Below, in pieces: positions 1 to 42,981 of a stretch of 42,981 bases of DNA. Positions within the stretch are counted from its first letter, which is position 1; every line of letters starts with the position of its first letter. Below the pieces are notes generated by a model, which had not been told where the DNA came from, did no database searches, and worked only from the letters and a program-made list of their open reading frames with translations. The stretch comes from Lachnospiraceae bacterium (GTDB lineage Bacteria > Bacillota > Clostridia > Lachnospirales > Lachnospiraceae). Location: NCBI GenBank assembly GCA_017482485.1, contig JAFUMV010000086.1, forward strand, positions 1-42,981. The letters run 5' to 3'. A program made the position numbers and the translations under genes.

Positions 1-179
1 AAAAAGAAGGGATTCCTTTCTACCCTATATTATTTTCTCAGGGTTTTGATTATGCTTTTTAAAATCCTGGTTTTGCCGTCATCTCAAAAAACAAACAGAA
101 TAAAATGCCTGTCTTGCGGTGTGAAAGACGGATTTTTATTCAATCCACCTATCGAATATGTAGAAAAAGGAGTAAATGT
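1..179. other. left-edge noncoding region upstream of glf
   Basis: No gene is supported here. The first 21 bases can form a short hairpin (AGAAGGG/CCTTTCT with one G-T pair) that, read on the minus strand, ends in a T run, so it may be a weak terminator. I see no convincing -35/-10 pair for glf. Confidence 0.3.
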
Positions 180-1283
180 ATGAATTCCCAATATGATTAC
201 CTCATTGTCGGTGCCGGTCTGTTCGGTGCAGTATTCGCTCATGAAATAAATAAACAAGGGAAATCCTGCCTTGTAATTGATCGCCGTGATCACATTGCCG
301 GAAATGTGTATACAGAACAAATTTCCGGAATCAATGTACATAAATACGGTGCTCACATATTCCATACCAGTGATAAGAACATCTGGGAATATGTAAACCA
401 GTTTGCTGAATTCAATAACTACATCAATAGTCCGATTGCAGTCTATAAGGATGAACTGTACAATCTCCCCTTTAATATGAACACGTTTTCCAAAATGTGG
501 GGAATACGTACACCTGCTGAAGCAAAGGCCAGGATTGCTGAGCAAGTAGCAGCGCTTAATATTATGGAACCACAGAATTTAGAAGAACAGGCATTAAGCC
601 TTGTTGGGACAGACGTGTATACCAAACTTGTAAAGGGATATACAGAAAAACAGTGGGGACGCGACTGCAAAGTGCTTCCCTCATTCATCATTAAAAGATT
701 GCCTTGCCGCTTCACGTATGACAACAATTATTTTAATGATCGTTATCAGGGCATTCCGATAGGCGGCTATACTGCTATGGTTGAAAAAATGCTTACAGGC
801 ATTGAAGTTCGCCTAAATGTAGGCTATTTTGATCTGATCAAAGAACAGCCTGAGATCGCAAAAAAAATTCTTTACACCGGCTGTATAGATGAATTCTTTG
901 GTTACAAACTGGGCGCGTTACAGTATCGTTCTGTCCGTTTTGAAACAGAAGAGCTTGATGAAGAAAATTATCAAGGCAATGCTGTTGTAAACTATACTGA
1001 TCGGGATGTTCCCTTTACCCGTATCATTGAACATAAACATTTTGAATTTGGCAGCCAGCCTACTACGGTTATCAGCCGTGAATATTCGGCAGAATGGAAA
1101 CCCGGACTGGAGCCGTATTATCCAGTCAATGACGAACAGAATACTGCTCTTTATGCACAATATAAGCAATTGGCTGATATCCAAAACAATATCATTTTCG
1201 GTGGACGCCTGGGACAATATCGATATTATGATATGGATAATGTAATCCGCGCCGCACTTGACACAGTCGCAGAAGAATCATAA
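180..1283 (+). CDS. glf: UDP-galactopyranose mutase
   Basis: This flavoenzyme converts UDP-galactopyranose to UDP-galactofuranose in the cytoplasm, supplying galactofuranose donor for the glycan. The 367-residue length is normal for the family. An FAD-binding Rossmann motif GAGLFG sits at residues 11-16, followed by the IDRRDHIAGN stretch, KYGAHIFHT and the YTEKQWG motif typical of bacterial Glf; the C-terminal GGRLGQYRYYDMD motif is also diagnostic. The reading frame is open further upstream, to 105. I chose the ATG at 180 because AAAAAGGAG lies just before it and the FAD fold begins there. It is on the plus strand, away from the main minus-strand operons, and is visibly AT-richer than the glycosyltransferase block. 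A 12-bp inverted repeat follows the stop. The identification is secure. Confidence 0.96.
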   Translation: MNSQYDYLIVGAGLFGAVFAHEINKQGKSCLVIDRRDHIAGNVYTEQISGINVHKYGAHIFHTSDKNIWEYVNQFAEFNNYINSPIAVYKDELYNLPFNMNTFSKMWGIRTPAEAKARIAEQVAALNIMEPQNLEEQALSLVGTDVYTKLVKGYTEKQWGRDCKVLPSFIIKRLPCRFTYDNNYFNDRYQGIPIGGYTAMVEKMLTGIEVRLNVGYFDLIKEQPEIAKKILYTGCIDEFFGYKLGALQYRSVRFETEELDEENYQGNAVVNYTDRDVPFTRIIEHKHFEFGSQPTTVISREYSAEWKPGLEPYYPVNDEQNTALYAQYKQLADIQNNIIFGGRLGQYRYYDMDNVIRAALDTVAEES

Positions 1284-1318
1284 CAGAAAGGTTTCCGCAA
1301 AGCCCAACATGTCTATGC

Positions 1319-1354
1319 AGGAGACAAGAATCTGACAAAATTTTCTTGTCTCCT
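1319..1354. terminator. perfect 12-bp inverted repeat after glf, probable terminator
   Basis: AGGAGACAAGAA (1319-1330) pairs perfectly with TTCTTGTCTCCT (1343-1354) around a 12-base loop, 35 bases after the glf stop. There is no clean T tract after it, so termination is inferred from position and stem strength. Confidence 0.5.
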
Positions 1355-1671
1355 ACCTCTACTTATGCTAAACTAAAACTACTCAGACAGCAGTATATAC
1401 GGGAATATTTTTATCAGACATTTCATACCGGGTGACAGCACTTCGGTCTTGGCAAAAAGTCGAATCGCTTTTTGCAGCTTTGAGGAATATAAAGGTTCCT
1501 CTCTTATTTATTCATGCCCAGCTTCGGGCAGGTATCAGAAATTGACACAAGAACAAATTGGTAGCTTCTGTATGGCAACTGGAGGTTTGCGTATGGAAAG
1601 AAAAAGCCTGCTGCTGGCTGAAATAAGGAAGGAGGCATTCCGTCACATTCCCGTTCGGGCTCAGAAGGTTG

Positions 1672-1690
1672 CTGTTCTGCTGCAGAACAG
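1672..1690. promoter_or_regulatory. 19-bp palindrome upstream of the Rpn-like gene
   Basis: CTGTTCTGC and GCAGAACAG flank a single central T. The site ends 25 bases before the ATG at 1716. It could be an operator for a dimeric repressor or part of a leader hairpin; its function is unknown. Confidence 0.3.
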
Positions 1691-1715
1691 ATCATAACCG
1701 GAAACAGAGAGGTAT

Positions 1716-2624
1716 ATGCCCACAAACGATTTACAAACAAATAAGGAATCCGTACATCATGCGGAAGATGTGGCGAACAAATATATCGCCATGCATTTCG
1801 GTCAGGAAATGGTGAACCATTTTCATATTCCGGAGCGAATCAAACAGGTCGCTCCCACCGCCCCGATTTCCATTCAGGTGAAGGAACTATATGAGGACTT
1901 TTGTTACATCATGGAAAACGGCGAATGGCATCACTTTGAGTTTGAAAGTGACCGCATCACCGTTGATGATCTGCGTCGCTTCCGCGAGTATGAAGCCGTA
2001 ACCAGCCGCACCTATAAGGCTGCGCTTGTTACCCACGTGCTCTGCAGCGCGGATGTCAAACATCCGCTTTCCAGCCTGACAGAAGGCATCAACACTTATC
2101 GGGTAAAAGTCCACCGCTACAAAAAGGAAAGTGCTGATCGTCTTTTCGCCCGTCTGCGAAAGAAAAAAGCAAATGAAATTACCCGCCAGGATCTGGTAGC
2201 AGTCATGTATGTGCCGTTGATGAGCGGCAAAATGTCGATCAAAGACCGCATCCAGGAGGGGCTGCGGCTTTTAAATGCAGAGTATGATCAAATCTGCAAC
2301 CAAGATTTAAAAAAAATGCAGGCTGTTTTATACGTACTTGCAAGCAAATTTTTAACCCAAAAAGAAATGAAAGACGTAAAGGAGGAATTTTCCATGAATC
2401 CATTGGGACAGATGATTTTTGATGATGGTAAGGCTGCCGGATTAACAGAAGGCCGTGCGGAGGGCCGGGCTTTGAGCGTGATCGACATGCTCAGCGACCT
2501 TGGCACAGTCGCTTCAGATCTCACTTTAAAGATTATGAGCGAGAATGATGATTCCGTCTTACGCAGGTGGTTAAAGCTCGCCGCACATGCCCAAAGCATT
2601 GACGAGTTTCAGTCTGCAATGTAA
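1716..2624 (+). CDS. Rpn/PD-(D/E)XK nuclease family protein (putative transposase-related)
   Basis: A 302-residue protein with the architecture of the Rpn (recombination-promoting nuclease)/YhgA-like family. The N-terminal part has a PD-(D/E)XK-like core in which D61 is followed by HFEFES around residues 73-78 and then RRFREYEA. The middle is helical. The C-terminus carries the glycine-spaced DDGKAAGLTEGRAEGRAL segment (about 235-253) common in these proteins. Rpn proteins are DNA endonucleases linked to RecA-independent recombination, and many copies occur in Firmicutes genomes. The canonical lysine of ExK is not obvious here (EFES), so activity is uncertain. The start has an AGAGAGG sequence only 3 bases upstream, closer than usual. 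It is convergent with the DUF4422 gene and shares a bidirectional terminator with it. It is probably accessory or mobile rather than part of glycan synthesis. Confidence 0.7.
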   Translation: MPTNDLQTNKESVHHAEDVANKYIAMHFGQEMVNHFHIPERIKQVAPTAPISIQVKELYEDFCYIMENGEWHHFEFESDRITVDDLRRFREYEAVTSRTYKAALVTHVLCSADVKHPLSSLTEGINTYRVKVHRYKKESADRLFARLRKKKANEITRQDLVAVMYVPLMSGKMSIKDRIQEGLRLLNAEYDQICNQDLKKMQAVLYVLASKFLTQKEMKDVKEEFSMNPLGQMIFDDGKAAGLTEGRAEGRALSVIDMLSDLGTVASDLTLKIMSENDDSVLRRWLKLAAHAQSIDEFQSAM

Positions 2625-2678
2625 AAGAAGCTGCATCATCCGGTACACATCCGGCAAAAGCGAAAATACCTTCCACCG

Positions 2679-2711
2679 AAAAAGAGACTGACACAGGCGC
2701 AGTCTCTTTTT
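2679..2711. terminator. bidirectional intrinsic terminator
   Basis: AAAAAGAGACTG (2679-2690) and CAGTCTCTTTTT (2700-2711) form a 12-bp stem with a 9-base loop. A/T runs at both ends make it work for the converging plus-strand Rpn-like gene and minus-strand DUF4422 gene. Confidence 0.85.
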
Positions 2712-2725
2712 ATGTGCTTTCAGGT

Positions 2726-3454
2726 TCACCACATTTTCCAGTCCACTCTTTCCATATTCACCGAAAAGCATTCCTTATATTTCATACCATTGTGCAGCAC
2801 CCACACATCCAAAAGCCGCTCTCCTATCATTCCCATGCTGCGGTTCATATCAACATTCGGATAATGTTCTTCCAGGTACTTTTCGATCCGAAACAGCAAA
2901 GGAAACAGCCATTCACAGTAACTGTCAAATACTTCCTTTCTGGCGATCAGCATGTTGAGCAGATGGGCATATTTTTGTTTTGAAACTGTTTCGAAATCTT
3001 TTGCATATTCCGGATAATACTCCTTTATTACTGCTCTGGCGGCTTCGTAATACTCTGCCTTTTGCTGCTCACAGAACTGTGTCTTATTATTCTTCGCAAA
3101 ATAGGTTTTGTTGTGCACGATCATGTCATATCGGGTCAGATATTTGCGAATCTGTTTTTCCGTCAGGAAATGTCCATGCGCACCCCTGAGGACATTCAGG
3201 ATTTTTCCCAGCAGCGTTACACAATATCTTCTGTAATGGCAAATTCCCACAATATCATCTTCTATATTTTTCCAGATCCAGTACATGCCGGTAAGTTCAT
3301 TGTATTTCCAGTTCTTAGCCGATATATTATCCCCGGTGTTGTCACTGACATGCTGCACTTTCATGGGTATATCACCGCCAACCGCCAGTGCCGTATAGAT
3401 GCCGTCTTTTACAGGCATCCGAAAATCTTTATGTGAAATGACAAATAGTTTCAT
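2726..3454 (-). CDS. DUF4422 family glycosyltransferase
   Basis: A 242-residue protein of the DUF4422 family, found widely in capsule and LPS clusters and regarded as GT-A-like glycosyltransferases. The family hallmark is clear: YNELTGMYWIWKN (about 51-63) followed by GICHYRRY (70-77). The open frame extends upstream to 3631, but the first 59 codons look noncoding. GGGAGAACC directly precedes the ATG at 3454 and the MKLFVISHKDF start matches the family N-terminus. It is a single-gene unit, divergent from the ThDP enzyme and separated from the main operon. Donor and acceptor are unknown. Confidence 0.85.
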   Translation of the reverse strand: MKLFVISHKDFRMPVKDGIYTALAVGGDIPMKVQHVSDNTGDNISAKNWKYNELTGMYWIWKNIEDDIVGICHYRRYCVTLLGKILNVLRGAHGHFLTEKQIRKYLTRYDMIVHNKTYFAKNNKTQFCEQQKAEYYEAARAVIKEYYPEYAKDFETVSKQKYAHLLNMLIARKEVFDSYCEWLFPLLFRIEKYLEEHYPNVDMNRSMGMIGERLLDVWVLHNGMKYKECFSVNMERVDWKMW

Positions 3455-3580
3455 TTTACGGTTCTCCCGCCAATTGACCATGTAATGTTCTGTGGAGCTG
3501 CAGGCTTCTTCCATATTAAAATGACGCTGCATAAGATAAATCACCTTCTTTTTCTTCCACGATGCCTTTCTTATTATTCC

Positions 3581-3608
3581 AGTATAACGGATAATCCCAA
3601 AAATTACA
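3581..3608 (-). promoter_or_regulatory. possible promoter for the DUF4422 gene
   Basis: Read on the minus strand, TTGTAA (3608-3603) and TATACT (3586-3581) are separated by 16 bases, giving a leader of about 120 bases before the ATG at 3454. It is the best match in the divergent gap, though the -35 is poor. Confidence 0.35.
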
Positions 3609-3711
3609 ACGCATGTATGAGAACCGTGCACTCAGCCCCAAAAAGAAGAATATCGTTACTGTTCACCGGTAACAAATATCATCAGGCTCCTCACATTCTT
3701 TCGGAATCGCA

Positions 3712-3741
3712 TTGACGTATTTCTTTTCCAACAGGTATAAT
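3712..3741 (+). promoter_or_regulatory. sigma-A-type promoter of the ThDP enzyme gene
   Basis: TTGACG (3712-3717) and a perfect TATAAT (3736-3741) lie 18 bases apart, about 65 bases upstream of the start codon. Transcription should begin near 3748. The 351-bp gap 3455-3805 otherwise holds only the divergent candidate promoter and no gene. Confidence 0.75.
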
Positions 3742-3805
3742 ACTGGTATGTAAAATAAGTCCTGATCACTTTTCAGAATAATAATCTCTTGAAAGGATAA
3801 AAACC

Positions 3806-5644
3806 ATGAAAATACGTTTAGCCGATTACGTTGCAGACTTTCTCGTGTCCCACGGCATCAGCGACTGTTTCACAGTCGTTGGCGGAGGTGCCATGCATTT
3901 GAATGATGCTTTCGGGCACAAAGAAGGGCTGCACTGCACTTATAATCATCATGAGCAGGCCTGCGCCATCGCGGCGGAAAGCTACGCCCGTTTGAACAAT
4001 ACGCCGGCGCTTTTGTGCGTCACCACGGGCCCCGGCGGCACCAATGCCATCACCGGCGTGGTGGGCGGCTGGCTGGATTCCATTCCCATGTTTGTGGTGA
4101 GCGGTCAGGTCAGATATGACACCACCGCAAGATATGCGCAGCAGTTTACGGACGGGCTGCCTCTGCGTGCCGTAGGCGATCAGGAATTTGACATCGTAAA
4201 ATCCGTGGAGTGTATGTGCAAATATGCGGCCATGCTGGAGGAGCCTTCCGACATCCGCTATATGCTGGAAAAGGCCTGGCATCTGATGGGCACCGGCCGT
4301 CCCGGCCCCGTGTGGCTGGATATTCCGGTCAATTTCCAGGGCGGTTATATCGAAACCGATGATTTGCGCGGTTATGATCCGGCAGAGGATGATGCTCTGC
4401 TGCCCCCTCCGGTTTCTGAGGATGTGATAGAAGAAATTCTGCAAAAAATTGCTGCTGCCAAACGGCCCGTTTTATATGCCGGCGGCGGTATCCGTTTATC
4501 CGGCGGCTATGAGCAGTTCCGCAAGGCCATCGAAAAGCTCGGCATTCCCGTTGTCACCTACTGGAACAGTGTGGATCTGATCGAGGATGCGCATCCCTTA
4601 TACTGCGGCCGGGGCGGCAATATGGGCGATCGTCCCGGCAACTTTGCCGTGCAGAATTCCGATCTTTTACTGGCTGTCGGCACCCGTATCAGCATCCGTC
4701 AGGTGGGGTATAACTGGCAGACCTGGGCCCGGGAAGCGCACGTGATCATGGTGGATGTCGATCCGGCCGAATTAAAGAAGCCTACCATCCATGTGGAGAC
4801 ACCTGTATGGGCCGATGCAAAAGACTTTTTTACCAGGATGAACGAAGTTCTGGCCAAGCGCACAAGGCCCGTATTTGAGGGAGAATGGTGGCGAAAACAG
4901 TGCCGTGACTGGAAAGAGACCTACCCTGCCACTCTGCCCCGTCATTGGGAGGAAAATGGTTTGACAGCCAATGTTTTTGCCTCCATCAAATATATCAGTC
5001 AGTGTCTGCCGGAAGGCAGCCTGACGGCGGTTTCCAACGGAGCCTGCTGTGTGGTGGGACATCAGAACTGGGTGATCAAAAAGGATACCCGTTTTATCAT
5101 CAACAGCGCCATCGCCAGCATGGGGTACGGGCTGCCCGCCGCAATCGGTCTTTGCATCGCCGGCGGCAGGAAGGATACGGTATGTCTGGAAGGCGACGGC
5201 AGCATCATGATGAACCTGCAGGAGCTGCAGACCATTGTGACAAACCGCCTGCCCATCAAGCTGTTTCTGATTAACAATCAGGGCTATCACAGCATCCGCA
5301 TCACCCAGAACAACCTGTTTCGGGAACACTGCAAGGTGGGAATCGGACCGGAAAGCGGAGACTTAGGTTTTCCCGATTTTTCCAAGATTGCGGCAGCCTT
5401 CGGTTTTCCTTATTATGCGGCCCATTCCAATGCAGAGATGAAGGAAGTTGTGAATCAGGTGCTGACACTGCCGGGCTTTGTGTTCTGCGAAATTTTCACC
5501 GATACGGTTCAGGTCTGGGAGCCAAAGAGCAGCACGAAGCGGCTTGAGGACGGTACCCTGGTGAGCCCTCCGCTGGAGGATCTGGCGCCCTTTCTGCCCA
5601 GGGAAGAGTTAAGGAAGAATATGTATATTAAGCCGATTGAATAA
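3806..5644 (+). CDS. thiamine-diphosphate-dependent enzyme, acetolactate-synthase-like
   Basis: A 612-residue member of the ThDP enzyme superfamily with the order of acetolactate synthase large subunit. The N-terminal PYR domain has VVGGGAMHLNDAF and the catalytic glutamate E50 in NHHEQACAIAAE; a central domain follows; the C-terminal PP domain has the ThDP/Mg motif EGDGS (462-466) ending in NN at 490-491. It is about 20-50 residues longer than typical AHAS. AAAGGA lies 8 bases before the ATG. It is monocistronic with its own promoter. Its position beside a CDP-3,6-dideoxyhexose pathway suggests a YerE-like role, adding a two-carbon unit from pyruvate to a keto sugar. That is inference; a catabolic or biosynthetic acetolactate synthase remains possible, although no small subunit or ilv gene is adjacent. 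GC content is clearly above that of glf and the ATPase gene. Confidence 0.85.
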   Translation: MKIRLADYVADFLVSHGISDCFTVVGGGAMHLNDAFGHKEGLHCTYNHHEQACAIAAESYARLNNTPALLCVTTGPGGTNAITGVVGGWLDSIPMFVVSGQVRYDTTARYAQQFTDGLPLRAVGDQEFDIVKSVECMCKYAAMLEEPSDIRYMLEKAWHLMGTGRPGPVWLDIPVNFQGGYIETDDLRGYDPAEDDALLPPPVSEDVIEEILQKIAAAKRPVLYAGGGIRLSGGYEQFRKAIEKLGIPVVTYWNSVDLIEDAHPLYCGRGGNMGDRPGNFAVQNSDLLLAVGTRISIRQVGYNWQTWAREAHVIMVDVDPAELKKPTIHVETPVWADAKDFFTRMNEVLAKRTRPVFEGEWWRKQCRDWKETYPATLPRHWEENGLTANVFASIKYISQCLPEGSLTAVSNGACCVVGHQNWVIKKDTRFIINSAIASMGYGLPAAIGLCIAGGRKDTVCLEGDGSIMMNLQELQTIVTNRLPIKLFLINNQGYHSIRITQNNLFREHCKVGIGPESGDLGFPDFSKIAAAFGFPYYAAHSNAEMKEVVNQVLTLPGFVFCEIFTDTVQVWEPKSSTKRLEDGTLVSPPLEDLAPFLPREELRKNMYIKPIE

Positions 5645-5690
5645 TCTGTTTCACTGACTTTCCTATTGATTGCCAAATGTCTCTAACTTT

Positions 5691-5738
5691 AAAATCAGCC
5701 GATAAAAATCATCACATATGATTTTATCGGCTGATTTT
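5691..5738. terminator. bidirectional terminator between ThDP gene and nuclease-like gene
   Basis: Arms 5691-5712 and 5718-5738 (AAAATCAGCCGAT ... ATCGGCTGATTTT) pair over about 20 bp with one bulged A. The right arm overlaps the last codon of the minus-strand gene ending at 5737. It closes both converging transcripts. Confidence 0.85.
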
Positions 5739-6432
5739 AGCAAATCTTCATTTCCATTTGATACAGGTACTCTTCCCCATGCTCAGTCATAATTCCAATA
5801 TCAAAAGTAAACTCCTTTTCTGCTCCCCGTTCTTTATAGATAAACTTACGATTCAAAAACCTTTCACAAAGCTCTATTTCCTGTGCATCGCTGCTGCCGC
5901 TCATAGCCAGCATTTTTTTTGCAGCAAGCACCTTCTCCGAGTTCTCCTTCAATTCCTGCAACTTTTTCTTTTTAGCTTCCAGGCTCCGCCGGATTCTGCC
6001 TTCATCAAAGTTTCTGGTGATGACCATCAGCCTTTCCTTCATCCGAAAATCATCCGCCAGCATATAAAAAATCGTATGGCGCACATATCGCAGGCCGTCC
6101 TGCCATTGTTCACAAAGATGTGCTATCACATCTTCGCCGCCCACATCGGACTTCACATCAGCCACTACCGCTTCTCCTATGTTGTTATCCTCATCCACAA
6201 TCAGCGCTGTAATATCAGCCTTTTTGCGCCCTGTTTTCACCGCTGTCTCCGGAAGATATTCCTCTGCATAAATTCCGTATTGTCCCTCTTTCGGATAAAA
6301 TTTAATCTCTACCGAATCTCCGTTTTCCTTTTCCTTAAAATCGATAACCCGGTCTTTTTCTATGATATATAGATTTCGCTTACCGGGTACTTCGGCAGTT
6401 TTTAGTACTTTTCCGTTAATCGTTCGGGTCAT
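5737..6432 (-). CDS. putative PD-(D/E)XK-fold nuclease, partner of the AAA ATPase
   Basis: A 231-residue protein that I do not recognise as a named family. What can be seen: an N-terminal beta-rich region; the stretch 70-95 with KADITALIVD, a turn, and AVVADVKSD, giving D73-x18-D92-x-K94, the spacing expected of a PD-(D/E)XK nuclease core; a charged helical or coiled-coil segment (about 143-175, KKKKLQELKENSEKVLAAKK); and a C-terminal FTFDIGIMTEHGEEYLYQMEM stretch. No signal peptide or membrane segment is visible. It starts 5 bases after the ATPase stop and its ribosome site (GGAG) lies inside the ATPase 3' end, so the two are translationally coupled. ATPase plus nuclease pairs are typical of anti-phage systems, so an effector role is inferred. 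Alternatively it may be a non-enzymatic partner. Confidence 0.5.
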   Translation of the reverse strand: MTRTINGKVLKTAEVPGKRNLYIIEKDRVIDFKEKENGDSVEIKFYPKEGQYGIYAEEYLPETAVKTGRKKADITALIVDEDNNIGEAVVADVKSDVGGEDVIAHLCEQWQDGLRYVRHTIFYMLADDFRMKERLMVITRNFDEGRIRRSLEAKKKKLQELKENSEKVLAAKKMLAMSGSSDAQEIELCERFLNRKFIYKERGAEKEFTFDIGIMTEHGEEYLYQMEMKIC

Positions 6433-6437
6433 ACCGC

Positions 6438-7805
6438 TTACTCCATAACCGTCATTGATTCTTCATATAAGTTCTGTGCACTGTCCATAAACTGACTGAA
6501 ATCATATCCCGTATAAGGCACTCTTTTAAACTCAAGTTCTTTGACAATGCTGCTTCCGTTGTCCTGATTTACGAACTGATATACATGAACATGTTCAGAC
6601 TGCAGCAAATCTTCCTGCGTCAGTCCGAGCTTCTTTAATTTCGCTTCTTTTTCAGATGATGACTCTTCCGAAAAAGATAATAACAAAAGATTATTCATTT
6701 TTGATGCCATCGTGTCGCTGTGGGTGCTGATGACCAGTTTCTTCCCGCTGTTGTTCAGCCGCATCAGAAGTCGGGCCATCTCACCCTGCTTTGCAGGGTG
6801 AAGGCAGGTTTCAACTTCATCATAGAAAAAGCAAGAATAATCTCCAGTTCCGGTTAATGCTTTCACAAGCGGTGCCATTTCATTCACCATAGACGATGAA
6901 AGATAAAGAGGAACCTGAATTTCATTTTCCCTCGGTCTATAAACAGTATCATCTCCCTGTTGCAAAATTTTCCCATCGATCAAGTGATTTTCAATAAATC
7001 TAATTAATTCGGAATTTTTTTGCAGTTGGCGTTCACTCTGTGTATACAGCAGTAAAAATTGCAGAAAATCATATACCGGAGTCGTAAGCCCAAGTTCATT
7101 TTCAGTTTTTTCTCCATCACTGTTTTTTTCAAACTGCTGTACAATTCTTTTATCCCGTTCAGCAAAGAAATACTTATATAATAATAAAATGCCAGTTCTT
7201 GAAGGCGGAAGATACAAATTACCACTCCCGGAGCCCATATCAAAAATCAACTTGCAAATATTTTTTCCTACTATTGATCGCTCACGCTCTTTGCTTAATC
7301 CTCCATGTACAATCAATCTTACCCGATTCAAATTTTCTTTACTTTCCCGCATTCTCTTTTGAATCCAATAACTTCGCTTTGAGGGCTCTATAACCAAGTC
7401 ATCCCCGTTCTCCACTCGCAGCTTTGGAATCTCAACAGACTCATCAACAGAAACAACCATTTCTTCCAGTACATCTATAAACCTGATATACAGCCTATCA
7501 ATTGGTATCATTTTATGAAAAATTCTATTGATAATAGCATCTTTATTGATTTGAAGATATTCATTAATCCTTTGTTCATACACATCAAACCAACAGCCAT
7601 CAAATATCACCTTATTCTCAATTTCAAAGCTGAAATCTCCCCACGGTATCTCGACTTTCGGCACTTCCTGAAGGACTCCGTACAAAAGCTGCATCATATA
7701 AGATTTTCCACTGTTGTTATTGCCAACAAAAATAGTAAAATTGCTGATATCTATTTCAGCTGATCTAATCTTACCGAAATTGGAAACTCCAATAATGATT
7801 CTCAT
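6438..7805 (-). CDS. AAA/OLD-type ATP-binding protein (AAA15/ABC-like ATPase)
   Basis: A 455-residue P-loop ATPase. The N-terminus has the typical opening IGVSNFGKIRSAEIDI and Walker A GNNNSGKS at about 28-35. A YLPPSRTGIL motif follows near 200. The C-terminal half has Walker B CFFYDEVETCLHP (about 326-338) with the ABC-type ExxxHP, and the H-switch VISTHSD (about 359-365). This matches AAA15/OLD-like ATPases used by many defence systems; no C-terminal TOPRIM domain is visible, so the effector is presumably the downstream protein. The start codon abuts the stop of the GtrB-like glycosyltransferase (TAA then ATG) and uses a GAGGAG site inside that gene. Base composition in the middle is markedly more AT-rich than the upstream sugar genes, suggesting separate acquisition. 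Confidence 0.8.
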   Translation of the reverse strand: MRIIIGVSNFGKIRSAEIDISNFTIFVGNNNSGKSYMMQLLYGVLQEVPKVEIPWGDFSFEIENKVIFDGCWFDVYEQRINEYLQINKDAIINRIFHKMIPIDRLYIRFIDVLEEMVVSVDESVEIPKLRVENGDDLVIEPSKRSYWIQKRMRESKENLNRVRLIVHGGLSKERERSIVGKNICKLIFDMGSGSGNLYLPPSRTGILLLYKYFFAERDKRIVQQFEKNSDGEKTENELGLTTPVYDFLQFLLLYTQSERQLQKNSELIRFIENHLIDGKILQQGDDTVYRPRENEIQVPLYLSSSMVNEMAPLVKALTGTGDYSCFFYDEVETCLHPAKQGEMARLLMRLNNSGKKLVISTHSDTMASKMNNLLLLSFSEESSSEKEAKLKKLGLTQEDLLQSEHVHVYQFVNQDNGSSIVKELEFKRVPYTGYDFSQFMDSAQNLYEESMTVME

Positions 7806-8759
7806 TTATTTTTCACTCTCCTCAAAATTCAGCCGTTCCTCTTCCACAACAATCGGCCGATTGATTGTGCGGGTATTGATATTCAGAATATATTCTCCCA
7901 ACAGTCCGATGAAAAACAGCTGCAGAGAACCGATGACATAAACCCCCAGCATAACCGGTGCATTGCCTGCGCTGAAACGCTCCCACCAAATCAGCTTCAT
8001 CACGAGGTAAATCAACGCGATCAGGAGACTGATGCCGGAGGATAAAAAGCCAATCAGAGTCGCTATTCTCAGTCCCACCTTCGTATAGGAGGTGATGGAC
8101 AGCATTGCCGCATCATACAGGCTGTAGAAATTGTTTTTGGTTTTTCCTGCGCGTCTTGCCTCCTGTGTATACGGAATTTCAATCCGGTTGAAGCCATGTC
8201 CGTATTCCGCCACAATTCCCCGCAGGAAGGGGCTGGAGTCATTGAGCTGGCGCATCAGGTTGATAAAGCTTTTATCATATAAGCCGAAGCCGGTAAAATG
8301 TTCAATGAATTCGATTTTGGACATGGAACGGATCAGTTTATAGTACACGGTCCGCAGGAAATAGATGAATCCATTTTCCCTGCTGGAGGTTTTGACCGCA
8401 CTGACAATGCGGTGTCCCTTTTCCCATTCTTCCACAAATTTCGGGATCATTTCCACCGGATCCTGAAAATCGCAGCATAAAAGCACGGTGCAGTCTCCTG
8501 TAGTCTGGCACATTCCGTAAAAGGGGGAATTGAACTGTCCGAAATTTGCCGCATTGAAAATCGCTCTGATCTTTTTATTTTCCCTGCAGAGTTTGCGCAG
8601 CTTATCTCTGGTTCCGTCATTAGAACAGTTATCGATAAAAAGGATCTCATAATCATAGGAAGGCAGATCTCTTTCCATCACTTCAATCACTGCCGCGCTG
8701 ATCGGGCAGACATTTTCCACTTCATTATAGCATGGTATCATAATACTGATTTTTTTCAT
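7806..8759 (-). CDS. GT2 polyprenyl-phosphate glycosyltransferase, GtrB/ArnC-like
   Basis: A 317-residue membrane glycosyltransferase of family 2, DPM1/GtrB type. The GT-A domain begins SIMIPCYNEVENV and has FIDNCSNDGT and the metal-binding region LLCCDFQDPVEMI. Two C-terminal hydrophobic segments (roughly 230-253 and 267-292) anchor it in the membrane. Family members transfer a sugar from a nucleotide donor onto undecaprenyl phosphate on the cytoplasmic side; the lipid-linked sugar then modifies a glycan outside the membrane. Its place after three CDP-sugar genes (ATGA overlap with the reductase) suggests it uses the CDP-dideoxy sugar made by them, which is inference. The frame ends directly before the ATPase start. 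Confidence 0.85.
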   Translation of the reverse strand: MKKISIMIPCYNEVENVCPISAAVIEVMERDLPSYDYEILFIDNCSNDGTRDKLRKLCRENKKIRAIFNAANFGQFNSPFYGMCQTTGDCTVLLCCDFQDPVEMIPKFVEEWEKGHRIVSAVKTSSRENGFIYFLRTVYYKLIRSMSKIEFIEHFTGFGLYDKSFINLMRQLNDSSPFLRGIVAEYGHGFNRIEIPYTQEARRAGKTKNNFYSLYDAAMLSITSYTKVGLRIATLIGFLSSGISLLIALIYLVMKLIWWERFSAGNAPVMLGVYVIGSLQLFFIGLLGEYILNINTRTINRPIVVEEERLNFEESEK

Positions 8760-9718
8760 TGCTGTGTTCTCCAGACAAATTTTATCGTTTCCCGTATTCC
8801 TTCTTCAAAGGTGTATTTCGGCACAAATCCAACATCTTCCGTCAGCTCACGGATATCGGCGCACAGATACATCACCTGTCCCGGGCCGTAAGGAATGTCC
8901 CCCATTCCCAGCTTCGGCTTTTTCCGGCCTTCTGCCAGAAATTCCACAGCGCCGTCCCGGATCTGTAAAATGTAGTCTTTCAGCGGTTTTGCTTTTCCGC
9001 TGCCAAGGCAATATACTTTTCCGTCAATGCAGCTGCCGTCGCTGCTGCAGGCTTTTTTCCCGATCAGGTAAAACGCCTGTGCCGCATCTTTGCTGTAAAG
9101 GTAGTCCCACTGCTGTTCTCCGGCAGTAAAGGCGGCTTTCTCCCCTTTGAGCATTTTTTCGATAGAAGACATCACCATGGACTGTTTTTGATCATACGGT
9201 CCGTAAACGCTTAAAATGCGCACCCAGACGTGCTTCATGGACAGCTGACTGCACAGCAGTCTGCTCATCTGGCCGGCAGCCAGCTTGGCGATGCCGTATC
9301 CCATTTCCGGAAAAGCAGGTGTCTTCGCTGTCAGGTCACCCTCCTGGCGGCCATATTCCGCCTGGGAACCTGCTCCGATAAAGGTATGGCATCCGAATCT
9401 TTTGGCGAGCTCTGCGCTGTCCAGGGTCCATTTCACATTCTGTGTCTGCAGCTGTGTATCGTTGCGGCTGCTTCCCGTGGTTCCTGCCCAGGCCAGGTGA
9501 TAAAAAACATCCCATTGTTTCCCGGTCGTATTTTCAATCGTTGAAAACGCAGAAAGATCTGCATCCATTCTGGTCACCAGGGGATGGTTCGGAAGCTGGG
9601 CCGCTCTGGCGGAATCTTTGCGCACCAGCACCAGCACTTCTATCTCATGTTCGATAAAAGCTTCCAGCAGCGCCATACCGACTGCACCGGTAGCACCTGA
9701 AATTATCGCTCTTTTCAT
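8756..9718 (-). CDS. NAD(P)-dependent SDR sugar reductase/epimerase
   Basis: A 320-residue extended SDR protein. The nucleotide-binding motif is GATGAVG (8-14), and the catalytic set is S118 in GAGSQAEYG with Y141-x3-K145 (YGIAK). It overlaps the next gene by 4 bases (ATGA) and lies 59 bases after the E1 dehydrase gene. In CDP-3,6-dideoxyhexose pathways the step after E1/E3 is reduction of the C4 ketone by an SDR such as abequose or paratose synthase (RfbJ, RfbS), or reduction of a branched side chain by YerF. Either role fits the context; the exact substrate cannot be read from the sequence. It is likely a soluble cytoplasmic enzyme. Confidence 0.75.
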   Translation of the reverse strand: MKRAIISGATGAVGMALLEAFIEHEIEVLVLVRKDSARAAQLPNHPLVTRMDADLSAFSTIENTTGKQWDVFYHLAWAGTTGSSRNDTQLQTQNVKWTLDSAELAKRFGCHTFIGAGSQAEYGRQEGDLTAKTPAFPEMGYGIAKLAAGQMSRLLCSQLSMKHVWVRILSVYGPYDQKQSMVMSSIEKMLKGEKAAFTAGEQQWDYLYSKDAAQAFYLIGKKACSSDGSCIDGKVYCLGSGKAKPLKDYILQIRDGAVEFLAEGRKKPKLGMGDIPYGPGQVMYLCADIRELTEDVGFVPKYTFEEGIRETIKFVWRTQQ

Positions 9719-9777
9719 ATTTTTCTTCGCAGACGCCTTTCATCCAAATATTTGAGGTAAAACGCTGACAGCATGTT

Positions 9778-11118
9778 TTACTGCTCCACGGCCTCTTTAA
9801 TAACCTCTGCCATGTAATCGATCATTTCATCTGTCATGCCCGGATATACGCCTACCCAGAAAGTATCCTGCATGATTCTGTCCGTATTTTTCAAATCTCC
9901 CACAATGCGGAATCCCTCGCCGGACATACGCATTTCATCGAAGCAGGGATGTTTGATCAGGTTGCCGGCAAACAGCATTCTGGTCTGCACTCCTTTTTCC
10001 TCGATATAGGGAACCACTCTGTTTCTGTCCACGCCCTCTTTACAGGTCATCACAAATCCGAACCAGCTGGGAAGGGAATCCGGACATGCCTGAGGAAGGA
10101 TCAGATAATTTTCCACATCGGAAAGAGCAGCTTTTAATCTGTCAAAATTGTGCCTGCGACGCTCCACAAAGGAAGGGAACTTTTCCAGCTGGGCACAGCC
10201 GATGGCTGCCTGCAGATCGGTTGCTTTTAAATTATATCCAAAATGAGAGTACACATATTTATGATCATAGCCCAGCGGCAATTCTCCGTACTGTCTGTCA
10301 AAACGATGACCGCACAGGTTGTCTCGTCCTGAAGGGCAAACACAGTCTCTTCCCCAGTCCCTGAAAGAGCGGATGCACTTATGAAGCAGCGGGTTGTTGG
10401 TATAAACGGCGCCGCCTTCTCCCATGGTCATATGATGGGGCGGGTAAAAACTGGAGGTCCCGATATCGCCCACAGTTCCGGTCAGATATTCTTTTCCCTC
10501 CAAAGTATAAACCGAACCCAGCGCATCACAGTTATCCTCCACCAGCCACAGATTATGTCTGTCGCAGAATTCCTTCACCGTTTTTAAGTCGAACGGATTG
10601 CCCAGGGTGTGGGCGATCATAACCGCCTTCGTTTTTTCGGAAAGTGCTTCCTCCAGCATGTCCGTATCAATATTATACTGAGGAATGGTCACGTCCACAA
10701 AAACCGGCACCGTGCCATACTGAATGATGGGAGAAACGGTGGTGGGAAATCCCGCCGCCACGGTGATCACTTCATCTCCCCGCAGAATGCGCCTGTCTCC
10801 CAAAAGGGGCGATGTCAGCGCCATGAAAGCCAGCAGATTCGCGGAAGATCCGGAATTTACCAGGCTGCAGAATTTCACCTGCAGATATTCCGCCATTTTT
10901 CTTTCAAATTCATCCGTATATCTGCCGGAGGTCAGCCAGAATTCCAGCGCTGAGTCCACCAGGTTGGTCATTTCCCGGCTGTCGTAAACTCTGGATGCGT
11001 AAGGAATACGCTGCCCTTTTGTAAATTCTTTTTTCTGGTTATGATATTTATCACAATAGGCCTCAACCAGTTTCAGGATTTCCTGTCTGGCCTGGGCTTC
11101 ATTTTTTCCTTCAAACAT
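9778..11118 (-). CDS. rfbH: CDP-4-dehydro-6-deoxyglucose 3-dehydrase (E1, RfbH/AscC/DdhC type)
   Basis: This PMP- and [2Fe-2S]-dependent dehydrase removes the C3 hydroxyl from CDP-4-keto-6-deoxyglucose. The 446-residue protein has the aminotransferase-like fold, but the lysine that normally binds PLP is replaced by histidine in SFYPPHHMTMGEGG (about 223-236), the signature of E1. The cluster ligands are visible as C197 in VEDNCDALG and C259-x-C261-x7-C269 in RDCVCPSGRDNLC. I chose the ATG at 11118 (MFEGKNEAQ) because GAGGAG lies 8 bases before it; a GTG five codons upstream lacks a site. The electron-donating E3 reductase (RfbI/AscD) is not in the window, so it must come from elsewhere or the pathway is incomplete. 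Confidence 0.92.
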   Translation of the reverse strand: MFEGKNEAQARQEILKLVEAYCDKYHNQKKEFTKGQRIPYASRVYDSREMTNLVDSALEFWLTSGRYTDEFERKMAEYLQVKFCSLVNSGSSANLLAFMALTSPLLGDRRILRGDEVITVAAGFPTTVSPIIQYGTVPVFVDVTIPQYNIDTDMLEEALSEKTKAVMIAHTLGNPFDLKTVKEFCDRHNLWLVEDNCDALGSVYTLEGKEYLTGTVGDIGTSSFYPPHHMTMGEGGAVYTNNPLLHKCIRSFRDWGRDCVCPSGRDNLCGHRFDRQYGELPLGYDHKYVYSHFGYNLKATDLQAAIGCAQLEKFPSFVERRRHNFDRLKAALSDVENYLILPQACPDSLPSWFGFVMTCKEGVDRNRVVPYIEEKGVQTRMLFAGNLIKHPCFDEMRMSGEGFRIVGDLKNTDRIMQDTFWVGVYPGMTDEMIDYMAEVIKEAVEQ

Positions 11119-11202
11119 GAATTTTCTCCTCACCGTACCTTACAGGGGCAATGGCTTCCTTCCCTGCAGTGCACCGTTTTTTCTGCAGCAGTCCTTTTTT
11201 TG

Positions 11203-12279
11203 TCAGCCTTCTTTGGCCTGCCCAAAGAAATCTTCGATCTGCCGCTCCATACAGGCGGCAACATCCTCACAGTCCCGCCATGTTTTTGCCCATTCCACAG
11301 ATTTCTCCACCGCCATCTCAATATTCCAGACCGGCTTCCATGAAAATTTACGTTTCAGTCTGGAACAGTCCAGTTTTAAAAAATTGGCCTCATGAGGCTG
11401 GGACAGCGCAAGCCTGCGGTCCAGAAGCTCCCACTTCTGAGCTTCTCCCCACTTTTGGCAAAAGATCGTCACCAGCGCCCCTGTTGTAATACAGTCTGCA
11501 TCCTCCGGGCCCACATTATAAAAACCGGCATATGCTTTGTCTTCATACTGTTTTGCTGCAATCAAAAGGTATGCGTACAATGGCTCCAGCACATGCTGAA
11601 ACGGGCGGATTGACGCCGGATTTCTCACAATGATGTCCTCTTTTTTCACTGCGGCTCTGATGCAGTCCGGAATGATTCTGTCCTTTGCAAAATCGCCGCC
11701 GCCGATCACATTGCCGGCCCGGGCCGTCGATACGGCAACGTCCATATTCTGATAAAAAGAACGGATGTAACTGTGGGTCACCAGCTCCGAACAGGACTTC
11801 GAATTGGAATATGGATCATAGCCATCCAGCGGATCCTCTTCCCGGTATCCCCATTCCCATTCCCGGTTATCATATACCTTGTCAGTGGTCACATTCAAAA
11901 AAGATTTCACACAGGGATTCAACCGCACACATTCGCAGATGTTCACGGTTCCCATCACATTCGTTTCATAGGTATAAACAGGCTCCTCATAGGAAGTCCG
12001 CACGATGGGCTGTGCCGCCAGATGAAACACAATCTCCGGCCGGGCTTCATCAAAAACCTGCTTTAGATGCGCAAGATCCCGGATATCTCCAATCACAGAA
12101 TTCATCTGTTCCTCCAGCTGAAGGATTTCAAACAGCGACGGGGATGTGGGGGGCTTAAGACTGTAGCCTGTGACCTTCGCTCCCGCATCCGTCAGGATTT
12201 TGCACAGCCAGCTTCCCTTAAAACCTGTGTGTCCGGTGACCAGCACTTTTTTATTTTTATAAAAATCCAGTAATTTCAT
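11203..12279 (-). CDS. rfbG: CDP-glucose 4,6-dehydratase
   Basis: A 358-residue extended SDR that converts CDP-glucose to CDP-4-keto-6-deoxyglucose, the entry step to 3,6-dideoxyhexoses. The motif TGHTGFKGSWL (15-25) is characteristic of CDP-glucose rather than dTDP-glucose dehydratases. The catalytic region has NVTTDKVYDN (129-138) and Y157-x3-K161 (YSNSK). Length is normal. It is the first gene of a transcription unit with a good promoter just upstream, followed by E1. The usual partner glucose-1-phosphate cytidylyltransferase (RfbF) is missing from the window. GGAAG precedes the ATG. Confidence 0.93.
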   Translation of the reverse strand: MKLLDFYKNKKVLVTGHTGFKGSWLCKILTDAGAKVTGYSLKPPTSPSLFEILQLEEQMNSVIGDIRDLAHLKQVFDEARPEIVFHLAAQPIVRTSYEEPVYTYETNVMGTVNICECVRLNPCVKSFLNVTTDKVYDNREWEWGYREEDPLDGYDPYSNSKSCSELVTHSYIRSFYQNMDVAVSTARAGNVIGGGDFAKDRIIPDCIRAAVKKEDIIVRNPASIRPFQHVLEPLYAYLLIAAKQYEDKAYAGFYNVGPEDADCITTGALVTIFCQKWGEAQKWELLDRRLALSQPHEANFLKLDCSRLKRKFSWKPVWNIEMAVEKSVEWAKTWRDCEDVAACMERQIEDFFGQAKEG

Positions 12280-12339
12280 ATCATTCTTCCGTATATCTGA
12301 TTTTTAGGATGAACTGTTTCCTTTTGGGGCTTAATATCT

Positions 12340-12368
12340 ATTATACTCAGATTGTTGTGAACAGGCAA
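12340..12368 (-). promoter_or_regulatory. promoter of the CDP-sugar/ATPase operon
   Basis: On the minus strand TTGCCT (12368-12363) and perfect TATAAT (12345-12340) are 17 bases apart, about 60 bases before the rfbG start. It lies immediately downstream of a minus-strand terminator, so the six genes from rfbG to the nuclease-like gene form their own unit. Confidence 0.7.
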
Positions 12369-12380
12369 TCACCGTTTTCC

Positions 12381-12409
12381 AAAAAGGCAAAATCTACCGG
12401 CTTTTTGCC
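12381..12409 (-). terminator. terminator at the end of the large glycan operon
   Basis: On the minus strand GGCAAAA (12409-12403), a 10-base loop and TTTTGCC (12392-12386) are followed by TTTTT (12385-12381). A second, longer inverted repeat ATCCCCCTGxATTG (12420-12433 and 12470-12483, one mismatch) lies just before it and may contribute. The 257-bp gap 12280-12536 holds these and the rfbG promoter. Confidence 0.65.
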
Positions 12410-12536
12410 AAATAAAACAATCCCCCTGCATTGTCTTACTCTTTTCTCCACATTCAATGAAAAAAAGGCCAATTCAGGGGGATATTTTGATACTGTTTGC
12501 TGGCAGCGTAAACGCAAGGTGTTTTCGCATTAATTA

Positions 12537-13535
12537 TCACACAATTCTGCCATTTTCATCGATCAACGTCCAATTTCCCCACAATTCGTGCATTTTTTCA
12601 GGAATTATCTGTTGACTGTTTTTATGTTTTGCCGGGCGCACCGTGATCTTGCCCTGATTGGGATTCAGTCTGGCTCCCCAGAAGCTGAACGTGGAATTCG
12701 CGCAGATGTTATGTTTGCAGCAGCTCATCAGCTGAATGTCATAAAAACTGCTGGCGCCGGTATTCCAGTCCACAATTGTATATTGTGGTCCGCTGTACTT
12801 TTCCTTTACATAGGCAATATCATCGGAAAAGATATAAAAATGCGCATCGGGGCAGCGCTTCAGGATGTATCCGATTGCGGCATCATAGTACTCTTCCGTG
12901 CAGATGCCGCCGAACATGGCCGCATTTTCCGGATCCAGATAATCTCCCCGGCGGATATGAATGCTGACTGATTTTTCATCCATCATCCTTGCTATTGTCT
13001 GATTGTTTTTACCACAAACGCCATTATTCTCGCTATTTAGATTTTTTTCAAAATTATCTGAATTGGTTGAATTCTCTGTATTTTTATTATCTTCAGAAAA
13101 ATTGTCGCATTTTTCCAGTCTTTCCGGGAATTTAATCAGTCTTCGCAGTTCCGGTAAAATGTCCCCATAATACTTCTCACAGGCCCAGAATCCGGTCAGA
13201 TACATATCCTCAAAATCAAAGATTTCCGGATGGTACATGTCGCTCTCATAGAAATGACGGTTCTGCCCGGGAAGCAGCCTGCGTTTGAGTTTGCCGAAAA
13301 TGTCATCTTTTCCGATCAGGCGCTCTTTCTCCTGCTGTGTGCAGATGTCCATGGGAAGATTTTCAAAGTATTCCAGCTCCAGTTTGCGGCTGGCAAGCAC
13401 GTTGGCCTGCTTTTTTTCATCTTTAAACCAGGAAACATCCAGTTTCACATCTTTTCCCAGGCTTTTCATTTTCTGATAAAGGGCGTATTGCTGCAGCTGA
13501 TTGCCCAAACCGCCCATCACTTCGATGATAATCAT
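12537..13535 (-). CDS. GT11 family glycosyltransferase (alpha-1,2-fucosyltransferase-like)
   Basis: A 332-residue GT11 enzyme, the family of bacterial alpha-1,2-fucosyltransferases that use GDP-fucose. The N-terminal VMGGLGNQLQQYALYQ motif, the donor-binding HIRRGDY (193-199) and the C-terminal ANSTFSFWGARLN motif are all present. Odd feature: residues about 143-178 are a low-complexity Asn/Ser/Glu-rich insert encoded by very AT-rich DNA, just before HIRRGDY, where other members have a short loop. GAGGAAA precedes the ATG. It is the last gene of the large operon, starting 4 bases after the flippase stop. The sugar donor is inferred from family only; no GDP-fucose synthesis genes are in the window. 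Confidence 0.88.
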   Translation of the reverse strand: MIIIEVMGGLGNQLQQYALYQKMKSLGKDVKLDVSWFKDEKKQANVLASRKLELEYFENLPMDICTQQEKERLIGKDDIFGKLKRRLLPGQNRHFYESDMYHPEIFDFEDMYLTGFWACEKYYGDILPELRRLIKFPERLEKCDNFSEDNKNTENSTNSDNFEKNLNSENNGVCGKNNQTIARMMDEKSVSIHIRRGDYLDPENAAMFGGICTEEYYDAAIGYILKRCPDAHFYIFSDDIAYVKEKYSGPQYTIVDWNTGASSFYDIQLMSCCKHNICANSTFSFWGARLNPNQGKITVRPAKHKNSQQIIPEKMHELWGNWTLIDENGRIV

Positions 13536-13539
13536 ACGT

Positions 13540-15060
13540 TTATTTCCTCACCTTCCGCATCACCATCTGCCACAGATACTTAAACTCTGCAGATCTTCCA
13601 TACACCGCCAGAAACAGGCCATTGAACACAACCGTGATAATCACCACCATCAGTGCAAATTTTAAAATTGTCACCTGCGGCATTATCGCATTCTGCAGCG
13701 GAATCAGAATCGCCAGCGTCACACAGATCACCAGAATGTATTTGACAGAATCCACAAAATAGGAATCCGCCTTCTTATCGAAGCAGACTTTGTATATGAT
13801 CACAGGTTTTGTGATGTTGGCAATCAGTCCGGAAATCACCGTGCCGATATAGACGCCGGCCATGCCGATTTTCTGCACCAGCACCAGGGAAATCACCAGA
13901 TTCACGATTCCCTGAATCAGCGTCAGATATTTATCCTGCTCAAACACACCTGCTGCCGTCTTAAAATTGGAAAGCACAATTCTTTCCCCTTTAAAAAAGT
14001 AGTCAATCAGATACCACATGATAATGGAAGTTGCCAGCACGCGCTCTTTTCCCACATACAGTTCCACCAGCGGAGAAATCAGCATGAAAAAGCCCACCGC
14101 AGAAAAGCCGTAAACCCAGATGGCAAAAAAGCGATACACTTTAAACAGCTGGAACTGCTTTTCTTTTCCCTCGGTAGCGATCAGGTTGCCGAAGCTGGAA
14201 ATCACCGAGTTAAAAATGACGTTTACATAATTGGAAACCGACGTGATAATCATCTTATAGGTTCCCATGTAGCTGACCTGAACCAGGCCTTCAAAAGCGG
14301 AAATGATGATGGTATCGGTCTGCAGTCTTGCCATATCGCCGATGCGGTGCAGCATCAGAGCTTTTACCTTTTTGACCACGGAATCATTTTCTTCTTTGCT
14401 TAACGGCTGCACATCCTTTTCCTTTAAAATCGGATATCTGCGGTTTAAATACCAGCTGACGAAAAGCTTCTGCACCAGTTCCACTCCTGCCTGAATCAGC
14501 AGATATAAAAGGAAATTGGGCAAAACCGCCAGCGCTGCCATCTGCAGGGCTACGGTGATCGTTTTGGTGATGGTGGTCACGTTTGTCTGGATGTAGTTTT
14601 TCTGTTCTGCATTGGCCAGGCTGTATTTATAGGCCACAAAATAAGTACTGACCGTGTTGAACAGATAAATCAGGTAGTAGATGGTCAGTTCCCGGATGGT
14701 CAGATATTCCGGATGTCCCGTAATGGCCGGCAAAAAGGGGATCAGACAGATGCCCACCACTGCGATGATGATGGCAATCACTCGATAGGCCTTTTTGTAA
14801 AGGAGCATATAGGATTTGATCTTTTCCTTTTCCCCCCGGGCCACAGGACCGTAGAGGCTGTAATTGACCGCGGTTCCCACCCCCAGCTCCGCCAGGGAAA
14901 GCATGGTGAGCACATCGCTGTATAAGCCGTCCACGCCCGTCAGCGTGTCCCCCAGCTTCATGATGAACACATGGCGCAGCGCAAATCGCAAAAGCATGGT
15001 CACCACGTTGCCGCCGATTCCGAATATGATGTTTTTTACTGCATAACCGACTCTTCCCAT
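13540..15060 (-). CDS. Wzx-like oligosaccharide flippase (MOP superfamily)
   Basis: A 506-residue polytopic membrane protein with about 12-14 predicted hydrophobic helices, of the polysaccharide transporter/Wzx branch of the MOP superfamily. It is expected to flip undecaprenyl-diphosphate-linked repeat units outward. The N-terminal GRVGYAVKNIIFGIGGNVVTMLLRF and the helix containing TGVDGLYSDVLTMLSLAELGVGTAVNYSLY resemble flippases of Firmicutes capsule clusters. I use the ATG at 15060 because GGAG sits 7 bases before it; a GTG four codons upstream has no site. A second possible flippase, an ABC protein, lies further upstream in the same operon. Confidence 0.85.
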   Translation of the reverse strand: MGRVGYAVKNIIFGIGGNVVTMLLRFALRHVFIMKLGDTLTGVDGLYSDVLTMLSLAELGVGTAVNYSLYGPVARGEKEKIKSYMLLYKKAYRVIAIIIAVVGICLIPFLPAITGHPEYLTIRELTIYYLIYLFNTVSTYFVAYKYSLANAEQKNYIQTNVTTITKTITVALQMAALAVLPNFLLYLLIQAGVELVQKLFVSWYLNRRYPILKEKDVQPLSKEENDSVVKKVKALMLHRIGDMARLQTDTIIISAFEGLVQVSYMGTYKMIITSVSNYVNVIFNSVISSFGNLIATEGKEKQFQLFKVYRFFAIWVYGFSAVGFFMLISPLVELYVGKERVLATSIIMWYLIDYFFKGERIVLSNFKTAAGVFEQDKYLTLIQGIVNLVISLVLVQKIGMAGVYIGTVISGLIANITKPVIIYKVCFDKKADSYFVDSVKYILVICVTLAILIPLQNAIMPQVTILKFALMVVIITVVFNGLFLAVYGRSAEFKYLWQMVMRKVRK

Positions 15061-15078
15061 TCTGTTCTCCACGTTATA

Positions 15079-16212
15079 TTATTGGGGGTCTGCCTTTGTT
15101 ACCGCACAATTTTCATAACACAAAAAGCGCAGCACGCTTCCCGTCCCCCAGGGATAGCTTCCATAGATCTGCGGATATTCCGCAAATCCTCTGCATTCTC
15201 CGGAGCAGTCCACCACATTGCGTCCCTGCACCGATTTAAGCACGGCACTTCCAAGACTGCCCAGATCAACCCCAAAAGCATCCCCGCTTCCGTCATCTAT
15301 TCTCCCATTCCGGTCCGATGCGGTTTTGACCAATGCAGAGCCGATCATCCCCTCAGCCGAGGTGTCTATATGTCCTTCCATCGCCTGCATCTGCCAGGAA
15401 AATCCTCCATCCGGCCGCTGATATGCACCGATCGCCTGTATGAGTCTGTCGCAGGCCGCTTTCAGGGCTCTGTATTCCGGCTTTTCTGTGGGGATCCAGC
15501 GCAGACTTTCCGTCAGTCCCTTTAAAAGCCATCCGCAGGCTCTTCCCCAGCCGATTATACCGAGTTTTAACCCGGTCTTTTCTTCATAGCCGTGATAGGG
15601 GAGGCCGCTTTTTTGGTCCATGCCCCGTTTCAGAAACAGCTGCAGCTGTCCCACCCCCAGATTCAGAAGCGTTTTATCGCCATTCTTTGCTCCGTATCTG
15701 CAAAGAAAAGGGCAGACCATTCCCAGCGTATCGGCAAACAGCCAGTCCGGATGCTGACTCCGATAAGGTAAAATTCCCTGATCGGTTTTCGCTGCATTTT
15801 TCAGCCAGCGGGCACAGACATCGGCGCAGCTTTCGCAAAGCTGCAGAAGTTCCTGCCGTTGTTTCGATGAAATTTCATTGCCTGGCACTGCAGAAATCAG
15901 TTCCTCTATCCACAATGCGATGGCTCCGTTCATGATGTTATCCACATAATGAATGGGAAAGCCTGCACTTTTCCACCGATTTAAATAATCCGTCACCGCA
16001 TACAGATATCTTGTCTCTTTGGTCGTTTCATATGCAGAGAGAAGCCCTTCCGCCAGCATGGCATTAGGCCAGGAAAAGGCATCCACCGGTGCAAGCTTTT
16101 GACGCAGAATTGTTTGTTTCACAATACGTTTGAGCTTGTCCTTTCCGGTGACGACCGGATATCCTTTCATTTGTTCCATGCAGGCATCCGCCAAATTTTT
16201 CACTGTTTCCAT
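15079..16212 (-). CDS. GH88/GH105-like (alpha/alpha)6-barrel protein
   Basis: A 377-residue protein resembling unsaturated glucuronyl/rhamnogalacturonyl hydrolases (GH88/GH105, YesR-like). Visible features are FSWPNAMLAEGLLSAY near the N-terminus, GIIGWGRACGWLLKGL in the middle, HIDTSAEGMIGSALVKT and YPWGTGSVLRFLCYE near the C-terminus, all in family-like order. Family enzymes hydrate and remove an unsaturated uronic acid left by polysaccharide lyases. No signal peptide is visible, so it would act in the cytoplasm, which is odd for a degradative enzyme inside a biosynthetic operon. I chose the ATG at 16212 because GGAGG lies 6 bases before it; the frame is open from 16239. Function in this context is uncertain. 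Confidence 0.7.
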   Translation of the reverse strand: METVKNLADACMEQMKGYPVVTGKDKLKRIVKQTILRQKLAPVDAFSWPNAMLAEGLLSAYETTKETRYLYAVTDYLNRWKSAGFPIHYVDNIMNGAIALWIEELISAVPGNEISSKQRQELLQLCESCADVCARWLKNAAKTDQGILPYRSQHPDWLFADTLGMVCPFLCRYGAKNGDKTLLNLGVGQLQLFLKRGMDQKSGLPYHGYEEKTGLKLGIIGWGRACGWLLKGLTESLRWIPTEKPEYRALKAACDRLIQAIGAYQRPDGGFSWQMQAMEGHIDTSAEGMIGSALVKTASDRNGRIDDGSGDAFGVDLGSLGSAVLKSVQGRNVVDCSGECRGFAEYPQIYGSYPWGTGSVLRFLCYENCAVTKADPQ

Positions 16213-16311
16213 CTGCATCCTCCACATTTCCGATTCCATTCTCCGTTTGCCGTCAGAGGATTTTCAGAACGGCCTCCAAATTTTGCAGCATTTCGCTCAT
16301 CTGCAGTTTTT

Positions 16312-17499
16312 TCAGCCTTTTGATTCGTCCCCATATAATTTTTCAATCAATTCACCGGCAAGCGCTGCTTTTTTCTGATATTCCGGCATCACAGCCCGTA
16401 AATGTGCACGCATTTTTTCTTCCTGGCCCTTAAGCCATTCAAAAGCATTGATCAGGTCCTGTTTTTCTTCCAGCGTCTGCACAGGCAGCACATAATTTTC
16501 ATCGGTGCCAAACAGGTCCTTTGCAATGCCTCTGGCCTTTACAGAGTAGCCAACCACCAGCGTGGGCACGCATGACGAATAACTCGCAATCGTCGCATGA
16601 GTTCTTGCACCGATAAACATCCGGCAGCGGCTGATAAATCCCTTCAGCTGAGGCGCGGATGCGTCCTCAAGCTGCAGCACTCTTCCGGTATCCCGGAATG
16701 CCTCATACAATTCGGCGATGGGCTTTCTGTCATCATTGCTCTCCCATACCACATGAGGTATCAGCGCAATCTGCAGATCTGTGGTCGCAAGCACATGAGA
16801 AATCAATGCCTTATAGTTTTCCATCGTTATGCCGGGCTTCTTTTCATTGTCCACAATCATGGGACTGATATTTAAGCCCAATACCCTGCCCTCCTGCCAA
16901 CCTTTGGGCAGAGGCAGTTTTTCGGTTTCCAATAAAAAAGCCGGATCCGGATACAGATATACATTTTTGCTGATTCCGGCACTGCACAGGGCTTCATAGG
17001 TCAGGCTTTCCCTGGCCACAATGGCGTCATAAAGCTTCATATCCGCTGCAATATCAGGGCGTTTTAAAAGCTCCGGTTCGATGGAGCAGCCGTAGAGCAT
17101 GGTTTTGCTGCCCTGATGATGAAACATCCGATTTGCCAGAATCAGGCGGTCCAGCATGTTATCATAGCAGTAATTGTCTCCGCCGATGGAAATATTTAAC
17201 ATTGCAGCATTTTTTCCGCAGACATCCTTATAACGATAGCGCATAAAGCTTTCCGGATCCTGAAAGATCTTTCTCCAGGCATAATACCAGATATGCACCA
17301 GCAGATTTTTTTCAATGCTTCTCTCCTGAAAAATTTCACCGCACAGTGTACCGAGAGAATATTTTCTGTCCTCTTCCGGGCGGTTGCTGATCAGGACCGC
17401 CGGTTTTTTGAGCATTTTGCAAAGGCTGTTCACAATGGCTTCACAGCCGTGATTTCCGCTGCCGGCGTGCATATATAATACAATTTTATCCTTTTTCAT
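16312..17499 (-). CDS. polysaccharide pyruvyl transferase family protein
   Basis: A 395-residue member of the polysaccharide pyruvyl transferase family (CsaB/WcaK type), which transfers an enolpyruvyl group from phosphoenolpyruvate to form a ketal on a sugar of the repeat unit. Typical motifs are the start YMHAGSGNHGCEAIVNSL, the ISIGGDNYCYD segment, the YPDPAFLL region and the C-terminal MFIGARTHATIASYSS with its conserved histidine, followed by VGYSVKARGIAKDLFG. GGAGGAG precedes the ATG at 17499; six further codons upstream are open but unlikely. It sits between a GT2 gene and the GH88-like gene in the same orientation. Pyruvylation would add negative charge to the glycan. Confidence 0.88.
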   Translation of the reverse strand: MKKDKIVLYMHAGSGNHGCEAIVNSLCKMLKKPAVLISNRPEEDRKYSLGTLCGEIFQERSIEKNLLVHIWYYAWRKIFQDPESFMRYRYKDVCGKNAAMLNISIGGDNYCYDNMLDRLILANRMFHHQGSKTMLYGCSIEPELLKRPDIAADMKLYDAIVARESLTYEALCSAGISKNVYLYPDPAFLLETEKLPLPKGWQEGRVLGLNISPMIVDNEKKPGITMENYKALISHVLATTDLQIALIPHVVWESNDDRKPIAELYEAFRDTGRVLQLEDASAPQLKGFISRCRMFIGARTHATIASYSSCVPTLVVGYSVKARGIAKDLFGTDENYVLPVQTLEEKQDLINAFEWLKGQEEKMRAHLRAVMPEYQKKAALAGELIEKLYGDESKG

Positions 17500-17568
17500 A
17501 TTGCTCCTCCATCTCAAAGCGCCATGTATCTGCGAAAAAGCGGCTGTCAGGTGAATGATTTTTGCTGC

Positions 17569-18591
17569 TCATCCTTTCCAGCGATGATACAGTTTCAGAT
17601 ATCCTTCCGGCCATGCACAAAACAGCGCTGTTTTGATTCCGTATCCCGCAGGCAGTTCTGATTTTGCGCCGGGCACCTGCAGGGCTTTCTTTACTGTCAG
17701 GCGGCATTCCTCCACATATTTCCGGTAAGGAAGGCGTTCTTTTTCTGACAGTCTGGAGAGTTTTCCTGCCACCAGCATGGCGGAAACTGCCAGAATGGAG
17801 GCCAGGCGCGCTTTCTGCTGGGGATAACTCCAGCTGATGATATGAAAAGCAAGGCGCCAGGCTTTGATTTCATCCATGTAAGAAGGGGTAAAGGGACGCA
17901 GCATGACACCGCTTTGATTGATTCTGTAATAGTATCCCTTATAATCGGTGACGCTGATTTTTTTCAGATTCTGCAAAAGATCCACCAGAAACATCATATC
18001 CTCTCCGATTGTCAGATCTTCCCGAAACCGCACCTTTCCAATTACCTCACGGCGATAAAGAATGCTCCAGCATCTGGTGTTTCCGCGCAGCAAATATTCT
18101 GCAATATACTTCTTTTTATTGACGGTTTTCAGACTATATCCTTCATTTTCGGAATTGCATGTTTTTTCCCGCTTTTCAGAAGTATTTACAGAATTTCCCG
18201 ATTTTTCAGTTTCATTTCCATTCCATTTGTGAAAATCACATAATACAATGTCACTGTTTTCTTTTTCCAGATATTGATGCAGTTTTTCAAACATTTTCCC
18301 ATCAATTTTATCATCTGCATCCACAAAGGTGATATACGCACCATCTGTTTCATCAATTCCCTGGTTTCGGGCATTGGATACTCCGTTTTTATTTTGCTGT
18401 GTCAGACGCACCCGGGAATCTTTTTCTGCAAGCTTTTCAGCCAACTGCGTGGTGCCGTCTGTGGAATGATCGTCCAGAATCAGCACCTCATAATTTTCAT
18501 AGCTTTGTGCCAGAATGCTGTTTACACATTCTTCCAGCCATTTCACCCCATTGCGGACCGGTATGATCACGCTGATTTTTCCCTTCTCCAT
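17569..18591 (-). CDS. GT2 family glycosyltransferase
   Basis: A 340-residue glycosyltransferase with a GT-A fold. The start ISVIIPVRNGVKWLEEC, LILDDHSTDGT and the metal-binding DADD (91-94) identify family 2, and RREVIGKVRFREDLTIGEDMMF matches the acceptor-side motif common in these enzymes. GGGGG lies 7 bases before the ATG at 18591; the frame is open upstream to 18657 without a plausible site. Residues about 122-152 form a hydrophilic Asn/Glu/Ser/Lys-rich insert encoded by AT-rich DNA, resembling the insert in the GT11 gene ending at 12537. No membrane segment is seen. Donor and linkage are unknown. Confidence 0.88.
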   Translation of the reverse strand: MEKGKISVIIPVRNGVKWLEECVNSILAQSYENYEVLILDDHSTDGTTQLAEKLAEKDSRVRLTQQNKNGVSNARNQGIDETDGAYITFVDADDKIDGKMFEKLHQYLEKENSDIVLCDFHKWNGNETEKSGNSVNTSEKREKTCNSENEGYSLKTVNKKKYIAEYLLRGNTRCWSILYRREVIGKVRFREDLTIGEDMMFLVDLLQNLKKISVTDYKGYYYRINQSGVMLRPFTPSYMDEIKAWRLAFHIISWSYPQQKARLASILAVSAMLVAGKLSRLSEKERLPYRKYVEECRLTVKKALQVPGAKSELPAGYGIKTALFCAWPEGYLKLYHRWKG

Positions 18592-18675
18592 CTTTGTACC
18601 CCCTTGCTTATCGTTTGTGTAACCGATCAATGCTATTTTCTTAAGCCAAAGCTGCATATAGCAGCCGTTGCCGGA

Positions 18676-19692
18676 TTACCCCCGCTTGAAATCATAAACC
18701 GCAAACAAAAGCCTAAGCCCCCACATAAAAAGCCTGTTTGGATGTTTTAATACTGCCATTAAAATTCTGTTTTCCTTTGCGGCCAGCTTCGGCTGTCTTC
18801 CCCGCCGGGCAGCCCGCACTTTTTCGCTCCAAAGCATCGACTGCAGTCTTTTTCTCCAGCCCTTCTGCCTACTTCGCACTTCATTTTTCATCACCAGAAA
18901 AAACAGCAGCACAAACTCTCTTTCCGCCTGCCCCTCTGCATCCGGAGCGCTCTTTTCTATCAGAATTTTTCCGATCAATTCATTCAATCGCAATATATTG
19001 TCATATAATTTCGCGTTGTACCGATGTGCCATGGAGCTCTGTAAAAACAGATAGTGATAATAACATGCTTGCGGAAGAACCACAATGCGCTCTGCCGAAA
19101 GGAGTGCAGGTAATGTGATATTCACATCCTCTCCCATCACAATCGTCGGATCACAGTAATGCATATTTTCTTCAATCAGTGCTCTGGAAAAAAGCTTCAT
19201 ACATCGTGACAGTGTGATGGGCCGCCGCTCTTCTCCCAGAAGTCTTCCGAATACCTGCTCCTTCAGCGCACTCCCCTCATAAATACCGGGAGCCAGGGGC
19301 TGAATCACAGGAAAGCTTCTGGTTTCTTCTTCCTGGACATAGTTGCCGCAAATCACTTCTTTTCCACAGTCGGACGCATTTTGGAGCATGTTTTCCACCA
19401 TGCAGGTGTCAATCCAGTCATCGCTGTCCACAAAACACAGATAGTCCCCGGTACTGATTTTTACGCCATCCATCCAGGCTGCCATCAGACCGCCGTTTTT
19501 TTTATGAAGAACTCTGACCCTTTCATCTTTTTGGGCCCAGGCATCACAAAGCGCCGGACACTCATCCGGCGATCCGTCATCCACCAAAACCAGCTCGATG
19601 TTTTGATACGTCTGCTCCAATATGCTCAAAACGCAGCGTTCCAGCCACTGCTGTGTCCGGTAAACGGGCACGATGATGCTCACTTTTTTCAA
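18676..19692 (-). CDS. GT2 family glycosyltransferase, TTG start
   Basis: A 338-residue GT2 enzyme with the order VSIIVPVYRTQQWLERC, LVLVDDGSPDECPALC, DSDDW (89-93) and MGEDVNITLPAL, as in many capsule glycosyltransferases. The frame can start at a GTG at 19716, but GAGAGGAG is placed 7 bases before a TTG at 19692 that begins exactly at KKVSIIVPV, so I use the TTG. The C-terminus is basic, with KRLQSMLW and RRGRQPKL, then a hydrophobic patch MWGLRLLFAVYDF that may associate with the membrane. Donor and linkage are unknown. Confidence 0.86.
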   Translation of the reverse strand: MKKVSIIVPVYRTQQWLERCVLSILEQTYQNIELVLVDDGSPDECPALCDAWAQKDERVRVLHKKNGGLMAAWMDGVKISTGDYLCFVDSDDWIDTCMVENMLQNASDCGKEVICGNYVQEEETRSFPVIQPLAPGIYEGSALKEQVFGRLLGEERRPITLSRCMKLFSRALIEENMHYCDPTIVMGEDVNITLPALLSAERIVVLPQACYYHYLFLQSSMAHRYNAKLYDNILRLNELIGKILIEKSAPDAEGQAEREFVLLFFLVMKNEVRSRQKGWRKRLQSMLWSEKVRAARRGRQPKLAAKENRILMAVLKHPNRLFMWGLRLLFAVYDFKRG

Positions 19693-19761
19693 GCCCAAAC
19701 TCCTCTCTGAGCTCACACACAGCTGCCGGTCCGCAGTCTTTCCTGTCCCGCCGGACCGCCG

Positions 19762-20841
19762 TCAGTGCGCAAGCTTTCTGTAATATGCCAACAGTTTCCC
19801 AATATAGTTTTGGATATCATATTCTTTTTGGATGCGCGCCCGCGCCTGCTGTCCCATCTGTTTGCGAAGTGCTTCGTCCTTTAACAGAGAAATCAGCGCA
19901 TCGGCCAGCGCCTGTGGATTTTTTGCAGGAAGCAGCATACCCGTGCTGCAAGGCAGGGCATCTTCGCTGCCGCCCAACTCTCCTGCGCCCAGAATCTGCG
20001 GAATACCGCCCACTGCAGAGGCTGCCACACACATGCCCGCCGCCATGGCCTCCAGAAGAGACACCGGCTGCCCTTCAAACCAGGTGGGCAGTACAAAAAT
20101 GCTGCATTCCTGAAACAACTGCTCTCGTTCTTTGGGAGAAACCCAGCCGGGACAACCAACCACGTCTTTCAGCGCATCGGCCTTCCTTTCCAGCTGCTCA
20201 TTTCCGGCTTCCCAAAAACCGCCCAGAATCAGTTCAAAATCCGAAATTTCCTGTCGGATACGGGGCATGGCTTCCAAAAGCTCCCCGATGCCTTTTTCCT
20301 TACACAGTCTGCCCAAAAACACTGCCTTATGGCTGCTGTAGTCATTCTTTGCCTGTGCCGGAATGGGAATCGCGTTCTGCAGCACATGGATTTTGGAAGG
20401 TTCTACAATCTGTGAAAAGAACGTTTTCCATTCCTCCGATAATACCAGAAATAAATCCGCCCGATTTAAGGCTGCCTTCACCTTCTGCCGTTTCTTTTCG
20501 CTGCAGCGCTCATAGTAAAAGCCCTGAAAATCCCCGCCGTGGGAATGAATCAGAATTTTCTTGTGAAAAAAACCGGCCACCTTCATGAACAGCATTTTAC
20601 GCAGACAGCTGGCATCCGCCGCCAGATTCACATGTACAATATCGCAGCCCGGCATGGCCAACACGAATTTCACCAGCGCAATGGCCGCCTGCAGGGCCTT
20701 TCGCAGTTTGCTGCCGTCCACCATGGTGCCGATGTACTTCAGATCGATCTGTTCCTCCAGACCGGCCGCGTATAAATTATTCACCACTGCAGAGACGCCG
20801 CCTTTTACGCTGCGGTCCGCACCGATCATTACAACTTTCAT
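19762..20841 (-). CDS. GT4 family glycosyltransferase
   Basis: A 359-residue GT-B fold enzyme of family 4. The N-terminal domain opens MIGADRSVKGGVSAVVNNL, and the C-terminal domain has AVFLGRLCKEKGIGELLEAM and the donor-binding LPTWFEGQPVSLLEAMAAGMCVAAS with the EX7E pattern. The ATG at 20841 overlaps the stop of the upstream polymerase gene (ATGA), so I reject the longer frame to 20883. Expected to act at the inner face of the membrane on lipid-linked intermediates. Sugar specificity cannot be told. Confidence 0.9.
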   Translation of the reverse strand: MKVVMIGADRSVKGGVSAVVNNLYAAGLEEQIDLKYIGTMVDGSKLRKALQAAIALVKFVLAMPGCDIVHVNLAADASCLRKMLFMKVAGFFHKKILIHSHGGDFQGFYYERCSEKKRQKVKAALNRADLFLVLSEEWKTFFSQIVEPSKIHVLQNAIPIPAQAKNDYSSHKAVFLGRLCKEKGIGELLEAMPRIRQEISDFELILGGFWEAGNEQLERKADALKDVVGCPGWVSPKEREQLFQECSIFVLPTWFEGQPVSLLEAMAAGMCVAASAVGGIPQILGAGELGGSEDALPCSTGMLLPAKNPQALADALISLLKDEALRKQMGQQARARIQKEYDIQNYIGKLLAYYRKLAH

Positions 20842-22037
20842 GGTTCCACCTGATTTTTCCTGAATAATGTCCGGAACTTCCACCAGTGCGCTTCCTTTGT
20901 CTTTTTCCCAAGCATGGCTGCCCAGTAAGCGCCCAGCAGAAAAAGCACATAATTGCGTGCGATGTAAACAGACACAGCATGAGCTTCAATCGTTGTAAAC
21001 ACGGCAAAGGAAAGGGTCAGCACAAAGCCCATGTAATCCTGATTTTTCTTAAAATTCCACAGAAGCAGGCACAAAACTGCCACACAGCAGATTCCCGGAA
21101 TAATGCCATACCAGAAAAACAGGCGCACATAACCCATATCAAAATACTGATAATATTCCGGATCCGAAAACAGCTTCCATTTTTCCAGTCTCGCACCTCT
21201 GCCGTCTCCAAAGGAATAGATGCTTGCAATTCTTCCGGTGATCAGCCTGTCGATTTTTACCACCCAGCCCGGCATGAAATCATACCAGTCAGAGATATAA
21301 GCGGCATAAACCGAAAATGCCACGCAAAACAACGTGACAAGGACTCCTCCTCCATATACCCAGGAAGCTTTCTGCAGTTTGGGGAAATACTGAAGCACTG
21401 CTGCCAGAACAATCGTAAACAGCATCATCAAAAGCGCGGTCCTTGTCACAGTGGCAATATAAGTCACCATGGACAATAACAGCAGCAGCCCATAGTTCCA
21501 CAGCTTCATTTTTTCATGATACAGATAAATTCCAAGGGTCATCAGGGCCCAGATCATAATCGCCAGCGCGTTGCTGTTTCCCAGGCCCAGGCAGACGCGC
21601 TGAATGTCCGCTTTGAATCCATATCCGGCGCTCTGCTCAAAAACAGTTCCCAAAACGCCTGCGACAGACAGACCTGCCAGCACTGCCATACCTGCAAGGG
21701 TAGTCCAGAAAACGGTTTTTAAAACCTTTTTTCCGTCCAGACCTTTCATGGCGGCCACAAAAACCACCGCCCTTACTGCCTCATCCTTCGTGGAAACCAG
21801 ATAACAGATTCCTGCGATGAGGCCTGCCCCGATGATGGCAGCCCACTCTTTGGCCGAATATTTTGTGATGCACAGCTTCATGGCAAAAAACAGAAAGCTG
21901 ACCCGAAACATCTGTCCTTCCCAGGCATTCAGCCATGCACTTTTATCCAGAATCAGTATCAGAAGCTCTATGGCCAGACCGATATAAAATAAAACCGCGC
22001 CCAGAGCTTCCAGGTTGCATTTTCGTTCTTTGTTCAT
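20838..22037 (-). CDS. Wzy-like O-antigen/capsule polymerase
   Basis: A 399-residue polytopic membrane protein with about ten hydrophobic segments and one large loop (about 250-315, with GWVVKIDRLITGRIASIYSFGDGRGARLEKWKLF split over the outer face), the layout of Wzy polymerases. The TGRxxxY-like element in that loop is common in the family. It has no close sequence motif otherwise, which is usual for Wzy. It would join flipped repeat units outside the membrane and pairs logically with the Wzx-like protein. AAGGATG precedes the ATG at 22037. Confidence 0.78.
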   Translation of the reverse strand: MNKERKCNLEALGAVLFYIGLAIELLILILDKSAWLNAWEGQMFRVSFLFFAMKLCITKYSAKEWAAIIGAGLIAGICYLVSTKDEAVRAVVFVAAMKGLDGKKVLKTVFWTTLAGMAVLAGLSVAGVLGTVFEQSAGYGFKADIQRVCLGLGNSNALAIMIWALMTLGIYLYHEKMKLWNYGLLLLLSMVTYIATVTRTALLMMLFTIVLAAVLQYFPKLQKASWVYGGGVLVTLFCVAFSVYAAYISDWYDFMPGWVVKIDRLITGRIASIYSFGDGRGARLEKWKLFSDPEYYQYFDMGYVRLFFWYGIIPGICCVAVLCLLLWNFKKNQDYMGFVLTLSFAVFTTIEAHAVSVYIARNYVLFLLGAYWAAMLGKKTKEAHWWKFRTLFRKNQVEP

Positions 22038-22079
22038 GCTGCTTTCATCCTTTCCGGTCAGCTCTGTCCCGACCGTTCT

Positions 22080-22991
22080 TTATTTTGCCGGGGGTCCGCC
22101 AAACAGCTTCCGTCTGACCACGCCCAGTAAAAATACGAAATCCCTGACCCCTTTTCCAAAGGCCGCCTTATAATATTCCTTCGCCTCAATTTCATAAGGT
22201 TTTAACGCTTTGTAGGGCATTTTATATTCCAGTGCGATATCGATGAATTTTTCCCGATATGCAGGATTTTTTTCCAATTTGAATTCTCTGTATAAAAATC
22301 CGTACTCGAAAATATTCAGTTCCCCGTTTTCCCGGCACTGCTCTGTCAGCTGGTTTTCGCTGATGCCGATACAGATCAGCGGATCGTTGGTATGTGCAAA
22401 CTTCGGATTTTGTGAAAGCAGGCGCATATAAAATTCCACATCCACCAGCCATTTTAACTTTTCTTCGTATTCCACACCCACATTTCTGTAAATCGTAGCG
22501 CTGGGGGCTCCGATATATCCGCCAAGAAACAGATTGTGCCAGTCCTGGGAAATCAGGCTGCAGTGTTCCTGGCTGATATGTCTGGCAAACCGATCCGAAG
22601 TCTCTTTTCCTTCCCCGGACAAAGTCACCTGCCAGGTTCCGCAAAATGCCAGGTCCACGGCCGGATTGTCATCCAGCATGGCAACAAACCGGGAAAGACT
22701 CTGAGAATTGGCAAACCAGTCATCATGGTGCATAATTTTGATATATTCACCCTTTGCACGGCGGACCGCTTCATTCCAGTTGGCTGTTGCGCCCAGTCTT
22801 TTTTCATTTTTATAGTACTGCAGCGTGCCAATTGAGCTGTTTTGTGCCGTTTCCTTTACCGATTCATCCGGTGAATCATCGGTCAGAATCACTTCATAAT
22901 CCTGAAAGCTCTGCTCCCGAACCGAATCCAGAAGCCTTTTAATTCCCGCCGCATTTTTGTAAGCAGGAATACAAATCGATACTTTCGGCAT
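22080..22991 (-). CDS. GT2 family glycosyltransferase
   Basis: A 303-residue GT2 enzyme: VSICIPAYKNAAGIKRLLDS at the N-terminus, ILTDDSPDESV, and MHHDDWF (87-93) as the metal-binding motif, in which HHDDW replaces the more usual DxDDW. The WLVDVEFYMRLL segment near 200 matches the catalytic-base region of the family. AAGGAG lies 7 bases before the ATG at 22991; the 16 codons upstream to 23039 overlap intergenic sequence and are not used. The C-terminus has a short hydrophobic stretch, VRDFVFLLGVVRRKLF. Specificity unknown. Confidence 0.88.
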   Translation of the reverse strand: MPKVSICIPAYKNAAGIKRLLDSVREQSFQDYEVILTDDSPDESVKETAQNSSIGTLQYYKNEKRLGATANWNEAVRRAKGEYIKIMHHDDWFANSQSLSRFVAMLDDNPAVDLAFCGTWQVTLSGEGKETSDRFARHISQEHCSLISQDWHNLFLGGYIGAPSATIYRNVGVEYEEKLKWLVDVEFYMRLLSQNPKFAHTNDPLICIGISENQLTEQCRENGELNIFEYGFLYREFKLEKNPAYREKFIDIALEYKMPYKALKPYEIEAKEYYKAAFGKGVRDFVFLLGVVRRKLFGGPPAK

Positions 22992-23072
22992 CGTCTTCTC
23001 CTTCGCCTGCCGCCGTACTGCAGCTATCTTGTGCTGCACGTTCCGGCGTCATCCAATTTTTCTGCCCGTCTC

Positions 23073-23957
23073 TCACTTTCCAAGCAGCTTATCAAACAGG
23101 CTCTTTCTGGGGGGATACATCAGATAACGATATTCCTCCAGATGCTCTCTCAAGTATACCGGATAGCTTTCATCCACGGTCACAATCTGAAAGTCTGTCT
23201 CTCTGCCCAGAATATCCTGATGATTTTTAATGTTCTTTTTCACTTTGGAAAGGGTGGAACGGTTGTTATATTCCTGATGCGCCGCGCTCTTAATCTTATG
23301 CTTCACCCGCGCTTCCACGGATTCGTTTTTGCCGCCGCCCATATAGGAAAAATGCCAGCCGCCGTCTGGCACACGCACCATCAGATGCTTCTGCTCTTTG
23401 TCGCGCAGCTGTTCCGTTGTATAATTTTTAAGCATGCTGTATTTGCAGATCTTGGTGCCCAGCCACTTTCTGTCTCTGCCGGTAAATCCCTCAAACTCTC
23501 CTGTGACAGACAGAAGGTTTCCCGATTTTTCTTCCATGTCCACATAGCAGTAGAAATTCCGCTGTGCCAGCGCATAGATTTTTCCGTCCTCAATGTGATC
23601 AAGCACCCATTTCACAGCTTCGGGATTGGGGATTTCATCCACATCGGAGAAGATGATCACATCGTCCTCCTTTGCCCCCGCCAGTCCTCTTGCCACAGCC
23701 TGCTTCTGGTGACTGTCACGCATAAAAGCATTGGTATCGGGGCCCATGGGGGAATCCTCCACCACTCTGTGAATGATTTTGTCCTTAAATTCTGCAAACA
23801 TCTCCTGATTTTCCTGAAAATACAGAGGTTTCTTATCCCCGGAAAAAGTTACGGTGGATTCGCTGATCACAAACTTGTCCACCACATCGTTGAGCACATG
23901 CATGCGCAGCTTTAAAATATCCAGTTCATTGAAAAATTGAAAACAATCGTATACCAT
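23073..23957 (-). CDS. GT17-like glycosyltransferase
   Basis: A 294-residue protein resembling family 17, the family of eukaryotic beta-1,4-N-acetylglucosaminyltransferase III and its bacterial relatives. The start MVYDCFQFFNELDILKLRMH, FVISESTVTFSG, IIFSDVDEIPNPEAV with D105-V-D107 as metal ligands, and the late DGGWHFSYMGG motif are diagnostic. It follows the DUF5672 gene with only one base between stop and start, and its GGAGG site is within that gene's end, so they are coupled. In bacterial clusters these enzymes are presumed to transfer GlcNAc-like sugars; this is inference. Confidence 0.85.
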   Translation of the reverse strand: MVYDCFQFFNELDILKLRMHVLNDVVDKFVISESTVTFSGDKKPLYFQENQEMFAEFKDKIIHRVVEDSPMGPDTNAFMRDSHQKQAVARGLAGAKEDDVIIFSDVDEIPNPEAVKWVLDHIEDGKIYALAQRNFYCYVDMEEKSGNLLSVTGEFEGFTGRDRKWLGTKICKYSMLKNYTTEQLRDKEQKHLMVRVPDGGWHFSYMGGGKNESVEARVKHKIKSAAHQEYNNRSTLSKVKKNIKNHQDILGRETDFQIVTVDESYPVYLREHLEEYRYLMYPPRKSLFDKLLGK

Positions 23958-23958
23958 G

Positions 23959-24702
23959 TCATCCTCCTATTTTCATCATCCGTTTCAGTTTCCGCTCCGC
24001 CCGCAAAAGAAGCTCCGGCTTTCCCCGAAACTTCAGATATCCGGCGTTGCTTCCTGCCCACTTATGAAACGCGAAAGGCGTGATCCCTTCAATCTCCGGT
24101 ATCATGGTTTCATGGGAAAAGTACTTTGCCACCTCCAGCGGCGCAATTCTCATGCCTGCAGCCTCCACCAGATGTTTATTTTTCACGCACAGAAATCCGT
24201 CTTCATGAAAATATCCATGATCTCCTTCGAAGGGCAGATTGGCCTGCTTCGGGAAATCCAGCAGTTTTTTGCTGCGGATGCCCACGCTGTTTCCCACGCG
24301 GCAGAGATTGCCGTTAATGTCACGATAAGTGAAATCATCATTGGGAACAGGCCAGGGAGCGCCGATATAGTCATATTCCAAAAACTCATCCCGCCACATC
24401 TGCGGATTTACGACAAAGCCGTCATAATGTACGATCATCACGTAATCCGTATGGATGTGATCTCCCAGTTCATATAGCATTTTATAATTGAAACAGTCGA
24501 TATCCGTCAGCTTTGAAGTGTGGGAATACCGAATCGATTTGGGCAGATAAATGGGCTTTTTGTGTGTGATAAGCACAGCATCTCCGAAATCGATCTTTCG
24601 CATACTGTAAAGCATCGCCTGAACGCTTTCCATGACTTTTACACTGGTCATGCACATCAGCGTCACATTGGGCAGCTGCAGCTTTCCGTCTTTCCATTCC
24701 AT
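23959..24702 (-). CDS. DUF5672 family protein, putative glycosyltransferase
   Basis: A 247-residue protein of the DUF5672 family, found in polysaccharide loci and believed to be GT-A-like. Marker segments are VTLMCMTSVKVMESVQAM at the N-terminus, the motif VHYDGFVVNPQMWRDEFLEY (91-110) followed by DYIGAPWP, and VGNSVGIRSKKLLDF. GGGGGAAACCTT precedes the ATG. The HYDG motif probably serves as the metal site. No biochemical function can be assigned from sequence. Confidence 0.8.
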   Translation of the reverse strand: MEWKDGKLQLPNVTLMCMTSVKVMESVQAMLYSMRKIDFGDAVLITHKKPIYLPKSIRYSHTSKLTDIDCFNYKMLYELGDHIHTDYVMIVHYDGFVVNPQMWRDEFLEYDYIGAPWPVPNDDFTYRDINGNLCRVGNSVGIRSKKLLDFPKQANLPFEGDHGYFHEDGFLCVKNKHLVEAAGMRIAPLEVAKYFSHETMIPEIEGITPFAFHKWAGSNAGYLKFRGKPELLLRAERKLKRMMKIGG

Positions 24703-24739
24703 AAGGTTTCCCCCGTTTTACTTGCTTTTTTATTTTCCT

Positions 24740-25609
24740 CTATTTTTTCAAATACTTTTTCAGCGGCCGCAGCAGTCTGCGCAGCCTCTTAAAAGTAAGG
24801 TTTTCCGCCGCCTGCTGCTTTGCTGCCTGCTTTTGGTCCATAATGTGTCTGCGTTTTTCCAGCTCCTGATCAAACAGTGCTTCCTCCTCCATCCAGGGGT
24901 TCACCTCATAGCGCATCTCGAAAATGGTCGGCAGCATCCGCTCGATCTGATGGGCCTCCGAAGGAAAATTGGGGGCGATTCCATAATCCATCAGTTTGAT
25001 CAGGTTTTTATAAAAAACAGGGCTGTGCATCTGCACCTGTTCTTTTCTTACAATATAGCAGGCGCCCGGCGAAAACAGACAGTACCGGGGCACCACCGGA
25101 TCTTTGTAAATGAATTTCAGCAGATCATCATAGCTGTCAAAATATCTGTGCGGGTGATTCTCCGAAGTGGCATACCAGGAATTGTTCACCTCCACAAACT
25201 GACTTTCTGTGGCATAAAAGGCTGTCCCTGGACCGGCAGCGCCATCGCTTTTGGCGAACTTTTGCCTGCCGCCTTTATCCTCATACAGGTAGGTAAACCA
25301 GGTATTTCGGCAAACCCTTTCAAAATATTCCTCACTGCAGTGTCTGCCCAGAATGTTGCCTTTTAACAGTGCAAAAACCTCCGGCAGACTTTCATAATTG
25401 TCGTAAATCCACTGAAAATAGGTGGTGATATTGTGTCCGGTGTTTTTTACCGGCTGCCAGCTGATTCCTGCTTTTGTCAGGCAGCTTCTGGTCTTTCCCT
25501 CATCGTCATCCGTGGCATCAAACAACACGTAATCGGATGCATAGGACAACAGCTTTTCGGGCACCGTATGAAAATTGTGAATGACAAAAAAAACATCCGT
25601 TTTCGACAT
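24740..25609 (-). CDS. DUF3431-like protein, putative glycosyltransferase
   Basis: A 289-residue protein I recognise only loosely. The segment VKNTGHNITTYFQWIYDNYESLP (54-76) followed by VFALLKGN resembles DUF3431, in which an N-x-G-x-E/N-x-x-TY motif precedes a similar helix, and such proteins are suspected glycosyltransferases. FSPGACYIVRKEQVQ near 195 fits a GT-A acceptor region. The C-terminus is strongly basic (KRLRRLLRPLKKYLKK), suggesting membrane or lipid contact. The ATG at 25609 has GGAGG five bases upstream; four codons before it are discarded. It lies between the ABC transporter and DUF5672 genes. Confidence 0.55.
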   Translation of the reverse strand: MSKTDVFFVIHNFHTVPEKLLSYASDYVLFDATDDDEGKTRSCLTKAGISWQPVKNTGHNITTYFQWIYDNYESLPEVFALLKGNILGRHCSEEYFERVCRNTWFTYLYEDKGGRQKFAKSDGAAGPGTAFYATESQFVEVNNSWYATSENHPHRYFDSYDDLLKFIYKDPVVPRYCLFSPGACYIVRKEQVQMHSPVFYKNLIKLMDYGIAPNFPSEAHQIERMLPTIFEMRYEVNPWMEEEALFDQELEKRRHIMDQKQAAKQQAAENLTFKRLRRLLRPLKKYLKK

Positions 25610-25680
25610 TTTTTCCTCCATGCCTCAGCATTATATCTCCGTCAAACGCGCCATCTTCCCGCAAGGGAACCACACACAGC

Positions 25681-27411
25681 TCATCTTTCGCGCGTAAACT
25701 TCTGATTTTCCACGCGGTATACCGCATCGCACTTTTCGATGGTGGTCAGGCGATGGGCGATGATCAGCAGCGTCTTTCTGCCGTGGAGACGTTCGATGGC
25801 CTCCATGATAGCTGCCTCTGTTTCATTGTCCAGCGCGCTGGTGGCTTCATCAAAAATCATGATCAGAGGATCGGTATACATGGCCCGGGCAATACCGATA
25901 CGCTGCCGCTGTCCGCCGGACAGACGCACGCCCCGCTCACCGATGCTGGTATTGAGGCCCTCCGGCAGAGTGCGCACGAATTCATCCAGCTGTGCTTCTT
26001 TTAATGCATACCATACCTGCTCATCAGAAATATCTTTTTCATCCACGCCATATGCCACATTGTTGCGGATGGTGTCATCCAGCATAAAAATCATCTGGGG
26101 CACGTATCCAACCTTCTGATACCAGCCGGGCATATTGATGGTAATGTCCACACCGTCCACGGTAACTTTGCCGCTCTGCGGAACCAAAAGCCCCAGAAGA
26201 ATATCCACTGCTGTGGATTTTCCGGCACCGGAAGGCCCCACAAAGCCCACGGATTTTCCGATGGGAATGGTCACGCCCGCATCCTGTAAAATGTTCTTAT
26301 CCGTATTGGGATACGCATAAGTGATATGTTCCAGCGCCACCTCTTTTTCAAAGGTCATGGGTACTGTTTCATGTTTTTCAATCAGAATCGCTTCTTTTTT
26401 GTTGCTTTCCTGAATGATATTTTCCACTGCGGTCAGAGAAGGCTCATAATAAGCCATTGTATTGATGGAGGAAACCAGGCGGTTGGCGCTGGGCATGATA
26501 CGCATGGCAACATAGGCAAGCACTGCGATCTGTCCCAGCATGGAATTTAAGGAGCCGCCGCCCAAAAGCAGGGTTCCCACCAGCACAAGCAGGCCTACCA
26601 TAATCACGGTTTCGATGGAAAGGCGGGGCAGGTTCTGCAGCGAATTCTGTTTTTTCAAAATCTGGCTCTGGCTCTTTGCACTCTTTTCATACTGTTCTGC
26701 AAAATAATCCTCTTTGTGAAGCACCTTCGCTTCCTTGATGCCGTTGATGGCCTGCATCATCCATTTGGTTGTCAGGGCGCTGTTGATCTGCACCTGATGG
26801 CCAAACTTTCTCAAGATGGGGCCCAGAACCTTTTTGTTGATCAGAATGATGCCCACCAGCAATGCGCCCATAATGATGGTCATCACCGGGTTGACCACGA
26901 TGGAAACGATGATCAGCGCAACGAAAATAATCACTTCTGTCATAAACTGCAGCATGGTCAAAAGCAGGCTGTAGACGCCGGACACATCACTCATGATATG
27001 GCGCATCATGACGGGGGTGCTTGCATCCAGGAAAAATTCATAGGGGCGCTTCACATATTCCCTGAAAAGCTTGCGGGATGTCTCATACTGTCCGTCATAG
27101 ATGAATTTGTACTGGCTGTAATACAAAAAATAAAGATAAATATTTTTTCCCAGATAAATACCGATCAGCACCACCACCAAAAAGAGTAAAAATGCGTTAG
27201 TACTCTGAAATCCGAAAATATCAAAAACGATGGCCAGATTTTCATTATCCTGAATGGACTCCGGCGACATGGCTACCGTGATAAACGGCAAAAGCAGGGA
27301 AGTTCCGATGGTCTCTAAAAAGGCGCCGATCAGCATCATGACAAACAGCACAATCAGTTTTGATTTCTGTCTGGCTGTCATCACAGCCAAAACTCTTTTG
27401 AATAACTTCAT
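25681..27411 (-). CDS. ABC transporter, fused permease and ATPase (MsbA/PglK-like)
   Basis: A 576-residue half-transporter. Six membrane helices fill residues about 15-310, and the nucleotide-binding domain carries Walker A GPSGAGKST (392-400), signature LSGGQ (497-501) and Walker B LIMIFDE (516-522). The layout matches exporters such as MsbA and the lipid-linked oligosaccharide flippase PglK. In a glycan operon it most likely flips a lipid-linked intermediate, making it a second flippase next to the Wzx-like one. It overlaps the upstream gene by four bases (ATGA at 27411), with GAGGAAAAC as ribosome site. The longer frame to 27486 is rejected. Confidence 0.92.
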   Translation of the reverse strand: MKLFKRVLAVMTARQKSKLIVLFVMMLIGAFLETIGTSLLLPFITVAMSPESIQDNENLAIVFDIFGFQSTNAFLLFLVVVLIGIYLGKNIYLYFLYYSQYKFIYDGQYETSRKLFREYVKRPYEFFLDASTPVMMRHIMSDVSGVYSLLLTMLQFMTEVIIFVALIIVSIVVNPVMTIIMGALLVGIILINKKVLGPILRKFGHQVQINSALTTKWMMQAINGIKEAKVLHKEDYFAEQYEKSAKSQSQILKKQNSLQNLPRLSIETVIMVGLLVLVGTLLLGGGSLNSMLGQIAVLAYVAMRIMPSANRLVSSINTMAYYEPSLTAVENIIQESNKKEAILIEKHETVPMTFEKEVALEHITYAYPNTDKNILQDAGVTIPIGKSVGFVGPSGAGKSTAVDILLGLLVPQSGKVTVDGVDITINMPGWYQKVGYVPQMIFMLDDTIRNNVAYGVDEKDISDEQVWYALKEAQLDEFVRTLPEGLNTSIGERGVRLSGGQRQRIGIARAMYTDPLIMIFDEATSALDNETEAAIMEAIERLHGRKTLLIIAHRLTTIEKCDAVYRVENQKFTRER

Positions 27412-28451
27412 TTGTTTTCCTCTTTTCCCAAAATACATTTCAAACGGCGTTTCAGACTTCTGCCCGCCCGCACCGCATAATACCATTTATAGAAAAAAGC
27501 CGCTTCCAGCTTCATCCATTTCTTCTTTAATCCATCCGGCTTCTGCTTTCTGTTCTGAAACTTCGCAGAAACCTTTTTATATTCCTCAAGCTCCTTTTTA
27601 CACGCTTCTGCCGAAAAGAGCTTTCCTTTTCTGTCCAGATACATAAATCCGGAGTATATATTCTGTTCCGATGCCCAATAGCCGTCCGAAACATTGTGCC
27701 GGGCCCAGTATTTCGGCGCAATCACTTTTTTTACCGTTTCCGAAGTATAAGCCGGGAAAAACGCGAAGGAGGAATTGGAAATAATCAGATATTTCGCATT
27801 CTTTACCACCACATAGTCCTTATCCGGCGTGAAATGATGGGCCTCAATGCCGGGCAGAAGCTTATGGGCCGCTTCCACGTCATCGGTCACAATCATAAAT
27901 TCCATGTCCGGGCGGATCTGCTTCATGTGTTTCATCGCATCCGTCCAGTATTTTTTTCTGAGATAAAGGGCCGGTTCACCAGTATACTCCCCGCCCCGCA
28001 TGTTGAGCACGCAAAGGTTATCTCTGCTGTATGCAAAGGTTTCATACTCGGGCTTTACTTTCAGCCACTTCCTGATTTCTTCCTTATATTTTTCAAAATA
28101 ACATTCCGCCTGCAGATTTCCCATCAAAAGGGTCCCGTCAGCAGCCTTCAGCACTCCTTCATCGGCCCCGGCCACATAGCAGCCGTGTTCCAGATCATGT
28201 CCGCATGTACCGGTAAAAATGCGCTCTTCCTTTTCTTCGTATCTCTGTGAAAAATCTTCCGGTGAAGCTTCTTTTCCCATCCAGAGATCCATATAGGGCT
28301 CACCGTTTTTCCCGGACAGGCTTTTTCTTAAAATATCAGCACCCATCAGGCCAAACTCCGCATTTTTTTCGAGCGCTGCACATCTGGCTGTGACATAACA
28401 AAACAGCCGGTTGCCAAGGCCCTGTCCTTCTAAAATTTGAGTTCCGATCAT
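27408..28451 (-). CDS. divergent GT11-like glycosyltransferase
   Basis: A 347-residue protein with a GT11-like frame but altered motifs. The N-terminus ILEGQGLGNRLFCYVTARCAA parallels the GGLGNQMFEYA motif of fucosyltransferases; at 151-156 MRGGEY stands where HIRRGDY is expected; and SNSSFAFFPAYTS (225-237) parallels ANSSFSWWGAWLN. The basic Arg/His donor-binding residues are thus partly lost, so donor specificity may differ. The C-terminal 80 residues are basic. It overlaps its neighbours on both sides by four bases (ATGA at 28451 and at 27411). The assignment to GT11 or a sister family is inferred from motif order. Confidence 0.65.
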   Translation of the reverse strand: MIGTQILEGQGLGNRLFCYVTARCAALEKNAEFGLMGADILRKSLSGKNGEPYMDLWMGKEASPEDFSQRYEEKEERIFTGTCGHDLEHGCYVAGADEGVLKAADGTLLMGNLQAECYFEKYKEEIRKWLKVKPEYETFAYSRDNLCVLNMRGGEYTGEPALYLRKKYWTDAMKHMKQIRPDMEFMIVTDDVEAAHKLLPGIEAHHFTPDKDYVVVKNAKYLIISNSSFAFFPAYTSETVKKVIAPKYWARHNVSDGYWASEQNIYSGFMYLDRKGKLFSAEACKKELEEYKKVSAKFQNRKQKPDGLKKKWMKLEAAFFYKWYYAVRAGRSLKRRLKCILGKEENK

Positions 28452-29299
28452 AGTCTTTCCATTTCCTGCGTATAAATATCGCAACATACACGGTCTGCAA
28501 ACCATTTTGCAGGTGCAATCACCTTTTTATCCGGATTTGTATTCAGCCAGGCGCCCCACCAGGAGAAGGAGCTGTTGGCGATGATGTGATGGCGGCACTT
28601 GCTCATCAGATACATGTCCCCATAGCCGCTTTTCTCATCGTTGCAGATCACCGGCACAAATTCCGGCCCTGTAAAATGCTTTTTTGTCCATTCGGGATCA
28701 TTGGAAAAAATATAAAAACGCGCCTGCGGAAACAATTCCTTCATCCGCCCGATGGCCCGCTCATAGTAACCGTTGTTGCAGATATCGCCGAACTGCTTTA
28801 CATTTTCGGCTTTCAGGTAATCGCCCCGGCGTATGTGTACGCTGACCGAAAAACTGGTGTCGATCATTTTTTCATACGCTCTCGTCTGCTTTGAAGGGGA
28901 AAAGTTGCGGAAAATGAACGCCTCTCTCACCTGATCTTTGATGTCTTCAAAGTATTTTTCGGATTGAAAATATCCAAGCAATAAAGCCGGTTCTTTTGTA
29001 AGCACCTCCGGATCAAAATTGCTGCTTTTCTCCCGATAGGAAAGGTCCTTTCGTCCGCTCAGCTTTCTGCGCACGCGGTGCCAGGGCTGCATCCAGGAAT
29101 CCGTCAGCCCATTGTACTCCTCTTTTGTGAGCACATCATAGCTGACGCCGAACACATCCAGCTGTTTTGGCCGCTCTCCCGGTCCATAACAGGTAAAGTC
29201 GTCCATTTTGACATCTTTTCCCATGGAGCGAAGCTTCAAATAGAGCGCATATTCAAACATCTGATTGCCCAGTCCTCCGGACATCTGTACTCCTACCAT
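28448..29299 (-). CDS. GT11 family glycosyltransferase (alpha-1,2-fucosyltransferase-like)
   Basis: A 283-residue canonical GT11 enzyme: MSGGLGNQMFEYALYLKL at the N-terminus, VSVHIRRGDYL with HIRRGDY at 155-161, FYIFSNDPEW, and IIANSSFSWWGAWLN near the C-terminus. Family members transfer fucose from GDP-fucose to the 2-position of galactose; some use other donors. GGGAGG precedes the ATG at 29299, so the 15-codon extension to 29344 is not used. It is directly followed by the divergent GT11-like gene, suggesting an old duplication. Confidence 0.9.
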   Translation of the reverse strand: MVGVQMSGGLGNQMFEYALYLKLRSMGKDVKMDDFTCYGPGERPKQLDVFGVSYDVLTKEEYNGLTDSWMQPWHRVRRKLSGRKDLSYREKSSNFDPEVLTKEPALLLGYFQSEKYFEDIKDQVREAFIFRNFSPSKQTRAYEKMIDTSFSVSVHIRRGDYLKAENVKQFGDICNNGYYERAIGRMKELFPQARFYIFSNDPEWTKKHFTGPEFVPVICNDEKSGYGDMYLMSKCRHHIIANSSFSWWGAWLNTNPDKKVIAPAKWFADRVCCDIYTQEMERL

Positions 29300-29365
29300 A
29301 CTGCCTCCCTGAAAGTGCGCGGTTTCTTTTTCTGCCGCCTGCACAGCACAGGCGATGAGTTTTCA

Positions 29366-31063
29366 TCATCCCTTCGCCCTGAAACCGTCCTCAATGGAAT
29401 CTCCCCGCATTTCACACCGTTCTCCAAACATCTTATAAGCGGTTGCCGGGAAATCATGATAACTCATATTGTCACTGTTGATGGGATAATAAACCGTCAG
29501 AGAATCCATCTGGATTGTGCCTACCTCCACCTGGTCATAATCCTGCTGCTTGATATAGCAGGGATCTGTCAGGTGCTGTTTCACCCAGACCACATCCTTT
29601 AACACATAGTAATCCCAGTACATACACAGGCTCAAAAATATGGCAGCACATCCAAAGCCTGAAATAATCCGCACAGGGCCGTTTTGCATCTTTTTTAACC
29701 AGCATCCCAGCACCAGCAGCGGGAATACCAGCAGAAACGCCAGTCCGTAGCGGATGAAAGGCGCCAGCAAAAACCAGCCCACCAGGCAGGCGAATGCGGC
29801 TGCGCCCAGAAGCACCAGATCCCAGCGAATTTCCTTCTTTTTAAGCAGCTTGTAAAATACTGCAAGCAGTCCCATGGGAACTGCGAGGAGATTTGCAGTA
29901 AGCAGCATCTTCTCGTAGCTGTCTTTGGCCTCCCACCAGACCGGAAACCATGCACTGACCGGATCATTCACCTTTGTCACATCATACACATTTCTTCCGT
30001 AAACCTTGATCTGAGCCGAATCCACTTCCAGATAATTGACCGGAATCTTCCAGTCCACACTGAAAAGATCGACAGCGGCAAAGGGATAAATCAGCCACCC
30101 GGAAATCAGATAATTTCGCACCAGGAAAGGGATTAGGCACAGAATTCCCAGGGTCAGATAAACGCCGATTTTCTTCCATTCTTTTCCTTTCAGCAAATAT
30201 ACTGCCGGATAAATCACAAGAATCACCATCAGACCCGCAGAAAGCTTGCAGGTGGTGATGCATACGATCGCCACACATAAAAGAGCATAGCGGTCTGTTT
30301 TTTCCGGATAAGTTTCTTCGCAGGCGATCTGTGCCCAGCGGGTCATCACCCAGAGCGCCAGAAGCATCGTGGTGTGGTCTGTGGCCGGAGACATGATGCT
30401 CTCCGCATAGACCAGCGCGTGAAGCAAAATTGCAAGACGGCAGCCGTCCGCCGCATGATTTTCATGTTTAAAAAAATCTTTCAGGCCATACAGCGCCCAG
30501 ACACACAAAACTGCCTGCAAAAAGCCGGAGGTGGGATGCAGGGACTGCCCCACCAGCCATTTCATGGAAAAGATCGCCGCATAGGCCAGCGATGCGCTGT
30601 TATAAGCATGATGCAGCTGCAGATTTCCAAGTCCTTTTACCAGACCATACTCCTCGTACCAGCGAATCGCCTGGGCATGGTAGATGCCCGTATCCGTATG
30701 CTGTATCCCTCTGGATGCGCAGTAGGCTGTCATGATCACAAAAAGCAGATAAACTGCGCCCTCCCAGGAAAACAGAACTTTTTTCCATTTTTTTATCATG
30801 TTCAAAAATGTCGATCTGCAGGCTATGACGCTGACCACACCGGCCAGAAGCATCAGAAGATGAGCCAGCGCCCCAACTTTTCCGAAAATGCTGAAAGCCT
30901 GAGCATATGCGATGATTGTAACCACACCGGCCAGCAGGCTGTCCATAATTTCCGGTGCCTTTGTCTTTCTGCCGGTCAGTTTATATACGAGGTGCAGGAC
31001 GCCCATACCGATACAGGTATTGAGCACTGCCATATAAGCCCAGAGAATGATGAGTTCGAGCAT
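29366..31063 (-). CDS. LIC_10190-type polytopic membrane protein (GT-C-like)
   Basis: A 565-residue membrane protein with about 12 hydrophobic helices. The large first loop contains RGIQHTDTGIYHAQAIRWYEEYGLVKGL, which matches the LIC_10190 family and places acidic residues (HTDTGIYH) where GT-C enzymes keep their catalytic aspartate. A soluble tail of about 70 residues follows the last helix. Such proteins are thought to act outside the membrane with polyprenyl-phosphate sugars, so it could use the product of the GtrB-like enzyme; this is inference. AAAGGAG lies 6 bases before the ATG. Confidence 0.7.
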   Translation of the reverse strand: MLELIILWAYMAVLNTCIGMGVLHLVYKLTGRKTKAPEIMDSLLAGVVTIIAYAQAFSIFGKVGALAHLLMLLAGVVSVIACRSTFLNMIKKWKKVLFSWEGAVYLLFVIMTAYCASRGIQHTDTGIYHAQAIRWYEEYGLVKGLGNLQLHHAYNSASLAYAAIFSMKWLVGQSLHPTSGFLQAVLCVWALYGLKDFFKHENHAADGCRLAILLHALVYAESIMSPATDHTTMLLALWVMTRWAQIACEETYPEKTDRYALLCVAIVCITTCKLSAGLMVILVIYPAVYLLKGKEWKKIGVYLTLGILCLIPFLVRNYLISGWLIYPFAAVDLFSVDWKIPVNYLEVDSAQIKVYGRNVYDVTKVNDPVSAWFPVWWEAKDSYEKMLLTANLLAVPMGLLAVFYKLLKKKEIRWDLVLLGAAAFACLVGWFLLAPFIRYGLAFLLVFPLLVLGCWLKKMQNGPVRIISGFGCAAIFLSLCMYWDYYVLKDVVWVKQHLTDPCYIKQQDYDQVEVGTIQMDSLTVYYPINSDNMSYHDFPATAYKMFGERCEMRGDSIEDGFRAKG

Positions 31064-31113
31064 GCGCTTCTCCTTTTTTCGTTACTCTGCTGTCATTTCC
31101 TATTTTGCGGCGG

Positions 31114-32187
31114 TTATTGCTGCCTTGCCGCCCGTTTCGCCTTTATGGGTAAAATAAACCTGTCATTTAACCACATCGTCATATTATATAACGCAGGCGA
31201 GGTTAAAAAGATTTTCATTTTACGGTATTCATTTGGATTGGCCTGCGGAATTGCATAAACTGCCGGATAGTTTTCCTTTCCGGCACGGATTTTCTGGGTC
31301 AGAAAAGCTTTGTACTCCTTTTTTTCAGGAGAATTGCTTCTGTGCACCTGGGTATAAAAAATCAAAAGTCTTTTATACATGAAATAATCCTGCAAAAGCG
31401 CAAGGTCCTCTCTGCCGATTTTGCGAAGGTATTCGCTTCTGTCATACAGATTGGGAATCAGATCGGAAAAAATCCGTTTATTCACACCTTTATTCATGAT
31501 GCTGGCAGAGCGGTCACAGATGTAGTTATGATACGCCCGGTCCAGATAAATGCTGCGCTTTGGCTTGTTTAAAAGCTGAATGGTATAAAACATGTCTTCA
31601 TACCAGCGCGCCGGAAATTTCAGATCGCCCAGAATGGAACGTTTATACAATTTGTTCCAGGCAGCGTTCTGAATCTGAAAGGCGTCATCTTCTTCCAGAT
31701 ATTTTTCCAGAATTTCCTGTCCTTCAAAAACAGCGGCATTTCCGGTGGAAATATCCACGGTTTCGTCCTGATAGACCCATTTGTAGCGGCACACCGCCAG
31801 TTCCGCATCCTGCTCTTTGATGGCAGAAAGCAGATTTTCGTACATGTCCGGATCGATCCAGTCATCTCCGTCCATAAAAGCCAGATAGTCCCCTGTTGCG
31901 GCTTCCATTCCAACATTACGGCTGGTGTAGAGGCCTCCGTTTTTCTTATGAATCACCCTCACTCTGGGATCCTGCGCCGCATATTTATCGCAAATGGCCG
32001 GACAGTTGTCCGTCGAGCCATCGTCCACCAGAATCACTTCCAGATTTTTATAAGTCTGATTTAGAATCGACTGTATCGTCCTGTCCAGATAAGAATCGCT
32101 ATTGTAAACAGCCACTGCCACAGTAATTTTTTCCGTCTGCTTTTCTTGCGGAATCGGCTTTGGCTGATAATTTTCCATGATTTTCAA
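31114..32187 (-). CDS. GT2 family glycosyltransferase
   Basis: A 357-residue GT2 enzyme with ITVAVAVYNSDSYLDRTIQS, VILVDDGSTDNCPAIC and the metal site DGDDW (106-110), then PARWYEDMFYTIQLL as the catalytic-base region. The start is not certain: the frame is open to 32301, but AGGAGG at the end of the upstream epimerase gene sits 9 bases before a TTG at 32187, and an ATG three codons later (32178) has no site. I chose the TTG. It overlaps the epimerase-type gene only by a few bases around 32192, so translation is probably coupled. Confidence 0.87.
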   Translation of the reverse strand: MKIMENYQPKPIPQEKQTEKITVAVAVYNSDSYLDRTIQSILNQTYKNLEVILVDDGSTDNCPAICDKYAAQDPRVRVIHKKNGGLYTSRNVGMEAATGDYLAFMDGDDWIDPDMYENLLSAIKEQDAELAVCRYKWVYQDETVDISTGNAAVFEGQEILEKYLEEDDAFQIQNAAWNKLYKRSILGDLKFPARWYEDMFYTIQLLNKPKRSIYLDRAYHNYICDRSASIMNKGVNKRIFSDLIPNLYDRSEYLRKIGREDLALLQDYFMYKRLLIFYTQVHRSNSPEKKEYKAFLTQKIRAGKENYPAVYAIPQANPNEYRKMKIFLTSPALYNMTMWLNDRFILPIKAKRAARQQ

Positions 32188-32191
32188 AACA

Positions 32192-33166
32192 TCAAGCCTC
32201 CTGCTCAGTAAAAAAATCCAAAAGTCTGCGGATGCCCGTCTGCAGCGAAACCGGTTCAAACGTGCCGAAATCTTCCTTAAAGCGGCTGATGTCCAGCACA
32301 TTCACCGGCACATCCACCGGTCTTGTGGGTCTGTAAATCACTTCGGGCCGTTTTCCCAGCACCTTCGTGATGGCCTCCACCACATCCGCCACGGAGCGCC
32401 CTTCGCCTCTGCCCAGATTGTAGAGACGGTTTTTTTTCTCGCCCCGGGCTATTTTTAAAATGCCGTCAATGGCATCGGAGATATAGATATAGTCGCGCAC
32501 AACGCTGCCGTCGCCGTAAATCTCAATGGGCTGTCCGTTCAACGCTTTCCAGGTAAAGGTGGTCACCACACCCTGAACGCCGTTTGGCCGCTGGTAGGGG
32601 CCGTAAGGATTGGAAAGGCGTACAATCCGATAATCCAATCCGTACATTTCGTGATACAGATAGAGCATTTTTTCGATGGCCAGCTTCTGCACGCCATAGG
32701 ATGTGATGGGAAAGGCTTCTTCCTCTTCCCGACAGATGCCGGTATGCTCCTTGCCGTACACCGTCCCGCCGGAGGATAAAAAGACCACTTTTTTTACCCC
32801 CGCTTTCACACAGGCATCCAGAAAACGCACAGTGGCAATCAGGTTCTCTTCCATTTCCACCGCCACATCCTGATTGGAGTTTGTAGGACAGGTGGTGCTG
32901 ATCAGGTGATAGACCGTGTCCACTTCAAAAAGCTGCGGAATAAGGGTAAGCCACCCCTCTGCATTCGGTTCGCTAAAAGAGCCGTCAATCCTGCCGGCCT
33001 TCCCGTCTCGGATGGCCTTCTGTACTTTTGCAGGATAAACTGCATCCGGACGGTCAAAGAGCAAAAGGCGCTCCTTTTCTTCCAGCAGACGCAGCGTCAG
33101 GTTGGTACCGATAAAACCTGCCGCTCCCAGAATCAATATGCGGTTTTTCGCTGCGTTCATACTCAT
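32192..33166 (-). CDS. NAD-dependent sugar epimerase/dehydratase (GalE-like SDR)
   Basis: A 324-residue extended SDR. NAD-binding GAAGFIG (14-20), LSSGGTVYG with the catalytic serine (about 130-138) and Y157-x3-K161 (YGVQK) are present, followed by RLSNPYGPYQRP and the substrate-binding RDYIYISDAIDGI. The pattern is that of UDP-hexose 4-epimerases or related UDP-sugar enzymes; the exact reaction is undetermined. GGAG lies 7 bases before the ATG. It stands between the AsnB-type amidotransferase and a GT2 gene, consistent with making a modified nucleotide sugar for this glycan. Confidence 0.85.
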   Translation of the reverse strand: MSMNAAKNRILILGAAGFIGTNLTLRLLEEKERLLLFDRPDAVYPAKVQKAIRDGKAGRIDGSFSEPNAEGWLTLIPQLFEVDTVYHLISTTCPTNSNQDVAVEMEENLIATVRFLDACVKAGVKKVVFLSSGGTVYGKEHTGICREEEEAFPITSYGVQKLAIEKMLYLYHEMYGLDYRIVRLSNPYGPYQRPNGVQGVVTTFTWKALNGQPIEIYGDGSVVRDYIYISDAIDGILKIARGEKKNRLYNLGRGEGRSVADVVEAITKVLGKRPEVIYRPTRPVDVPVNVLDISRFKEDFGTFEPVSLQTGIRRLLDFFTEQEA

Positions 33167-33217
33167 ACCTGTTCTCCCTTGTGCTGAGCAGCTCAGATCC
33201 CTTCCTGAAAATGCTTC

Positions 33218-33331
33218 TCATTTTTCTTTCATTTGGCTGTCGCCAGAAACGCTTCTCGTTTCTCTTTCATTCGGCTGTCGCCGGAAACGCTTCTCATTTT
33301 TCTTTCATTTGGCTGTCGCCAGAAACGCTTC
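33218..33331 (-). repeat. three tandem copies of a 38-bp unit at the 3' end of asnB
   Basis: Copies occupy 33294-33331, 33256-33293 and 33218-33255, with a broken fragment at 33204-33217. The first copy contains the last eight codons and stop of asnB; the other two lie beyond the stop. Copies 1 and 3 are identical by eye; copy 2 differs at about five positions. The unit length is not a multiple of three. Confidence 0.85.
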
Positions 33332-35179
33332 GAATTGCAACAGATGCCAGATCTGTTTGCGCCAGATTCCTCTTTGGGTATAGTCTTCCCAAAGTCTTCT
33401 GATCGCCGCAGAATCAAAGTATCCTTCTTTTTCAATCTTTCGTTCGTCCAGAAGCTCCCGGGCCCAGTCATAAAGTCCCGGCTCTTTCAGCCACTTCTGA
33501 ATCGGTATTGCAAAGCCCTTCTTGGGCCGTTCCATCAGCTCTCTGGGCACATAGCGATACAGCACATCCCGAAGCACCAGCTTGCCCACGCCGTTTTCCC
33601 GCTTCATGGAAATGGGAAGGGTCCACGCAAATTCCACCACATCCCGATCCAGCATGGGCACACGGCTTTCCAGAGACACCGCCATGGCCGTCCGGTCCAC
33701 CTTCACCAGAATATCATCGGGATGATACATTAAAAGATCCATGAGCATCAGATTGTTTTCCACCCCCGGCAGAAATCCGCTCTGATATTCATTGAAAATA
33801 CAGCCCGCTTTTCCCGGCTCCTTTGTCAGCTTTCCCAAAAAGGGTTCCGACAGATCGGAAAGGGCGTAAAGCTCCTCCGGATTTTTTGCCGAAAGAAGCA
33901 TTCCCCGGGTCACATTGTTTTCTTTTTTCGATAAAAATCCCTCCGTCAGCCGGCGGCTTGCCATGCTGCGAAGCCCGAACGGAATCTTTTTCATTTTATC
34001 CCAGGCCCCGGGCACAGAACCGTAGGTCGAATACCCGCAAAACAGCTCATCCCCGGCGTCACCGGACAGAGAAACCGTCACGTGCTGTTTTGTCAGTTTG
34101 CTCACCAGAAACGTGGGAATCTGCGAAGAGTCTGCAAAGGGCTCTCCAAACATATGAGAAAGCGTCGGAATCACTTCCTTCGCGTCTTTTTCGGTAATAT
34201 ACATTTCGGTGTGGTCCGTCCCCAGATGCGCCGCAATCTGCTTTGCGATCGCCGCCTCATTATAGGCCGGATCCTCCATGCCGATGGTAAATGTTCTCAC
34301 CTTCCGGTCGGATAAAGACTGCATCAGCGATACGATGGTGGAGCTGTCTATCCCGGCGGACAAAAAGGCTCCCAGCGGCACGTCCGCCACCATCTGTCCC
34401 TGAATCGCGTTTTTCAAAAGACGCTCCAGTTCCTCAGAAGCTTCCTGGCGGCTTCCCTGGAACAGGTGATTTTGACCATACTTCGCAATTTCCGCCATGG
34501 ACCACCAGGTTTCTTCCGTAAACTCCCGATAGGGCGCCTTTGTCCGAAGCAGCTTGCCCGGCTCCAGTTTGAAAATGCCTTCATATATGGTATGGGGTGC
34601 CGGAATATAACCATGAATCATGTAAATATCCAGCACATCCCTGTTGATGGGATTGTCAAAATCCGGCAGCGCCGAAATACATCCGATTTCAGAAGCAAAT
34701 ACGAAGCTGTTTCCCACAAAGCCGTAATAGAGAGGCTTTTCTCCCACACGGTCGCGCAAAAGCCAGAGTTCCTTCTCCTGTCGGTCAAAAAGTGCGATGG
34801 CGAACATTCCCTTGCAGAGAGAAATTCCTTTTTTCACGCCATAGGCTTCCAGCGCTTCCAGAAGCACCTCCGTATCGGAAGTCCCGTGCAGGCTGGTCAC
34901 ATGCCCATCTGCCCGAAGCTTTTCTTCCACTTCCTTATAATTGTAAATTTCTCCGTTATAGCAGATCACAAATCGCCCGCTGTGGGAAACCATGGGCTGT
35001 GCGCCGCCCGGCGATAAATCCAGAATGGAAAGTCGCTTATGGCCAAACACCACATTTTTTCCCTCATCTGCCCAGATGCCATCCCCATCGGGTCCCCGGT
35101 GTGCCATCCGGTTTTTCATGATTTCAATATCTCTTTTCCAGTTTTCCTGGCGATTACAAAATCCTGCGATGCCGCACAT
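33305..35179 (-). CDS. asnB: asparagine synthase-type glutamine amidotransferase
   Basis: A 624-residue two-domain enzyme. The N-terminal glutaminase domain has catalytic C2 (MCGIAGF), the RGPDGDG loop and CYNGEIYN; the C-terminal synthetase domain has the ATP pyrophosphatase loop SAGIDSS (274-280) and LSGDAGDELFCGY. The family makes asparagine, but homologues in glycan loci are thought to amidate uronic acids on the nucleotide sugar or glycan. Given the locus, sugar amidation is the likelier role, an inference. AAAGGAGG precedes the ATG. The 3' end lies inside a three-copy 38-bp tandem repeat. A second, broken asnB lies about 5 kb upstream. Confidence 0.9.
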   Translation of the reverse strand: MCGIAGFCNRQENWKRDIEIMKNRMAHRGPDGDGIWADEGKNVVFGHKRLSILDLSPGGAQPMVSHSGRFVICYNGEIYNYKEVEEKLRADGHVTSLHGTSDTEVLLEALEAYGVKKGISLCKGMFAIALFDRQEKELWLLRDRVGEKPLYYGFVGNSFVFASEIGCISALPDFDNPINRDVLDIYMIHGYIPAPHTIYEGIFKLEPGKLLRTKAPYREFTEETWWSMAEIAKYGQNHLFQGSRQEASEELERLLKNAIQGQMVADVPLGAFLSAGIDSSTIVSLMQSLSDRKVRTFTIGMEDPAYNEAAIAKQIAAHLGTDHTEMYITEKDAKEVIPTLSHMFGEPFADSSQIPTFLVSKLTKQHVTVSLSGDAGDELFCGYSTYGSVPGAWDKMKKIPFGLRSMASRRLTEGFLSKKENNVTRGMLLSAKNPEELYALSDLSEPFLGKLTKEPGKAGCIFNEYQSGFLPGVENNLMLMDLLMYHPDDILVKVDRTAMAVSLESRVPMLDRDVVEFAWTLPISMKRENGVGKLVLRDVLYRYVPRELMERPKKGFAIPIQKWLKEPGLYDWARELLDERKIEKEGYFDSAAIRRLWEDYTQRGIWRKQIWHLLQFEAFLATAK

Positions 35180-35281
35180 GGCTCCTCCTTTCTCTTTTCT
35201 GGCTGCAAAGCGCTCTGCCTAAGGCGACGGCGCTGCGCCTCTCCGGAGTGCAGCAGCTTATTTCCGGGGCATGGCGCCATT

Positions 35282-36352
35282 TTAATCAATCAGCTCTGTC
35301 CATTTTTCATTTGCGATGTCTTCCAGGCAGCTGGCCTCGGCCTTGGCCTGCTCGACCTGATATAATTCCCAGGCATCTTCCCAGCTTGCATAGGTTTCGT
35401 TGCCTCTGCGGTCCGGAAGGTCATAATTTTCTTCCAGATATTTTCCGAGAAAAGCAGTACATTTTGCTTCTCCCAGCGCGTTCACATGGCTGCCGTAATC
35501 ATAGGTGTCCATGGAGAAATCAATGCCGATTTCCTCCACGTGCTCATTGAGATCCAGCACATCATACCCTGCCTCTTCAATGATGGGAATGATGTAATTG
35601 TACTGTGCCTTTGCGGCTTCCTCCATCACATAGGGAGAAATAATGAACAGCACCTGCTTGTCCGTTTCCCCAAGATAGTCCAGCAGATCATATAATACGC
35701 CCACCTGTTCGTCCGTAGGTGCCTGGGCCTCTGTCACATAAGACATGTCCTTAAGTTCTGTGGGCCCTACTCCCGTCTTGATGGCCAGTCCTTTCAGCGG
35801 ATCCGCCTCTTCATAATCCCAGCAGACCAGCTGGCTGGGCAGAAACAGCGTTTTCCAGTTGGAATGATATTTGAAAATATCAAAATAATAGGTATATCGT
35901 TCTTCCTTGTTGCTCACCAGCGCATTGATCGCCTGAATCCGGTTTAAGGAATATTTCATGTTATCGGTGACACCTCTGGTGAACACCATATTCTCCTCCC
36001 ATTCTTCATCGGGCATGGTAAACATTCTCAGCTCAATGATAAACAGCGACGGATTCTGCGTTTTTAACGCTTCCCGAATCAGATAACGAATCGCCTTGGG
36101 ACGCTGACTGTTGGAAGAGAGCGGATAAGCCACAATTCCATGTTCTCCGTACAGCTTCGGTGCGCTGTAGGTGGGATAAACCGGACTGGAGCCTACCATA
36201 ATCACATCGATTGTATCTTTTTCTTCTGCATAAAATCCAACAAAACGGTCTTTCACATCCCCATTTGTGCGGATGACATAAGTAACCGTTCTCAGGATGA
36301 AAAGAAAGCCCAGCACAAACAGGGCCGCCTTCAAAGCCTGTTTCTTTGTCAT
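35282..36352 (-). CDS. SGNH-type membrane-anchored protein of an MBOAT O-acylation module
   Basis: A 356-residue protein with one N-terminal membrane helix (about 8-26) and an extracellular domain. VIMVGSSPVYPTYSAP places a GSS serine at 55-56 and DYGSHVNALGEAK gives D285 and H289, consistent with an SGNH-hydrolase-like catalytic triad. Position after ACP and MBOAT genes parallels DltD or AlgX/AlgJ, which finish transfer of acyl groups to extracellular polymers. I infer that it transfers or helps transfer an acyl group to the glycan. AGGAG lies before the ATG at 36352. The catalytic residues are assigned by eye; D285-x3-H289 is one residue longer than the usual DxxH. Confidence 0.7.
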   Translation of the reverse strand: MTKKQALKAALFVLGFLFILRTVTYVIRTNGDVKDRFVGFYAEEKDTIDVIMVGSSPVYPTYSAPKLYGEHGIVAYPLSSNSQRPKAIRYLIREALKTQNPSLFIIELRMFTMPDEEWEENMVFTRGVTDNMKYSLNRIQAINALVSNKEERYTYYFDIFKYHSNWKTLFLPSQLVCWDYEEADPLKGLAIKTGVGPTELKDMSYVTEAQAPTDEQVGVLYDLLDYLGETDKQVLFIISPYVMEEAAKAQYNYIIPIIEEAGYDVLDLNEHVEEIGIDFSMDTYDYGSHVNALGEAKCTAFLGKYLEENYDLPDRRGNETYASWEDAWELYQVEQAKAEASCLEDIANEKWTELID

Positions 36353-36354
36353 AA

Positions 36355-37899
36355 TTACTCCTGTCTGTCACAGACGTCATTTCCTAAGCGCCAGTTGCCT
36401 GACACCGGATTTTTAAACCTTAAAATTCTGATAAATGAACTCTGATGCGCTGTATCCCGGTCCGTACTGGCCCAGCAAATCACATAAAACAGCAGCGCAT
36501 ACAAAATAATCCAGCGCAGCGCAACAGGCATTTTTTCCAGACGCTCCCGCATCCAGCCCTTTTGCTGTTTCACCGTCACCCATTCAAAAATCACGATGGA
36601 CACAATCGCAATCACCACTTCAACCCAGTCCAGTCCCAGTTCAAAGACAGCTCCATTTACAAGCACCTGGGGATTGAAAGCGGAAAAACCTCTGCCGATC
36701 ATGCGCAGCGCATCCGGCACCGTAGCACTTCTGAAGAAAATCAATCCCAGCGTCACCAGAAGGAAAGTGCGCAGTCTCTGGAAAAAAATGAAACCCTTGC
36801 TGTCCACATTAATATGAAGCTTTGCACGCCATTTCACAAAGACAGGCTCCATCAGCTCTCCGCTGACGATATAAAACCAGTGCAGCAGACCGGAACCGAT
36901 GATGAAATTCCAGGTTCCGCCATGCCAGTAGCCAATGGTAAACCAGAGAATGAACATCGCGGAAAAGGTGGTGATCTGTTTGGCTTTCTTCTTTCCCACT
37001 TTTTCCTTTAACTTCTTAGGTAAAGTCATGAAAAACTTCGTTCGAAGCAGCGGATAAAACAGATACTCCCTCAGCCAGGTTCCCAAAGTCATATGCCATC
37101 TGCGCCAGTATTCGGAAATATTTCTTGCAAGAAAGGGCGCATCGAAATTCTCCGGCAAAATGATGCCGAAGCACTCGGAAATGCCCAGCACAATATCCAT
37201 ACAGCCGGCGAAGTCCGCATACAGCTGGAAGGTAAAGGCAATAGCGCCGATCCAGATCATAAAACCGTCATAATCGGTATAATTGTTAAAAATCTGATTG
37301 GCAATTACCGCCATACGCTCTGCGATGACAAGCTTTTTAAAAAAACCCCACAGCATGCGCTGCATTCCCCAGGTAACCCGGCGATAATCCAGGTCATGTC
37401 CTTCAAACATCTGGCCTTCCATCTCTTTGTATTTCACGATGGGGCCGGAAATCATGGTCGGAAAATAACAGCCAAACAGCAGCAGTTTGAAGTAGTTCGT
37501 CTGCACCCTGCCAATCTCGTAATAGACATCAAACAGATATCCCATAAGCGTCAGTGTGTAAAAAGAAATTCCCATGGGCACCAGCAAAGGCAGTCCCAAA
37601 AACTTCAAGGTACACAAAAGCCCAACGCAGAAAATGACAGCACAAATAAGAGCAGCCCTCTTTCTCTTCTGCTCTTTTGTTCTGTCAATCACTCTTGCTG
37701 CAATATAGACTGCTGCCACAGCGACCGCCGGATAACAGATCAGATACCAGCCTCCGCCATCTTTCACTTCTGCAGAGGTCATGAAATAGGCGATGCTTAG
37801 CAGCAGCAAAAATCCCCACTGCGCCTTTTTCGGTATCACATAATAAATCAAAAGTGCTGCCGCAAAAAAACACAGGAAGTAAAAGGAAGTAATGCTCAT
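36355..37899 (-). CDS. MBOAT family O-acyltransferase (AlgI/DltB-like), C-terminus frameshifted
   Basis: A 514-codon polytopic membrane O-acyltransferase. The family histidines are H269 in ISEYWRRWHMTLGTWLREY and H326 in GYWHGGTW; YADFAGCMDIVLGIS is also conserved. It moves acyl groups across the membrane for transfer to a surface polymer. Odd feature: after residue about 474 (LYALLFYVI) the frame reads an unusual 40-residue tail, whereas a neighbouring frame reads GQYGPGYSASEFIYQNFKV then stop at 36413, the typical MBOAT ending. A single-base loss at about 36475-36480 would explain this. Its start overlaps the ACP stop by four bases, and its present stop lies two bases from the next start. 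Confidence 0.9.
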   Translation of the reverse strand: MSITSFYFLCFFAAALLIYYVIPKKAQWGFLLLLSIAYFMTSAEVKDGGGWYLICYPAVAVAAVYIAARVIDRTKEQKRKRAALICAVIFCVGLLCTLKFLGLPLLVPMGISFYTLTLMGYLFDVYYEIGRVQTNYFKLLLFGCYFPTMISGPIVKYKEMEGQMFEGHDLDYRRVTWGMQRMLWGFFKKLVIAERMAVIANQIFNNYTDYDGFMIWIGAIAFTFQLYADFAGCMDIVLGISECFGIILPENFDAPFLARNISEYWRRWHMTLGTWLREYLFYPLLRTKFFMTLPKKLKEKVGKKKAKQITTFSAMFILWFTIGYWHGGTWNFIIGSGLLHWFYIVSGELMEPVFVKWRAKLHINVDSKGFIFFQRLRTFLLVTLGLIFFRSATVPDALRMIGRGFSAFNPQVLVNGAVFELGLDWVEVVIAIVSIVIFEWVTVKQQKGWMRERLEKMPVALRWIILYALLFYVICWASTDRDTAHQSSFIRILRFKNPVSGNWRLGNDVCDRQE

Positions 37900-38138
37900 C
37901 CTATTTTCTCCAGAATAATGTCAACCATTTCTCCCACATTCTTCATGGTCACAACCTGTCCCATGGAGAACTTGATGCCGAATTCGAATTCAACTGCTGC
38001 CATCAGGTTGATGTGCTCCAAAGAATCCCAGTCTTCGATATCATCTGAGGTTGTTGTATCTGTCACAGTGATGGATTCATCATCGAATACATCCTGAAAA
38101 ACTTCATTTAACTTTTCAAATACTTCTTCTCTTGTCAT
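37896..38138 (-). CDS. acyl carrier protein
   Basis: An 80-residue acidic protein of four-helix ACP type with the phosphopantetheine attachment motif DSLEH (serine 39). It would carry an acyl group as a thioester for the MBOAT enzyme encoded next, as DltC does for DltB. Overlap with the MBOAT gene is four bases (ATGA), and AGGAGG lies before its ATG. It heads the large operon and follows a structured leader. No adenylating enzyme resembling DltA is in the window, so the acyl donor may come from fatty-acid metabolism or another ligase. Confidence 0.88.
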   Translation of the reverse strand: MTREEVFEKLNEVFQDVFDDESITVTDTTTSDDIEDWDSLEHINLMAAVEFEFGIKFSMGQVVTMKNVGEMVDIILEKIG

Positions 38139-38158
38139 GGTAACCTCCTGTGGTTATT

Positions 38159-38227
38159 GGACTGCATGCGCAAAGCGGCTGCAGGCAGATGCAGCCCCTG
38201 TTGGCGGCCGCCTCGCGTATGCAGTCC
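38159..38227 (-). promoter_or_regulatory. structured 5' leader ahead of the ACP gene
   Basis: GGACTGCAT (38159-38167) pairs with ATGCAGTCC (38219-38227), extended by partly paired CGC/GCG and GCGGC/GCCGC segments. Inside, GGCTGCA (38177-38183) and TGCAGCC (38190-38196) form a perfect 7-bp hairpin with a 6-base loop. It lies between the putative promoter and the ribosome binding site. No T tract follows, so it is not a simple terminator. Confidence 0.5.
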
Positions 38228-38241
38228 GTCTGTATCAGATT

Positions 38242-38270
38242 AGTATAACATGAAACGCCCCATATTGCCA
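38242..38270 (-). promoter_or_regulatory. candidate extended -10 promoter of the large glycan operon
   Basis: On the minus strand TGTTATACT (with TATACT at 38247-38242) is an extended -10; TGGCAA (38270-38265) 17 bases upstream is a weak -35. It lies about 100 bases before the ACP start, and no other good site is nearby. Confidence 0.45.
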
Positions 38271-38338
38271 GATGCATTTGGAGATTTTACACCTTCTGAG
38301 GAGTTTACACCTTCTGGGCCTATTTGTCCTCCACTGCA

Positions 38339-38566
38339 GGGTATATCAGAAATTTTTCTCCGAAAATGCCCCGTTTTGAGCTATATTTCATGCCAAAATC
38401 AGCCTTTTGGGGTATATAGCCAGGAAATCTTCTCCGTTACCCCGCCTTCTGGCATTTTCCGGGGTATTTTTGATCTTTTCAGCTCCATATACCCTCCAGC
38501 AGCTAAATTGAGCTGAATTTCACTTCAATTTGGGGTATTTCAGCTCATTTTCCCTGTATATACCCC
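38339..38566. repeat. intergenic degenerate repeats carrying GGGGTATWT and its inverse
   Basis: GGGTAT-type elements start near 38339, 38409, 38461 and 38532, and inverse ATATACCC elements lie near 38488 and 38557, giving a period of roughly 50-70 bases. A 9-bp inverted repeat TGAGCTGAA/TTCAGCTCA (38508-38516/38539-38547) is embedded. No gene is supported here. Confidence 0.5.
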
Positions 38567-38570
38567 GCGC

Positions 38571-38657
38571 CGCTCAGGCAGACCAGCACCGCTCAGGCAG
38601 GCCAGCACCGGCCGGCGCCGCTCAGGCAGGCCGGCGCCGCTCAGACTGACACAGCAC
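38571..38657. repeat. GC-rich 19-bp direct repeats
   Basis: Units beginning CGCTCAGGCAG occur at 38571-38589, 38590-38608 and 38619-38637, with a degraded fourth at 38638. Interspersed GGCGCC palindromes could form hairpins. It lies 3' of the GT4 gene ending at 38735. The 596-bp gap 38139-38734 holds only this, the other repeats, and the leader and promoter of the ACP gene. Confidence 0.6.
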
Positions 38658-38734
38658 TGCACTGGGCTGCTCATCTGCGCTCCGGGCAGGACCGCCTCCG
38701 ACCTGGCCCATAGGAACCTGCCCATGACGTTGCA

Positions 38735-39844
38735 TCACATCCATTTTTTCCCAACAATACCGGCAAAATACGTTTCCCATTCCCGGTTGACTTTGTCCGG
38801 GCGGTAATCCTGCTGCAGCTTGGCAGCGCGGCGGCCCATCGCATCAGCCTTTGCCGGGTCGCTCAAAAGTTCTGCCAGACGTGCCGCCAGGGCATCGCTG
38901 TCATCCACCGGCACCAGAAATCCATTCTCTCCATCTTTAATGATATCTTTCGGACCGCCGCAGGGACAGTCTGTGGAAATGCAGGCAAGGCCCAGAGACA
39001 TGGCCTCCAGCAGTGTGTTTGGCATGCCTTCGGTAAAAGATGCAAGGACGAAAGCGTAGGCTTTTTCGATGCGGTCGGGCACGTCGGTGACAGCGCCGGG
39101 CATGAAAATACGATCCTGCAGGTTTTTGCCGCAGATTTCCTCCAGAAGTGTTTCCCGCAGTTCTCCGTTACCGTAAATCGTCAGGCGGCTGTCCGGAAAA
39201 CGATCCGCGATCTGTTCAAAGGCGCGGATGATCATGCGGTGATTTTTGTTTTGATCCACCCGGCCTACCGCCACGATTTCCTGGCGGCGCGGTCCCTCAT
39301 AGCGGGGACGCACAAAGATCGGATTTAAGGAATTTTTCAGGATGGTACACTTTTTCTGCAGACTCTTCTGAAAAAATTTCACCGCATCGGTGGTCTGCAT
39401 CACAATGCCGTCCGCAAAGTAAAACAGCGTCTTTGCCAAAAGCCGCATGGCTTTTGACGGATATTCCTCGGTGGGCTCTGCCACCACGGAAACCACCACT
39501 TTGGTAGGAAGAAAGAAATTGGCACACAGTGCCATGAAATTATTTTTCCCGATGGTGGAAAGCACCACATCCGCGCCGATTTCCTTAAAAATCCGGCGCA
39601 GCTTTGTGTAGCGGCGGACGAAATTGGCCATTCGCCCGCCCTCTTCTTCTTTTGTAATATCCGAAATAATCCGATCCACCCCCGGCGGCAGCTCGTATTC
39701 ATTCTCCAGCCGGTACTGGGTGACCATAGTCACCCGATAGCCCCGGGAAGCAAAATACTTTGCCAGGTTGACAAAAACCCGCTCCGCGCCGCCTTTATTG
39801 AGCGAACCGATATAAAAGGCAACGTGCCTTTTTTTCGTTTCCAT
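38735..39844 (-). CDS. GT4 family glycosyltransferase
   Basis: A 369-residue GT-B enzyme of family 4. The N-terminal FYIGSLNKGGAERVFVNLAKYF is classic, and the C-terminal domain has VAVGRVDQNKNHRMIIRAF and FTEGMPNTLLEAMSLGLACISTDCPCGGP with the EX7E donor motif. AGGAGTG lies before the ATG at 39844. It shares the TDCPCGGP signature with the partial GT4 at the right edge, so the two belong to one subfamily. It closes the right-hand gene group; the repeat-rich gap follows. Donor unknown. Confidence 0.92.
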   Translation of the reverse strand: METKKRHVAFYIGSLNKGGAERVFVNLAKYFASRGYRVTMVTQYRLENEYELPPGVDRIISDITKEEEGGRMANFVRRYTKLRRIFKEIGADVVLSTIGKNNFMALCANFFLPTKVVVSVVAEPTEEYPSKAMRLLAKTLFYFADGIVMQTTDAVKFFQKSLQKKCTILKNSLNPIFVRPRYEGPRRQEIVAVGRVDQNKNHRMIIRAFEQIADRFPDSRLTIYGNGELRETLLEEICGKNLQDRIFMPGAVTDVPDRIEKAYAFVLASFTEGMPNTLLEAMSLGLACISTDCPCGGPKDIIKDGENGFLVPVDDSDALAARLAELLSDPAKADAMGRRAAKLQQDYRPDKVNREWETYFAGIVGKKWM

Positions 39845-39910
39845 AAATCACTCCTGTTACATCGTATCAGTTCATACCTGCCATTCATAAGTCGGCGCAT
39901 GTCTGAACTG

Positions 39911-41104
39911 TCACATAAAGTACTGATACCACTGCTGGAACACAAAGAAGGACCAGGACAGTTTGGAATAGTTGGCGCCGGTAGCCGGGCCGCCGTCTCC
40001 CGTCACCAGGTAGGTGCGGATCATGTCAGACACGTAATCCGCATCGAAAATACCCTGTTTTTTCAGGAAATCTCTGTCACTGTAATCCAGCAGCTGTTCC
40101 TTTAAAGGCCCCCTCAGCCACTTATCCAGCGGTACGCCAAAGCCCACCTTGGGGCGGTCCAGCAGTTCTCTGGGAATATAGTCATAAGCGATATCTTTTA
40201 AAATATGCTTTTTGTCGCCCCTGCAATATTTAAATTCATGAGGGATTCGGAACGAATACTCCATCACATCCTTATCCAGAATGGGACATCTGGCTTCCAG
40301 TGCATATTTCATGGTCGCTCTGTCCACCTTGCACAAAATGTCGCCGGGCAGGTAAGCATCCATGTCCAGAAGCATTCTGCGAATCTGCCAGTTGTCCACG
40401 CCGTATTTGCTTTCGATCTGATAATGGCAGGGCAGATTGCCTTGCTTCTGTGCGACCATTTTATTGGCGCGCACGATGTAATTGCTGGCACCGAACTGGG
40501 TTTTTGTCTCTTTGTTACGGTTTTCTGCAATCACGCGAACCTTAAAGGGCAGCTTTTGTGCCACACCGAGCTGTTTCAAACCGGGCAGACTGCAGAGGCC
40601 GTGCACCATGCCGCCTGCAAGGTCAAGCATCTGGGCCTGGGCCACATTTTCATAGATGTTGTAGCCGCAGTAAAATTCATCTCCGCCGTCTCCGGAAAGC
40701 ACCACCGTAACATCCTTTCGCGCCAGCGCTGCCACCAGCATGGAGGGAATCTGAGAGCTGTCCGCGAAAGGCTCATCATAATAATGGGGAATGCTCTCCA
40801 CCAGCTTGAACATTTCATTTTCGTCAATATAAAGCTCCGTGTGCCGGGTTCCCAGATGATCCGCCACCTGCTTTGCAAACTTCGCTTCGTTATAGCGCTC
40901 CTCGTGAAAGCCGATGGAAAACGTCTTCACAGGCTCCTGGGAATGCTCCTGGGCCATGGCCGTGATCAGCGAAGAATCATAACCGCCGCTCAGGAATGTG
41001 CCCAGAGGCACATCGGCGATCATCCGCTCTGCCACCGCTTTTTTTAACCGCTCTTTTAATTCTGCCTTGGCCTGGCCATAATCCTTCACCGGGTCAGCAC
41101 TCAT
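39911..41104 (-). CDS. broken asnB, C-terminal synthetase part
   Basis: A 397-residue frame holding the synthetase domain of an AsnB-type amidotransferase: LSGGYDSS, FSIGFHEERYNEAKFAKQ, PFADSSQIP and LSGDGGDEFYCGY. It begins at an ATG that lies only nine codons beyond an in-frame UAA ending the glutaminase part; the nine codons WDIKDVYHK continue the family sequence without a shift. No Shine-Dalgarno sequence precedes this ATG, so independent translation would be weak. Either the gene is a recent pseudogene or the domain is made by reinitiation. A base-calling error is also possible. Confidence 0.8.
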   Translation of the reverse strand: MSADPVKDYGQAKAELKERLKKAVAERMIADVPLGTFLSGGYDSSLITAMAQEHSQEPVKTFSIGFHEERYNEAKFAKQVADHLGTRHTELYIDENEMFKLVESIPHYYDEPFADSSQIPSMLVAALARKDVTVVLSGDGGDEFYCGYNIYENVAQAQMLDLAGGMVHGLCSLPGLKQLGVAQKLPFKVRVIAENRNKETKTQFGASNYIVRANKMVAQKQGNLPCHYQIESKYGVDNWQIRRMLLDMDAYLPGDILCKVDRATMKYALEARCPILDKDVMEYSFRIPHEFKYCRGDKKHILKDIAYDYIPRELLDRPKVGFGVPLDKWLRGPLKEQLLDYSDRDFLKKQGIFDADYVSDMIRTYLVTGDGGPATGANYSKLSWSFFVFQQWYQYFM

Positions 41105-41131
41105 TTTATGATAAACATCTTTGATATCCCA

Positions 41132-41794
41132 TTATTTTTTCGTGGAAATCTGGCCGTTGTCCCAGGTCAGCACCGCGCCCGGCTCCAGTTTGTACACATG
41201 TTCAAAAATGGTTTCCGGCGCATTGATATACTGCTGATACAGATAACGGGAAATCACGTCCTGCCGGACATTTTTTGAAAAACCGGGGCAGGTCATAACA
41301 GCTTTTAGCTCGGAGGCAAACACCAGATGCCCTTCCTCTGCCCAATAATACAGGGGCTTTTTACCGATTCTGTCCCGCACCAGATAAATTTTGCCGTCCT
41401 TTCGGTCCGCCAGCGCGATGGCAAACATGCCGCGAAAACGGTCCACGCAGGAAATGCCCCATTTTAAATAAGCCGCAATGATCACTTCCGTATCGCAGGT
41501 GGATTTGAACGGATAGTCGGAAAGCTCTTTGCGCAGTTCTAAAAAGTTGTATATTTCCCCGTTAAAAACCACGCTGATTCTCTCATCGGAAGAATGCATG
41601 GGCTGATGGCCCAGCGGAGAAAGATCCTGAATGGAAAGACGCCGCTGCGCCAGTCCCAGGCTAAATCCGCCTGCCCAGGGATAAATTTCTTCGCCATGGT
41701 CATCGGGACCCCGGTGATACATGGTATCATTCATGCTTTTTAACTGTGCCGGGGATATTTCCTTTTTGGAAATAAAACCGCAAATTCCACACAT
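41132..41794 (-). CDS. broken asnB, N-terminal glutaminase part
   Basis: A 220-residue frame with the class II glutamine amidotransferase domain: catalytic C2 (MCGICGF), HRGPDDHG, FNGEIYN and VRDRIGKKPLYY. It stops at TAA (41134-41132) after DNGQISTKK, exactly where the linker to the synthetase domain begins in intact homologues. Joined to the following frame it would give about 627 residues, the normal AsnB length. A codon for Tyr (TAC or TAT) changed to TAA is the simplest explanation, since the family often has Tyr-Trp here. It starts 6 bases after the deacetylase-like gene. Confidence 0.8.
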   Translation of the reverse strand: MCGICGFISKKEISPAQLKSMNDTMYHRGPDDHGEEIYPWAGGFSLGLAQRRLSIQDLSPLGHQPMHSSDERISVVFNGEIYNFLELRKELSDYPFKSTCDTEVIIAAYLKWGISCVDRFRGMFAIALADRKDGKIYLVRDRIGKKPLYYWAEEGHLVFASELKAVMTCPGFSKNVRQDVISRYLYQQYINAPETIFEHVYKLEPGAVLTWDNGQISTKK

Positions 41795-41800
41795 AAGCTC

Positions 41801-42571
41801 TTACTCCTTTTCCGGAATCAGCTGAGCGCTCATAAACTCCTCTTTATAGGCGCCAAAATCCTTACATTCGCCGTCAATGCTTTCAATCATTTCCGCATAC
41901 TTTTCCTTGATCAGGGACGCATAATTATTGCGGTTATCATAGCCTTTTTCACACCAGGCAAAAGGATGGGTCAGAATCTGCACTTTGTCATGGGTTAAAA
42001 TGTTCTCACGGTCAGGATAGCCGTAACGCCAGATATGGTTGGCATCAGACATATATTTGACTTTTAACGGCGTCTCTTCGGTGATTTCCGGTGCAAAGGT
42101 GAAAAATTCATCCTGATAGGCATTGATCACGTTGGGCAGCTTGATATTTGCCGCCAGCACCGCTGCAGAAGGTCTGTGTACGGAAAACTGCGTGATTTCA
42201 AAATCAAACATGCTGGATAAAATCCGCATTTCCTTCACAATCTGACGGCGGATTTCCTTCATATCGGTCAAACCGTTTACCGCGAAATGCAGGCCGATCT
42301 GATGCCCTCTTTCATGCATATCATTGATCATCGCCTGACTGCGTCGGGACAGAATATTATAGGAATTGTTGGTCCACTGGAAAAACCAGGTGGAAGTAAA
42401 ATCCATCTCGTTTTCCACTTTGGAAAGCTCATAAGCTCTGTCCACGCTGTACTCTACATCATGGCGCATGATCACAAACCTGTCTTTATGAAGGGCGTCC
42501 TCATATCCGCAGGCATCGCCTCTCTCCTTCATGATTGCAATAATTTCTCTGTAGTCGTCAAATGAAAACAT
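41801..42571 (-). CDS. polysaccharide deacetylase-like (NodB-fold) protein
   Basis: A 256-residue protein with features of the NodB/polysaccharide deacetylase fold: MRHDVEYSVDRA with HDVE at 37-40, and GHQIGLHF (89-96) in place of the usual second motif with metal-binding histidine. No signal peptide is visible, so it is likely cytoplasmic, unlike secreted peptidoglycan deacetylases. In glycan clusters such proteins may deacetylate nucleotide or lipid-linked amino sugars; this is inferred. It sits between the partial GT4 and the broken asnB. Confidence 0.7.
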   Translation of the reverse strand: MFSFDDYREIIAIMKERGDACGYEDALHKDRFVIMRHDVEYSVDRAYELSKVENEMDFTSTWFFQWTNNSYNILSRRSQAMINDMHERGHQIGLHFAVNGLTDMKEIRRQIVKEMRILSSMFDFEITQFSVHRPSAAVLAANIKLPNVINAYQDEFFTFAPEITEETPLKVKYMSDANHIWRYGYPDRENILTHDKVQILTHPFAWCEKGYDNRNNYASLIKEKYAEMIESIDGECKDFGAYKEEFMSAQLIPEKE

Positions 42572-42600
42572 TTTCTCGTTCCGTCCTTCCCGATTCCGGC

Positions 42601-42981
42601 TTACCCTCTGCCGTCAATCACCTGTTCTATATAATCGCGCCACTGTTCAAAAATGGCCTGTCCGTTGGCAATTTCTCCGATTTTTGCGGCTTCCTGCCCC
42701 AATCTTTCTGCCAGCTGTCTGTCCTCAATCAGCCGCAGAATCCCTGCTGCCATCGCATCCTCATCCATGATGGGCACCAAAAGACCGTTCTTCTCATGCT
42801 CAATCACCGTCCGCGGTCCGCCGCAGGGGCAGTCCGTGGCCACCACCGGCATTCCCAGCGCCATGGCTTCCAGCAGCGCATTGGGCAGTCCTTCCCAGTC
42901 AGAAGAAAAGGCATAAACTGCCGCGCCCGGCATTTCCTGTTCCAGCTGATCGGAGCCACCGCATAAAAAGACAAAGTCCCC
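42601..42981 (-). CDS. GT4 family glycosyltransferase, partial (C-terminal end)
   Basis: The frame is open to the window edge, so the start lies beyond 42981. The 126 visible residues open GDFVFLCGGSDQLEQEMPGA and contain AFSSDWEGLPNALLEAMALGMPVVATDCPCGGP, the donor-binding region of GT4 enzymes, then a helical tail. The TDCPCGGP motif is shared with the GT4 at 38735-39844. It overlaps nothing downstream and is followed after 29 bases by the deacetylase-like gene. Confidence 0.9.
   Translation of the reverse strand, partial: GDFVFLCGGSDQLEQEMPGAAVYAFSSDWEGLPNALLEAMALGMPVVATDCPCGGPRTVIEHEKNGLLVPIMDEDAMAAGILRLIEDRQLAERLGQEAAKIGEIANGQAIFEQWRDYIEQVIDGRG

Follow-up and report, generated by a model that had tools for sequence, protein, structure and literature searches.

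PD-T4-4 is an anti-phage system of E. coli, T4 being the phage indicated by its name (Vassallo et al., 2022; PMC9519451, from the portion of the text available). WonAB, carried by the V. cholerae WASA-1 prophage, is a two-gene system composed of an OLD-ABC ATPase and a short PD-(D/E)xK partner; according to the available portion of its description, neither gene and neither activity is dispensable, and residues K34, R182, E300, and H333 of WonA are essential (PMC12137116). Activation of WonAB is described there as inhibiting translation, aborting infection, and leaving DNA intact, WonB is toxic only with WonA, and homologs are reported mainly in Gram-negative bacteria (PMC12137116).

Here, we describe a gene pair comparable to these systems in a 42,981-nucleotide stretch of Lachnospiraceae DNA (the window). 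The pair and its surroundings are as follows, the four sugar-related genes being given as context:

5690..5739, no strand: 18-bp perfect inverted repeat (loop of 14 bases), between B and the TPP-enzyme gene that converges on it
5737..6432, minus strand: B, a 231-aa probable PD-(D/E)xK-like effector, from the residue columns of a nine-row alignment
6438..7805, minus strand: A, a 455-aa OLD-type ABC/AAA_15 ATPase (Pfam AAA_15, 1.9e-20; PADLOC PD-T4-4_A, 3.8e-40)
7806..8759, minus strand: GT2 glycosyltransferase, the stop of which abuts the start of A (PF00535, 2.2e-19)
8756..9718, minus strand: NAD-dependent epimerase/dehydratase of the sugar operon (PF01370, 1.1e-32)
9778..11133, minus strand: DegT-type enzyme, which we take to be RfbH-like (PF01041, 6.3e-86)
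11203..12279, minus strand: sugar-nucleotide dehydratase, presumably CDP-glucose 4,6-dehydratase-like (PF16363, 2.3e-40)

The GT2 stop and the A start form TAAATG with zero bases between them and GAGGAG just upstream, and B follows A after 5 bases. The sequence-only reading had located both ORFs at these positions, leaving their minus strand unstated, and its description of the abutting stop and start, the 5-base gap, the 231-residue length and D73-x18-D92-x-K94 arrangement of B, and the ATPase motifs of A (GNNNSGKS, here within FVGNNNSGKS, YDEVETCLHP, and STHSD) proved accurate. The inverted repeat at which B ends is a probable two-way terminator; it is absent from the output of a terminator scan that had a loop limit of 8. 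Elsewhere in the window (1716-2624), a 302-aa ORF with no Pfam match at 0.001 lies between the genes for UDP-galactopyranose mutase and a DUF4422 protein.

Six Pfam matches were obtained for A, which include AAA_21 in addition to AAA_15; no TOPRIM family is among them, and assignment of A to the OLD / Gabija GajA type was rejected because these matches give no C-terminal TOPRIM nuclease domain. The PADLOC match to PD-T4-4_A covers residues 7-445 of 455, with PDC-M47A (1e-26) and AriA (6e-22) ranking next of the 83 families that reach E ≤ 1, and a PDB sequence search with A returned matches that include OLD, PtuA, and AriA chains. The landmarks of A are Walker A GNNNSGKS (K34), R203, the DE at 329-330, and H362, and six residues (K34, R203, E330, H336, H362, and D364) are identical in 16/16 aligned homologs. 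The PD-T4-4_A model is unspecific: at E ≤ 0.001, it gave weak matches in 10 control genomes out of 14 and also matched in 6/6 genomes of a further set (window A at 1.6e-39, next best 3.3e-10), and ATPases with other partners match it equally well (L021, 4.2e-39; L025, 1.2e-39). Thus, the assignment of A to the PD-T4-4_A kind is firm, without singling out PD-T4-4 itself. A was found in no record of the phage collection and in three records of the plasmid collection.

For B, searches with the window protein and nine members of its family gave no convincing family in Pfam, PADLOC, or NCBIfam (best stray match, 0.0035). None of the nine members matched the PD-T4-4_B models (0/9), for which reason filing of the pair as PD-T4-4 was rejected, and PADLOC gave no match of B to PDC-M47B, PtuB, or AriB; without a PtuB or AriB match, B was also rejected as a Septu or PARIS partner. 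A PDB sequence search with B gave a single poor match (0.025), and B was unmatched in the phage, plasmid, and viral-contig collections.

The nuclease-like core that the sequence-only reading had proposed for B held in one respect and failed in another. As a pattern in a single sequence it is at chance level, D-x(8-25)-[DE]-x-K being present in 1925 of 2000 shuffles of B. Conservation of D73, D92, and K94 in homologs raises it above chance: the PD-(D/E)xK superfamily pattern D ... (D/E)-x-K is kept at these positions in 9/9 aligned sequences, in which K70 and Q109 are also invariant; the nine-row alignment (A3) has 14 invariant columns that include these three; and the probability of finding invariance in all of three columns chosen in advance is ~2e-4. 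On these conserved residues, B is likely to be a nuclease, though not necessarily a DNase, even if WonB-like, since WonAB activation spares DNA.

Profile comparisons, all made with shallow profiles (9 rows for B, 2 for PD-T4-4_B, and 3 for the partner of the sister ATPase clade), place B at a distance from both reference partners. In hhalign, the residues K, D, D, and K of B and PD-T4-4_B (K-x-x-D and D-x-K) fall in register, but the score is little better than that of column shuffles, 2 of 60 of which reach it; the comparison of B with the sister-clade partner is at chance level (24/60 shuffles as good), and homology between the two was rejected as not demonstrable. The sister-clade partner and PD-T4-4_B resemble each other (0/60 shuffles reach the score), which means that B is either far diverged or a replaced effector. 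A different proposal is that B is an adaptor, or some other effector than a nuclease, in which acidic and lysine residues are conserved by happenstance, and the failure to detect homology to known nucleases would fit this. We consider it unlikely, while leaving it appreciable weight: in addition to the in-register alignment of the four residues, the invariant K-x-x-D ... D-x-K ... Q of B resembles K88-x-x-D91 ... D-Q-K110 ... Q122 of PD-T4-4_B, with spacings 2-3 off.

The pair is rare. Among 397 genomes of the family Lachnospiraceae, 4 have B, as do 2 of 391 genomes of a class sample (its own genome included in each), and in a phylum sample of 398 genomes it was found in its own genome together with one marginal match; the three samples overlap, and the phylum/class-sample match outside the family (9.9e-4 over 69 residues) was taken as chance. 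All 12 other genomes of the same genus lack B, two of them being <70% complete. Scanning genomes with the A alignment yielded 21 loci. A tree was built from 18 ATPases and midpoint-rooted for drawing only; in it, window A belongs to a clade of 11 (support 100/99) on contigs mostly titled Lachnospiraceae, and PD-T4-4 and a Bernardetia homolog lie across a 100/100 branch from this clade. L023, L024, L027, L028, and L029 were left out of the tree; the partner genes of L023, L024, L027, and L029 are not among the loci read, and the ATPase of L028 is interrupted by N. L020 has no partner ORF of at least 120 aa before the contig end, and in Eubacterium sp. 14-2 (L021:9330-9980) the sister-clade partner gene is apparently frameshifted relative to L022.

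Window-type B follows the ATPase in 11/11 members of the clade, in a shortened form in L018. These 11 members and L009 make up 12 distinct pair loci (L013, L010, and L019 were taken as the contigs of L002, L003, and L004 and counted once); alignment A3 is without L017 and L018, and L009 was left out of both A3 and the tree. The contig of L018 is titled Gastranaerophilales, yet its ATPase groups with those of Lachnospiraceae, which points to mis-binning or transfer. The distances of A and B are correlated at 0.986 over nine loci, with 0 of 5000 permutations as high, which indicates that the two genes have been inherited together. The pair is thus real and co-inherited, and its effector family is one that the searched libraries do not recognize.

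The sequence-only reading had also asked whether such pairs recur beside other defense genes, and this is the case. In 6 of the 12 pair loci (L014 to L019), which are all six loci of one subclade, the gene after B is of the AIPR/AbiU type; the L016 copy was scanned (PF10592, 1.5e-43; AbiU, 3.7e-78), and the other five were assigned from similar translations. Further defense-type neighbors are a SNF2/HEPN helicase downstream and a SLFN_AlbA_2 gene upstream in L015, and a C5 DNA methylase upstream in L019. The L015 helicase (L015:12708-16271), a 1187-aa SNF2 protein with a HEPN_Swt1 domain, adjoins the trio of A, B, and AIPR and is possibly a further defense gene.

Damage to B is evident in two relatives. 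In L009 (7941-9350), an in-frame deletion has removed the nuclease core, so that the ATPase continues directly into the final ~40 residues of B, and Walker A reads GKP; judged by its sequence, this locus is a decayed copy of the module. In L018 (1617-2165), the shortened B lies upstream of the AIPR gene. Such damage is as expected if B is costly, and together with the patchy distribution of the pair it could suit a toxin-antitoxin-like or anti-mobile-element module, in which a toxic B would be held in check by A and the benefit would be selfish or anti-plasmid rather than anti-phage. We consider this unlikely: the AIPR neighbor points to phage defense, and in the nearest studied system the toxicity of WonB needs WonA, which disfavors simple sequestration (PMC12137116, available portion).

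In preference to such a module, we consider it probable that A and B form a co-translated anti-phage module of the OLD-ABC-ATPase and nuclease kind. The homology of A to PD-T4-4_A, the invariant residues, co-inheritance, the patchy distribution, and the recurrent defense-type neighbors all support this. The earlier proposal of a two-gene ATPase-nuclease defense module is accordingly upheld by the full-length PD-T4-4_A match, the fixed A-B order, and AIPR/AbiU in 6/12 loci, but less so for its nuclease half, as B has no detectable nuclease homology.

The sequence-only reading had gone further and linked the pair to surface-glycan expression. Recognized glycan clusters occur at 3 of the 12 pair loci: the window; L017, where the pair comes directly after a Bac_transf gene with a gap of about 34 bases; and L012, where it lies between UDPG-dehydrogenase/Bac_transf and a NusG-type gene. 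At the other nine, no glycan cluster was recognized by eye in stretches that were partly covered, with almost no sequence upstream of L014 and L018, and with coverage of L009 and L011 confined, on one or both sides, to the immediate vicinity of the pair; the pair is therefore found outside recognized glycan loci as well as within them. Two genes were not counted as glycan: a GtrII-type glucosyltransferase gene (L014:3919-5457; PF14264, 1.5e-18), separated by 14 bases from the preceding AIPR gene, and an MBOAT gene upstream of the pair in L010.

Orthologs of the GT2 gene with 62-86% identity are present in the same genus (G001, G012, G006, and G009), and the pair is absent after GT2 in all four of these inspected operons; what follows GT2 is instead an opposite-strand gene in G001 and G012, a gene judged by eye to be methyltransferase-like in G006, and the TPP gene in G009. 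Further orthologs at 52% and 41% (G007 and G008) are outside the four operons inspected. The TPP enzyme gene (3806-5644) is opposite to the sugar genes in the window and co-directional with the epimerase and GT2 genes in G001, G012, and G009, a difference in orientation that indicates rearrangement of the sugar cassette. At 37.5%, A has a lower G+C content than any other of the 35 ORFs measured in the window; the four adjacent sugar genes have 45-52%. Given this low G+C and the absence of the pair from the same-genus operons, its position at the 3' end of the glycan operon is most simply explained as a lineage-specific insertion that uses the operon transcript. A conserved glycan function of the pair was rejected on its absence from these 4/4 operons and on the 9/12 loci without a recognized cluster, and glycan coupling as a rule is unsupported on the same counts.

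In the genome of the window, 3.6% of the sequence lies no more than 5 kb from a GT2 gene, and 5.6% no more than 10 kb. Among the matches listed and the neighbors read, a GT2 gene is within 5 kb of the pair in the window only; the L017 GT2 gene is ~5.3 kb from A, and L012 has no recognized GT2 gene in the stretch read. Against this background, enrichment of the pair in glycan loci is not established; binomial enrichment figures with k = 3 were discarded, as they set a broad glycan-locus count against a narrow GT2 background. Functional coupling, whereby glycan expression (receptor change) and intracellular defense would be switched together, might be read from the TAAATG junction and from the two other subclades that are also in exopolysaccharide-type loci (L017 and L012). 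The same-genus operons, the small share of pair loci with glycan clusters, and the lack of demonstrated enrichment argue against it, as does the inspection for a switch: no recombinase or invertible promoter was recognized by eye in the window ORF lists, and none of 25 inspected among 72 imperfect inverted repeats is a convincing invertible promoter. We therefore regard coupling as highly doubtful, and the glycan linkage as probably incidental and due to chance.

For the anti-phage module, the WonAB mode, carried over by analogy, would be the likeliest working model. A would dimerize, bind ATP, and sense a signal linked to infection; B, as a PD-(D/E)xK-like nuclease controlled by A, would be activated on infection; and the infected cell would stop before phage are made, as reported for WonAB (PMC12137116, available portion). 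The nuclease fold, activity, and target of B, complex formation, phage sensing, the trigger, and the abortive outcome are elements of this model that we infer. A bolder version, which we find improbable, holds that B represents an undescribed effector family that has taken the place of the usual nuclease alongside a PD-T4-4-type ATPase in Lachnospiraceae, that one subclade has added AIPR to give a three-gene system, and that in three separate lineages the module has settled in surface-glycan operons, tying defense to the phage receptor layer.

Neither the A-B pair nor the three-gene AIPR form is described in the titles and abstract openings of the literature searched on related systems. The pair would add an effector family unrecognized by the searched libraries, as well as the three-gene form, to a known defense kind in which the ATPase is known and the partners vary, and it would permit a direct test, in gut Lachnospiraceae, of whether the ATPase serves as a shared chassis on which effectors can be exchanged.

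Among known systems, PD-T4-4 has an ATPase homologous to A over its length, a short partner gene directly downstream as in the window, and K-x-x-D and D-x-K residues in common with B. In a plasmid copy of PD-T4-4 proper (A, 2.2e-258; B, 5.2e-107), the two genes likewise stand in the order A then B; however, A shares 23% identity with the ATPase of the E. albertii plasmid copy, across the 100/100 branch, and the PD-T4-4_B models do not recognize B. The PADLOC candidate PDC-M47, for which no publication was found in our literature search, resembles the pair in its ATPase and differs from it in its partner. AbiU / AIPR abortive-infection proteins are encoded after B in the related subclade of six loci, but not beside the window pair. 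An operon of an OLD-ABC ATPase and a novel REase, from a survey cited in the available portion of PMC12137116, has the same architecture by description only. WonAB, likened here by description and not by sequence, also shares the two-gene architecture, and the Walker A lysine of WonA is likewise residue 34; of the other invariant residues of A, R203, E330, and H362 may correspond to R182, E300, and H333 of WonA. By its sequence, the pair would thus be a variant of the OLD-ABC-ATPase and PD-(D/E)xK kind of defense to which PD-T4-4 and WonAB belong, and a member of neither.
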